Assembly: GCA_021808545.1 (NCBI GenBank)
Contig: JAKBBM010000007.1
Location: 1 to 54,404, forward strand
Direction: 5' to 3'
Origin: Pseudomonadota bacterium
GTDB lineage: Bacteria > Pseudomonadota > Alphaproteobacteria > Acetobacterales > Acetobacteraceae
Length of the DNA: 54,404 nt
Part shown: positions 1 to 54,404 of the stretch, piece after piece
Position numbering within the stretch: the first letter of the stretch is position 1
Layout of the letters: each line of letters starts with the position of its first letter
Translations under genes and position numbers: made by a program
Notes under the pieces: generated by a model
Told to the model about the DNA's origin: nothing
Seen by the model: only the letters and a program-made list of their open reading frames with translations
Database searches by the model: none

Positions 1-354
1 GGGCAGCGTGCCGGTGGCGAGGGCGGGGCCCGGCTTTCGGGCGGGCAGATCCAGCGTCTGGCGCTGGCGCGGGCCTATCTTAAAAACCCGCGCCTGCTGA
101 TTTTGGATGAGGCCACGGCCAATCTGGACATGGAAAGCGAGGCGCAGGTGCTGGCGGCGATTACGGAATTGGCGCGCGGGCGCACGGTCATCGTGATCGC
201 GCATCGTTTGGCCATGGCCGAACGGGCGCAGCGGGTGCTGGTGCTGCAAAATGGGCGTGTGGCGCAGGCGGGCACGCATACGGCCTTGCTGGCGCAGGCC
301 GGGCCTTATCGCGCTCTGGCGCAGGCTTATGGGGTGGAAACATGCGCGAGCTGA
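1..354 (+). CDS. cydD: CydD, C-terminal end of the ABC exporter half (partial)
   Basis: This is the last 117 residues of an ABC ATPase whose start lies before the window. The frame is open from base 1 and shows the ABC signature (RLSGGQIQR), the Walker B motif (LLILDEATANLD) and the switch histidine (IAHRL). It is the first half of the heterodimeric CydDC exporter, which acts in the inner membrane on reduced thiols and/or haem and is needed for assembly of cytochrome bd. The identity as CydD rests on its position: its stop overlaps the start of cydC by 13 bp and cydAB follow. On its own the fragment could be any type I exporter ATPase. Confidence 0.85.
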   Translation, partial: GQRAGGEGGARLSGGQIQRLALARAYLKNPRLLILDEATANLDMESEAQVLAAITELARGRTVIVIAHRLAMAERAQRVLVLQNGRVAQAGTHTALLAQAGPYRALAQAYGVETCAS

Positions 355-2021
355 TCCGCCTGCACAGGCTGTTTGCCCCGTACCGGGGCTGGATGCTCTC
401 GGGCCTTGGTTTGGCTTGTGTGACCATTCTCGCCAATTTCGGGCTGCTCAGCCTCTCGGGCTGGTTTTTGGCCGCAACGGGGCTGGTGGGCCTATCCTCG
501 TACGCCGCGCAGAACCGGTTTAATTTCTTCTCGCCCGCCGCCGGGGTGCGGTTTTTCGCGACGCTGCGGATCGTCTCGCGCTATGCCGAGCGGCTGGTCA
601 CGCATGAGGCGACGTTCCGCCTGCTCGCCGCCTTGCGCGTGTGGTTCTACACAAGGCTGGAGCCGCTGGCCCCGGCGGTACTGCAACAATATCGCGCGGC
701 CGATCTGCTCTCGCGCATCGTCGCCGATATCGACACGCTGAACCTTTTTTATCTGCGCGTTTATGTGCCGCTGCTCACCGCCCTTATCAGCGGCCTGCTC
801 ATGGTTGGTTTTTTCCTCATTTTCTCTGGCGGCGCGGCTTTGGCCCTGCTGGCGGGGCTGGGGTTTGTGGGGCTGTGCGTGCCGTGGCTCACCGGCTGGC
901 TGGGCGCGCGCGCGGGGGCTGAGATTACCGAGACCAGTGCCGCCTTGCGCACCGAATATGTGGATGCGGTGCAGGGCATGGGTGAGCTGCTGACTTACGG
1001 TGCTGCCCCGCGCCTGACGGCGCGCGCAACGGCCCTGAACGCGCGGCTGATCGGCGCGCAGACGGATATGAGCCGCCTGTCCGGCTTGGGCCTGGCGATG
1101 AGCGGCCTTGGTACCAATTTCACCCTGCTGGCGGTGCTGCTGGCCGCTGGCGCCAAGCTGGTGGCCGGGCATATGGGGGCGGCCGAGCTGCCGCTGCTGG
1201 CCCTTGGCGCCATGGCCGCGTTTGAGGCGGTGGCCCCGCTGCCCGGCGCGTTCCAATATATGGGCCAGATTCGCGCGGCGGCGGGGCGGATTTTTGCTCT
1301 GGCCGATGCCAAACCCGCGATTCCCCCGCCGCCCATGCCAGCACCTGAACCGGCGGTATTCGATCTGGTGCTGGAGGATGTCTCCCTGCGCTATGCGCCG
1401 GATGCCCCCTGGGCGTTGCGGCATTTTTCCCTCAATGTGCCGCAGGGCCGGCATGTCGGCATTGTGGGCGCCACGGGCACGGGCAAAACCACCCTCATCA
1501 ACCTGCTGCTGCGCTTTCATGAGTATCAGGAGGGGCTGATTCGCTTTGGCGGGCACGATCTGCGCGCCTATGCCAGCGCTGATATGTCCCGTTATGTCAC
1601 GGTCATTTCCCAGCGCAGCTATCTGTTTCACACCACCATTCGTGACAATTTGCTGCTCGCCAACGGCGCTGCGACCGAGGATGAGCTTTGGCACGCGCTG
1701 GACGTGGCCCAGCTTGCCGCCTTTGTGCGCGCGCAACCACAAGGGCTGGACACGCTGGTGGGCGAGGCGGGTGTGAAGCTTTCCGGCGGGCAGGCGCGGC
1801 GTGTGGCGCTGGCCCGCGCGGTGCTGAAAGCCGCACCCTGGCTCATTCTGGACGAGCCGACCGAAGGGCTTGATGCCGCCACCGAACAGGATTTCCTGAA
1901 TGATCTGGCACCTCTGCTGGCGGGGCGCACGGTGCTCTACATCACCCATCGCCCAGCCGGCCTGCGCCTGATGGACGAGGTTTATGCGCTCAGCGATGGG
2001 CAGGCATTCAGTCTTCGATAA
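342..2021 (+). CDS. cydC: CydC, thiol reductant ABC exporter subunit
   Basis: A 559-residue half-transporter. The first ~330 residues are a type I exporter membrane domain with about six hydrophobic segments. The ATPase follows with Walker A (GATGTGKTT, about residues 376-384), signature LSGGQ (about 480), Walker B LILDE (about 501) and a switch histidine in ITHR. With CydD it forms the inner-membrane exporter required to mature cytochrome bd. The ATG at 342 lies inside the end of cydD, so translation is probably coupled. The gene ends 109 bp before cydA, which has its own promoter in the gap. Length and order cydD-cydC-cydA-cydB are normal for the family. Confidence 0.92.
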   Translation: MRELIRLHRLFAPYRGWMLSGLGLACVTILANFGLLSLSGWFLAATGLVGLSSYAAQNRFNFFSPAAGVRFFATLRIVSRYAERLVTHEATFRLLAALRVWFYTRLEPLAPAVLQQYRAADLLSRIVADIDTLNLFYLRVYVPLLTALISGLLMVGFFLIFSGGAALALLAGLGFVGLCVPWLTGWLGARAGAEITETSAALRTEYVDAVQGMGELLTYGAAPRLTARATALNARLIGAQTDMSRLSGLGLAMSGLGTNFTLLAVLLAAGAKLVAGHMGAAELPLLALGAMAAFEAVAPLPGAFQYMGQIRAAAGRIFALADAKPAIPPPPMPAPEPAVFDLVLEDVSLRYAPDAPWALRHFSLNVPQGRHVGIVGATGTGKTTLINLLLRFHEYQEGLIRFGGHDLRAYASADMSRYVTVISQRSYLFHTTIRDNLLLANGAATEDELWHALDVAQLAAFVRAQPQGLDTLVGEAGVKLSGGQARRVALARAVLKAAPWLILDEPTEGLDAATEQDFLNDLAPLLAGRTVLYITHRPAGLRLMDEVYALSDGQAFSLR

Positions 2022-2043
2022 TTGATCACGCGGTATAAGTAGA

Positions 2044-2057
2044 TTGATCTAAATCAA
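2044..2057 (+). promoter_or_regulatory. FNR/Anr-type operator upstream of cydA
   Basis: The sequence TTGAT-CTAA-ATCAA matches the FNR consensus TTGAT-N4-ATCAA at every defined position, and the dyad extends two bases further on each side (GATTGAT-N4-ATCAATC, 2042-2059). Its centre is 2050.5. A class II FNR promoter would start transcription 41.5 bp downstream, near 2092, and a plausible -10 hexamer (TATAGC, 2081-2086) sits where that predicts. It implies oxygen-responsive control of cydAB by an FNR/FixK-family protein. The regulator itself is not in the window. Confidence 0.85.
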
Positions 2058-2080
2058 TCAGGGCTAATGATAAAAGCTTC

Positions 2081-2086
2081 TATAGC
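2081..2086 (+). promoter_or_regulatory. Candidate -10 element of the cydA promoter
   Basis: TATAGC lies 30 bp downstream of the FNR dyad centre, the spacing of a class II activated promoter, and there is no good -35 hexamer, as expected if the activator replaces it. The predicted start site near 2092 leaves a leader of about 39 nt with GGAG (2118-2121) as the ribosome binding site 9 nt before the cydA ATG. This is a prediction from spacing only. Confidence 0.5.
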
Positions 2087-2130
2087 CTGTGTGATTAGAA
2101 AAAAGTCTTCAACAGCTGGAGCGCACGCTG

Positions 2131-3765
2131 ATGCCGTTAATAGATCCGAGTGTCGTCGATCTGTCGCGATTACAATTCGCGCTGACCGCCTTGTATCACT
2201 TCCTGTTCGTGCCGTTGACCTTGGGGATGACCTTCATCCTCGCGGCGATGGAGACCGTCTACGTCATCACCGGCAAGCCCATCTACAAGGAGATGACACA
2301 ATTCTGGGGCAAGCTTTTTGGCATTAATTTCGCCATTGGCGTCGCCACCGGCCTGACCATGGAGTTCGAGTTCGGCACCAACTGGTCGATGTATTCGCAC
2401 TTTGTGGGTGATGTGTTTGGGACGCCGTTGGCCATCGAGGGTTTGATGGCCTTTTTTATGGAATCCACCTTCATCGGCCTGATGTTCTTTGGCTGGGACC
2501 GGCTTTCCAAGCCAGGCCATCTCGCGGTCACCTATCTCACCGCGCTTGGCTCCAACCTCTCGGCATTGTGGATCCTGATCGCCAACGGCTTCATGCAGAA
2601 CCCCAAGGGCGCATCCTTCGACCCCGTGACGATGCGCATGCAATTCACCTCTTTCCTTCACCTCGTGTTCAGCGACGATGCGCAGGCGAAATTCGTGCAC
2701 ACCTCGATCGCGGGCTTTGTTACCGGCTCGCTCTTCGTTATGGGCATTTCCGCCTTCTACATCCTGAAAAAGCGGCATAAGGAGCTGGCAGCTCGCTCAT
2801 TCCGCATGGCCGCTATTTTTGGCATCATCTCCACTTTGGCCGTGGTGACATTGGGTGACGCGCTGGGCCGGCTGGATTATCTGGTGCAACCCACCAAAAT
2901 CGCCGCCATCGAGGGGCTCTGGCAGAACAGCAACGCGCATAGCTCGGCCATGGCCGCCCCCTGGTTACTGTTCGCCCTGCCGAATGATGCCACGCAAAGC
3001 AACAGCGCCGAGATCGGCATTCCCTATGTGCTGACCCCGCTTGTCACCCATTCGGAAAACAAGGTGATTCCAGGGCTGATCCAGCAGGAGCAGCAGGCCG
3101 CCCCGCGGATCGAGAACGGCATCAAGGCGCTCGATGCCCTGCAACAATATGGGCAGGACCACGATGCCGCGTCCCTCGCCACCTTTAAGCAGTATGAGCA
3201 GGATATGGGCTATGGCTTCCTGGCGCAGCGTTACGCGCCGGATCAGAACCTCGCCCTGGTCACGCCGCAGAACCAGCAGGAGATCGTACAGAAAGCCTCG
3301 CGTGACATCGTACCCAACGTGTTCGTCACCTTCTGGTCGTTCCGTATCATGATGTTTCTGGGCTTCTACTTCGTCGCCCTGTTCGCCTTTGCGGCCTATT
3401 TCAGCCTGACCAACCGGCTGGAGAAACATCCTTTCCTGCTCAAGCTCTCGGTCTGGTCGATTCCGCTGCCAATTCTCGCCTGCGAGTTCGGTTGGATCAC
3501 GGCTGAGGCCGGCCGCCAGCCCTGGAGCGTGTATGGCTGGCTGCCGACCTTCCAGGCCGCGTCCTCGCACCCTGTCGGCTATATGGTGTTCTCGCTGATC
3601 GGCTTCGCGCTGCTCTACTCCACCTTCATCGCCGCCGAACTGTACTTAATGTTCAAATTCGCCCGGCTGGGTCCGCATGAGCACGATTCCCACACCGCCC
3701 CGGCGCAGGGTGGTGCGGCACCCATGTTCGCCAAGCCCGGCCTGGCCGATAAATCCTGGCAATAA
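2131..3765 (+). CDS. cydA: Cytochrome bd ubiquinol oxidase subunit I (CydA)
   Basis: A 544-residue inner-membrane subunit carrying haems b558, b595 and d; it oxidises ubiquinol and reduces oxygen to water. Recognisable elements: the N-terminal haem ligand His23 in LYHFLFVPLTLG, the second ligand His190 in AKFVHTS, the axial Met407 in FWSFRIM, the quinol-loop residues Lys256 and Glu261 (QPTKIAAIEG) and the C-terminal GRQPW signature. The quinol loop (about residues 255-395) is long, which places it with canonical E. coli-type CydA rather than the short-loop cyanide-insensitive oxidases. It is slightly longer than E. coli CydA (522). GGAG precedes the ATG by 9 nt, and cydB follows after 24 bp. 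Confidence 0.96.
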   Translation: MPLIDPSVVDLSRLQFALTALYHFLFVPLTLGMTFILAAMETVYVITGKPIYKEMTQFWGKLFGINFAIGVATGLTMEFEFGTNWSMYSHFVGDVFGTPLAIEGLMAFFMESTFIGLMFFGWDRLSKPGHLAVTYLTALGSNLSALWILIANGFMQNPKGASFDPVTMRMQFTSFLHLVFSDDAQAKFVHTSIAGFVTGSLFVMGISAFYILKKRHKELAARSFRMAAIFGIISTLAVVTLGDALGRLDYLVQPTKIAAIEGLWQNSNAHSSAMAAPWLLFALPNDATQSNSAEIGIPYVLTPLVTHSENKVIPGLIQQEQQAAPRIENGIKALDALQQYGQDHDAASLATFKQYEQDMGYGFLAQRYAPDQNLALVTPQNQQEIVQKASRDIVPNVFVTFWSFRIMMFLGFYFVALFAFAAYFSLTNRLEKHPFLLKLSVWSIPLPILACEFGWITAEAGRQPWSVYGWLPTFQAASSHPVGYMVFSLIGFALLYSTFIAAELYLMFKFARLGPHEHDSHTAPAQGGAAPMFAKPGLADKSWQ

Positions 3766-3789
3766 GCCGCGCCAGCAGGAGATAGACAA

Positions 3790-4929
3790 ATGGAAATCTA
3801 CGTATTTCTCAAAGTGATCTGGGCGGTGCTGCTGGGCGTGTTGCTCACCGGCCTTGCCACCATGGTGGGCATGGATATGGGGGTGGGCGCGCTCTTGCGC
3901 TTCGTCGGCCGTAACGATGCCGAACGCCGTGTTGCCCTCAACATTATCGGCCCGCATTGGGATGGTAACCAGGTTTGGTTCATCCTGGGCGGCGGCGCCA
4001 TCTTTGCCGCCTTCCCCACCTTGTATGCCACCTCTTTCTCGGTCTTCTACGTGGTCATGATCCTGCTGCTGTTCAGCATGATCCTGCGGCCCGTGGCGTT
4101 CGAATATCGCTCGAAGGTCGATGCCAGCCGCTGGCGCGCGAGCTGGGACTGGGCCTTCCTGGTCTCTGGCGCGCTGCCGATGATCGTTTATGGTGCGGCG
4201 TTTGGGAATATTCTGGAAGGTGTCGGGTTCCATTACAGCTGGACCGGGCAGTATTTTCAGGATGAATCCTTCCTCTCCTACCTGCTCAACCCGTTTGCGA
4301 TCCTGTGCGGTGTGATGTCGCTGGCTTTGGCCCTGCATCAGGGCGGCACCATGCTTATGATGCGCGGCGAGGAGCCGATTTATGGCCGGGCCCGCAAATT
4401 CGCCATTGGCGGGGCGCTGGTGGCGGCGGCATTGTTTGCTGTGGGTGGCGTGTGGGTGGCCAATATGAATGGCTTTGCCTTCACCGCGCCCGTGAACCCG
4501 GCTATGCCCGCAACCCCGCTCACCGGGCAGACGGTTGCGGTGCAACCCGGCGCCTGGCTGCATAATTACGCCACCTATCCGCTGATGTGGCTGGCGCCGA
4601 TCCTGGGCTTTGTTGGCATGTTGGGCGGGGCCGCCATGGTGGCGCTGCGCAAGCCGGCCGTGGCCTGGTGGTGTGGGGCTTTGGCCTGGGCCGGCACGAT
4701 CAGCACGGTCGGGCTGTCCATGTTCCCGTTCCTCATGCCTTCGACCACCAGCCCCAACCAGAGTCTGACTGTGTGGAATGCCACCGGCAGCGAATATAAT
4801 CTGGGATGGATGCTGTTCTTCGCTCTGGTCTTCACGCCGATCATCATCACCTACACTTCGTGGTGCTTTTATGTGATGCGCGGCAAGGTGAAGGTCGAGG
4901 CGGTCGTCAAAGACACGCACAGCTATTAA
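3790..4929 (+). CDS. cydB: Cytochrome bd ubiquinol oxidase subunit II (CydB)
   Basis: A 379-residue protein, the same length as E. coli CydB, with about eight hydrophobic segments. It opens with the typical WAVLLGVLLTGLATMVGMDMG region and contains GPHWDGNQVW, a hallmark of the family. It pairs with CydA to form the oxidase core. An AGGAGA ribosome binding site (3777-3782) lies 7 nt before the ATG. The gene follows cydA by 24 bp and is itself followed after 14 bp by the small CydX-like gene, so the four genes from 2131 to 5237 read as one transcript under the FNR-type site. Confidence 0.96.
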   Translation: MEIYVFLKVIWAVLLGVLLTGLATMVGMDMGVGALLRFVGRNDAERRVALNIIGPHWDGNQVWFILGGGAIFAAFPTLYATSFSVFYVVMILLLFSMILRPVAFEYRSKVDASRWRASWDWAFLVSGALPMIVYGAAFGNILEGVGFHYSWTGQYFQDESFLSYLLNPFAILCGVMSLALALHQGGTMLMMRGEEPIYGRARKFAIGGALVAAALFAVGGVWVANMNGFAFTAPVNPAMPATPLTGQTVAVQPGAWLHNYATYPLMWLAPILGFVGMLGGAAMVALRKPAVAWWCGALAWAGTISTVGLSMFPFLMPSTTSPNQSLTVWNATGSEYNLGWMLFFALVFTPIIITYTSWCFYVMRGKVKVEAVVKDTHSY

Positions 4930-4943
4930 GGGAGGCTTGATCC

Positions 4944-5135
4944 ATGAGCACATTCTTCAAATTCGTGGGGCTGGCGCTGGTGATCGGCTTTGCCTTGTTC
5001 CTGGCGGTGGTCGCCGGCGATTACGGGCCTTGGTACTTTGCCTGGCTGGTTGGCACCACCATGATCGTGCTGATCTCGGCCGCCGGCGCGGTGCTGTTCG
5101 ACACACAGGAAAAATCCGGAAAAGGGGATATTTAA
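4944..5135 (+). CDS. cydX: N-terminally extended CydX, small bd-oxidase subunit
   Basis: A 63-residue, two-helix membrane protein. Its C-terminal half carries the CydX hallmark WYFAW followed by a hydrophobic helix, and ends SGKGDI, reminiscent of the end of E. coli CydX. CydX is normally a 35-40 residue single helix that stabilises CydAB. Here about 30 residues precede WYFAW and form another hydrophobic segment beginning MSTFFKF. The start is secure: GGGAGG (4930-4935) sits 8 nt before ATG 4944, and there is no ATG immediately before WYFAW. The extension resembles the start of E. coli CydH/YnhF (MST..KF then a helix), which raises the possibility of a CydH-CydX fusion; that part is inference from a short match. 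Confidence 0.8.
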   Translation: MSTFFKFVGLALVIGFALFLAVVAGDYGPWYFAWLVGTTMIVLISAAGAVLFDTQEKSGKGDI

Positions 5136-5138
5136 GCC

Positions 5139-5237
5139 ATGCTCGGAGGTCTTGAGGGTCTGATCGTCTTTATCCCGCTCGTTTATCTCGGGCTTTACGT
5201 TATCGCCTACCTCTACACGCGCAAGAAATTCCCGTAA
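5139..5237 (+). CDS. 32-residue single-helix membrane peptide at the end of the cyd operon
   Basis: An ATG at 5139 opens a 32-codon frame ending TAA at 5235-5237, three bases after the cydX stop. A purine-rich AAAGGGGA (5121-5128) is placed as its ribosome binding site. The product starts MLGGLEG, has one hydrophobic helix of about 19 residues rich in Val, Ile, Leu and Tyr, and ends in a basic tail TRKKFP, giving a clear inside-positive end. I do not recognise a named family. Position between cydX and the operon terminator suggests an accessory subunit or assembly factor of the oxidase. No catalytic residue is visible. Confidence 0.7.
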   Translation: MLGGLEGLIVFIPLVYLGLYVIAYLYTRKKFP

Positions 5238-5259
5238 GAGGGGGCGATGCGAACACAGG

Positions 5260-5292
5260 CCCACGGCGGAGCGCTCCGCCGTGGGTTTTTTT
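5260..5292 (+). terminator. Intrinsic terminator of the cyd operon
   Basis: A perfect 13-bp inverted repeat (arms 5260-5272 and 5273-5285, left arm CCCACGGCGGAGC) is followed directly by seven T (5286-5292). It begins 22 bp after the 32-codon gene and ends 17 bp before the likely start of the next gene on the same strand. Confidence 0.93.
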
Positions 5293-5309
5293 ATGGGCGG
5301 AGAGCAGGT

Positions 5310-6479
5310 GTGTCACAGCGGTTCGATATGGTGGTCATCGGTGCCGGGGCGGCGGGGCTGTTTTGCGCGGGGCAGGCGGCCCAGCGCGGCCGACAGGTGC
5401 TACTGCTCGACCATGCGCCCGAGCCCGGCCGCAAGATCCTGATTTCCGGCGGCGGTCGCTGCAACTTTACCAACCGCACCGTGCGGGCGGAGAATTTCCT
5501 CTCCGAAAATCCCTCTTTCTGCAAATCCGCCCTGGCGGGCTTTACGCCGTCGGATTTTTTGCGTCTGGTAGAGGGGGCGGGCATTGCCTGGCATGAAAAA
5601 ACGCTGGGCCAGCTTTTTTGCGACGGCTCGGCGCGCCAGATTCTAGACCTTCTGCTGGGCATGTGCGCGGGCGTGGATTTAAGGCTGGACCAAAAGGTGG
5701 GGGAGGTCTCGTTCAGCGACCGATTCACCCTTCAAACCGCGTGGGGGGTGGTGGAAACGCCGGTTCTGGTGCTGGCTACGGGCGGGCTGTCCATCCCCAA
5801 ACTCGGCGCCACGGGATTGGCTTACGATCTGGCCCGGCAATTTGGCCTGCGCGTGGTCACACCCCGGCCAGCCCTGGTGCCGCTCACCTTTTCTGGTGCC
5901 GATCTGGCCTGGATGCAGCCTTTGGCGGGGGTTTCCTTGCCTGCCCGGTTGCGGGCAGGGCGACAGGCATTTGAAGAGAATATCCTCTTCACCCATCGCG
6001 GCCTCTCTGGCCCCGCGGTGTTGCAGATTTCCTCTTATCTCGCGCCTGGCACGGCTTTCACGGCCGATCTCTGCCCCGGGATCGACGCGTCCCAAGCCCT
6101 GCTGGCCGCCAAAGCCGCGCAGCCGCGCGCGGGGTTGAAAGCTGGGCTAACAAGCCTTCTGCCCGCCCGGCTGGCCGCGCATTTCGCGGGCGATGAAGCC
6201 CGCCCGCTGGCGGATTTGCCGGACAAAACCCTGCGCGCCCTGGGGGGTACACTCAACCGGCTGGAATTGCGCCCCACCGGCGGGGAAGGCTTTGCCAAGG
6301 CCGAGGTAACGGCGGGTGGTGTGGATACGCGCGATCTGATCTCAAAAAGCTGCATGGCGCGCGCGGTGCCCGGCCTGTTCATGATTGGCGAGGCGGTGGA
6401 TGTCACCGGCTGGCTCGGCGGTTATAATTTCCAATGGGCTTGGGCCAGCGCCTATGCGGCGGCGCGAAATTCCGCATAG
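5310..6479 (+). CDS. YhiN/HI0933-family FAD-dependent oxidoreductase
   Basis: A 389-residue flavoprotein of the HI0933-like family (YhiN), whose physiological substrate is not established. The N-terminus has the dinucleotide-binding motif [10 protein letters not shown] and then the family signature [16 protein letters not shown]; the C-terminus has [22 protein letters not shown]-like text (here [16 protein letters not shown]), where FAD is contacted. I chose GTG 5310 because GGAGA (5299-5303) is 6 nt upstream and because the longer frame from 5247 would begin inside the terminator hairpin. ATG 5328 is an alternative. The last 28 bp overlap the convergent queC gene. Confidence 0.87.
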
Positions 6480-7153
6480 CCGGCGGCACGTAGGCGGCAG
6501 GCGGGGCAAGTGCCGCAGCCATGGCCCCATTCATGCAGCGCGCCGCGCTCGCCCAAATAACATGTATGGGTCTCGGTGCGGATCAGTTCCACCAGCGCCT
6601 CGTCTCCCAAGCTCTGGGCCAGGCGCCAGGTCTCGGCCTTGCTGCGCCACATCAGCGGCGTATGCAGCACGAATTGCCGGTCCATGCCGATATTCAGCGC
6701 CAGCTGCATGGCTTTGACCGAATCGTCGCGGCAATCCGGATAGCCGGAAAAATCAGTCTCACACATGCCGCCCACAATATGGCGCGCCCCGCGCCGGTAG
6801 GCGAGCATGGCGGCGAAGGTAAGGAAGGCGAGGTTGCGCCCAGGCACGAAACTGTTGGGCAGGCCGGATTCGGCAAAGGCGATTTCCACATCCCGCGTCA
6901 GCGAGGATTCGGCCACCTCGCCCAGCACCGATAAATCGATGACATGATCCGCTCCCAAACGTTGTTCCCAGGCGGGGTTGAGGGCGGCAACGCCCGCGCG
7001 CACCGGTGCCCGCACAGTCATCTCCACCGCATGGCGCTGGCCATAGGCAAAGCCGATGGTCTCGACCTGGCGGTAACGCGTAAGAGCCCAGGCCAGGCAG
7101 GTGGCGGAATCCTGCCCGCCGGAGAAAAGAACAAGGGCGGTGTCATTGCTCAT
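6452..7153 (-). CDS. queC: 7-cyano-7-deazaguanine synthase QueC
   Basis: A 233-residue cytosolic enzyme that converts 7-carboxy-7-deazaguanine, ammonia and ATP to preQ0, a step towards queuosine in tRNA. The PP-loop ATP-binding motif SGGQDS is at residues 11-16. Four zinc-binding cysteines lie near the C-terminus (about C198, C213, C216, C219, in the [10 protein letters not shown] region). Its start overlaps the end of the enzyme I gene by 4 bp (ATGA), so it is likely translated from the same message as the PTS proteins. The other queuosine genes (queD, queE, queF) are not in the window. Confidence 0.95.
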
Positions 7154-8922
7154 GGGGTGGCTCCAAGAAGGGTGCGAACATCCTCGGCCGATCCGGCGGC
7201 CAGGGCGGCGTCGGCCAGGCTGTCGCAGGCTGTGCGGGTGGTTGCGCGGATTGCCTGCTTAACCCGGGGAATGGCGTTGCCATGCATGGAAAGCTGGGGA
7301 ATGCCAAGCCCCACCAGCAGGGGGGCGGCTTGCGGGCGGCTGGCCAGCTCGCCGCAGACCGAAACCGGGATCTCCGCCGCCTGGGCTGCCTCGGCTGTCA
7401 TGCGGATCAGCCGCAGCACCGCGGGCTCCAGCGGATCGTACAGCCGGGCGGCCACGGGCTGGGCGCGGTCGGCCGCCAGCGTGTACATGGTCAGGTCGTT
7501 GGTGCCGATGGAAAAAAAATCCGAAACCCGGGCCAGCGCCTTGGCATTGAGCGCCGCCGCCGGGGTTTCCACCATAATGCCAAGCGGGGGCGGGGTGTCG
7601 GGCAGGGGAAGGTTGCGCCGGCGCTTGAGTCGCCGCCAGACCCGGCGCAGCACCTCGCGCACTGCCCGCACCTCGGCCGTGACCGAGACCATGGGAAGCA
7701 AAATCCGCACCGGTCCCGCGGCGCCCGCGCGGATAATGGCGGCCAATTGCGGCTCTAGCAATTTGGGCTGGCGCAGCAAAAGCCGGATGCCGCGCAGGCC
7801 AAGGGCTGGGTTGGCCTCGGGCAGTTCCGGCAGAAAGCCAGAGAGCGCCTCGATCTCCTTATCCGTGCCCCAGTCGAGCAGCCGGATGGTTACCGGCTCT
7901 CCATCCATGGCCTCGACAATATCCTGGTAGATGCGCGCTTGGCTGTCCTCGTCGGGCAGTGTCTCGCGATTCATGAAAATGAACTCAGAGCGCAGCAGCC
8001 CAATGCCTTGCGCGCCCGCGCGCGCGATCATCGGCAGCTCGAAGGGCAGCTCCAGATTGGCCTGAAGCGTGATCTGCGTGCCATCGCGGGTGACGGCGGG
8101 CAGGCGCTGCAGCCGGGCGAGTGCGCCTTTTGCCCGGGTTTGGGCGGAGAGCTTCTTGCGCGCGGCCTCCAGGCTGGCCTTGCCGGGATTGAGGATGATT
8201 TCCCCGCTCTCGCCATCGACAATGGCCATGCTGCCAGGTTTTACCGCCTCCAGCAGGCCTTCGGCACCCAGCACGGCGGGCAAGCCCAGGGCGCGCAGCA
8301 TCACCGCCGTGTGCCCGTCGGCCCCGCCCTCGGCGGTGATGATGCCGGCGAACTGGGTGGGCTGGATCAGGGCGGCATCCGAGGGGCGCAGCGCTTCCGC
8401 CGCCAATAGACTGCCCGGCGACAGGCTGGCGAAGCTGCGGAAAGGCTGGCGCGTGAGATTGCGTAGAATCCGCCGCGCGATTTCGCGGACCTCCTCGGCG
8501 CGGCGCGCGCGGCTGGCCTTGTCATTGCCGGGCAGCGCCAAAATCGCCTCGGCATGGGTCTCGGCCTCGGTCTGCACGGCGGCCTCGGCGCAGAGCAGGC
8601 CGGCTTGGATGCGCGCGCGTATGCCGCGCAGCAGGCGCGAGGGGCCGAGCATGTGCAGATACACATCCATCAGCGGCGCGATCTCGGCCTGGCTGTCCTC
8701 GGGCAGGGCGGCGAGCCGGGCTTTGAGCTTCTGCAGTTGGTGGCGCGAGCGGGTCAGCGCCTCGTCCAGCCGTGTCAGCTCGGCGGGCACATCGTCCTGG
8801 GCGAGCTTGGCGGTGGAAATGGCAAGGGGCGGTTCAGCGGCCTCATGCACCGGGCCGATGCCGATGCCAGGCGCCACCGGATGGCCGTGAAAACGCCTTT
8901 CGCGCGTGCTAGTCGGTTTCAT
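7150..8922 (-). CDS. ptsP: Enzyme I of the phosphotransferase system (PEP-protein phosphotransferase)
   Basis: A 590-residue enzyme I that takes phosphate from phosphoenolpyruvate and passes it to HPr. The phosphorylated His204 is in [10 protein letters not shown], the PEP-binding TIM-barrel domain follows, and the catalytic Cys523 is in SVCGELA. There is no N-terminal GAF domain, so it has the PtsI architecture rather than the longer nitrogen-PTS PtsP form, although the gene sits in a regulatory PTS cluster without any sugar permease. The start overlaps the end of the HPr gene by 14 bp and the stop overlaps queC by 4 bp. Phosphate would flow from here to HPr and then to the EIIA-Man protein. 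Confidence 0.94.
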
Positions 8923-9190
8923 GGAAGCCGGCTTCGATCAGCGCGGCGATAGCGTCCAGCGCTTCGCGCGCATCAAACCCCTCTGCGGTCAGGCGCACGC
9001 TGCTGCCCATGCCAGCGCCCAGCATCATCAGCCCCATGATCGAACGGGCGGACACGCTTTGCCCATCCTTTGAGACCTCGACATTGGCGGAAAATTGCTC
9101 GGCCAGGGTCACGAGCTTGGCGGCGGCGCGGGCATGCAGCCCCCGCCGGTTAACAATGCCGATTTCGGCCGAAACAATGGCGCTATCCAT
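8909..9190 (-). CDS. ptsH: HPr-family phosphocarrier protein
   Basis: A 93-residue HPr/NPr. The active-site His19 is in NRRGLHARAA, and Ser50 in the SARSIMGL region is at the position phosphorylated by HPr kinase in regulatory systems, which fits the hprK gene three genes upstream. It accepts phosphate from enzyme I and donates it to EIIA. It lies 3 bp after the EIIA gene and overlaps the enzyme I start by 14 bp, so the order is EIIA-HPr-EI on the minus strand. Length is close to the usual 85-90 residues. Confidence 0.95.
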   Translation of the reverse strand: MDSAIVSAEIGIVNRRGLHARAAAKLVTLAEQFSANVEVSKDGQSVSARSIMGLMMLGAGMGSSVRLTAEGFDAREALDAIAALIEAGFHETD

Positions 9191-9193
9191 GGG

Positions 9194-9613
9194 CTATTCC
9201 GCTGCGCGGCAGGGCTGTTGCGGCAGAATATCGTGCCCTGAGCAAATATATTTGCGCCCCGCCGCCTCGGCATGCTGCACGGCTTCGGCCAGGGTTTCCT
9301 GGCCGCGGATTTTGGCCAGTTTCACCAGCATTGGCAGGTTCACGCCGCCAATAATCTCCACCCCCGGCTGCGTGGCCATGGACATGGCGAGGTTGCTGGG
9401 CGTGCCGCCGAACATGTCGGTCAGCAGGATCACCCCGTCACCCGTGTTCACTTCCGCCATGCGCCGCGCGATCTCGGCGCGCTGGCCCTCGAATTCGGCA
9501 TCGGATTCAATGCAGACGGTGGCCAGATTCTGTTGCTTGCCGACGACATGCTCCATCGCATCGCGCAGCGCATTGGCAAGCATGCCATGGGTGACAAGGA
9601 CCATACCGATCAT
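9194..9613 (-). CDS. PTS EIIA component, mannose/fructose/sorbose type
   Basis: A 139-residue EIIA of the mannose superfamily. The phosphorylated His9 is in VLVTHGML, and DMFGGTPSN is the family's conserved loop. No EIIB, EIIC or EIID gene is present, so the protein probably works as a regulatory phosphate acceptor, as in other alphaproteobacteria. The frame stays open upstream to 9739, but homology begins at ATG 9613 and the extra 42 residues lie inside rapZ in another frame, so I use 9613. It starts 13 bp after the rapZ stop. No strong Shine-Dalgarno sequence is visible, so coupling to rapZ translation is likely. Confidence 0.92.
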   Translation of the reverse strand: MIGMVLVTHGMLANALRDAMEHVVGKQQNLATVCIESDAEFEGQRAEIARRMAEVNTGDGVILLTDMFGGTPSNLAMSMATQPGVEIIGGVNLPMLVKLAKIRGQETLAEAVQHAEAAGRKYICSGHDILPQQPCRAAE

Positions 9614-9626
9614 GGGAGAAGGCTCA

Positions 9627-10523
9627 TTATATTCCAGGAAGATCTGAGGAGGAGCGGGGTTTGCCGAATTTGCTGGCCTCGCGGTGCGTAACACCGACAC
9701 GCCAGCCCGCGGCGGCAAGATGGGTGCTGAGTTTCTCAATCATGTATACTGATCTGTGCTGTCCGCCGGTGCATCCGACACAGATTGTTGCATATTTTTT
9801 TCCTTCCTGCACGAATCTTGGCAGTAAAAATTCGAGCAGGTCGCGAACTTTATTGAAGTATACTTCAAAATCAGGATCTTGCTCAATAAACTGGCCAACC
9901 TCTTGGTCCCGGCCGCAAAGCGGGCGCAAGGCGGGATCGTAATGCGGGTTGCGCAGGAATCGCGCATCGAACACGAGATCGGCTTCCGGCGGCAGCCCGG
10001 CCGGATAGGCAAAGGAGATGAGCGAGATCACAAGCCCTGGCGTGCTCGCGCCAAAATGCTGCTCGATGAGCGTGCGCAGCCGGGGCAAGGGCAGGGCGGA
10101 GGTATCAACCAGCCAGTCCGCCGCGCGGGCGAGCGGGGCTGTTAAGTGCCGTTCCAGCGCGATGCCCTCGGCGATGGCGCCGGTCTGCGCCAGCGGGTGG
10201 CGGCGGCGGGTCTCGGAATAGCGCCGCCGCAAGCTCTCATCCGAGGCGGTGGCGAAGATCAGGCTCAGCGTCAGGCGGGGCACTTGCCGCAGCCGGTCCA
10301 GCGCGCGCAGCACGGAGTCGGCGGAAAACCCGCGCGAGCGCGCATCCACCCCGATGGCGAGATTTTTCTCCGCCCGCATCGCCAGCTCGTCCAGGCTGGG
10401 CAGCGGCGGGTTGTCCACGGTCTCAAATCCCAGATCTTCGAGGGCGCGCAAAATCGAGAGCTTACCCGCCCCCGATAGGCCGGTAACCAGCACAATCTGC
10501 AAGGGGGCTGCCCCGCCGCTCAT
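9627..10523 (-). CDS. rapZ: RapZ-family RNase adaptor / nucleotide-binding protein
   Basis: A 298-residue protein of the RapZ (YvcJ) family. In enterobacteria RapZ binds the sRNA GlmZ and guides RNase E to it, controlling amino-sugar synthesis; the role in alphaproteobacteria is less clear. The N-terminal P-loop is GLSGAGKLS (about residues 15-23) and the C-terminal domain has the conserved GCTGGQHRSV. The P-loop has Leu directly after Lys, where a Ser or Thr is usual, and a Ser one residue later. It overlaps the hprK end by 4 bp. hprK-rapZ-EIIA-HPr is a conserved regulatory PTS neighbourhood. Confidence 0.92.
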   Translation of the reverse strand: MSGGAAPLQIVLVTGLSGAGKLSILRALEDLGFETVDNPPLPSLDELAMRAEKNLAIGVDARSRGFSADSVLRALDRLRQVPRLTLSLIFATASDESLRRRYSETRRRHPLAQTGAIAEGIALERHLTAPLARAADWLVDTSALPLPRLRTLIEQHFGASTPGLVISLISFAYPAGLPPEADLVFDARFLRNPHYDPALRPLCGRDQEVGQFIEQDPDFEVYFNKVRDLLEFLLPRFVQEGKKYATICVGCTGGQHRSVYMIEKLSTHLAAAGWRVGVTHREASKFGKPRSSSDLPGI

Positions 10524-10954
10524 GCCGCGAAGGCCCCGGCTTGCGTTGCGATGCGCCCGCAGGCGGCCTCCAGCGCCAGGGCCGCGCGCGCGGCGGCCGA
10601 GGGATGGGCGGGGTCGAGCGTGATTTCCGGCAGGTTCAGTGCGGCATGGCGGCGCGGCCGGGGCAGGCGTTCTGCCACCGGGCCAAGCTGGATGGCCAGG
10701 CGCGGCCGGGCGCAGGCCAGATAAGGCAGGCGGAACAGACCAAGCCCGCGCACTTCCAGCAAGCCAGCCAAAGCGGCGGGCGCGCGGGCCAGGCCGTTTT
10801 CGATGAGCACCTGATCATCCGCGACCAGAATGAAGTCCCGCTCGATCAGGCGCAGCAACAGGTCCGATTTGCCCGCGCCGGAAGGCCCGAGCAGCAATAC
10901 GGCATCGTCACCGTCCGGCGTTTGGCGGGCGGCACAGGAGGCGTGCAGGCGCAT
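10520..10954 (-). CDS. hprK: Short alphaproteobacterial HPr kinase/phosphorylase
   Basis: A 144-residue HprK consisting of the C-terminal kinase domain only, as is usual in alphaproteobacteria, against about 310 residues in Firmicutes. The P-loop is LLGPSGAGKSD and the HprK signature appears as EVRGLGLFRLPYL. It would phosphorylate Ser50 of the HPr three genes downstream. I chose ATG 10954 (MRLHASC) because family members begin there. An in-frame GTG at 11011 overlaps the stop of the upstream ABC gene as GTGA and would add 19 residues; it cannot be excluded, and neither start has a convincing Shine-Dalgarno sequence. Confidence 0.88.
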   Translation of the reverse strand: MRLHASCAARQTPDGDDAVLLLGPSGAGKSDLLLRLIERDFILVADDQVLIENGLARAPAALAGLLEVRGLGLFRLPYLACARPRLAIQLGPVAERLPRPRRHAALNLPEITLDPAHPSAAARAALALEAACGRIATQAGAFAA

Positions 10955-11007
10955 GATGCGCCGATTGTGGCAAATTCCGGGCAGAGGGGGAAGAGCTTGC
11001 GGTTTTG

Positions 11008-12762
11008 TCACCGCGCGCGGGGGGCGGCGGCAATCAAAGCGCGGGTGTAATTATGCTGTGGGGCGGCGAGCAGGCGCGCGGTTTCCGCCAGCTCCACGAT
11101 CTGCCCCTGGCGCAGCACCGCGACCCGGTCCGCCATGCAGCCGACCAGGGCGAGATCATGGCTGATCAGAATATAAGAAACCGGGCGCCGTGAAGCGATA
11201 GCCTGGAGCAGGTTGAGAATCAGCGCCTGGGTTGAGACATCGAGGGAAGAGGCCGGCTCATCCAGCACGATAATCTCGGGTTCGCCCGCAAGTGCGCGGG
11301 CCAGGGCCACGCGCTGCGCTTGCCCACCTGAGAGCGTGCCGGGAAAACGGCTGGCCAGATCGGGGCTAAGGCCGACATCCGCCAGCAAGTCCGCCACCCG
11401 GGCGCGCTGGGCCGCACGGCTCAGGCCGGGGGTGAAATAGAGCGGCTCGGCGATGAGCGTGCCAACACGCAGGCGTGGATTCAGCGATTCGCGCGGGTCC
11501 TGAAACACGAATTGCAGCCGCCGGCGCATGGCCCGGTGGGCAGCCCCGCGCAGGCCGGTGAAAGACGTGCCATTCAGCAGGATCTCGCCCGCATAGGGCA
11601 GCATTTGCAAAATGGCGTGGGCGAGCGTGGTTTTGCCCGCCCCGCTTTCGCCCACAATCCCCAGACATTCGCCCTGACCCAGGGTGAGGGTGATATTGTC
11701 CAGCACCGGCACGGCGCCGTGGCGGACCGACACATCGCGCAAGATGAGGTGCGGGGTAAATGCGCGCGGCGCGCGCGCGGGCGCTTTGGGCGCGGGGATA
11801 TTGCGGGCCTCAAGCGGAAACAGGCAATGGACTATGCTGTCGGCTTCGCGCACGGCCGGCGGGTAGCTGGCCGTGCAAGCGGGTTGAGCCCGGGTGCAGC
11901 GGGGCGCGAAATAGCAGCCCGGCGGGCGCGTGCCCGGTTCGGGCAGCGTGCCGGGAATGCCGCGCAGTTCCGCCTGGCCCAGCCGGGGCACCGAATCGCG
12001 CAAAGCGGCACTATAGGGATGGCGGGGCCGCGCGAAGAAGCGGGCGGCGGGGGCGCGCTCCACCGTGCGCCCGGCATAGAGACCATGGATGGAATCCGCA
12101 TGTTCCTCGAGCAGTGAGAGATCATGCGTGATGAACAGCACGCCCATGCCGTGCGCGCGCCGCAGCCGGGCGATCAGCGCCAGGATCTGCCGGGCGGTCA
12201 GCGGGTCGAGCCCGGTTGTCGGCTCATCGGCGATCAGCAGGCGGGGGGCGCAGGCCAGCGCCATCGCCAGCATCACGCGCTGGCGCATGCCGCCGGAAAA
12301 TTGGTGCGGATAATCATCCAGCCGCGCGGCGGGGCTGGGAATCCCAACCTCCTCCAGCAGGGCCAGCGCCTTATCGCGCGCGGCCTGGGCCGTGCCGCGC
12401 TCATGCACGCGCCAGGCTTCCATAATCTGCGCGGCCACGGTGCGGGTGGGGTTGAGGGCGGCAAGCGGGTTCTGGAACACCATGCCGATTTGCTGGCCGC
12501 GCACATGGCGCATGTGGGTTTCGCTGGCCGTTATCAGATCCTGCCCCGCGAGGCGGATTTGCCCGCTCAACCGCGCGCGGGCGGGCAGCAGCCGCATGAT
12601 GGAAAGGGCGGCAAGGCTTTTGCCTGAGCCGCTCTCACCCACCAGCCCCAGCATTTCGCCTGGCGCAATGGTCAGATTAAGCCCTTCCAGCACCGGCACC
12701 GGGGCGCACGCGCCAGAAGGCAAGGTAATGGTTAGATCTTGGATGTCGAGCAGGCCGGTCAT
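11008..12762 (-). CDS. Fused peptide/nickel-type ABC transporter ATPase with two nucleotide-binding domains
   Basis: A 584-residue cytosolic protein made of two complete ABC ATPases of the dipeptide/oligopeptide (DppD-DppF, YejF-like) family. The first has Walker A GESGSGKS (42-49), signature FSGGMRQR and Walker B LLIADEPTTGLD; it ends with the Cys-rich tail typical of OppD-type proteins (GCYFAPRCTRAQPAC). The second has Walker A GESGAGKT (about 371-378), LSGGQAQR and IIVLDEPASSLD. It should energise uptake of peptides or similar substrates, but no permease or binding protein gene is adjacent, so its membrane partners are elsewhere. It is immediately upstream of hprK and may share the transcript. 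Confidence 0.88.
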   Translation of the reverse strand: MTGLLDIQDLTITLPSGACAPVPVLEGLNLTIAPGEMLGLVGESGSGKSLAALSIMRLLPARARLSGQIRLAGQDLITASETHMRHVRGQQIGMVFQNPLAALNPTRTVAAQIMEAWRVHERGTAQAARDKALALLEEVGIPSPAARLDDYPHQFSGGMRQRVMLAMALACAPRLLIADEPTTGLDPLTARQILALIARLRRAHGMGVLFITHDLSLLEEHADSIHGLYAGRTVERAPAARFFARPRHPYSAALRDSVPRLGQAELRGIPGTLPEPGTRPPGCYFAPRCTRAQPACTASYPPAVREADSIVHCLFPLEARNIPAPKAPARAPRAFTPHLILRDVSVRHGAVPVLDNITLTLGQGECLGIVGESGAGKTTLAHAILQMLPYAGEILLNGTSFTGLRGAAHRAMRRRLQFVFQDPRESLNPRLRVGTLIAEPLYFTPGLSRAAQRARVADLLADVGLSPDLASRFPGTLSGGQAQRVALARALAGEPEIIVLDEPASSLDVSTQALILNLLQAIASRRPVSYILISHDLALVGCMADRVAVLRQGQIVELAETARLLAAPQHNYTRALIAAAPRAR

Positions 12763-12819
12763 GGTGCGGCCAAGCCGTTCAGCACGGGGGCGATGGTGGC
12801 CAGAAGCGCACAGGCGTGG

Positions 12820-13221
12820 TCATGGCTTCTGGCCGCCCAGCAGCGCCACGCCAAAGGCCGCGCAGAGCACGGTCATGGTAATCACCATCAGCCTGATTCT
12901 GTAGGCCGAGCGGCGAGCCTGGGCCAGGACCTCGGCGCGCATATGGGCCATGGCGGCGGCAATGCGCGCGGGCATGGGCAAGGTACTTTGTGCCACCAGG
13001 GCGGCGGTGCTGGCATCCACCTTGCCGGGCAGGACGGCAATGGCGGCGGCCTGAGCGGCTGGTGTGGGCGCGTTCAGCACCGCCTGCAATGCCTGGGATT
13101 GGTGCAGCTCATCCACCAGCGGGGCGGGGATGGAGAAGCTTGCGAATGTGCCGATCAGCCCCGGCAGCAGAAAGCAGCAGAGCATGAAGCCGATGCGCGA
13201 GGCGGATACGGTGCGGGACAT
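12820..13221 (-). CDS. Hypothetical two-helix membrane protein
   Basis: A 133-residue protein I do not recognise. It has a hydrophobic helix near the N-terminus (about residues 11-30), an Ala-rich soluble stretch of about 75 residues, and a second helix near the C-terminus (about 109-128). The topology suggests an Ala-rich periplasmic or cytoplasmic domain held between two anchors. I chose ATG 13221; the frame is open upstream to 13377 but that part overlaps the DUF805 gene. It lies 38 bp after that gene and 57 bp before the ABC ATPase, all on the minus strand, so all three may be co-transcribed. Confidence 0.6.
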   Translation of the reverse strand: MSRTVSASRIGFMLCCFLLPGLIGTFASFSIPAPLVDELHQSQALQAVLNAPTPAAQAAAIAVLPGKVDASTAALVAQSTLPMPARIAAAMAHMRAEVLAQARRSAYRIRLMVITMTVLCAAFGVALLGGQKP

Positions 13222-13259
13222 GGTATTAGGCTTTGGCGGGTTCGCGGCACTTGTCAATT

Positions 13260-13793
13260 TCAGGCATCGGGCAGCGGGTTGGGGCCAAAGCGGTTGGGCC
13301 CTCGTGTGCCGCGCGTGCAGGCCCATACCAGCAGGATGATCCAGCCGATCAGCGGGATGAAGGAGAGCAGGAGCCACCAGCCGGATTTGTCCAGATCGTG
13401 CAGCCGGCGCACCGAAACCGAGAGTGTCGGCAGGAAAAGCGCGAGATTGACGAGCGAGGTCAGGCTAAGACCCAGCGAATAAGGAAAAGGCGGCGGCAGG
13501 CCGCTGCTGGGCCAATTGTTGGAAAGAGCGGCGAAATAAGCCAGATAGGTGGGGGTATCGATCATCGTCGCCGTCAGGCCGATTAGCCATTGAAACAGCA
13601 CCCACCACCAATATTCGGCGCGCGGCGCGCGGCCGTTAAAATCGGCATATTTCCGAAAGCAAATCCCGATCGCGCGCCAAAAATCGCGTGGGGCTTCGCC
13701 TTGGGGGGCAACAGGCGGTTGCGGTGCGCCGCAACGCGGGCAAAACGCGGCCGAGGGGGGCAGTTGCGCGCCGCATGCCGGACAATAGACCAT
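13260..13793 (-). CDS. Zinc-ribbon DUF805 membrane protein
   Basis: A 177-residue protein. The N-terminus is a zinc ribbon with two CxxC pairs (CPACG and CPRCG, residues 4-22). After a proline-rich linker comes a DUF805 domain with the characteristic opening on Phe/Gly/Arg residues (DFNGRAPRAEYWWW) and the later RRLHDLDKSGWW motif, and about four hydrophobic segments. The function of DUF805 is not known. The zinc ribbon suggests a cytoplasmic domain that binds metal, protein or nucleic acid. It is read in the same direction as the small gene after it. Confidence 0.8.
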   Translation of the reverse strand: MVYCPACGAQLPPSAAFCPRCGAPQPPVAPQGEAPRDFWRAIGICFRKYADFNGRAPRAEYWWWVLFQWLIGLTATMIDTPTYLAYFAALSNNWPSSGLPPPFPYSLGLSLTSLVNLALFLPTLSVSVRRLHDLDKSGWWLLLSFIPLIGWIILLVWACTRGTRGPNRFGPNPLPDA

Positions 13794-13879
13794 GTCACCA
13801 TCTCCCTCGCCGGGCTGGTTTCACGCCCTATCAGCACCTTGGCGCAAGCCATTGGCGGTTGGCAAGGTGCGGTGGGGAG

Positions 13880-16663
13880 CTACGCCGCCGTAACGGCCGC
13901 GTTCACCTGCGTGCTGGCGGGTGGATCGTCCAGGCTTGGGGTCAGCGCCTCCAGCAGGGCGGCGCGCAGGGGGGCGAGCTTGCGCTCATTCTCGACCTTC
14001 ATGCCGAACACGTCCTTCACATAAAACACGTCTACCGCGCGCACGCCGTAAGTGGTGACATGGGCCGAGGCGATTTGCAGCCCCTGCGCGGAAATGGCGG
14101 CGGTAACATCGTGCAGCAGGCCGGGGCGGTCGCGCCCGTTCACCTCAACCACTGTATGGCGGTTGGAGGCGCGGTTATCCACCACCACGCGCGGCGGCAC
14201 ATGGATGGCGCGCATCCGCCCAGGAATCAGGCTGCGCGTGGCCTTTTGGATTTCGGCATCGAGCCGGATGCGCCCGGACAGAGCCTGCTCTATCAGCGCG
14301 GCGAGGCGCGCCAGCCGGTGCGGCGCCTCGAACGGCCCCCCATTGGCATCCTGAATCCAGAACGTATCCAGCGCCATGCCATCGGTCAGGGTGTGGATGC
14401 GCGCATCCACGATCGAGGCGCCGGCAATGGCGAGCGCGCCCGCGATGCGCGAGAACAGTCCGGCATGGTCGGCCGTGTAGACCACGATTTCGGTTACCGC
14501 GCGGGCGGGCAACGGCTCGGATTGCACGGTCAGCGGCGCTTGGCGCGCCCGGGCATCGCGGATCATGCGGGCATGGCGCTCGATGCTCTCGGGGTCGAAA
14601 CCCAGCCAGTAAGACGGATAGCCAAGCGAGAGGAAATCCTCGCGCTCTTCTGTCGGCCAGTCGGCCAGCATGTCGGCCACCATCGCTTTTACATGTGCGA
14701 TACGCGTATCGCGCTCGGTGGTGGACAGCCCGCCCTCAAGCACTTCGGCGACGCGGTTATAAAGCTCGCGCAGCAAGGTCGCCTTCCAGCCATTCCAGAC
14801 TTTGGGGCTGACGGCGCGGATATCGGCCACGGTCAGCACCAGCAGCAGCCGCAGCCGCTCGGGGCTTTGGATGGTGTCGGCAAGGTCGAGGATGGTCTTG
14901 GGATCGTCGATATCGCGGGAGAAGGCGGTTTGGCTGAGCAGCAGATGGTGCAGCACCAACCAGGACACCATCTCGGTCTCCTCGGCCGTGAGGCCAAGGG
15001 CGGGGCCGACATATAGTGCGATTTCGGCACCCAGCACGGAATGGTCGCCGCCGCGGCCCTTGGCGATATCGTGCAGCAGCATCGCCACATAAAGTGCGCG
15101 GCGGGACTGCACTTGCCCGATCAGGTCCGAGGCGACGGGCGCGATCTCCTTGAGCGTTCCGGCTTCGATGGTGTTGAGATTGCGGATGCATTGCACCGTA
15201 TGCACATCCACCGTGTAGACATGGTAGGTGTCGAACTGCATCTGCCCGACAATGCGCCGCCAGTCCGGCAAATACCGGCCAAGAATGCCACATTCGTTCA
15301 AAATACCGAGCCAAGTGGCCGAATCATAGCCCGCATTCTGGCCCGCGGGCGCGCGCGCACACAGCAAATTCAGGAACAGGGCGGCGGCTTGCTTGTCGTC
15401 GCGCAATTTGGCGCCGAGCGGGGCCGAACGGATGAGCATGCGCCGGGCCAGCGGGTGCAGGGTGAGCTGGCGGTCGCGCGCGCGGATGAGGATGCGGAAG
15501 ATGCTGAGCGGGTCTGCCGCCGGATCGTGCCCGGGGGCAAAGAGCAACATGCCGTCGGCCAGCACGAAGCCATCGGCCATCAGGGCACGGTCGGTTTCGG
15601 CGACGAGGGCGGGTGGACCCAGGGCCGCGCGCACCAGGGCTGGCTCCAGCACGCCGGTGACCCGCGCCACCTCGCGCACCACCAGGAAGTAATGGCGCAT
15701 GAAGCGTTCCACTCCGTCCTGCCGGCCATGGCGCGTATAGCCCATGCGCGCGCCCACCACCGGCTGCAGGTCGAAGGTCAGGCGCTCTTCCGCTCGCCCG
15801 GCCACGTAATGCAAATGAAAACGCACCGTCCACAAATATTCCCAGGCGCGCTTGCAGGCTCTGGCCTCGGTCTCGGTCAGGATGCCGCCGCCGGGCGCGT
15901 CCTTGCCCACCAATTCGGACATGGCGAAGGTGTTGAACACATAGCGCGAGAGCCAATAAAGAGTTTGCAGGTCGCGCAGCCCGCCGCGCCCTTCCTTCAC
16001 ATTCGGCTCCACCATGAAAGGTGTCTCGCCAAAGCGCTTATGCCGGGCGGCGCGCTCGGCCTGTTTGGCCTGGATATATTCGCTAGGCCCCTCGGCCGCG
16101 CAATCGGCGCGAAAGGCGGTCTGGAAATCGGCGAACAGGCTGCGGTCCCCGGCCAGGCAGCGTGCATCGAGCAGCGAGGTGCGGATCGTCACATCGCCTT
16201 GCGCCTCGCTCAAACAGTCAGAGATGGAGCGGGTCGCGTGCCCGACTTTCAGGCCCAGATCCCAGAGGAAATACAGGATGAATTCCACCGCGCGCTGCAA
16301 GGCGGGCGAGGGTTCCTCCTGTGAGAGGAATAGCAGGTCGATATCCGAGAAAGGGGCAAGGGTGGCGCGGCCATACCCGCCGGTCGCGGCCATGGCCAGC
16401 CGGTCTTTGGGACCCAGCGGCTGGGTGGAGAGCGTGTAATCGAGCAAGGCGCTGATCAGCTCATCCATCAGGGCCGCGTGCACCCGCGCGGCAAGCAACC
16501 CGTTCAGCCCATCCTGCTCGAAGCGTTGCTGCACAAAGCCTTGCAGGCGCCCGAGCTGGCGGCGGAACAGGGCAAGGGCGGCCTCGCGGGGCGGTGGTTC
16601 GCCGCTGCCAAGTAATTCGGAGAGGGTATGGGCGATGTCTGGTTGCTTCCGGGATGTGGGCAT
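13880..16663 (-). CDS. glnD: Bifunctional PII uridylyltransferase/uridylyl-removing enzyme GlnD
   Basis: A 927-residue cytosolic sensor of glutamine. It uridylylates PII when glutamine is low and removes UMP when it is high. Domains in order: nucleotidyltransferase with GGYGRATLAPFSDIDLLF (about 95-112), an HD hydrolase domain with LLHDIAKGRGGDHS (about 525), and two ACT domains at the C-terminus (about 725-800 and 830-905, the second marked by GRDRPGLLHDV). Length matches the family. An in-frame GTG 9 bp upstream (16672) is an alternative start; neither has a clear Shine-Dalgarno. Its presence near the regulatory PTS cluster puts two nitrogen/carbon sensing systems side by side, but they do not share an operon. 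Confidence 0.95.
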   Translation of the reverse strand: MPTSRKQPDIAHTLSELLGSGEPPPREAALALFRRQLGRLQGFVQQRFEQDGLNGLLAARVHAALMDELISALLDYTLSTQPLGPKDRLAMAATGGYGRATLAPFSDIDLLFLSQEEPSPALQRAVEFILYFLWDLGLKVGHATRSISDCLSEAQGDVTIRTSLLDARCLAGDRSLFADFQTAFRADCAAEGPSEYIQAKQAERAARHKRFGETPFMVEPNVKEGRGGLRDLQTLYWLSRYVFNTFAMSELVGKDAPGGGILTETEARACKRAWEYLWTVRFHLHYVAGRAEERLTFDLQPVVGARMGYTRHGRQDGVERFMRHYFLVVREVARVTGVLEPALVRAALGPPALVAETDRALMADGFVLADGMLLFAPGHDPAADPLSIFRILIRARDRQLTLHPLARRMLIRSAPLGAKLRDDKQAAALFLNLLCARAPAGQNAGYDSATWLGILNECGILGRYLPDWRRIVGQMQFDTYHVYTVDVHTVQCIRNLNTIEAGTLKEIAPVASDLIGQVQSRRALYVAMLLHDIAKGRGGDHSVLGAEIALYVGPALGLTAEETEMVSWLVLHHLLLSQTAFSRDIDDPKTILDLADTIQSPERLRLLLVLTVADIRAVSPKVWNGWKATLLRELYNRVAEVLEGGLSTTERDTRIAHVKAMVADMLADWPTEEREDFLSLGYPSYWLGFDPESIERHARMIRDARARQAPLTVQSEPLPARAVTEIVVYTADHAGLFSRIAGALAIAGASIVDARIHTLTDGMALDTFWIQDANGGPFEAPHRLARLAALIEQALSGRIRLDAEIQKATRSLIPGRMRAIHVPPRVVVDNRASNRHTVVEVNGRDRPGLLHDVTAAISAQGLQIASAHVTTYGVRAVDVFYVKDVFGMKVENERKLAPLRAALLEALTPSLDDPPASTQVNAAVTAA

Positions 16664-16726
16664 GTCGAACACGGTAGAATAATCCGTCAGATATGGGAAT
16701 TCATGACATGCCTTCGTAAGGCATTT

Positions 16727-19336
16727 TTACGCACGTCCGGGGCGCGTTTTTCGCGCGGCGGCACACAGTTCATAAAGAATCTCAAGGGCGGTGCGCGGGC
16801 TCATATTGTCCGGCTCCAGCCCGGCCAGCCGGGCGGCAAGACCATTATCGGCCGGTTCATCCTGAGAGTCAGCCGGGGGGGCTGCGGCAAAAAGCGGCAG
16901 CGGGGCGGCGTTCGTGCTTTGCCGTTCCGCGGCTTTCAGCAGAAAATCAGCCCGCTTGGCGACATTTTCCGGCACCCCGGCCAGGCGTGCCACATGCACG
17001 CCCCAGCTTTTTTGCGCGGCCCCTTCCACCACCTCATGCATGAACACCACCTCGCCGCGGAATTCCTTTACCCGCATTGTATATGTCGCAAGCCGGGGCA
17101 GTGCCTCGGTCAGCAGACAGAGTTCATGAAAATGTGTGGCAAATATGGCGCGGCACCGATTATTATTGTGCAGGCTCTCCAGCACGGCCTGGGCGATCGC
17201 CAGCCCATCGCGCGTGCCGGTGCCGCGTCCGATCTCATCGACGATGACAAAGCTCTTCGGCCCGGCCTGGTGCAGGATGGCGGCGGTCTCGATCATCTCG
17301 ACCATGAAGGTGGAACGTCCGGCGGCCAGATCATCGGCCGCCCCCACGCGTGAGAACAGCCGGTCCACGAGGCCAAGCCGCATCGCGGTGGCGGGGACGG
17401 GCAGCCCCGCCTGGGCCAGCACCACGAGCAGCGCATTTTGCCGCAGAAACGTAGATTTTCCCGCCATGTTAGGGCCGGTGAGCAGCATGAGCCGCTGCTG
17501 GGCGGACAGGTCGCACGCATTGGGGATAAAGCCGGTACCTGGCGGCAGGGCGGCTTCCACCACCGGGTGGCGCCCGGCCTCGATATGAAAATCCTCGGTT
17601 TCGTCCAGTTCAGGGCAGCAAAAACGGCCACTCTGCGCCAGATCCGCGGCCGATTGCAGCACATCCAGCAGGGCCAGCGCCTCGGCGCAGGCGGTAAGCG
17701 GTGCCGCCATGTCCAGAATCTCGCGGATCAGCTCCGCAAACAATGCGCGCTCGCGCGCGGCGGCGCGAAAGGCGGCCTCGGTAATGCGCTGATCCAGGGC
17801 CGAGAGATCCGGATGCGTAAAGCGCGCGCCATTGGCCAGCCCCTGGCGCAATTGCAGCTCGGGCACGACGCGCAGCGCCTCCACCGAAGCCGCGGGCGCT
17901 TCCAGCACATAGCCAAGCTGCGCATGATGGCGGATTTTCAAGCTTGGCACGGCGTAGCGTGTGGCCAGCTCGCCTTGCAGTTCGGCGATCACGCGCTTTG
18001 TGTCATCACGTAGGCGCCGCTCGGCATCCAGCGCTTCATCATAGCCATGGGCGATCGCCCCGCCTTCATCCAGCCGCAAGGGCGCGGGCTCGGCCAGCGC
18101 GCGGGCCAGGGTTTGGGCCAGGGCGGGGGCTGGGTTCAGCGCCGCCAAGGCCTGTTCCAGCAAAATGGCGCCATCGGGCAGAAGTGGGGCCACCCGGGCA
18201 GCCACGTTCAGCCCGGCGCGGATGGCGGCCAGATCACGCGGGGACGCCCGGCCAAGCGCGATGCGGCTCAAGGCCCGCGCCATGTCGGGCGCGCCGCGCA
18301 GGGTGGCGCGGACATCTTCCGCCCGCCCGGAATCGCGCAAAGAGAGCCAAGCCTGCTGGCGGGCGAGGAGCGGGGCAAGCTGGTTCAGCGGCGCTGCGAT
18401 CCAGCCTGAGAGTAGGCGCGCCCCGGCGGGGCTGACCGTGCGTTTGACCGCGCCAAGCAGGCTGCCCGCTTCTGCCCCCTCGCGCGTGCTCAGCAGATCC
18501 AAGCTGGCGCGGGTGGCGGCATCCATGGCCATTTGCCCGGCAAACCCGGCACTCACTGGCGGCGCCAGATGCGGCTTGGCGCCCATTTGCGTGGCCATGA
18601 TGTAGGTATGGACCAGGCTTGCCGCCATGGCTTCGGCATCCGAGAAATCGCCGAACGCATCAAGGCTGGCAGCGCTGAAGGTCTGGGCGAGTTCACGCCG
18701 CGCCGCCGCAGCCGTGGTGGGCACGGCCATGGCCAGGCGCTGTGTGGAAACCCGTTTAGCCGCAAACGGGCCTAGCGGCAGATCCGCATCAGCCAATATC
18801 TCCGCCGGGTCCAGCCGCCCCAGAATGGCTGGCAGGCTGGCTTCGTCCGTGGCTTCGGTCTCGAACAGGCCGGTGGAAATATCCGCCCAGGCGATGCCGA
18901 GCTGGCCGCCATGCGGCACGATGGCGGTGAGGAAATTCGCCCGCCCGGCATCCAGCAAGGCCTCCTCCGTCAACGTGCCGGGGGTGACAAGCCGCACCAC
19001 ATCGCGCTTGAGCGGCCCCTTGGCGCCGCGCGCCTTGGCCGTGGCGGGGTCTTCCATCTGCTCGACAATGGCGACCTGAAAGCCGCGCCGGATCAGCCGG
19101 GCGAGATACATCTCCGCCTGATGCACCGGCACGCCGCACATCGGGATCGGCTGGCCCTGATGCGTGCCGCGCGCGGTGAGCGCGATGTCGAGGGCCGCAC
19201 TCGCGGCCTGGGCATCGGCAAAGAAGAGCTCGTAAAAATCGCCCATGCGGAAGAAGAGCAGCGCCTCCTCATGCCGCGCCTTGATGGCGAACCATTGAGC
19301 CATTGCCGGGGAAGCACCTGCCGCATCTGTCTTCAT
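16727..19336 (-). CDS. mutS: DNA mismatch repair protein MutS
   Basis: An 869-residue mismatch-recognition ATPase that starts methyl-independent or MutL-dependent repair. The mismatch-reading Phe34 and Glu36 are in FRMGDFYELFF, and the ATPase has Walker A GPNMAGKST (about 620) and the downstream Walker B and FATHFHEL regions. I chose ATG 19336 (MKTDAAG); the frame opens 51 bp earlier, but those residues are not family-like. It lies 51 bp after the stop of the GGDEF-EAL gene and 63 bp before glnD, all on the minus strand. Confidence 0.95.
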   Translation of the reverse strand: MKTDAAGASPAMAQWFAIKARHEEALLFFRMGDFYELFFADAQAASAALDIALTARGTHQGQPIPMCGVPVHQAEMYLARLIRRGFQVAIVEQMEDPATAKARGAKGPLKRDVVRLVTPGTLTEEALLDAGRANFLTAIVPHGGQLGIAWADISTGLFETEATDEASLPAILGRLDPAEILADADLPLGPFAAKRVSTQRLAMAVPTTAAAARRELAQTFSAASLDAFGDFSDAEAMAASLVHTYIMATQMGAKPHLAPPVSAGFAGQMAMDAATRASLDLLSTREGAEAGSLLGAVKRTVSPAGARLLSGWIAAPLNQLAPLLARQQAWLSLRDSGRAEDVRATLRGAPDMARALSRIALGRASPRDLAAIRAGLNVAARVAPLLPDGAILLEQALAALNPAPALAQTLARALAEPAPLRLDEGGAIAHGYDEALDAERRLRDDTKRVIAELQGELATRYAVPSLKIRHHAQLGYVLEAPAASVEALRVVPELQLRQGLANGARFTHPDLSALDQRITEAAFRAAARERALFAELIREILDMAAPLTACAEALALLDVLQSAADLAQSGRFCCPELDETEDFHIEAGRHPVVEAALPPGTGFIPNACDLSAQQRLMLLTGPNMAGKSTFLRQNALLVVLAQAGLPVPATAMRLGLVDRLFSRVGAADDLAAGRSTFMVEMIETAAILHQAGPKSFVIVDEIGRGTGTRDGLAIAQAVLESLHNNNRCRAIFATHFHELCLLTEALPRLATYTMRVKEFRGEVVFMHEVVEGAAQKSWGVHVARLAGVPENVAKRADFLLKAAERQSTNAAPLPLFAAAPPADSQDEPADNGLAARLAGLEPDNMSPRTALEILYELCAAARKTRPGRA

Positions 19337-19387
19337 AAGCGAGGCATTTAGCCCCGCCCTTGGCCCAAGGCCAAGGGGGCATGGCAT

Positions 19388-21790
19388 TTAGGCGGCGCTG
19401 GCCCGCAACTCCCCGGTCAGGGTTTCCACAAAGCTGAGCTCCGGCAGCGGGCGGTGGAACAAATAGCCCTGGGCCTGGGCGCAGCCATAAGAGAGCAACA
19501 GCTCGGCTTGTTCCTCATGCTCCACCCCCTCGGCGGTGACGAGCATGCCCATCCGCTCGGCCAGCCCGATAATGGCGAGGATGATGGAGCTGTCATCCTT
19601 CTCATAGCCGAGATCGCGGATGAAGGAGCGGTCGATCTTGATTTTGTCGAAAGGAAAGCGGCGCAGATAAGAGAGCGAGGAATAGCCGGTGCCAAAATCA
19701 TCCAGCGCGATGCGCACGCCCTTCTCATGCAGGCGCCAGAGCGCATCCTCGGTCTGGCGGTTATTATCCAGCATCACGGATTCGACGATTTCCAACTCCA
19801 ACCGTTCGGGCGGCAGGCCGGCGGTCTCCAGCGCCTCGCTGATAATGGTGACGAGGTTGGAATCTCGGAATTGCAGCGGCGAGAGATTGACGGCGACGGT
19901 AATCGGCGCCGGCCAGGCGGCGGCGGCGGCGCAGGCCTCGCGCAGCACCCAGGCGCCGATCTCGCCGATGAATCCGCTCTCCTCCGCCAGGGGGATGAAT
20001 TCACCTGGGCTTAGTAGGCCGCGTTCGGGATGGCGCCAGCGTATCAAGGCTTCGGCCCCGGCGATGCGCCGGGTCGCCATATCGACCACCGGTTGGAAGG
20101 CGAGGCAGAATTCATTCTGGCCCACGGCATGGCGCAAGGCGGTTTGCAGCATGCGCCGTTTATGCATCGCCTCGTCCATGGCTGGGTCGTAAAGCCGGGC
20201 GATGCCCCGCCCCTCGGCCTTGGCGCGGTACAGTGCCAGATCGGCGTTTTTCATCAGCGTTCCGGGTGTGGCGCCATCCATGGGCGCCATGGTGATGCCG
20301 ACGCTGATGCCGATCTGTACAATTTGGCCATCGAAATGGAACGGGCGGACGATACGCTCGATAATGCGCCGGGCAACGGTCAGCGCCTCGTCTACATCCT
20401 CGGTCACGACGATAACGGCGAATTCATCGCCGCCCAGGCGGGCGGGGGTGTCAAATTCACGGATACAGCCGCGCAGCCGCTCGGCCACGGCCACCAGCAC
20501 GGCATCGCCCGTGGCATGGCCAAGCGTGTCGTTCACGGCCTTGAAATTATCGAGATCGAGACAGAGCAGGGCAATGCCCGTGGTCTCGCAATGCTCGCAC
20601 GCCTGGTGCAGCGTTTCGGAGAATAGCACGCGGTTGGGCAGTTTGGTCAGGCTGTCGTGCCGGGCCAGGAAGGAGATATGCTCTTGCTGGCGGCGCTGGC
20701 CGGTTACATCCGAGCCAACGCCATGATAGCCGGCGAACTGGCCGGCCTTATCGAGGATCGGCTTGCCGGTGAGCGACCAGTAACGTTCCTCGCCCTCGAT
20801 GATGACCGGCACGACGAGATCGCGAAAAGGCGAGCGCTCGGCGATGGCGCGGGTAAGCTGGGTGAGTGGCGAGCCGGGTTGGTTGGCCGCCATGGCCGCC
20901 TCGCCCAGCAGCGCGGCGGGGAAGGGGCCGGTGATGCTGGCGGCGGGGCGGCGCGCCACTTGCGCCAGGCGCTGGCTGGGGTGCTGAATATTCAGGTTTT
21001 TGTCGGTGTTCCACAGCCAGTCCGAGGCGCTTTCCTCGAAATCGCGCAGCAGCAGGCGGATAACTTCGGCGTTTTCCTCCAGCCGGATGGCGCCTAGGGC
21101 ACGTTCATTCATCCGGCTATTGAGATAAAGGATGCAAAAGCCGGTCAGCCCCATAAAGGCCATGAGGTCGAGCATCACGATGGGTTCGTAGATATTTGCC
21201 TCGAACCCGGCGATGGTGATGCCGATGGAAACCGGCAGCCAATAGGCGATGGAGCAAGAGATGGGCGACACCAGCACGGGCGTGGCCAAGCAGCCCACAA
21301 ATACACCGTATAATAGGCAGACCTGATTCAGGTTATGCTGCTGCATCAGAAGAATGAGCAATAAGGACCAGATAATGCCAAGCAGCACCAGCATGCGCAC
21401 CATTGCGGCGAAATAGGCTTTGGCATCGGTGGCCGTGGCATGCGACCGGTTTAGCCATCGCAGTGCGCTGCTGATGATCGCGGCGTAATTGAGTAGGGTA
21501 CTGATCATGAGCATCACGCGCAGCGGCGCGCCGGGTGAGCCCAGGAAATCGACGTAAAGCATGGCAATCGTGCAGACGCCGATGAGCGCGTTGCCGGTCA
21601 TGATGTAGCTGAAATCGGTGGCCTGGTCGTAGAGCAGCCGTTCGGCCAGATCGGGAGGAACCTGTATGCCCTGCAACATGGCCCGGAGCTTGTAGGCAAT
21701 GGCGCGGATCAGGCGCCCGGTCGTGCCTGTGCGGTCATCCGGCCTCATTGTCCGCATGGTGGCGGTTTGTTCAGTCACCCGGGAATCCAT
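19388..21790 (-). CDS. Membrane-anchored GGDEF-EAL cyclic-di-GMP enzyme
   Basis: An 800-residue protein. The first ~245 residues contain about six hydrophobic segments of an unclassified sensor region; a PAS-like stretch follows (about 265-375). The GGDEF domain has an intact GGDEF motif (453-457), and the EAL domain has intact EALIRW (580-585) and DDFGTGYSS. Both catalytic cores therefore look competent, and the protein could make or break cyclic-di-GMP depending on its signal. It is transcribed divergently from the acyltransferase/methyltransferase pair across a 450-bp AT-rich region, so the two sides may be co-regulated. It precedes mutS by 51 bp. Confidence 0.93.
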   Translation of the reverse strand: MDSRVTEQTATMRTMRPDDRTGTTGRLIRAIAYKLRAMLQGIQVPPDLAERLLYDQATDFSYIMTGNALIGVCTIAMLYVDFLGSPGAPLRVMLMISTLLNYAAIISSALRWLNRSHATATDAKAYFAAMVRMLVLLGIIWSLLLILLMQQHNLNQVCLLYGVFVGCLATPVLVSPISCSIAYWLPVSIGITIAGFEANIYEPIVMLDLMAFMGLTGFCILYLNSRMNERALGAIRLEENAEVIRLLLRDFEESASDWLWNTDKNLNIQHPSQRLAQVARRPAASITGPFPAALLGEAAMAANQPGSPLTQLTRAIAERSPFRDLVVPVIIEGEERYWSLTGKPILDKAGQFAGYHGVGSDVTGQRRQQEHISFLARHDSLTKLPNRVLFSETLHQACEHCETTGIALLCLDLDNFKAVNDTLGHATGDAVLVAVAERLRGCIREFDTPARLGGDEFAVIVVTEDVDEALTVARRIIERIVRPFHFDGQIVQIGISVGITMAPMDGATPGTLMKNADLALYRAKAEGRGIARLYDPAMDEAMHKRRMLQTALRHAVGQNEFCLAFQPVVDMATRRIAGAEALIRWRHPERGLLSPGEFIPLAEESGFIGEIGAWVLREACAAAAAWPAPITVAVNLSPLQFRDSNLVTIISEALETAGLPPERLELEIVESVMLDNNRQTEDALWRLHEKGVRIALDDFGTGYSSLSYLRRFPFDKIKIDRSFIRDLGYEKDDSSIILAIIGLAERMGMLVTAEGVEHEEQAELLLSYGCAQAQGYLFHRPLPELSFVETLTGELRASAA

Positions 21791-22240
21791 TCCATACCAT
21801 CTGATAATAGTGATGTATTGAAAATATCGTATGCCATATGCACAACTTTACGTAATCTATTTCTTAAGATTCTGCTATCTTAGAATTTCTTTTTAATTAT
21901 ATTTCAGTCAGGACGGGGCTGATTTTCTTTTTTGTCGGACCGAGTCGGCAGGATCGCGTGGCGGATTTATTGTGCGCGATCCTTGTTTCACAATTCTGCA
22001 TTGTAGCGCTGTGTTTTACGGCCGTTCCCGAAACAAGGGCGTACGCCTCTTGAGGGCGTTTTGACTCCAACAGTTTATTAGAAAATCTTAAATCAAATTG
22101 TTAAAAAACAAAAGATTTTACCCTAATTTTAATTACGAAAACAAAATTAAGTGACATTACTATAGTAAGATTATTCTCACATCTTTCAGGCGAAAAGATT
22201 ACTAATCCTTCTTGTTTGGGTTGCAACATAGGAGGATTAA
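21791..22240. other. 450-bp AT-rich divergent intergenic region
   Basis: No open frame with coding character is seen. The region is much richer in A+T than its surroundings and holds the divergent promoters of the GGDEF-EAL gene (minus) and the acyltransferase gene (plus). Items visible: a 10-bp palindrome GGCGTACGCC (22038-22047), a candidate -35 TTGACT (22061-22066), an 8-bp inverted repeat AAAATCTT/AAGATTTT (22082-22089 and 22112-22119) enclosing a second dyad TTGTT-N4-AACAA (22098-22111), and a perfect 12-bp palindrome TTACTATAGTAA (22157-22168). No convincing lux box was found. It is the longest gene-free stretch in the window. Confidence 0.7.
22157..22168. promoter_or_regulatory. 12-bp palindrome, possible operator
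   Basis: TTACTA directly followed by its complement TAGTAA forms a perfect dyad 72 bp before the acyltransferase start. It contains TATAGT, which could also serve as a -10 hexamer, so an operator overlapping the promoter is possible. No regulator family can be named from it. Confidence 0.35.
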
Positions 22241-22996
22241 ATGAGTTCTTTACAATCTCTGCAGACCGCGGCGCCGTCGGCCTCGCGGAATTTTGTTGGC
22301 GCGCGGGCCCGTCCCCAGATCCAGCAAAGCGGGCTGACCGCCCGGCTGGCCCTGGATGAACAGACCAAACGCGACGCCTACGCCATCCGGCATGATAGCT
22401 ATTTGTCGGGCGGCTATATCGACCCGCGGCCCGACGGCCAGTTCTCGGACGCGGACGATCTGAAGCCAAACAGCCAGTCTGTTGTCATCTACCAATGGGG
22501 AGAACCCGTGGCCTCGGTCCGGCTTTGCATTCTGGACTTAGCGCCAGGCCTGCAGGGCTGGGATGAAATTCCCGCCTCGCGCATTTTCCCCGACGAGGTG
22601 CTGGGCATGGCCAGGGGCGAGCCGGATGGTCAGCGCAAACGGCTGGTCGAGATCAACCGGCTTGTCCGCCATCCTGATTACGCCACCAACTATCAGCTTG
22701 TTTTCGTGCTGTTCCGGTTCGTTTCGTTTCTGCTGATGAGCGCGAAGGCAGACATCATGCTGTCCTGTGTCCGGCGCAATCACACGCCGTTCTACAAGCG
22801 TATGCATTTCGACTACGTGGCCGGGCCGCGCCGCTATGCCGGGGTGAAGTTCGAGACCAACCTGATGAGCTGCACAATGGGCGGTGTGGATCTCATCCGC
22901 ACGGAAATGCCGATCGTCGGCGCTGATCGCAAAACCATTGAATCTTATGCCGCGCTGCTCGCCGGCGAAACCGTTTCCGTTTTCCTGGAGGATTAA
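22241..22996 (+). CDS. LuxI/FeeM-like GNAT-fold N-acyltransferase
   Basis: A 251-residue soluble protein resembling the N-acyl amino acid synthase (FeeM) branch of the autoinducer-synthase-like GNAT fold. Family-like points are RDAYAIRHDSYL (44-55), an acidic patch near SDADD (69-73), SVRL (92-95), the E-x-x-R pair Glu137/Arg140 in EINRLV, corresponding to ELSRF-type text in LuxI enzymes, and a C-terminal HTPFYKRMHF. Such enzymes join a fatty acyl group from acyl-ACP to an amino compound. The start is certain: AGGAGG (22230-22235) is 5 nt before the ATG, the best ribosome binding site in the window. The methyltransferase gene follows after 4 bp. Acceptor and product cannot be read from the sequence. 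Confidence 0.75.
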   Translation: MSSLQSLQTAAPSASRNFVGARARPQIQQSGLTARLALDEQTKRDAYAIRHDSYLSGGYIDPRPDGQFSDADDLKPNSQSVVIYQWGEPVASVRLCILDLAPGLQGWDEIPASRIFPDEVLGMARGEPDGQRKRLVEINRLVRHPDYATNYQLVFVLFRFVSFLLMSAKADIMLSCVRRNHTPFYKRMHFDYVAGPRRYAGVKFETNLMSCTMGGVDLIRTEMPIVGADRKTIESYAALLAGETVSVFLED

Positions 22997-23000
22997 TCAC

Positions 23001-23561
23001 ATGAACATTCTGACAACCGCCCTCACGGGCTTTGACGCCACCCTGTGCTTTGCCGTCTTTTCCTGGGGGGTAAAGGGGCATTTTCGCTCCACGGGCGCCA
23101 TGCCGCTTGGCATGAAACTAACCAGCGCCTTGAGCCTGGCCCTGTTTGCGGCGTTTCTGTGGCATTTGCGCCAAGGGCCGGCCCTTTACTGGCCCGTGGC
23201 CATTGTGCTGTTCACCATGTCGCTTGCGGTGTTCGCGGCGGCCATTGTCGCCAGCCGGCGCACGCCGCCCACATTGGCCTTTGATACGGACAGCCCAAGC
23301 TTCCTGCTCCGCCACGGGCCCTACCGCTATGTGCGCCACCCGTTTTATCTTGCCTATGTGCTGTTCTGGTTCGGCACCGCGATTGCCGTGCACGCGCTGG
23401 CCGGCTGGCTGGCGCCGGTGCTGATGACCGGGCTGTATATCGAGGCTGCCACACGCGAGGAGCGGAAATTCGCCAACTCCGAACTGGCCGACGCCTATGC
23501 CGCCTACCGGGCCAAGGCGGGCATGTTCTGGCCACGGCCGCTGGCGTTGTTGGCCAATTAA
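23001..23561 (+). CDS. Isoprenylcysteine/phospholipid methyltransferase-like membrane enzyme
   Basis: A 186-residue integral membrane protein with about four hydrophobic segments and the C-terminal signature of the ICMT/PEMT methyltransferase superfamily: RHGPYRYVRHPFYLAY, then a helix, then EERKFANSELADAYAAYRAK. These enzymes methylate lipid-linked carboxyls or amines using S-adenosylmethionine. GGAGG (22987-22991) is 9 nt before ATG 23001, and the gene begins 4 bp after the acyltransferase stop, so the two are almost certainly translated from one message. The obvious inference is that it methylates the acyltransferase product, but the substrate is unknown. A 9-bp hairpin follows (23579-23601). 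Confidence 0.82.
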   Translation: MNILTTALTGFDATLCFAVFSWGVKGHFRSTGAMPLGMKLTSALSLALFAAFLWHLRQGPALYWPVAIVLFTMSLAVFAAAIVASRRTPPTLAFDTDSPSFLLRHGPYRYVRHPFYLAYVLFWFGTAIAVHALAGWLAPVLMTGLYIEAATREERKFANSELADAYAAYRAKAGMFWPRPLALLAN

Positions 23562-23578
23562 GCCGACACGGGAAGAAC

Positions 23579-23601
23579 CCGGGGTGGATATGCCACCCCG
23601 G
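23579..23601 (+). terminator. Weak terminator-like hairpin after the methyltransferase gene
   Basis: CCGGGGTGG (23579-23587) and CCACCCCGG (23593-23601) form a 9-bp stem with a 5-nt loop. Only a short mixed run (TCCGTTATT) follows, so termination may be inefficient. It starts 18 bp after the methyltransferase stop. Confidence 0.5.
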
Positions 23602-23620
23602 TCCGTTATTCCAGCTTAAA

Positions 23621-23645
23621 TAAAAAGCCCGGCGCAAGGCCGGGC
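23621..23645 (-). terminator. Intrinsic terminator of rpmJ
   Basis: On the minus strand GCCCGGC/GCCGGGC arms (23639-23645 and 23627-23633) enclose a 5-nt loop and are followed by TTTTTA (complement of 23621-23626). It lies 29 bp beyond the rpmJ stop. Confidence 0.75.
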
Positions 23646-23673
23646 CTTTGCCACCAGGGCGAGGGAAAGCCCC

Positions 23674-23799
23674 TTAGCCCTGGCGGGCCTTCATGCGGGG
23701 GTTCTTCTTGTTGATCACGTAGACCCGTCCATGACGGCGCACTACGCGGCAATTCTTGTCGCGGGTCTTCGCGGATTTCAGGGAGTTACGGATCTTCAT
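23674..23799 (-). CDS. rpmJ: 50S ribosomal protein L36, zinc-free 41-residue form
   Basis: A complement frame from ATG (23797-23799) to TAA (23674-23676) encodes 41 residues beginning [16 protein letters not shown] and containing [17 protein letters not shown], which is L36. Only one cysteine remains (Cys17), so the CxxC...C...H zinc site of the 37-38 residue form is missing, as in the longer alphaproteobacterial type. It is a single-gene transcript with its own promoter and terminator. It stands alone, away from the spc/alpha ribosomal operons. Confidence 0.95.
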
Positions 23800-23837
23800 G
23801 ACGCGTCTCTGAGTAAAAAATGATCAATAGGTGCGGG

Positions 23838-23866
23838 GATATGCCGGGTGGGCACGTGTCTGTCAA
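23838..23866 (-). promoter_or_regulatory. Predicted rpmJ promoter
   Basis: On the minus strand a perfect -35 TTGACA (complement of 23861-23866) is followed after 17 bp by CATATC (complement of 23838-23843) as a weak -10. Transcription would start near 23831, about 30 nt before the rpmJ ATG. Confidence 0.5.
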
Positions 23867-24005
23867 CCATGGCGGCCGCCCAGCGATGTGGCGTGGCGCG
23901 CGCACGGACGTGGCTGTCATGAAAAGGTCATTCGCTTTTACTGAAATTCCTTTGTTCATAGCCGATCCAAGCGGGAAATACCGCCGAGTCGTCTGGAGAG
24001 CGCGC

Positions 24006-24764
24006 ATGCAGATCAGTTTCGTCGTCCCCGCCTATAATGAGCAGGCCTTGCTCGGCCGCTCCTTGGTTGCGATTCGCGATGAGATCGCCCGCGCCGGGCT
24101 TATTCTGGGGCAGGAGGCCGAGATCATCGTGGTGAATAACGCCAGCACCGATGAGACCCGCGCCGTGGCCGAGGCGGTGGTGGGCGTGCGCGTGGTGGAT
24201 GAGCCGCGCAAGGGGCTGGTGCAGGCGCGCTGGTGCGGGTTCGAAGCCTCAACCGGCGCGCTGATCGCCAATATTGATGCCGACACAATCATCCCCCCCG
24301 GCTGGTTGAGCGAGGTGCTGCGCCAGTTCAGCCGGGGTGATAATCTGGTCGCCTTATCGGGCCCCTATATTTATTATGGCGTGCCGGCCAAGGTGAATAT
24401 TGTGGTGGGGCTTTATTACCGGCTCGCCTTTCTCGTCTATTTGTTCAACCGCTTCGTGCTCAATGTCGGCTCCATGCTCCAGGGCGGCAATTTCGTGGTC
24501 CGGCGCGCGGCCATGCTAAAGCTTGGCTCACCCTCGCATCGTTTCTCTTTTTATGGCGAGGATACCGACATGGCGCGCCGGCTCTCCAAAGTGGGGGGCG
24601 TGAAATTCACCTTCCGCCTGCCCGCGCGCTCGTCCGGGCGGCGCCTGGTGGGCGAGGGGGTGGTGACGATCGGGCTGCGCTACTCAATGAATTTTTTCTG
24701 GGCGACATTTCGTGAAAAGCCCTTCACCGAGGAGTGGCACGATATTCGCGAGGAAATTTACTAG
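24006..24764 (+). CDS. GT2-family glycosyltransferase
   Basis: A 252-residue GT-A fold glycosyltransferase. It starts QISFVVPAYNEQALLG, has the nucleotide-binding VNNASTDET, and an IDADT motif that is the DxD metal/nucleotide-sugar site (about residues 95-100). A hydrophobic stretch in the middle (about 137-155) suggests membrane association. The start is ATG 24006, with GGAG 7 nt upstream; the frame is open to 23820 but the earlier part is not family-like. It probably transfers a sugar during surface polysaccharide synthesis, matching the neighbouring rhamnose genes, but it is on the opposite strand. A 12-bp stem follows the stop. Confidence 0.85.
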   Translation: MQISFVVPAYNEQALLGRSLVAIRDEIARAGLILGQEAEIIVVNNASTDETRAVAEAVVGVRVVDEPRKGLVQARWCGFEASTGALIANIDADTIIPPGWLSEVLRQFSRGDNLVALSGPYIYYGVPAKVNIVVGLYYRLAFLVYLFNRFVLNVGSMLQGGNFVVRRAAMLKLGSPSHRFSFYGEDTDMARRLSKVGGVKFTFRLPARSSGRRLVGEGVVTIGLRYSMNFFWATFREKPFTEEWHDIREEIY

Positions 24765-24791
24765 CCCCTTCAGCTTTGTGCTGAAGGGGCT
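24763..24791 (+). terminator. Hairpin at the end of the GT2 gene
   Basis: AGCCCCTTCAGC (24763-24774) and GCTGAAGGGGCT (24780-24791) form a perfect 12-bp stem with a 5-nt loop, beginning within the stop codon. The following TGCTCTATGTTT is only moderately T-rich. Confidence 0.65.
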
Positions 24792-24807
24792 TGCTCTATG
24801 TTTGAGC

Positions 24808-24864
24808 GAGCAATGTCAGGCGTTTATCTTGTCCCTTGCGAGGCAATCCAAACGCCTATTGCTC
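24808..24864. repeat. Long imperfect inverted repeat between convergent glycosyltransferase genes
   Basis: GAGCAAT-gtc-AGGCGTTT (24808-24825) pairs with AAACGCCT-ATTGCTC (24850-24864), 15 bp interrupted by one 3-nt bulge. The 24-nt apex contains a small TTGC/GCAA hairpin. It may be a bidirectional terminator or the body of a small RNA. See the finding on alternative pairing with 24791-24796. Confidence 0.6.
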
Positions 24865-24882
24865 TAACGCGTTGCCGACCGC

Positions 24883-25866
24883 TTAGCTTGGCAGGGCGGC
24901 CTGTTTGCCCGGCAGTGCCGCGGTGGCGCTGGGCAAGGCGGGGGCGTTGGTTATGAACCAGTAAGAAAACAGCAGATTTTCCAGCCATGTGCGGCGGCGG
25001 AAGCGGCGGCAGCGCAGCGCGTTCAGCCGGTTTAGCAAGCCGCCCCGCAACCCGCTTTGGATCAGCCGTAAATCCTGCCGTGCCTGCGGCGAAAGCCGCC
25101 CTGGCTGGGCCATCAGATGGTCGGTGTGGCGGCCCATCATGGTCATGTAAATGGCCGGACCGCGCCTGAGCGCGGCCAGAGCCCGCCAGGGCAGCGGATG
25201 GGCCCGGCCGATCAGATTTTCCTTATGCAACCGGTAGAGCACTTGCGGCTGCGGATCGAACAGGATGCGGCCGCCGGCGGCCGAGACAACGATATAGCTC
25301 CACCAATCATGTACCGAGCCGTCTGGCATGTTGGCGCTGGCCACCAGGGCGGCGGCTTGCCCGTTCAGCACGAGCGTGTTGCCGTTGGCGATATTCTGGG
25401 TCAGGCAGGCGGGAAAAGCGGGGGCCTCGCCGTGCAGCGCCGAGAGCCGGGCGCCGCGCAAATGCTCATCCACCAGATATTGCCGGGCGCAGTAAAGAGC
25501 GGGTTCCGCATCTGTCTGGCGCAGCCAGGCCATGGCGCGGGCCAGTTTTTCCGGCAGCCACACATCATCCTGGTCGGCAAAGGCTACGGGGCCGTTATCT
25601 TTTTGCTCGCGCAGCAGGGTGAGGAAGCTGGCCGCCGCCCCCAGATGCGGGCCAGAAGAGGGCGATTCAACGAAAAGTTGTTGCCCCACCTGTTCCGCGA
25701 AAGCCCGCAAAACCTCGACCGTGCCATCGGTTGAGCCGTCATCACGCCAGTACAGAACCCAGTTTTTATGGGTTTGATCCAGCAAGCTATCGAGCTGCTC
25801 CTGAAGGTAGCGCGCGCCATTATAGGTGGAGAGCAGGATGGTAACACGCGGCTGCGAAGACGCCAT
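24883..25866 (-). CDS. GT2-family glycosyltransferase, rhamnosyltransferase-like
   Basis: A 327-residue GT-A glycosyltransferase. The N-terminus VTILLSTYNGARYLQEQLDSLL is typical of the subgroup that includes rhamnosyltransferases, and the DxD-type motif appears as FADQDDVWLPEKL (about residues 95-107). Later conserved features include the HDWW segment (about 190). Together with the adjacent dTDP-L-rhamnose genes it is reasonable to infer transfer of rhamnose to a polysaccharide or glycolipid, but the sugar is not provable here. It has its own promoter (25960-25989) and ends 18 bp from the inverted repeat shared with the convergent gene. Confidence 0.85.
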   Translation of the reverse strand: MASSQPRVTILLSTYNGARYLQEQLDSLLDQTHKNWVLYWRDDGSTDGTVEVLRAFAEQVGQQLFVESPSSGPHLGAAASFLTLLREQKDNGPVAFADQDDVWLPEKLARAMAWLRQTDAEPALYCARQYLVDEHLRGARLSALHGEAPAFPACLTQNIANGNTLVLNGQAAALVASANMPDGSVHDWWSYIVVSAAGGRILFDPQPQVLYRLHKENLIGRAHPLPWRALAALRRGPAIYMTMMGRHTDHLMAQPGRLSPQARQDLRLIQSGLRGGLLNRLNALRCRRFRRRTWLENLLFSYWFITNAPALPSATAALPGKQAALPS

Positions 25867-25959
25867 TACACCGGCTCCGGCATGAATTCAGCGAACATAA
25901 GACAAGCGGCGGCCTTCATGCGTTGTTTCATGTCCTAAATAAAATTTGAATTCCAAGGC

Positions 25960-25989
25960 ATTATATACGCCAAAGCAATTTGCAAGCAA
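25960..25989 (-). promoter_or_regulatory. Predicted promoter of the rhamnosyltransferase-like gene
   Basis: On the minus strand TTGCTT (complement of 25984-25989) and a perfect TATAAT (complement of 25960-25965) are separated by 18 bp in an AT-rich gap. The start site would be near 25953, leaving a leader of about 87 nt. Confidence 0.6.
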
Positions 25990-26120
25990 TGAATTCTGGC
26001 TCATTTTAGTGCAATGATCGCATATGCGAACGCCGTCTCTTGCCCATGCCGGGGCTGGCGTGGGAAGGGCGGCGTTGTCTTGTATTTCGCGGTGTTTAAG
26101 AAATATCTCTTACGATGACG

Positions 26121-27014
26121 TCAGCCCGGCGCATCCAGTGCCAGCAAGGCGGCCACGATCGGCCCCAGGCTTGCGCGCCAATCGGGCAGGTTGACGCCGA
26201 ATGTCTGGGTTAAACGGCTGCAATCTAGGCGCGAATCAGGCGGACGGCGGGTGGGGGTTGGCCAATCGGCGGTGGTGATGGGCTGTACCTCGGGCGATTC
26301 GTAGCCATGCCGCGCCGCTTCCTCAAAAATGGCGGTGGCAAAGCCGTGCCATGTGGTCTCGCCCGCATTGGTGGCGTGGAAGATGCCCTGGTAGCCGGGC
26401 TGCCAGCCAGTTTGGTTGATTTTATCCACAATACCCAGAATCGCGGCGGCAAGGTCGGCGGCGGCGGTGGGGGTGCCGCGCTGGTCGGCCACCACCCGCA
26501 GCACGGGCATCTTGCGCCCGGCATTGAGCATGGTGCGGGCAAAATTCTTGCCATGCCCGGCATAAACCCAGGCGGTGCGCAAAATCACGGCCTTGGCGCC
26601 GGTGGCCAGCACCGCCTCTTCGCCAGCGCGCTTGCTGGCGCCGTAAATGCCGGTGGGGTTGGGCGGGTCCGTCTCCACGTAAGGCGCGCCCTTATTGCCG
26701 TCGAACACGTAATCGGTGGAGACATGGATGAACGGAATATCCGCCGCCGCGCAGAGTTCGGCGAGCAGGCGCGGCCCGGTATGGTTGCCTGCCCGGGCGG
26801 CATCCTGGTCGGTTTCGGCCTTGTCCACCGCCGTATAGGCGGCGGCGTTGATCACGATTGTTGGCTGCGCCGCACTGAAGCTGGCAATAACCGTATCCGG
26901 TTTTTCGAAATCGAAATCAGGCCGCGCAAGGGCGGCAAAATCACGCCCCTGCGCACGGCACAGAGTGATCAGATCTTGGCCAAGCTGGCCCGAGGCGCCG
27001 GTGATCAGGATCAT
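26121..27014 (-). CDS. rfbD: dTDP-4-dehydrorhamnose reductase
   Basis: A 297-residue short-chain dehydrogenase/reductase that makes dTDP-L-rhamnose from dTDP-4-keto-L-rhamnose with NAD(P)H, the last step of the pathway. It begins ILITGASGQLG (Rossmann motif) and has the active-site Tyr-Lys pair in GIYGASKRAGE. It is the last gene of the rfbBACD operon and overlaps rfbC by 4 bp. Length is normal. Confidence 0.95.
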   Translation of the reverse strand: MILITGASGQLGQDLITLCRAQGRDFAALARPDFDFEKPDTVIASFSAAQPTIVINAAAYTAVDKAETDQDAARAGNHTGPRLLAELCAAADIPFIHVSTDYVFDGNKGAPYVETDPPNPTGIYGASKRAGEEAVLATGAKAVILRTAWVYAGHGKNFARTMLNAGRKMPVLRVVADQRGTPTAAADLAAAILGIVDKINQTGWQPGYQGIFHATNAGETTWHGFATAIFEEAARHGYESPEVQPITTADWPTPTRRPPDSRLDCSRLTQTFGVNLPDWRASLGPIVAALLALDAPG

Positions 27015-27571
27015 GCGTAGGTAAACCAGTGCGCGGCCGGGTTGAAGAGGGGGGCGGCGCGGTCTTTGTCGGAGAGTGATTCCGCCCCCGGCGCCACCGG
27101 CCAGGGCAGGGCCAGGGTGGGGTCGTTCCAGACCACCGCGCGTTCGGCGGCGCGGTCATATTCGCCGGAGACTTTATAAATCACCTCCGTATCGGGCACG
27201 AGCGTGCAGAACCCGTGCAGGAACCCGCCTGGAATCCAAAGCTGGGCCCAGTTTTCGGCGGAAAGTTCAGCCGCCACCCATTTGCCGTACGTGGGCGAGC
27301 CTTGGCGGATATCCACCGCCACATCCCAGATGGCGCCTCGGATCACGCGCACGAGCTTGCCCTGCACGCTGGGTGCCACCTGGCAATGCAGGCCTCGAAT
27401 GGTGCCCGCCGCCGCCGAGAAGCTTTGGTTGTCTTGCACGAAATGTTCGTTGAACCCTTGTGCCGCGAGTTTCGAGGCACTCCAGGTCTCGGAGAAAAAG
27501 CCGCGTGAATCGCCGAATTTTGGCGGGATGATGCGCAGCACTGCGGGGATGGCGAGCTTTTCGATCTGCAT
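27011..27571 (-). CDS. rfbC: dTDP-4-dehydrorhamnose 3,5-epimerase
   Basis: A 186-residue cupin-fold enzyme that epimerises C3 and C5 of dTDP-4-keto-6-deoxy-glucose. Family hallmarks are DSRGFFSETW near the N-terminus, TIRGLHCQ with the catalytic His, and the later WIPGGFLHGFCTL. It overlaps the rfbA stop by one base and rfbD by 4 bp. Confidence 0.96.
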   Translation of the reverse strand: MQIEKLAIPAVLRIIPPKFGDSRGFFSETWSASKLAAQGFNEHFVQDNQSFSAAAGTIRGLHCQVAPSVQGKLVRVIRGAIWDVAVDIRQGSPTYGKWVAAELSAENWAQLWIPGGFLHGFCTLVPDTEVIYKVSGEYDRAAERAVVWNDPTLALPWPVAPGAESLSDKDRAAPLFNPAAHWFTYA

Positions 27572-28452
27572 TAATGCTGCACTCCATCGGCGATATTGGT
27601 GAGAATCCGTCCCAGCTCGGTCTTGGCGATGAGCTGGGCGCGGGTTCTGAGCTGATCAGCGTCGATAAAGCCCATGCGGAACGCCGCCTCTTCCGGGCAG
27701 CCGACCAGATTGCCCTGCCGGTCCTGGATGGTCTGCACGAAGGTCGCGGCCTGGAGTAGGGAATCCGGCGTGCCGGCATCCAGCCAGGCGGTGCCACGCC
27801 CCAGCCGCTCCACCTTCAACGTGCCTTCCTGCAGGTACAGGTTGTTGAGGTCGGTGATTTCCAGCTCCCCGCGTGCCGAGGGGCGGACCTTATGGGCCAG
27901 TTCGGTCACCCGGTGATCGTAGAAATAAAGCCCGGTCACAGCCCAGTTGGAAATGGGGTTTTGCGGCTTCTCGACAATCTCGATCGCCTTGCCGTCCGTA
28001 TCGAAGGAGACCACGCCATAACGTTCCGGATCGCGCACCTGATAGGCGAACACGGTGGCCCCTTCGGGCCGGCTGCCGGCGGCGCGCAGCAAGGTGGAGA
28101 GATGGTCGCCATGAATCAGATTATCGCCCAGCGCCAGGGCGCATGCCTCTCCGGCAATCCATTCCTCGCCGATCAGGAAGGCCTGGGCCAGCCCGTCGGG
28201 GGTGGGCTGCTCGGCATAGGAGATGCGGATGCCAAGATGCGCGCCATCATGGAACAGGCGCTGGAATTGCGGCAGGTCCTGCGGTGTGGAGATGATCAAC
28301 ACCTCGCGGATGCCCGCCAGAATCAGCGTGCAGAGCGGGTAGTAAATCATCGGCTTGTCATAAACCGGCAGCAGTTGCTTGGAGCTGGCCTGGGTGATGG
28401 GGTGCAGGCGCGTGCCCGAGCCGCCGGCCAGAATAATACCTTTGCGGATCAT
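27571..28452 (-). CDS. rfbA: Glucose-1-phosphate thymidylyltransferase
   Basis: A 293-residue nucleotidyltransferase that makes dTDP-glucose, the first step to dTDP-L-rhamnose. The N-terminus has the activation loop [14 protein letters not shown], followed by [17 protein letters not shown] chose ATG 28452, which overlaps the rfbB stop as ATGA; an upstream in-frame start at 28512 would place 20 unrelated residues inside rfbB. Confidence 0.96.
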
Positions 28453-29507
28453 GCGGCAACTCCGCCCAGACGCTGCCCGGCATAGCGCCCGGCGCGGATG
28501 TTTTGCCACCATTCCTCATGCGCCAGATACCAGGCGATGGTTGCGCGCAAGCCGCGCTCGAAATCATGCGCGGCCGTCCAGTCCAGCGCGGACTTGGCGC
28601 TTGTGGGGTCGATCTCGTAACGATGATCATGACCGGGCCGGTCGGTCACATGCGTGATCAGGCGTGTGCGCGGGCCGTTCGGGCTGGGGCGCAGCTCGTC
28701 CAGAATCGCGCAGATGGCGCGCACCACCTCTATATTGCGCTGCGGCTGGCGCGCGCCGATGCAGTAAGTGGCACCTGGTGTGCCGGTGGTCACGATTTTC
28801 AGCAGGGCTTGCGCATGGTCATCCACGAACAGCCAGTCGCGCGTGTTCAACCCCTGGCCATAAACCGGCAGGGGTTTTTCCTCCAGCGCGTTGATGATCA
28901 TCAGCGGGATCAGTTTTTCAGGAAACTGCCAGGGGCCGTAATTATTGGTGGTGTTGGAGACGATGACCGGCAGCCCATAAGTATGCATCCAGGCCCGGGC
29001 CAGATGGTCGGACGCCGCCTTGCTCGCCGAATAGGGGCTGCGCGGATCGTAGGGCGTGTGCTCATTAAAAGGTGGGTCGGAATCGGCGAGGGCGCCGAAC
29101 ACCTCATCGGTCGAGATATGATGGAAGCGGAATTTTTCGCGCTTTTCACCCGTTAATGTCGCGAAATATTCACGCGCGGCTTCCAGCAGGGTGAAGGTGC
29201 CGGTGACATTGGTCTGCACAAAGGCGGCCGGCCCGTCGATTGAGCGGTCCACATGGCTCTCGGCGGCCAGATGCATCACCACATCCGGCTGGTGCGTGCT
29301 AAAGGCGGCGCGCATGGCGGCGGGGTCGCAAATATCCGCCCGGATCAGCACATGGCGCGGATCGGTTCGGGCTGCTTCCAGGGCATCTTCCGAGGCGGCA
29401 TACGTCATCTTGTCGATATTCACGATCTCATGCGCGCCATGGCTCATGGCATGGCGGATCACCGCCGAGCCAATGAAACCGCAGCCGCCGGTCAGAAGGA
29501 TTTTCAT
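28449..29507 (-). CDS. rfbB: dTDP-glucose 4,6-dehydratase
   Basis: A 352-residue extended short-chain dehydrogenase that converts dTDP-glucose to the 4-keto-6-deoxy sugar. It begins [15 protein letters not shown] (NAD-binding) and contains HISTDEVFG and the catalytic Tyr-x3-Lys in [12 protein letters not shown]. It is the first gene of the rfbBACD operon and lies 46 bp after the stop of the large glycan protein upstream on the same strand, so they may share a transcript. Confidence 0.96.
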
Positions 29508-29553
29508 GCGCCATCCGTAAAAAGAAATGAAAAATCAGGCCGGATTTGTTCAA

Positions 29554-32500
29554 TCAGACCTTACGCCGCTTGGCAACAGGCTGGCGGGCTGCTTTGGGCC
29601 GCGCTTTGGCGGTGCGCGCGAATTGCGCGGCAAGCCGGGCATGGTCCTCGGTCTGGGCGGCGCGCGCGGCCTCATCCAGCCCCAGGGCCTGGGCCGCCAG
29701 CTCATGCATGCGTTTGACCTCGGCCAGATGCGCCTTGGCGGGAAGCCGGCTGGTTACGCCATCGGCATGGCGCCGGTGCGCGTTCAACGGGGTGGCAATA
29801 TAGACGATCTCGCCCTTTTGTTGCGCCATCAACGCGAGATAAAGCCGCCAATCTCCCGCCAGCTTCCATTTTTCCAGATCCGGAACGCTCTCCAGCGCCT
29901 TCAGCAGCGCCTCGCGCCGCCACAACACTGCACTGACATTAAGGATCAGATTGCGCACGGCCAGAAAGTCCTGCGCGAACTGCTCCGCCGGCCAGTTTCC
30001 CGATTGGGCCAGCCCGGTCACGCCGCAATTGAAATAATAAGATTGATAGCTGGGGCCTAGTTTTTTGCCGGTTTCATCCATTGGACGGCTGTCGCAAAAG
30101 GCCAGCAGCGGTTTGTCGGCCGTGGCCAACGCCTCAACCAGGCGGGCTAGAAATTCCGGCTCGGCCGCGTCATCCGCCTCGCACAGCCATACATAATCGC
30201 CCGTGGCCTCTTGGGCCGCGCGGCGCCATTGCGCGAACACGCTGCCCAAATTGCGCGTATTGGCGATAATCCTGATATCCCGTCCGGCTGTTTCAGCGGT
30301 CTCGTGCGCCACCTCCAGGGAATTGTCGGTGGAGGCATCATCCAGCAGCAAAATCTCGGAAACCGGATAGGTTTGCGCGAACACGCTGTTCAGCCGTTCT
30401 GGCAAATGGCGGGCGTAATTATAATTCAGCACTGCAACACTCACGCGCCGCAAGCCGGGCTCGGCCAGGCGCAGCAGATTATCCACATAGGTGCCAAAAT
30501 CGAATTTCTGCGCGGCCATGGCGGACAGGCGCGGGCGCAGGGCGGCGAGTTTTTCATGGTCGAGCAGGGCGGTCATCTCGGCCAGAAAATCATCCACATC
30601 GGCAAAGCGGGCCACGCGCCCGGCTTTTTCCTGGCGCAGCAATTCGGGAATCCCGCCGGATTCATCGAAGGCAACACACGGCATGCCACAAGCCAAGGCT
30701 TCCATCACCACGGTGGGCAGCGGATCCTCGCGCGAGGTCAGCGCTAATATATCGGCGGCGGAAAAATAATCGGCCACGCGCTCGGTAAACGGAATATGAG
30801 TGAAGTACCCCGCCGCGCGCGCCTGGTCTATTTCGGGTTCGAGATATGTTTTTAGCATGAATTCCAGATCGCCGACCCAGATAAAATGTATATCCGCGCG
30901 CAGGCTTGCGAATTTACGGCCTAGCTGAAGGAATAAATCAAATCCCTTGCGCATGTGCCCAAAGCCCGCACCCAGGATCAGGAATTGTTCATCCCCCAGG
31001 CCTAAGTTCCGTCGTATACGCGTGCGCGCGGCTGCATCAAAGCGCATATTCTGGTAATTGCCCTGGGGCAGCACCACGTCGTTATGGCCTGGCAAATCCA
31101 CGGCGCCGCGGAATTTGTCGCGCAGATAGGCGGAGGAGAAGACCAGCCGCCGTGCCGCGGCACCCCCCAGCTTGGCCTGGATTTCGAGATTATATTCCTT
31201 GAGCAGTTGCGGAAGCTCGTGCACCAGCATGGTGGTGGCAATGCCCCGGCTTTGCGCCCAGGGCACGATGCGCGCGCTGGCGGCGGAATTGACGATGGCG
31301 GTGCGCACGCCCATTGCCTTGTAATTATCGAGCAGATTGCCGATCACGGTTTTGTCGTTGGCAACCGTCACCTCCGCTGCCTCGTAATAGCGCGCCAGAA
31401 GCGGTCCCACACCCAGCAGCAGCAGATGCACCCGCATGCCCCATTGGCGCCGGAGCTGGCGCGCGATGTGCAGCAGCAGCAATTGCGCGCCATGGGCCTG
31501 CGCGTCATGCCCCACCAGCAGGATACCGGCGGCGAAATCGGCGTGCTCGCGCTCGCAAATGGCGCGCGAGGTGGCGTTAAGATAAGCCGCCCCCGAATGC
31601 ACATCGGGCTCCAAAAACGCGCCCTCGGCCCACTCATTCCAGGCATTCACGCAAATAATTCGCTCGCCATGGAAGGGGTGGTGCGCGGTATAATCCACCA
31701 GTTTTTCAAGCCAGTCCTGGTATTTTCCCGGGGTGGCGTTATGCAGCACGAGGCCCTTGCCCTCGCGGCGCGGATCATTATCCCAGCCGGGTACGATGGT
31801 TTTGATCAGCGGATACTCGGGTACCGGCAGCTTGAGCGAGGTTTCCGCGATATCGGCATAATCATGCACGGTGGCGGAAAAATCTGGGTCCAGCAGGTCA
31901 AGCGAATCGCCGATCCGGCGGGTTTCCTGGCTTAATTTGTGCGGCGGGAATTCCACGGCCCCATCCAGCCCGTAAGGGGTGGGGTCGTAATCCTCGCCCA
32001 GGCTCTGCGCCATGATCAGGAGCGGGCGCTCGCCATGCAGTTCCTCGAACATGCGCCGCCATTTTACGATGCGCGCGGCGGCATCGGGGATCAGCCCGGC
32101 GCGGTAGATCATCAGCAGCGGGCGGTTCTGGATGCGGATATAGCGCGCATCCTCGAACAGGCGCGCGAACGAGTCGATTAACGCCGGATCGTCCTCTTCC
32201 AGATATTCCTGCGCGATCAGCACCTCGCGCTCCATGCCATCCCAGCGGCGGGTCCAGTTCTCGTTCGCCCACATCGCGCAGAAGGAAAAATCGAGCGATT
32301 TGTCGGCCAGGAACTGCTCCAGCGGCTTTTCCAGCAGCCGGTGGCGGTTGAACCAATAGGTGTAGAACACAAATCCCTCGAGCCCGGCTCCCTTGGCCAT
32401 CTCGATCTGGCGGCGCAATGTCTGCGGATCGTCGAGCGAATAATGGCCGAGATCGCGCGGGATTTTGGGCTGCACATGCCCGGCAAAGCGCGGGCTGGCG

Positions 32501-33309
32501 CGCCCCAGATTGGTCCAGTCGGTAAAGCCCTTGCCCCACCAGGCATCGTTTTCGGGCACGCGGTGGAATTGCGGCAGGTAATAGGCGAGCAGACGTGCCT
32601 TGCGCGCGGCATGGGCCGGGGCGGGGCTGAATTCCTCGAAATGCGCGGCCCTGCGGGTAGCGCGGCGCACCGCGGCGGCGACCTGGCGTTCCTCATCCGG
32701 CCGGGTGGAGAGGAACAGCCCGTTCTGCCGGTTGGCGAGATAATGCAGCAGCGGGTTCTGGTCCTTCACCAGGGTTGCGTAACGGTTGCGGTAGAAGCGC
32801 AGGTCGAAATCGGCGGCGGGGTTTCGCCCCTCATTCACGCCAAAGGTGCAGAAATGCTCGAACGGATCGGCGCTGCCCTGGGCCACGTCGGGATTGTTGT
32901 CGAGATAGAAGGCGCCGTCGAACACCGGCACGGGGTTGACCTGCCCACCATGCCGCCGCTCCAGGAAGTGCTTGAGGCACGGATCCTTCGGCCCCAGCCC
33001 GTAAGTCGCGCGGTACCATTGGGTGTGGAACCAGGCTGAGGGATCGCGCCCCTCGGCCTCGCCAAAGGCAATGTAATGCAGCAGCGGGTTCACCCCGGCG
33101 GCGGCGATCTCGGGATAGCGGGCAAGATACCAGGCTGGGTCGAAATAGGGGTTGGGCCGGGCCCCCGCGCGCCAGCCCTCGGTGCAGAAATGGGTAATGC
33201 CTTCCTCGCCTGCCGTCTCGGCTTTCGGGTGCTGGCCCAAATACCAGGACGAGAGAAACAGCCCGCTCTGCCGGATGACATGAATTTCCGCTTTCAGATT
33301 TGGCGACAC
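29554..33309 (-). CDS. Four-part glycan biosynthesis protein: repeats, WbsX domain, GT4, GT2
   Basis: A 1251-residue protein with no signal peptide or membrane helix that I can see. Residues 1-~205 are five degenerate repeats of about 38-40 residues with an aromatic-rich pattern (FDPAWYL..YPE, then DPLLHY..G..EGR.P). Residues ~240-580 match the WbsX/GH99-like domain (LLAYYLPQFHRVPENDAWWG; MWANENWTRRWDG). Residues ~595-945 are a GT-B fold GT4 with LTSREDPLPTVVMEALACG. Residues ~950-1200 are a GT-A fold GT2 (VSVAVLNYNYARHLPERL, CEADD as the DxD site). The tail is basic. It probably adds several sugars to a surface polysaccharide. It precedes rfbB, consistent with a rhamnose-containing product. 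Confidence 0.85.
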   Translation of the reverse strand: MSPNLKAEIHVIRQSGLFLSSWYLGQHPKAETAGEEGITHFCTEGWRAGARPNPYFDPAWYLARYPEIAAAGVNPLLHYIAFGEAEGRDPSAWFHTQWYRATYGLGPKDPCLKHFLERRHGGQVNPVPVFDGAFYLDNNPDVAQGSADPFEHFCTFGVNEGRNPAADFDLRFYRNRYATLVKDQNPLLHYLANRQNGLFLSTRPDEERQVAAAVRRATRRAAHFEEFSPAPAHAARKARLLAYYLPQFHRVPENDAWWGKGFTDWTNLGRASPRFAGHVQPKIPRDLGHYSLDDPQTLRRQIEMAKGAGLEGFVFYTYWFNRHRLLEKPLEQFLADKSLDFSFCAMWANENWTRRWDGMEREVLIAQEYLEEDDPALIDSFARLFEDARYIRIQNRPLLMIYRAGLIPDAAARIVKWRRMFEELHGERPLLIMAQSLGEDYDPTPYGLDGAVEFPPHKLSQETRRIGDSLDLLDPDFSATVHDYADIAETSLKLPVPEYPLIKTIVPGWDNDPRREGKGLVLHNATPGKYQDWLEKLVDYTAHHPFHGERIICVNAWNEWAEGAFLEPDVHSGAAYLNATSRAICEREHADFAAGILLVGHDAQAHGAQLLLLHIARQLRRQWGMRVHLLLLGVGPLLARYYEAAEVTVANDKTVIGNLLDNYKAMGVRTAIVNSAASARIVPWAQSRGIATTMLVHELPQLLKEYNLEIQAKLGGAAARRLVFSSAYLRDKFRGAVDLPGHNDVVLPQGNYQNMRFDAAARTRIRRNLGLGDEQFLILGAGFGHMRKGFDLFLQLGRKFASLRADIHFIWVGDLEFMLKTYLEPEIDQARAAGYFTHIPFTERVADYFSAADILALTSREDPLPTVVMEALACGMPCVAFDESGGIPELLRQEKAGRVARFADVDDFLAEMTALLDHEKLAALRPRLSAMAAQKFDFGTYVDNLLRLAEPGLRRVSVAVLNYNYARHLPERLNSVFAQTYPVSEILLLDDASTDNSLEVAHETAETAGRDIRIIANTRNLGSVFAQWRRAAQEATGDYVWLCEADDAAEPEFLARLVEALATADKPLLAFCDSRPMDETGKKLGPSYQSYYFNCGVTGLAQSGNWPAEQFAQDFLAVRNLILNVSAVLWRREALLKALESVPDLEKWKLAGDWRLYLALMAQQKGEIVYIATPLNAHRRHADGVTSRLPAKAHLAEVKRMHELAAQALGLDEAARAAQTEDHARLAAQFARTAKARPKAARQPVAKRRKV

Positions 33310-33368
33310 AGATCAAACCCCTCCGTGCCGCCATCATGCCCGCGCGGCGGCGGGTTTGTCGACAGGGC

Positions 33369-34913
33369 CTATTCCGCCATTTGTGGCTGGGATAGGGATG
33401 CGCGCGAGGGCGGTTTGCGCATCAGCAGCAGGCAGGCCATGGCGGGTATCGTGGCGAGCAGCATGAATTTATAATCATCGATGTAAGAGATGATTTGCGC
33501 TTGCGTGTCGATCATGCCGTTGAGCAGCGCGGCGCCCGAACGGCTTGTGGGATCAAGTAGGCGGCTGACCGCACCGCCCTGCTGCAAGATTCGGTTAAAA
33601 GGCGTGATGTAGCTGGCGAGATGCGCATGCTCATATTGCGCCATATGGGCGAGCAATGCCGAGGAGATGGACATGCCGATGGCGCTGCCGATATTGCGCA
33701 GCAGGCTGAGCAGGGCCGAGCCTTGCGTGCGCATGCCGCTTGGCATGGTGTAGAACGCCACCACCTGCAGCGGCACGAACACAAAGCCCAGCCCCGCGCC
33801 TTGGATGGCGATGGTGAGGATCATGTAGGATTGCGAAACTTCCGGGGTCCAGCCGGCCTGCATGTCGAAGGCAAGTCCGAGCATGAGATAGCCCGCGAAC
33901 ATCAGGATGCGCGGGTCCATCTTGTCGCTCAGCCGGCCCGAGATCTGCATGGCAATCAAGGTGCCCACGCCGCGCGGGGCCATCAGCAGCCCGGCCGTGG
34001 CTACCGGATAATTGCCAAGATTTTCCAGGAACGGCGCCAGCAACGCCGAGGAGGCCAGCAACACCAGCCCAACCGTGAAAATGGTAACCAGCCCGGCCAC
34101 GAAATTCATGTCGGCGAAGATCGTACGCGGAATGAAGGTGTTGCGCCCCATGAACATATGCACGGTGAACAGGTACAGCGCGATCCCGGCGACAATGAAG
34201 GATATGACAATGGAGGGAGAGCTGAGCCAATCCATCTCCTCGCCCCGGTCAAGTGCCAGCTGCAAGGCGGCCAAAGCCATCGACAGGGTCAAGAACCCGG
34301 TCCAGTCAAATTGGCTGGTGCGGTGCTGCCTATCGTCTGGCATGAACACCAGCAGCCCGAGCACGGCGACGACGCCAAATGGCAGATTGACGAAGAACAC
34401 ATAACGCCAGCTGAACGCATCGGTGAGGTAACCGCCCAGGGTTGGCCCCAGAATCGGCCCCAACATAACCCCCATGCCCCAAAGCGACATGGCTGAGCCG
34501 CGCTTCTCGGGCGGGTAAATATCGAGCAGGGTGGACTGCGAGAGCGGCACCAGGGCCGCGCCGAACGCGCCTTGCAGCAGGCGGTAGAGCACCATTTGCG
34601 TTAGCGATCCGGCCACCCCGCACAGCATGGAGGCGATGGTGAACCCAATCAGGCTCAGGATGAACAAATTCTTGCGGCCAAACCGCGCCGCGAGCCAGCC
34701 GACCGGGGCGGTCATGATCGCGGCCATCACCACGTACGAGGTCAACACCCAGGTGATCTGATCGTACGAGGCCGAGAGCGTACCCTGCATGTAAGGCAGG
34801 GCAACGTTGGCGATCGTCGAATCGAGCGCTTGCATCAGGGTCGCGATCATCAGGCAGACCGTGATGATACCGCGATTACCGACCTCCAGCTCGACGCCCG
34901 CCTCACGCGCCAT
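33369..34913 (-). CDS. emrB: EmrB/QacA-type (DHA2) multidrug efflux MFS transporter
   Basis: A 514-residue inner-membrane transporter with about 14 hydrophobic segments, the DHA2 layout. The first helix has the family motif ALDSTIANVALPYMQG, and an R-x-x-R-K motif A is present in loop 2-3 (ARFGRKNLF). It exports drugs or other hydrophobic compounds by proton exchange. It begins at the last base of the HlyD-type adaptor gene, so the pair forms an EmrAB-type tripartite pump with an outer-membrane factor encoded elsewhere. Confidence 0.92.
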   Translation of the reverse strand: MAREAGVELEVGNRGIITVCLMIATLMQALDSTIANVALPYMQGTLSASYDQITWVLTSYVVMAAIMTAPVGWLAARFGRKNLFILSLIGFTIASMLCGVAGSLTQMVLYRLLQGAFGAALVPLSQSTLLDIYPPEKRGSAMSLWGMGVMLGPILGPTLGGYLTDAFSWRYVFFVNLPFGVVAVLGLLVFMPDDRQHRTSQFDWTGFLTLSMALAALQLALDRGEEMDWLSSPSIVISFIVAGIALYLFTVHMFMGRNTFIPRTIFADMNFVAGLVTIFTVGLVLLASSALLAPFLENLGNYPVATAGLLMAPRGVGTLIAMQISGRLSDKMDPRILMFAGYLMLGLAFDMQAGWTPEVSQSYMILTIAIQGAGLGFVFVPLQVVAFYTMPSGMRTQGSALLSLLRNIGSAIGMSISSALLAHMAQYEHAHLASYITPFNRILQQGGAVSRLLDPTSRSGAALLNGMIDTQAQIISYIDDYKFMLLATIPAMACLLLMRKPPSRASLSQPQMAE

Positions 34914-36019
34914 CAGAACAGATCCGAAAGATGCCGGTGATGGTTGGTGTCGATATTGACTTCCACGCTCATGCCAACACGCAGGGGTTTGTTCTTGGGT
35001 CCGGAGAGAATCGCGATCCGCACGGGAATACGCTGCACCACCTTCACCCAGTTGCCAGAGGAATTCTGCGCCGGCAGGATCGAGAAGGTTGAGCCGCTGG
35101 CCGGGGAAATGCTCTGCACGACACCTTTCCAGCTCGCATTGGGGTATGTGTCCACGTGGATGTGCACGCTCTGCCCTGGCCGCACCCAGGTCAGCTGGTT
35201 CTCCTTTGGCTGCGCGTTAATATATGTATCCTGATCGGAGACCAGGGCGAAGGCGGCGGTACCGGCGGGCAGATACATGCCAGGCTGGAGCTGCTCCACC
35301 TCGGTGACCGTGCCGGCATAAGGCGCGCGCACCACGCTGTGCTTTTGGTTGAGCAGGGCCGTGTGCAAGACCGCGAGCGCGTTTTGGTATTGCGGCGTGT
35401 CCTTGGGGTTGATCTTGGGGTTGCCGTTCAGCTTGCTCAGCTGTTGCCCGGCCGCGGCCTGTAATTGCAGTAGCTTGGCCTCGTCGGCCTGCAGGGTGAA
35501 GCGGGCATCGTCATACTGGGCGCGGGTCACGCCGCCGCTTTTCACCACGGCGGCATAGCGGGCCATATTGGCCTTGTCCTTCTCGATCTGCGCCTTCTGC
35601 GCATCGATCTCGGCCTGGGCCGCCGCATAGGCGCGCTTGGCCGCGTTCACATCTTGTTCGGCCACGCCAAGTTGCGCCTGCGCCTGCGCCACGGCGATGG
35701 CAAAGCCGCGCGGACTTAAATCGAACAATTTTTGGCCCGCTCTGACATGCTGGTTGTCCTTCACGAACACCTGGCTGACCAGACCTGAGACATCGGTGGA
35801 GAGCGAGACCTTGGCCGCATCCACGTAGGAATCGTCGGTATAGACGTAGCGCCCGCCATTCAACCAGAACAAGAAGGCCGCCAGCAGCACCAGAATTGGC
35901 CCGCCAATCATCAAGACCGGCCGCAGAACCTGCTTGCGGCTGGCCCGGCGCATCGCGGCCAGACCAGCCTGCTCTTGCGGCGTTTTCTCGCGCGACATCA
36001 TGTTGCTCTGAGACGACAT
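34913..36019 (-). CDS. emrA: EmrA-type HlyD-family membrane fusion protein
   Basis: A 368-residue periplasmic adaptor with one N-terminal anchor (about residues 33-52), then the paired half-lipoyl/hairpin pattern of the family (YTDDSYVDAAKVSLS at the start, KNKPLRVGMSVEV at the end) and a central coiled coil. It connects EmrB to an outer-membrane channel. I chose ATG 36019, which overlaps the marR stop (TGATG) and has AAGGAG 8 nt upstream; a GTG one codon earlier is an alternative. Confidence 0.91.
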   Translation of the reverse strand: MSSQSNMMSREKTPQEQAGLAAMRRASRKQVLRPVLMIGGPILVLLAAFLFWLNGGRYVYTDDSYVDAAKVSLSTDVSGLVSQVFVKDNQHVRAGQKLFDLSPRGFAIAVAQAQAQLGVAEQDVNAAKRAYAAAQAEIDAQKAQIEKDKANMARYAAVVKSGGVTRAQYDDARFTLQADEAKLLQLQAAAGQQLSKLNGNPKINPKDTPQYQNALAVLHTALLNQKHSVVRAPYAGTVTEVEQLQPGMYLPAGTAAFALVSDQDTYINAQPKENQLTWVRPGQSVHIHVDTYPNASWKGVVQSISPASGSTFSILPAQNSSGNWVKVVQRIPVRIAILSGPKNKPLRVGMSVEVNIDTNHHRHLSDLF

Positions 36020-36504
36020 CACATATTCTCCTTGATCTGGTCCGCCGGTTCGTCCCGTTCGGTTTTCGCGCAGGGGCCGCGCAACAAATTCGCTTTCATG
36101 ATTTGGAATCCCTCGACCATGGCTGCGCGCAATGGCTCGGGGAGGCCCGCGGTCACATAGGCGGCGAGCTCATCGCGCTGGCGATTGATGCTGGCCACCA
36201 TCGAGGTTGCCGCGGGGCGTAAGTGTAGCCGCCAGATGCGCCTGTCCTGCTCATCGGCCCGGCGTTCCACCAGCCCGCCAGCTTGCAACCGGTCCACCAG
36301 CCGCGCTACCGTGATCGGCTCCACCTCCATCAGGCTGGCCAGCTCTTTTTGGCTGAGGCCAGGATGGTAGGCTAGGCGCAGCAAGATGCCCCATTGCGCG
36401 CGCGTCATGCCGTTAACGCGGGCGCGGCGGTCGGTTTCCACACGCGTCAGCCGGGCTACGTCATGCATCAGCACGAACAGATCATTCTCGAAGTCGAGTT
36501 TCAT
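36019..36504 (-). CDS. MarR-family transcriptional regulator
   Basis: A 161-residue winged-helix repressor of the MarR family. The recognition region is LSQKELASLMEVEPITVARLVDRLQAGGLVERRADEQDRR, shown here by its parts: ELASLMEVEPITVARLVD is the helix-turn-helix and ERRADEQDRR the wing. It is the first gene of marR-emrA-emrB, and its only obvious operator is the perfect 24-bp palindrome 9 bp before its start, so it likely represses its own operon and is released by a drug-like ligand. Confidence 0.92.
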   Translation of the reverse strand: MKLDFENDLFVLMHDVARLTRVETDRRARVNGMTRAQWGILLRLAYHPGLSQKELASLMEVEPITVARLVDRLQAGGLVERRADEQDRRIWRLHLRPAATSMVASINRQRDELAAYVTAGLPEPLRAAMVEGFQIMKANLLRGPCAKTERDEPADQIKENM

Positions 36505-36512
36505 AACGGATC

Positions 36513-36536
36513 ATATAATAAGCTAGCTTATTATAT
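36513..36536. promoter_or_regulatory. Perfect 24-bp palindromic operator of the marR-emrAB operon
   Basis: The half-site ATATAATAAGCT (36513-36524) is followed directly by its exact complement. The core TAAGCTAGCTTA resembles SlyA/MarR sites. On the minus strand it includes the predicted -10 hexamer TATAAT (complement of 36530-36535), so binding would block RNA polymerase. Confidence 0.85.
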
Positions 36537-36559
36537 AGACCAATATAAATTATCGTCTA
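36530..36559 (-). promoter_or_regulatory. Predicted marR-emrAB promoter
   Basis: On the minus strand TAGACG (complement of 36554-36559) and TATAAT (complement of 36530-36535) are separated by 18 bp. The -35 overlaps the marC stop codon and the -10 lies in the operator. Confidence 0.6.
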
Positions 36560-37234
36560 GCTGGCTAGCGCCTCGTGCAATACGGGCACAAGGCCCGTCA
36601 GCACGATCTGCACGCCGATTCCTAGCAGCAAAAAGGCGGCCAGGCGTGAGACTACTTGCTGTCCGGTCTGGCCGAGTACATTGGCCACCCATTCAGAGGC
36701 GCTGTAGAAAAACCAGATGAGCACCGCCATGATCAGGCAGGCGAGTGTCGCGCCGGCATAAAAGGCGCCGGCGGTAGCGAGCTTGTCGGGCCGTGCCGTG
36801 CCCAGCGAGATGACCACGGCAATGGTGCCCGGTCCCGTAGTAAAGGGCATGGTGAGCGGGAAAAAAGCGTAGCTTCCCAGATCCTCAGGCTCCGCCTCGC
36901 CGACGGGGGCGGCCTCACGCTGCTTGCGTCTGGCCGTGTTGTCGGGGGCGGAGAGCATCTCGAAGGCGCGTATCGCCACCACAATTCCCCCGGCGATACG
37001 CAGCGCATTCATGGAGATGCCGAAGAAATTGAGGATATAAGTGCCCGCCCACAGGGCCGCCAGCATGACCCAGGTGGAGTAGAAGGCCACGCGCCGGGCC
37101 AGTGCCGTTCGGTGGGCCTGGTGCTGCTCCGACGTGACCTCATGAAAGACAATGGCGCCGCCGAGCGGATTAAGGATGGAAAAAAGCGCGGGAAAGGCCA
37201 GGAGAAAGGCCGAGGTTGCCTCTGTCCTCAGCAT
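36557..37234 (-). CDS. MarC-family integral membrane protein
   Basis: A 225-residue protein with about six hydrophobic segments in the MarC/UPF0056 pattern: FPALFSILNPLGGAIVFHEVT near the N-terminus, AGGIVVAIRAFEML, and FFPLTMPFTTGPGTIAVVI. The family's function is unknown; despite the name it is not established as a drug pump. It lies upstream of marR in the same direction, but a separate promoter in the 52-bp gap drives marR. Confidence 0.88.
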   Translation of the reverse strand: MLRTEATSAFLLAFPALFSILNPLGGAIVFHEVTSEQHQAHRTALARRVAFYSTWVMLAALWAGTYILNFFGISMNALRIAGGIVVAIRAFEMLSAPDNTARRKQREAAPVGEAEPEDLGSYAFFPLTMPFTTGPGTIAVVISLGTARPDKLATAGAFYAGATLACLIMAVLIWFFYSASEWVANVLGQTGQQVVSRLAAFLLLGIGVQIVLTGLVPVLHEALAS

Positions 37235-37360
37235 AAGCTTACCCCTCTCATGTCCCGGCGGTCTTTAGGTCACACATGTCATATGTCCAGCGCATGCGGC
37301 CAAGCGTCATCCGCGAGAGAGTGCACAAACAGTTTAATCACTCATTAAAATAGAGATGCG

Positions 37361-37427
37361 GCCAAATAATGGCTTGGATGCCCTCAAACAATTTCCCATA
37401 AACGCGGCCATTAAACCCAATAATGGG
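37361..37427. promoter_or_regulatory. Two similar short dyads upstream of the MFS gene
   Basis: GCCA-N5-TGGC (37361-37373) and CCCA-N4-TGGG (37416-37427) have related sequences (AATAATGG in both) and centres about 54 bp apart, close to five helical turns. They could be a pair of sites for one regulator. There is no regulator gene next door other than marR. Confidence 0.35.
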
Positions 37428-37454
37428 CTAGTGCGGCAAAGGGAGGGGCGTGTG

Positions 37455-38702
37455 ATGAGCAAAAACCCGGAAATTCTGAAATTGCTGGTCCACGCCGTGC
37501 CCTTCAGCATGGTGTATGGGGTTGTGTGGGGGGTGGCCAGCATGGCGCTGCCGCTGCTGGCGGGCTCGGCCAGCCGTGCCGGGCTGGTCTTTGCCATGCT
37601 CAATCTGGGGGTGGCCATTGGCGCGCCGGTTTGGGGGCATCTGGCCCGCCATAGGTCTGTTACATGGCTTATCCTGCTCAGCACGCTGCTGGCTGGGCTC
37701 GGCTGGGTTGGGCTGACCCTGCTGGGGAACTGGCTGCTGCCGTTCACCGCGTTTGCCTTCGGGCTGTTCGCGGCGGGCACATTTGCGCTCGCCACCGTGC
37801 AGGTGACGCGAATTTTTCCGCGTGCGGAATGGGATGCCTACATCGCCAACATGCAAAGCCTTATGGTGCTGGGGCAGGTGCTTGGGCTGCTGGCCACGTC
37901 TGTTTATGCGGGGGCGGCGCTGGGCGTGCCTTTTCTGCTGGTTGGGTTAATTGCCGCGGCATGGCTGGCCCGCGGGCTCATGCGGCGTGAGCAACCGGCC
38001 AAGCCGGCCCAGCCGCGCCATCGCTGGCATTTGCGCTCGCCGCATGCGCTATTGCCGGGCATTTTGCATGGGCATCATCTGCGCCAGTTGAATCTACGGG
38101 GCGTTTTCACGCTGCGCTCGGCCTATGTGGCCATGATTCTCACCCGCTGGACGCTGCTCATTCTGGCCTGGGCGCCGATTTTCGCCATCTATCCGCTGTT
38201 GATGCACCATGCGTTCGGCCTCGCCAACGCCCAGTCATCGCTCATCTATTCGGGCAGCACCGCGCTCAGCGTGCCACTTTTTCTGCTGGCGGGCCGGGTG
38301 GCGCGGCGCGTATCCTCTGTTCTGTCCATGACATTGGGGGCCTTGAGCAGCCTTGTCGCCTTTGTGCTGATGTACACAGCCCTGCTGCAGGGCAATGGGC
38401 CACTGGGCGCGGCGGGGTTTGTGCTGATGGTCTGCGCCTATGGTTTTGTGGCGGTGGGCATGAATGACGGGATTGTCGGGGCCGTAAGTGCCGAGAAGGA
38501 AGGCGATGCGCTGGGGGCGGCGAATGCGCTCATGAGCTTCGATAATGTATTGGGCGGCATTGTCGGTGGCACGCTGGTGGCGGCATTTGGCTATGGCGTG
38601 TTGTTCATCATCGGCTTTGCGCTCTCAGCACTGGCGCTTGGTTTTGGCATTGTCAGCGCCCGGCTCAGGCAGGCCAGCGCGCGCATGGCGGCGGCTGAAT
38701 AA
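37455..38702 (+). CDS. Major facilitator superfamily transporter
   Basis: A 415-residue membrane protein with about 12 hydrophobic segments and no domain beyond the MFS fold. The substrate is not evident. ATG 37455 is chosen because GGGAGG (37441-37446) is 8 nt upstream; the frame is open to 37356 but the extra residues lie over the regulatory dyads of the intergenic region. It is divergent from marC and convergent with ligA (13-bp gap). Confidence 0.82.
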
Positions 38703-38715
38703 AAGGCCAGCGGGA

Positions 38716-42404
<3,689 letters not shown>

Positions 42405-42410
42405 GGGACC

Positions 42411-43283
42411 CTAGAAAATCCAGAACCAGTGATGTTTTTTGGGCGCAGGCGCGGTGGCCTTGGCCGTGCCGGACAGCGCCGCATTATCGCCGCTCACCAG
42501 CTTATGCGCCTTCAGTTTCTCATAAGCGGCCAGATACCAGCTGCTGCCGGGATAATTATAGCCCAGCACGGCGCCGGTCTGCACGGCGGCCTTGGCCAGC
42601 CCCAGATCGAGATAACATTCCACCAGCCGCTCCAGCGCTTCGGGGGCGAAGGTGGTGGTCTGGTAATTGGTCACCACATCCTGGAAGCGCCCGACCGCGG
42701 CGGCATAAAGATGTTGCTTCTCGTAATACCGGCCGATCACCATATCGTGCCCGGCAAGACGGTTATTGGCCAGCCGCAGCTTAATGCGCGCGTCGCGCGC
42801 ATAGGCGCTGTTGGGGAAGCGTGTGATCACGTCCTGCAAGGTCTGGATCGCCTCGTAAGTCGTGGTTTGTTCGCGCTGCACGCCCTCGATCTGCTCGTAA
42901 TAGCACAGCGCCTTCAGGTAATAGGCATAGGCCGTGTCCTGGTTTTCCGGATGCAGGGCGATGAAGCGGTTGAGCGAGCTGATCGCGTCGTCGTAATTCA
43001 TTTCCTTGTACTGGGCGTAGCCGGACAAGAGCTGGGCGTGCGTGGCCCAGGTGGAATAGGGATAATTTTCCACCACCAGGTCGAAATTCTTGGCGGCGCG
43101 CTCATAGGCGCCTTTCTGCATTTCGGCCACGGCGGTGGAATAGATCTTGCCCGCCGGCGGCAATGGCCCGGCGGAGAATTCGCCGTTCTTGGGGGCGCTG
43201 TGGAGCAGGGTGGAACAGCCGCCAAGGCCAAGGGCCAGGGTGAGCAGGGAGGCGCGGGCAAGGCCGGTGCAGAATTTCATCAT
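42411..43283 (-). CDS. bamD: Outer-membrane assembly lipoprotein BamD
   Basis: A 290-residue lipoprotein of the beta-barrel assembly machine. The signal peptide starts MMKFCTG and ends in the lipobox LGGC with Cys23 as the lipidated residue. The mature part has tetratricopeptide-like repeats (for example AKNFDLVVENYPYSTWA and RFPNSAYARDARIK). I chose the Met at 43283, which gives a proper signal peptide; the frame is open to 43376. It is divergent from rpsA. Confidence 0.93.
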   Translation of the reverse strand: MMKFCTGLARASLLTLALGLGGCSTLLHSAPKNGEFSAGPLPPAGKIYSTAVAEMQKGAYERAAKNFDLVVENYPYSTWATHAQLLSGYAQYKEMNYDDAISSLNRFIALHPENQDTAYAYYLKALCYYEQIEGVQREQTTTYEAIQTLQDVITRFPNSAYARDARIKLRLANNRLAGHDMVIGRYYEKQHLYAAAVGRFQDVVTNYQTTTFAPEALERLVECYLDLGLAKAAVQTGAVLGYNYPGSSWYLAAYEKLKAHKLVSGDNAALSGTAKATAPAPKKHHWFWIF

Positions 43284-43359
43284 CGCGTGCGGCTTATAGC
43301 AGTTAATCCAAGAACATGAAGCCTGGGTTGCGCGCGCAGGCGGCTGGGCGCTAATTTGC

Positions 43360-43387
43360 TTGACTTCCCGCCCCACGGGTCTATGAC
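43360..43387 (+). promoter_or_regulatory. Predicted rpsA promoter
   Basis: TTGACT (43360-43365) and TATGAC (43382-43387) are separated by 16 bp and followed by a GC-rich discriminator (ACCGCG), a pattern seen at strong stable-RNA and ribosomal promoters of alphaproteobacteria. It leaves a leader of about 125 nt before rpsA. Confidence 0.55.
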
Positions 43388-43498
43388 ACCGCGTATCGTT
43401 AATCGGCCATCCCGGTGCAATTCATGCCCGGGGTGTGCTAGTCGTTGCCCGAAAATGGACAGCGCATGCCCCGCCGCCTGGCTTAGCCGCGCGGATTT

Positions 43499-43512
43499 GA
43501 TAAGGAATTATC
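43499..43512 (+). promoter_or_regulatory. Small hairpin presenting the rpsA ribosome binding site
   Basis: GATAA and TTATC form a 5-bp stem with the tetraloop GGAA, so the AAGGA ribosome binding site is partly in the loop, 12 nt before the rpsA ATG. Confidence 0.5.
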
Positions 43513-43519
43513 TAGCCTC

Positions 43520-45253
<1,734 letters not shown>

Positions 45254-45272
45254 CCGGCCTCACGGCCCAATG

Positions 45273-45306
45273 AAAAACCCCGGCAGGGCAACCTGCCGGG
45301 GTTTTT
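45273..45306 (+). terminator. Intrinsic terminator of rpsA
   Basis: A 15-bp perfect inverted repeat (arms 45273-45287 and 45292-45306, left arm AAAAACCCCGGCAGG, loop GCAA) with T5 on the right and, on the other strand, T5 as well, so it could act in both directions. It starts 19 bp after the rpsA stop. Confidence 0.93.
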
Positions 45307-45351
45307 CGTGCCTGATATGAAATAAGACGAAAGCCGAGATGGTTTAGCGCA

Positions 45352-45383
45352 TCATTAACTTAAATCTTCATTAACTTAAATCT
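45352..45383. repeat. Two perfect tandem copies of a 16-bp unit, containing a CtrA-like site
   Basis: TCATTAACTTAAATCT occurs at 45352-45367 and again at 45368-45383. The junction creates TTAA-N7-TTAAC (45360-45375), the CtrA consensus. It lies 34 bp before the likely chemoreceptor start. Confidence 0.8.
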
Positions 45384-45417
45384 TCCTATGGCTGGCCAAA
45401 CCGCCGGAGCCATTGCC

Positions 45418-46731
45418 ATGCCACGCCTCAATCCGTTCAGAGCCTGTCATGAAGCTGCGATGATGGATGCTTTGCGCCACTCTTTCGCAATCATTGAATT
45501 TTCGCCTAACGGACGGTTTTTGACGGCGAATGAGCTGTTCCTGCAAATCACCGGCTATAGCGCGGCGGAACTTGCCGGCCGGCATCATCGCTTGTTTGTC
45601 TCGTCCGACTATGCCGAATCCGCCGAATATGCCGCCTTTTGGGCCAAGCTTGGCCGCGGCGTATTCGATACCGGGGAGTATCGCCGCATCGCCAAGGACG
45701 GACGGGAAATCTGGCTGCAGGCCAGCTATAATCCCGTTTTCAACGCCCAGGGGCAGATTACCAAGGTGGTGAAAATCGCCACCGACCTGACCGAGCGGAT
45801 GCGTGATGTTGGGCTGGTGGGGGGCGGGCTGGCGGCGCTGGCGCAAGGCGATCTGAGCGCGCAGATCAGTGAACCCCTGATGCCCTCGCTAGACCGGCTG
45901 CGGGTGGATTTTAACGCCTCGGCCGAGGCTCTGCGCGCGGCGCTCGGCGCGCTCATCCAGTCCGCCGCCGCGGTGCGGGAAAACAGCGCCGCCATCAACG
46001 CCTCGGCCGACCAGCTGGCCAGCCGTACTGAACGCCAGGCCGCGAATTTGGAGCAGACCGCCGCCGCCCTGGACGAGATTACCGCCACCGTGCGCAAAAC
46101 CGCCGCCGGGGCCGGGCAGATGCGCGATGTGGTGACCCATGCCAACCGCGATACCGCGTCCTCCGAGACGGTGGTGGCCGAGGCGGTGGAGGCGATGTCG
46201 CGGATCGATGCCAGTGCGGCGCAAATTAGCCAGATTATCGGCGTGATTGATGAAATTGCGCTTCAGACCAATCTTCTGGCGCTCAATGCCGGGGTGGAAG
46301 CCGCCCGTGCCGGCGATGCCGGGCGCGGCTTTGCCGTGGTGGCCACCGAGGTGCGGGCCCTGGCCCAGCGCTCGGCCGATGCCGCGAAAGAGATCAAAAC
46401 CCTCATCTCCGCCTCCGGCACGCAAGTGGCGGCGGGGGTTAAATCCGTTGGCGATGTCCGCGACATGCTGGAGCGCATTGCAACCCATGTCGGCGTCATC
46501 AACGCCGCCATCACCGAGATCGCCACCAACGCCGCCGAACAAGCCACGGGGCTGGCCGAGGTGAATAGCGCGGTGAGCCAGATGGACCAAATGACCCAGC
46601 AAAACGCCGCCATGGTGGAAGAAGCCGCCGCCGCCAGCCAAACCCTGGCCCGCGAAGGTGAGGAAATCGCCGCGCAGCTCGGCAAATTCAATACCGCGCC
46701 CGCCGGCATGCACCGCACGCCGCCCCGCTAG
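45418..46731 (+). CDS. Soluble PAS-domain methyl-accepting chemotaxis protein
   Basis: A 437-residue chemoreceptor with no membrane helix. A PAS domain comes first (about 15-120; [10 protein letters not shown], and [15 protein letters not shown]), a short HAMP-like linker follows, and then the signalling domain whose tip is [22 protein letters not shown] (split here as two parts, residues about 280-300). The tip glycine-rich region [11 protein letters not shown] is intact. The C-terminus has no CheR-binding pentapeptide. It probably senses a cytoplasmic redox or energy signal, as Aer-type PAS receptors do. ATG 45418 has GGAG 8 nt upstream; the ATG at 45388 has no ribosome binding site. No other chemotaxis gene is nearby. 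Confidence 0.88.
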
Positions 46732-46779
46732 CGCCGTGTTCTGGCCGCAGCCTGACGGGGGCTGTCTGGCGGTGATGAA

Positions 46780-47661
<882 letters not shown>

Positions 47662-47727
47662 GCTAGGCTCCCCATTGCTTGCCGGGGCCGCTTTACGGTT
47701 TTTTGGCGGGCTTGGCCATGGTGACGG

Positions 47728-48210
47728 TTAGAACGGAATTTCATCATCCAGATCGGTGCCGGGACGCGTATCCCAGCCGCCCACGGCGCGCGCGGGCTGT
47801 TTGGCGGGGGTGGCTGCGCGCGGGGCATAATCCTCGCCACCGCCCGTGCCGCTATTGGGGTTCCTGTCCAGCAGCACCAGCTCGCCGCCGAACCGGCCGA
47901 TCATCACCTCGGTCGTATAGCGCTCCTGCCCGGACTGGTCGGTCCATTTACGGGTTTGCAGCTTGCCTTCGATATAAAGCTTGGAGCCCTTGCGCAGATA
48001 TTTTTCTGCCACATCGGCCAGCCGCTCATTCATGATCACGACACGGTGCCATTCGGTCTGCTCCTTGCGCTCGCCGCTGGCCTTGTCGTTCCACGTATCG
48101 GAGGTGGCGATCGCCAGATTCACAATCTTCAAGCCCGATTGCGTATTGCGCACCTCCGGGTCGCGGCCCAGATTGCCCACCAGAATCACCTTATTCACAC
48201 TACCCGCCAT
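47728..48210 (-). CDS. ssb: Single-stranded DNA-binding protein
   Basis: A 160-residue OB-fold protein starting [20 protein letters not shown], with a Gly/Pro-rich linker and the conserved acidic tip DDEIPF that recruits repair and replication partners. GAGGAGG lies 5 nt before the ATG. It is divergent from uvrA, and the 131-bp gap holds a LexA site, so ssb may also be in the SOS response. Confidence 0.96.
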
Positions 48211-48280
48211 GCGGACCTCCTCAACCCAGAATTGTGCAAAATCTTACCGCATCTGGCGCAAATAAACCAGCTTGTCAGAA

Positions 48281-48309
48281 TTGCTTTCTAGCCCCGCATT
48301 CCTTATCTT
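48281..48309 (+). promoter_or_regulatory. Predicted uvrA promoter
   Basis: TTGCTT (48281-48286) and TATCTT (48304-48309) are 17 bp apart. The start site would be near 48316, inside the LexA site, so repressor binding would block initiation. Confidence 0.5.
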
Positions 48310-48313
48310 GCAA

Positions 48314-48328
48314 GAACATTGCGCGAAC
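48314..48328 (+). promoter_or_regulatory. Alphaproteobacterial LexA (SOS) box upstream of uvrA
   Basis: GAAC-N7-GAAC (48314-48317 and 48325-48328) matches the alphaproteobacterial SOS box GTTC-N7-GTTC read on the other strand, at every defined base. It lies 13 bp before the uvrA ATG in the gap shared with ssb. Confidence 0.85.
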
Positions 48329-48341
48329 ATCTGGGGCAGAC

Positions 48342-51236
48342 ATGGCGGAACACTCAAGTGCCGGATTCATTACCGTGCGTGGCGCGCGGGAACATAATCT
48401 CAAGAATATCGACATCCAAATTCCCCGTGAGCAGCTCACCGTCATTACCGGTCTGTCTGGCTCGGGCAAATCCTCTCTGGCGTTTGACACCATTTATGCC
48501 GAGGGCCAGCGCCGCTATGTTGAGAGCCTCTCCGCCTATGCCCGCCAGTTCCTGGAACTGATGGGCAAGCCGGATGTGGACCAGATCGAGGGGCTTTCGC
48601 CGGCCATCTCGATCGAGCAGAAAACCACAAGCAAGAATCCGCGCTCCACGGTCGGCACCGTCACCGAAATTCACGATTATATGCGCCTGCTTTGGGCGCG
48701 CGCCGGTGTGCCTTATTCGCCCGCCACGGGTCTGCCAATCGAGGCGCAGACGGTCAGCCAGATGGTGGACCGCGTGCTCTCCATGGCCGAGGGCACGCGC
48801 CTGCTCATCCTTGCCCCCATCATCCGCGACCGTAAGGGCGAGTACAAAAAGGAACTCGCCGAATTGCAGCGCAAGGGGTTTACACGCGCGAAAGTTGATG
48901 GAAAAATCTATGAGATTTCTGACGTTCCGGCCCTGAACAAAAAGCTCAAGCACGAGATCGAGGCGGTGGTGGACCGCATTGTCGTCAAGCCCGGCATTGC
49001 GCAGCGCCTGGCCGATTCGTTCGAGACCGCGCTGGGGCTGACCGATGGCATCGTCTACACCGAGGATGCGGATGACGGCACGCGCACCGTGTTTTCCGCG
49101 CGCTTTGCCTGCCCGGTCTCGGGCTTCACCATCGAGGAGATCGAGCCGCGCCTCTTCTCCTTCAACTCGCCGCATGGCGCCTGCCCGGTTTGCGATGGGC
49201 TGGGTCATGAGATTTTTTTCGATCCGCATCTGGTGGTGCCTGATGAGCAGCGCGCGCTGGATAATAACGCCATCGCCCCCTGGTCGGGCGTGATGTCGCC
49301 TTATTACGACCAGACATTGGCCGCTTTGGCCAAACATTTGGGCGTGCGCATGAGCACGCCGTGGGAAAAACTGCCCCAATCCGTGCGTGAAAAAATCCTT
49401 TACGGCACCGGCCAGGAAGAGGTGAAAATCACCTACAAGGATTCCACCCGCACCTATAGCGTGACCAAACCTTTTGAAGGTGTGATCAAAAATCTGGAAC
49501 GGCGGCTGAAGGATACCGAATCCGCCTGGGTGCGCGAGGAACTGTCGCGCTATCATGCCGAGCGCCCGTGCGGGGCGTGCCAGGGCGCGCGCCTTAAGCC
49601 CGAGGCGCTGGCGGTAAAAGTGGCGGGGTGCAATCTGGCCGAGGTGGCGGAGCTCTCCATCGATAAGGCCAAAGCCTGGTTCGACGGTGTCGCGGAGACG
49701 CTCACCCCCCAGCGTCTGGAAATCGCGCGCAGAATCTTGCGTGAAATTCACGAGCGTTTGCAATTCCTGCTCGATGTCGGGCTTAACTATCTCACGCTTG
49801 CGCGCGGCGCGGCCACGCTCTCAGGCGGTGAGAGTCAGCGCATCCGCTTGGCCTCGCAAATCGGCTCGGGCCTGACCGGCGTGCTGTATGTTTTGGATGA
49901 GCCTAGTATTGGCCTGCATCAACGCGATAATGAGCGGCTTCTTGGTACGCTGCGGCGGCTGCGTGACCTGGGCAATACCGTTCTTGTTGTGGAACATGAT
50001 GAGGATGCGATCCGGGCCGCCGATCATCTCATCGATATGGGGCCGCGTGCTGGCCTACATGGCGGGCATGTGGTGGCCCAGGGCACGCCAGGTGAGGTTG
50101 AGGCCAATACGGAGTCTATCACGGGCGATTATCTCTCCGGCCGCCGTGCCATTCCCATTCCGCATCCGCGCCGTGCTGCAAATCCCGCCAAGATCGTGAA
50201 ACTCACAGGTGCGCGCGGCAATAATCTGCAAAATGTCACGGCGGCATTTCCGCTCGGCCTGTTCACCTGTGTTACCGGCGTGTCCGGCGGCGGTAAATCC
50301 ACCCTGGTGGTGGATACGCTCTATAAAGCCCTCTCGCGCCGGCTTATGGGCTCAGGTGCCGTGCCATCCCCGTTCGATAAGATCGAGGGTCTGGAGCAGC
50401 TTGATAAGATCATCGATATCGACCAATCCCCCATTGGCCGCACGCCACGCTCCAACCCCGCCACCTATACCGATCTGTTCGCGCCCATCCGTGACTGGTT
50501 CGCGGAAATGCCTGAATCGCGCGCGCGCGGCTATAAGCCTGGGCGGTTTTCCTTCAACGTCAAAGGCGGGCGCTGCGAGGCCTGCCAGGGCGATGGGCTG
50601 TTGAAGATTGAGATGCATTTTTTGCCCGACGTGTTCGTGACCTGCGACACCTGCAAGGGCAAACGCTATAATCGCGAAACGCTGGAGGTGAAATTCCGCG
50701 GTAAATCCATCGCCGATGTTTTGGATATGTCGGTGGATGAGGCGCTGATCTTCTTTGCCGCCGTGCCAAAGATTCACGACCGGCTGTCCATTCTCGCCCG
50801 CGTGGGGCTGGGCTATATCAAGCTTGGCCAGCAAGCCACCACGCTGTCAGGTGGTGAGGCGCAGCGCATTAAACTCGCCAAGGAGCTGGCGCGCCGCGCC
50901 ACCGGCCGCACGCTCTATATTCTGGATGAGCCCACCACCGGCCTGCATTTTGAGGATATCCGCAAGCTTCTGGAAGTGCTGCACGCGCTGGTCGATACGG
51001 GCAATTCCATCATCGTCATCGAGCATAATCTGGAAGTCATCAAAACCGCCGATCATATTATCGATATCGGGCCCGAGGGCGGCTCTGGCGGCGGGCGCAT
51101 CATCGCCACCGGCACGCCCGAGGACATCGCGGCGACACCCGGCAGCCATACGGGGCGGTTTCTTAAACCATTGCTGGAGGTCAAGGCCGTACCGGCCCCG
51201 CGTCAGCCCGCGCGCAAACGCCGGGCGAAAGCGTAA
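48342..51236 (+). CDS. uvrA: UvrABC excision nuclease subunit A
   Basis: A 964-residue damage-recognition ATPase of nucleotide excision repair. It has two ABC ATPase modules: Walker [10 protein letters not shown] near residue 37 and GVSGGGKST near 646, each with its own signature ([13 protein letters not shown] and [13 protein letters not shown]). Zinc-binding CxxC pairs occur at CPVCDG, CGACQG, CEACQG and CDTCKG. I chose ATG 48342, which gives the family's usual N-terminus and follows the LexA site; the frame is open upstream to 48234. It ends in a basic tail. Confidence 0.96.
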
Positions 51237-51239
51237 AAG

Positions 51240-51274
51240 GTTTACGGCCCGGGCAGATTGGCCGGGCCGTAAAC
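51240..51274. terminator. Hairpin shared by the convergent uvrA and COQ10-like gene ends
   Basis: GTTTACGGCCCGG (51240-51252) and CCGGGCCGTAAAC (51262-51274) form a 13-bp perfect stem with a 9-nt loop. It starts 3 bp after the uvrA stop and includes the stop and last codons of the COQ10-like gene. There is no T-run, so it may be an RNA-stabilising or weak bidirectional terminator. Confidence 0.6.
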
Positions 51275-51706
51275 GGTGCGTGCGCGCTTCAAAAACGCAT
51301 TCACCATCAGATGTACCGCCTCGGTGAACACCACGCCGATGGCTTTTTGCAGGATCAGGCTGCGAAATTCGAAATCGACAAAGAAATCGACCAGGCAGCC
51401 TTGTTCATGCGGCGTAAAATCCCAGCGATTATGCAGATATTTGAACGGCCCGTTTTCATAAGCCACCTGGATCGCGCAGAGTTCAGTCTCTTGCGGCGGG
51501 TCCAGTGTCACGCGGGAGGTAAAACTTTCCCGGAAAATCTTGAACCCGATGGTCAGGTCGGCCACCATCTCCCGCCCGTCATTTTTTCGCACGCGCGCGC
51601 CCACGCACCAGGGCAGAAATTTCGGGTAGGATCCCACATCAGCCACCAGCGCGTAAAGCTGGGCCGGGCTATAAGGCACCAGCTTTTGTTCGGCATGTTT
51701 GGTCAC
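51242..51706 (-). CDS. COQ10/RatA-family START-domain protein
   Basis: A 154-residue lipid-binding START/polyketide-cyclase protein. It begins [36 protein letters not shown] (the core is [17 protein letters not shown]), a signature of this family. Members either carry ubiquinone for respiration (COQ10-like) or, in E. coli, are named RatA; I favour the ubiquinone chaperone role because of its operon with pyruvate dehydrogenase genes and because no RatB partner is adjacent. The start overlaps the lipA stop by 4 bp. Its end overlaps the hairpin with uvrA. Confidence 0.87.
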
Positions 51707-52656
51707 GCGCCCAACTGCCTTGCGCGGGCGTCGCGCAAGGCAGCGAAATCCGCGTCGGCATGGTAGGAGGAGCGGGTCAGCGGCGTGGCCGAGACTTGCA
51801 GGAATCCCTTGGCGCGCGCCATTGCGGCCAGATCCTCAAACTCTTCGGGCGTCCAGAATTTTTCCACTGCCGCATGTTTGGCGGTGGGCTGCAAATATTG
51901 CCCGATGGTGATGAAATCCACATCGGCGATCCGCAGATCATCCATCACCTGGCCAATCTCGGCCCTTGTTTCGCCCAGCCCCACCATGAGGCCGGATTTG
52001 GTGAAGGTCGCTGGCTCCAGCCGCTTCACCTCATCCAGCAGGCGCAAACTCTGGTAATAGCGCGCCCCCGGCCGGATGGTGGGGTAGAGCCGGGGCACGG
52101 TTTCCAGATTATGGTTGAACACATCGGCCCGTGCCGCCGCCACCACCGGCACGGCACCTTTTTTGCGCAGAAAATCGGGCGTTAAAATCTCAATCGTGGT
52201 GCCGGGAGCGGCGGCGCGCACGGCGGCGATCACGGCGGCGAAATGCGCTGCCCCGCCATCTTCCACATCGTCGCGGTCCACCGAGGTGATGACGACATGG
52301 CGCAGGCCCAATGTCGCCACCGCTTCGGCCACGCGCCGGGGCTCGTCGGCATCAAGTGCGGCTGGCATGCCGGTTGAGACATTGCAGAATGAGCAGGCGC
52401 GCGTGCAGATCTCGCCCATGATCATCATGGTGGCGTGGCGCTGCGACCAGCATTCCCCAATATTGGGGCAGGCGGCCTCCTCGCACACGGTGGCGAGTTT
52501 CTGTTCGCGCATCAGGGCGCGGGTCTCGTGGTAGATGGCGCTGGTCGGCGCCTTCACCCTTATCCAGCTTGGCTTGCGCGCCACCGGATTATCCGGCCGG
52601 TGCTGCTTTTCCGGGTGACGGACGCGGTGGTCGATCTCGATGCGGGTACTGCTCAT
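51703..52656 (-). CDS. lipA: Lipoyl synthase
   Basis: A 317-residue radical-SAM enzyme that inserts two sulfurs into octanoyl groups to make lipoyl cofactors for pyruvate dehydrogenase. The auxiliary cluster cysteines are in [12 protein letters not shown] (about 58, 63, 69) and the radical-SAM CxxxCxxC is CTRACSFC. It starts 3 bp after lpdA and overlaps the COQ10-like gene by 4 bp, fitting a pdhC-lpdA-lipA operon. Confidence 0.96.
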
Positions 52657-52659
52657 GAC

Positions 52660-54054
52660 CTAGAAGTGTATAACCTGGCCATAAGCGTCAAGCACGGATT
52701 CGTGCATGGCTTCCGAGATGGTGGGGTGTGGGAACACGGTATGCATCAGCTCGGCCTCGGTGGTTTCCAGCTGCCGCGCGATGACATAGCCCTGGATCAT
52801 CTCGGTCACTTCCGCGCCGATCATGTGGGCGCCGAGCAATTCGCCGGTTTTGGCGTCGAAAATGGTCTTAATCAGCCCTTCCGGCTCGCCCAGCGCAATC
52901 GCCTTGCCATTGCCGATGAAGGGGAAGCGCCCCACGCGCACCTCATGCCCGGCTTCCTTGGCCTTGGCCTCGGTCAGCCCCACGCTTGCTACTTGCGGGT
53001 GGGCATAGGTGCAGCCGGGGATGTTCCCGGTCTCGAACGGATGCGGCTTAAGGCCTGCAATGGCCTCCACGCACACTACCCCCTCATGGCTGGCCTTATG
53101 CGCCAGCCAGGGCGGGCCGGCCACATCGCCAATGGCATACAAGCCGGGCTCGGCGGTACGGGCATAGCCATCCACCACAATATGGGTGCGTTCCACCTTC
53201 GCCTTGGTGTTTTCCAGGCCAATATCCTCGACATTGCCGACAATGCCGACCGCCGAGATCACCTTCTCGACCTCAAACACCTGTTCCTTGCCCCCGGCCT
53301 CCACCGTCACCTTCACCGAATCCTTGCCCTTTTCGGCCTTTTTCACAGTGGCCGAGGTCAGGATCCTGATCCCTTGCTTTTCGAACGCCTTGCGCGCCAG
53401 GGCCGAGATTTCGGCATCCTCCACGGGCAGAATACGGTCCATCATCTCCACCACGGTCACCTGGGTGCCGAGCGCGCGGTAGAAGCTCGCGAACTCGATG
53501 CCAATCGCGCCCGAGCCCATGATCAGCAGGGATTTGGGCAGGGATGCGGGCACCATCGCCTCGAAATAAGAGATGATCTGCTTGCCGTCGATCTCTAGCC
53601 CCGGAATCTGGCGCGGGCGCGCGCCGGTGGCCAGGATGATATGTGGGGCGGCGAGCTGGGCCACGGGCTTGCCGTTGCGTGTCACGGCCAGGTTGCCCTT
53701 GCCCATCAGCTTGCCGTACCCGTCATAGACGGTGACCTTGTTCTTTTTCATCAGATGGCCAATGCCGCCCGATAGCTGCTTGGCCACCGCCCGCGAGCGC
53801 CCCACGATCTTGGCCAGATCCACCTGGATATTGTCGGCCGAGAAGCCGTAATCCGGCAGATGGTCGAGCAGATGCTTGATCTCGGCCGAGCGCAGGAGCG
53901 CCTTGGTGGGAATGCAGCCCCAATTCAGGCAAATGCCGCCCAGATGTTTGGCCTCAACCAGGGCGACCTTGAGCTTGAGCTGTGCCGCGCGGATCGCGGC
54001 CACATAGCCCCCCGGTCCGCCGCCGACCACGATCACGTCAAAATTGTCAGCCAT
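52660..54054 (-). CDS. lpdA: Dihydrolipoyl dehydrogenase (E3)
   Basis: A 464-residue FAD enzyme that reoxidises the lipoyl groups of pyruvate dehydrogenase. It has the FAD motif VVGGGPGGYVAA, the redox disulfide in GGICLNWGCIPT (Cys42 and Cys47), an NAD-binding GSGAIGIEFA and the C-terminal His-Glu pair in FPHPTISE. AAGGAAC precedes the ATG. There is no fused lipoyl domain. Confidence 0.96.
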   Translation of the reverse strand: MADNFDVIVVGGGPGGYVAAIRAAQLKLKVALVEAKHLGGICLNWGCIPTKALLRSAEIKHLLDHLPDYGFSADNIQVDLAKIVGRSRAVAKQLSGGIGHLMKKNKVTVYDGYGKLMGKGNLAVTRNGKPVAQLAAPHIILATGARPRQIPGLEIDGKQIISYFEAMVPASLPKSLLIMGSGAIGIEFASFYRALGTQVTVVEMMDRILPVEDAEISALARKAFEKQGIRILTSATVKKAEKGKDSVKVTVEAGGKEQVFEVEKVISAVGIVGNVEDIGLENTKAKVERTHIVVDGYARTAEPGLYAIGDVAGPPWLAHKASHEGVVCVEAIAGLKPHPFETGNIPGCTYAHPQVASVGLTEAKAKEAGHEVRVGRFPFIGNGKAIALGEPEGLIKTIFDAKTGELLGAHMIGAEVTEMIQGYVIARQLETTEAELMHTVFPHPTISEAMHESVLDAYGQVIHF

Positions 54055-54121
54055 CTTCCGGTTCCTTTGTTCGCCGCATGTTGCGCAGGGCAGGCGGCAC
54101 CAAAACAGGTTATTGCGTGGC

Positions 54122-54144
54122 GGCCGGGGCGCTTGGCCCCGGCC
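54122..54144 (-). other. Hairpin between pdhC and lpdA
   Basis: GGCCGGGGC (54122-54130) and GCCCCGGCC (54136-54144) form a 9-bp stem with a 5-nt loop. No T-run follows on the minus strand, so it is more likely a processing or pausing element than a terminator. Confidence 0.4.
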
Positions 54145-54151
54145 ATGCGGA

Positions 54152-54404
54152 TCACAGCAGCAGGCCGAGCGGCTCCTCGATCAGCCCTTTCAGCGTGGCG
54201 AGGAATTCAGCGCCCAAAGCCCCATCGATGACACGATGATCAACCGAAAGGGTGGCGCTCATCACGGTGGCGGGCACGATGGCATCGCCCTTCACCACGG
54301 GCCGCCGCTCGCCAGCACCCACGGCGAGGATGGCCGATTGCGGCGGGTTGATGATGGCGGAGAATTCCGAGACGCCATACATACCCAGGTTGGAGATGGA
54401 GAAG
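54152..54404 (-). CDS. pdhC: Dihydrolipoamide acetyltransferase (E2), C-terminal end (partial)
   Basis: The frame is open to the window edge and gives about 83 residues of the catalytic domain of a 2-oxo acid dehydrogenase E2. It shows FSISNLGMYGV and the active-site motif SVDHRVIDGA with the catalytic His and Asp. The match to the pyruvate rather than 2-oxoglutarate enzyme rests on the lpdA-lipA neighbours and the GMYGV motif. The rest is upstream, beyond 54404. Confidence 0.88.
   Translation of the reverse strand, partial: FSISNLGMYGVSEFSAIINPPQSAILAVGAGERRPVVKGDAIVPATVMSATLSVDHRVIDGALGAEFLATLKGLIEEPLGLLL

Follow-up and report, generated by a model that had tools for sequence, protein, structure and literature searches.

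In Burkholderia, the synthase of the lipid signal BDSF (RpfF) is encoded near its receptor RpfR, a PAS-GGDEF-EAL protein whose c-di-GMP phosphodiesterase activity is described as rising upon binding (PMC12838280). This is the closest system in logic to the locus described here, which lies in the Acetobacteraceae contig JAKBBM010000007.1 (assembly GCA_021808545.1; the whole 54,404-nt stretch analysed is hereafter called the window) and comprises a gene for a FeeM-type synthase homologue (gene 1), a membrane methyltransferase gene (gene 2) and a divergent gene for a putative receptor. The components of the two systems differ. That is, RpfF belongs to the enoyl-CoA hydratase family whereas gene 1 is of the FeeM type, RpfR carries an FI-PAS domain and no six-transmembrane (six-TM) domain whereas the receptor in the window has six TM segments, and the cited sections on RpfF/RpfR describe no methyltransferase (PMC12838280), whereas the cassette here has one. 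The synthases Nas343 and Nas354 belong to the same Pfam family as gene 1, and a c-di-GMP-binding PilZ-type domain is reported to be fused to the synthase (PMC4897644). Nas synthases are, however, presented as surfactant makers or as linked to PEP-CTERM, and the cited parts of those reports describe neither a TM GGDEF-EAL or kinase partner nor a methyltransferase. Gene 1 also resembles, at profile level, the acyl-homoserine-lactone (AHL) synthases of LuxI/LuxR systems, and the lactone, too, is an acyl-amino-acid derivative without charge; here, however, the synthase matches FeeM and not PF00765, the membrane protein is not a LuxR, and the product would be a methyl ester rather than a lactone. 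In CqsA/CqsS and LuxM/LuxN, the synthase gene lies beside that of a multi-TM histidine kinase, as in the Rhodobacteraceae-like version of the cassette presented below, but the chemistry is different and no methyltransferase is known to take part.

As regards the product, N-acylglycine methyl esters are reported from Loktanella isolates F13, F14 and D3, and alanine and other methyl esters from Roseovarius strains, these esters being held to be native as no methanol was used (PMC6296433); the synthase genes were called unfound in a 2024 text, in the part cited (PMC11580390). The likeness to the locus described here is twofold, in that such esters are the product class predicted for the cassette and that Loktanella salsilacus, too, has a FeeM and ICMT-type gene pair; L. 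salsilacus is not among the isolates reported as ester makers. For the Acetobacteraceae, the cited part of a type-strain survey gives NasY homologues in three Acidiphilium strains only (PMC8776678), and in the open-licence literature we found nothing joining N-acyl amino acids with isoprenylcysteine methyltransferase.

Gene 1 (positions 22241-22996, plus strand, 251 aa) has an AGGAGG Shine-Dalgarno motif (22230-22235, plus strand) 5 bases ahead of its ATG at 22241. After a gap of 4 bp it is followed by the ATG (23001) of gene 2 (23001-23561, plus strand, 186 aa), whose own Shine-Dalgarno motif, GGAGG (22987-22991, plus strand), is situated within the end of gene 1. The coordinates, the gap and the good ribosome binding sites that the first-pass annotation had given for the two genes were thus correct; the ORF list also holds an alternative earlier GTG start for gene 2, at 22884. 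At E ≤ 1, the sole Pfam family matching gene 1 is PF21926 (FeeM), with 102.3 bits (E 2.9e-29) against a curated cut-off of 27. The same model matches every one of the 26 rows of alignment A1, which includes the window; ordinary GNAT models are marginal there, reaching at best E 0.027 and no more than 3 of the 26 rows, and PF00765 (LuxI, Autoind_synth) matches no row in the Pfam scan. This bears out the earlier assignment of gene 1 to the autoinducer or N-acyl amino acid synthase type, and the closest relatives are FeeM homologues; both an ordinary GNAT identity and, as the main reading, an AHL synthase can be dismissed. The E-x-x-R pair also noticed at first sight is E137-x-x-R140, E and R each being present in 25 of the 26 rows of A1 (window included). 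R140 aligns, in the wider profile A6, with the arginine of the E-L-S-R motif in AHL synthase 3p2f (PDB). None of the 15 non-family rows of A6, Loktanella included, has Glu in the E137 column (14 have Asp and 1 has Asn), so that Loktanella can be only a distant guide. The catalytic glutamate is described as Glu95 in FeeM and Glu103 in Nas354 (PMC4897644); E137 was placed by way of the AHL-synthase E-x-x-R motif rather than by direct alignment to FeeM Glu95. Against the PDB, the A1 profile matches the FeeM structure 2g0b weakly (0.033), and the broad A6 profile matches 3p2f at 1.1e-4 and three further AHL synthases at 0.011-0.18. Judging from these family matches, the putative activity of gene 1 would be to join an acyl chain from acyl-ACP to an amino acid. 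Class-wide matches to PF21926 were not accepted uncritically, as 60 of 387 genomes pass the cut-off and only 4 exceed 100 bits. The window's own genome contains a second, weak match to the FeeM model (G000:C121, 3040-3414; 23.6 bits, below cut-off), which we assume to be perhaps an OlsB-like acyltransferase.

The divergent gene upstream (19388-21790, minus strand), which is absent from the first-pass annotation, encodes an 800-aa putative receptor with six TM segments (about residues 60-222), a PAS_4 domain (254-367; Pfam E 2e-7), a GGDEF domain (376-528; 1.5e-44) and an EAL domain (550-781; 3.8e-75). The six segments were predicted by a simple hydropathy scan and lie in an N-terminal sensor domain (residues 40-246; 21053-21673, minus strand), for which there is no Pfam match. 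Among 21 aligned receptors, G453-G454-D455-E456-F457, E580 and L582 are invariant and A581 is nearly so, and the GGDEF and EAL domains are predicted to act on c-di-GMP. The receptors at four loci (L038, L040, L041 and L126) have the TM domain and GGDEF with no EAL match, which suggests that the direction of the c-di-GMP output may vary. With 14 GGDEF matches in the 2.4 Mb of the window's own genome, a GGDEF neighbour by chance is unlikely for a given gene. As had been stated, no LuxR-type gene is adjacent: none was found in Pfam scans of the two genes and the two large neighbours, the neighbours scanned being the GGDEF-EAL protein, the ICMT-like protein and a glycosyltransferase.

The divergent intergenic region (21791-22240) spans 450 bp and has 36% G+C, versus 63% for the window. 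Directly upstream of the ribosome binding site of gene 1 it holds a conserved element, TAATCCTTCTTGTTTGGGTTGCA / TAATnnTTCTTGTTTnGGTTGnA (22203-22225, plus strand), a candidate leader or promoter whose core is found in 17 of the 19 Acidocella-type intergenic regions compared. The element has one copy in the window's own genome at up to 3 mismatches and was therefore dismissed as a regulon box; a known RNA leader was dismissed as well, since a scan of the window at the Rfam gathering threshold gave no match. Just 3′ of the cassette lies a small ORF (23674-23799, minus strand), ribosomal protein L36 by eye, followed by a polysaccharide region (23820-33309) with glycosyltransferase genes, including one for a 1251-aa WbsX + GT1 + GT2 protein, and, by eye, probable sugar-nucleotide genes. 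This region is a possible target of c-di-GMP.

In 200 genomes of the same family, the FeeM query (P0001) has matches in 22, the window's own genome counted, and the receptor TM domain is encoded near FeeM in 26 of 29 same-family loci, the three others being a contig end (L042) and two distant relatives (L059 and L062). The TM-domain profile A5 finds 26 strong places (≥140 bits) in these 200 genomes, 25 of them beside a FeeM-like gene; 21 of the 26 are rows of A5 itself, which was built from cassette members, and 4 of the 5 places outside the profile rows also adjoin FeeM. TM-domain places found elsewhere in the 200 genomes are weaker (≤92 bits). Counted by genome, 21 have both FeeM and the TM domain, 1 has FeeM alone and 4 have the TM domain alone (3 of them weak), giving a Fisher value of 2e-23 for related genomes that are not independent. 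In a control comparison, GGDEF, EAL or the receptor TM domain is found within 1.5 kb of 50 of 56 FeeM loci versus 0 of 38 weaker homologues (Fisher 2e-20). The 38 control loci consist of 26 class matches (PF21926, 31-49 bits) and 12 A6 matches (35-44 bits), which we take to be probably OlsB-like and other acyltransferases. The six FeeM loci without such a neighbour are two of the kinase type (L179 and L186), one contig end (L025) and three with no partner recognised (L022, L190 and L198). Furthermore, methyltransferase and receptor are encoded in a single frame in two genomes (G108:C226, 967 aa; G059:C260, 993 aa).

The association extends beyond the family. A phylum profile search of 397 genomes gave 45 non-family places; flanks were taken for 31 and 14 weak places were left out. 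In this search at most 6 candidates were scored per genome, and the other genome searches likewise scored only some of the initial candidates in many genomes, so that absences are provisional throughout. GGDEF or EAL adjoins FeeM in 24 of these 31 places, namely 23 loci of families f147 and f151 plus one in another family (G903). In all 23 f147/f151 loci, GGDEF-EAL is encoded upstream of FeeM on the same strand, with 297-636 bp between the EAL and FeeM domains, and the methyltransferase was found in none of the 23. Since 10 of the 29 same-family loci likewise have the receptor and no methyltransferase, methylation is not part of the wider FeeM/c-di-GMP pairing. G903 has a complete Acetobacteraceae-type cassette, and in two trees its FeeM and its methyltransferase each group with their counterparts from L048 and L054, a pattern compatible with joint transfer. 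The FeeM tree left out duplicates (L104, L110, L122, L123, L125, L127, L128 and L132), fragments and split or distant rows (L059, L060, L062, L105, L119 and L121) and matches below 40 bits. The FeeM/GGDEF-EAL pair is also carried by plasmids of Rhizobium tumorigenes and Shinella; among plasmid matches H1-H15, nine were looked at (H1, H4, H6, H9, H10, H11, H13, H14 and H15). No receptor-like neighbour of FeeM was recognised at L059, L062, L217, L225 and the weak L232-L234, and Acidiphilium multivorum and Palleronia have a FeeM homologue with no such partner recognised nearby.

We propose that the three genes form a cassette for synthesising, methylating and sensing an N-acyl amino acid methyl ester, with the divergent c-di-GMP protein as receptor, a reading to which we lean with little better than even confidence. 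The FeeM-type enzyme would couple a fatty acyl chain from acyl-ACP onto the amine of an amino acid, and the ICMT-type enzyme, in the membrane, would methylate the free carboxylate using SAM. The resulting N-acyl amino acid methyl ester would be neutral and able to cross membranes, since methylation would abolish the charge, an effect comparable to that of the lactone ring in AHLs. The PAS-GGDEF-EAL protein would detect this ester through its six-TM domain and would in turn alter c-di-GMP synthesis or breakdown. The main rival is a surfactant under c-di-GMP control: the product would act as a surfactant or in the membrane, its production would be controlled by the c-di-GMP protein or kinase in response to the state of the membrane or surface, and no signal would pass between cells. 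Known synthases do yield surfactants, the PilZ domain of Nas343 and Nas354 has been proposed to regulate the synthase (in the cited part of PMC4897644), and other NAS genes have been tied to PEP-CTERM sorting (according to a title cited in PMC8776678). The partner here is, however, a TM sensor protein (GGDEF-EAL or kinase) and not a PilZ effector, strong copies of the TM domain away from FeeM are few (1 of 26 in the 200 genomes), and the two genomes named above have the methyltransferase fused to the receptor, so we consider this alternative unlikely. The first-pass annotation had left the product as a signal or membrane lipid; the membrane c-di-GMP neighbour tied to the synthase tips this towards a signal. 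In one same-genus genome (G187:C11), the locus L169 (2062-3825) has kept receptor and methyltransferase with no FeeM match, and this may be a listen-only variant of the signalling cassette.

Gene 2 encodes an integral membrane methyltransferase of the ICMT/PEMT superfamily with RHPFY and EE motifs. In Pfam it passes PEMT (32.2 bits versus a cut-off of 25, E 1.5e-7) and DUF1295, and falls below the ICMT cut-off by 0.5 bits (23.5 versus 24, E 7.6e-5); in NCBIfam, the models for isoprenylcysteine methyltransferase, MddA and LmtA give scores far under their cut-offs. With a profile of the 17-member gene 2 family, the best PDB match is the plant protein AtTam46 (8xku, 1.2e-11), followed by the ICMT structures 4a2n (4.4e-8), 5v7p (4.1e-7) and 5vg9 (5.8e-7). 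RHPxY and EE motifs define ICMT, and G106, R112-H113-P114-F115-Y116 and E153-E154 of gene 2 are invariant among the 17 aligned members. Its earlier placement in a family that methylates lipid-linked carboxyls or amines therefore holds, and the putative activity would be SAM-dependent O-methylation of a carboxylate. A different modification, that is N-, S- or phospholipid methylation as in PEMT or MddA relatives, leading to a differently methylated lipoamino acid, would agree with the PEMT match, the missed ICMT cut-off and the low NCBIfam scores. It is nevertheless improbable, given that the profile matches ICMT (carboxyl) structures at 4e-8, that the carboxylate is the obvious site on a simple N-acyl amino acid and that carboxyl methyl esters are what the Loktanella isolates are reported to make (PMC6296433).

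Pairing of genes 1 and 2 is not due to chance: FeeM and methyltransferase are encoded on the same strand in 58 loci with tight spacing. In 35 of the 58 the two genes overlap or are separated by no more than 4 bp, and in 55 by no more than 48 bp, as measured to the nearest start codon and with 8 contigs entering twice. The pair is found across Acidocella, Rhodopila, Gluconobacter and other Acetobacteraceae, so that the conservation expected of a genuine cassette was indeed observed and the earlier reading of the gene pair is supported. Profile searches of flanks found the methyltransferase in 17 of the 29 FeeM loci of same-family genomes, and in a scan of named genomes it was present in 40 of 45 FeeM loci, with the receptor TM domain in 42 of 45, the query alignment (13 of 14 rows methyltransferase-paired) favouring paired loci. 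These 45 loci come from Acidocella, Rhodopila, Gluconobacter, a Rhodovastum MAG and other MAGs, and 8 of them are the same contigs as in the same-family set. In the named scan, the contigs of L121 and L124 end too early on the downstream side, no methyltransferase is present at L105 and L113, and L126 has weak methyltransferase pieces only. At L060 (G126), FeeM is split over two ORFs while the methyltransferase and receptor domains look intact. Conversely, gene 2-type methyltransferases occur in at least 18 places at E ≤ 1e-18, in 15 of the 200 same-family genomes (at most 16 candidates scored per genome). Seventeen of these 18 places adjoin FeeM and are all rows of the profile itself (A2), which was built from cassette members so that high scores there are partly by construction; the eighteenth, the one new place, is that of G187, beside the receptor and with FeeM missing. 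A methyltransferase subfamily exclusive to FeeM would fit the 200 same-family genomes except G187 and fails at class level, where 11 of 13 homologue places are outside the family (71-181 bits) and where profile searches found no FeeM, GGDEF or EAL at the 10 of these 11 whose surrounding DNA was searched. Two loci of family f34 (L298 and L300) have methyltransferase homologues without FeeM and a same-strand neighbour ORF of 380-404 aa.

Other methyltransferase and receptor types stand beside FeeM in a further family, f19, here called Rhodobacteraceae-like from about 60% identity to Sulfitobacter proteins. Among its 295 genomes, 18 have a FeeM match, 7 of them strong (≥170 bits), and at each of the 7 strong loci genes for a methyltransferase and for a multi-TM histidine kinase lie beside FeeM. 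The methyltransferase is of class I in five loci and of the ICMT type in two, one of which is essentially L. salsilacus and the other from another genus. Across both methyltransferase classes, the kinases resemble one another along most of their length (about 42% identity), which indicates retention of a methyltransferase despite the difference in class. The two ICMT-type loci have FeeMs that fall outside the Acetobacteraceae-type clade (branch support 99, in a tree that warns of long branches), and their methyltransferases group with a FeeM-less one (support 94) and not inside the Acetobacteraceae set. The methyltransferase tree, whose deep forks are open, thus does not favour a single origin of the FeeM-ICMT pair, and the methyltransferase was likely recruited separately in the Rhodobacteraceae-like lineage. 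A common sensor domain for the three lineages is likewise unsupported (hhalign probability below 4%); from these comparisons, the three appear to share a logic and not a receptor family. In Sulfitobacter and relatives (L236 5230-8289; L241; L263-L265; L207; L214), genes for a class I methyltransferase, a FeeM homologue and a sensor kinase lie side by side, and by gene content these clusters would represent a parallel cassette with another methyltransferase class. One Sulfitobacter plasmid copy (L240 3809-5970) carries an IS256-family transposase gene within its class I methyltransferase region, which adjoins FeeM.

A divergent GGDEF/EAL gene is also described next to nspI, an AHL synthase gene of Nitrospira (PMC8553950). 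On two L. salsilacus plasmids, the genes for the kinase, the ICMT-type protein and FeeM are consecutive, with a 4-bp overlap between the ICMT-type and FeeM genes, and this FeeM relative carries the annotation acyl-homoserine-lactone synthase and narrowly passes PF00765 (24.6 versus a cut-off of 24). Despite this and the A6 match to 3p2f, it is very improbable that gene 1 is a true AHL-type synthase, with a lactone or related product sensed by the membrane protein and the methyltransferase acting elsewhere, because every A1 row matches PF21926 and none PF00765, the Loktanella protein itself scores 129.9 bits for FeeM, LuxR is absent among the neighbours scanned and, as a matter of general chemistry, an AHL has no free carboxylate to methylate.

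Returning to the methyl ester cassette, we tentatively suggest, with somewhat less than even confidence, that it belongs to an undescribed lipid-signalling family across the Alphaproteobacteria in which the receptor is a GGDEF-EAL protein or a histidine kinase depending on the lineage, and that the gene pair accounts for the so far missing biosynthesis of the Loktanella and Roseovarius methyl esters. The presence of cassettes in named strains of Gluconobacter, Acidocella and Loktanella makes the idea testable. If it is true, membrane c-di-GMP enzymes and histidine kinases of this kind would form a class for which a candidate ligand is at hand.
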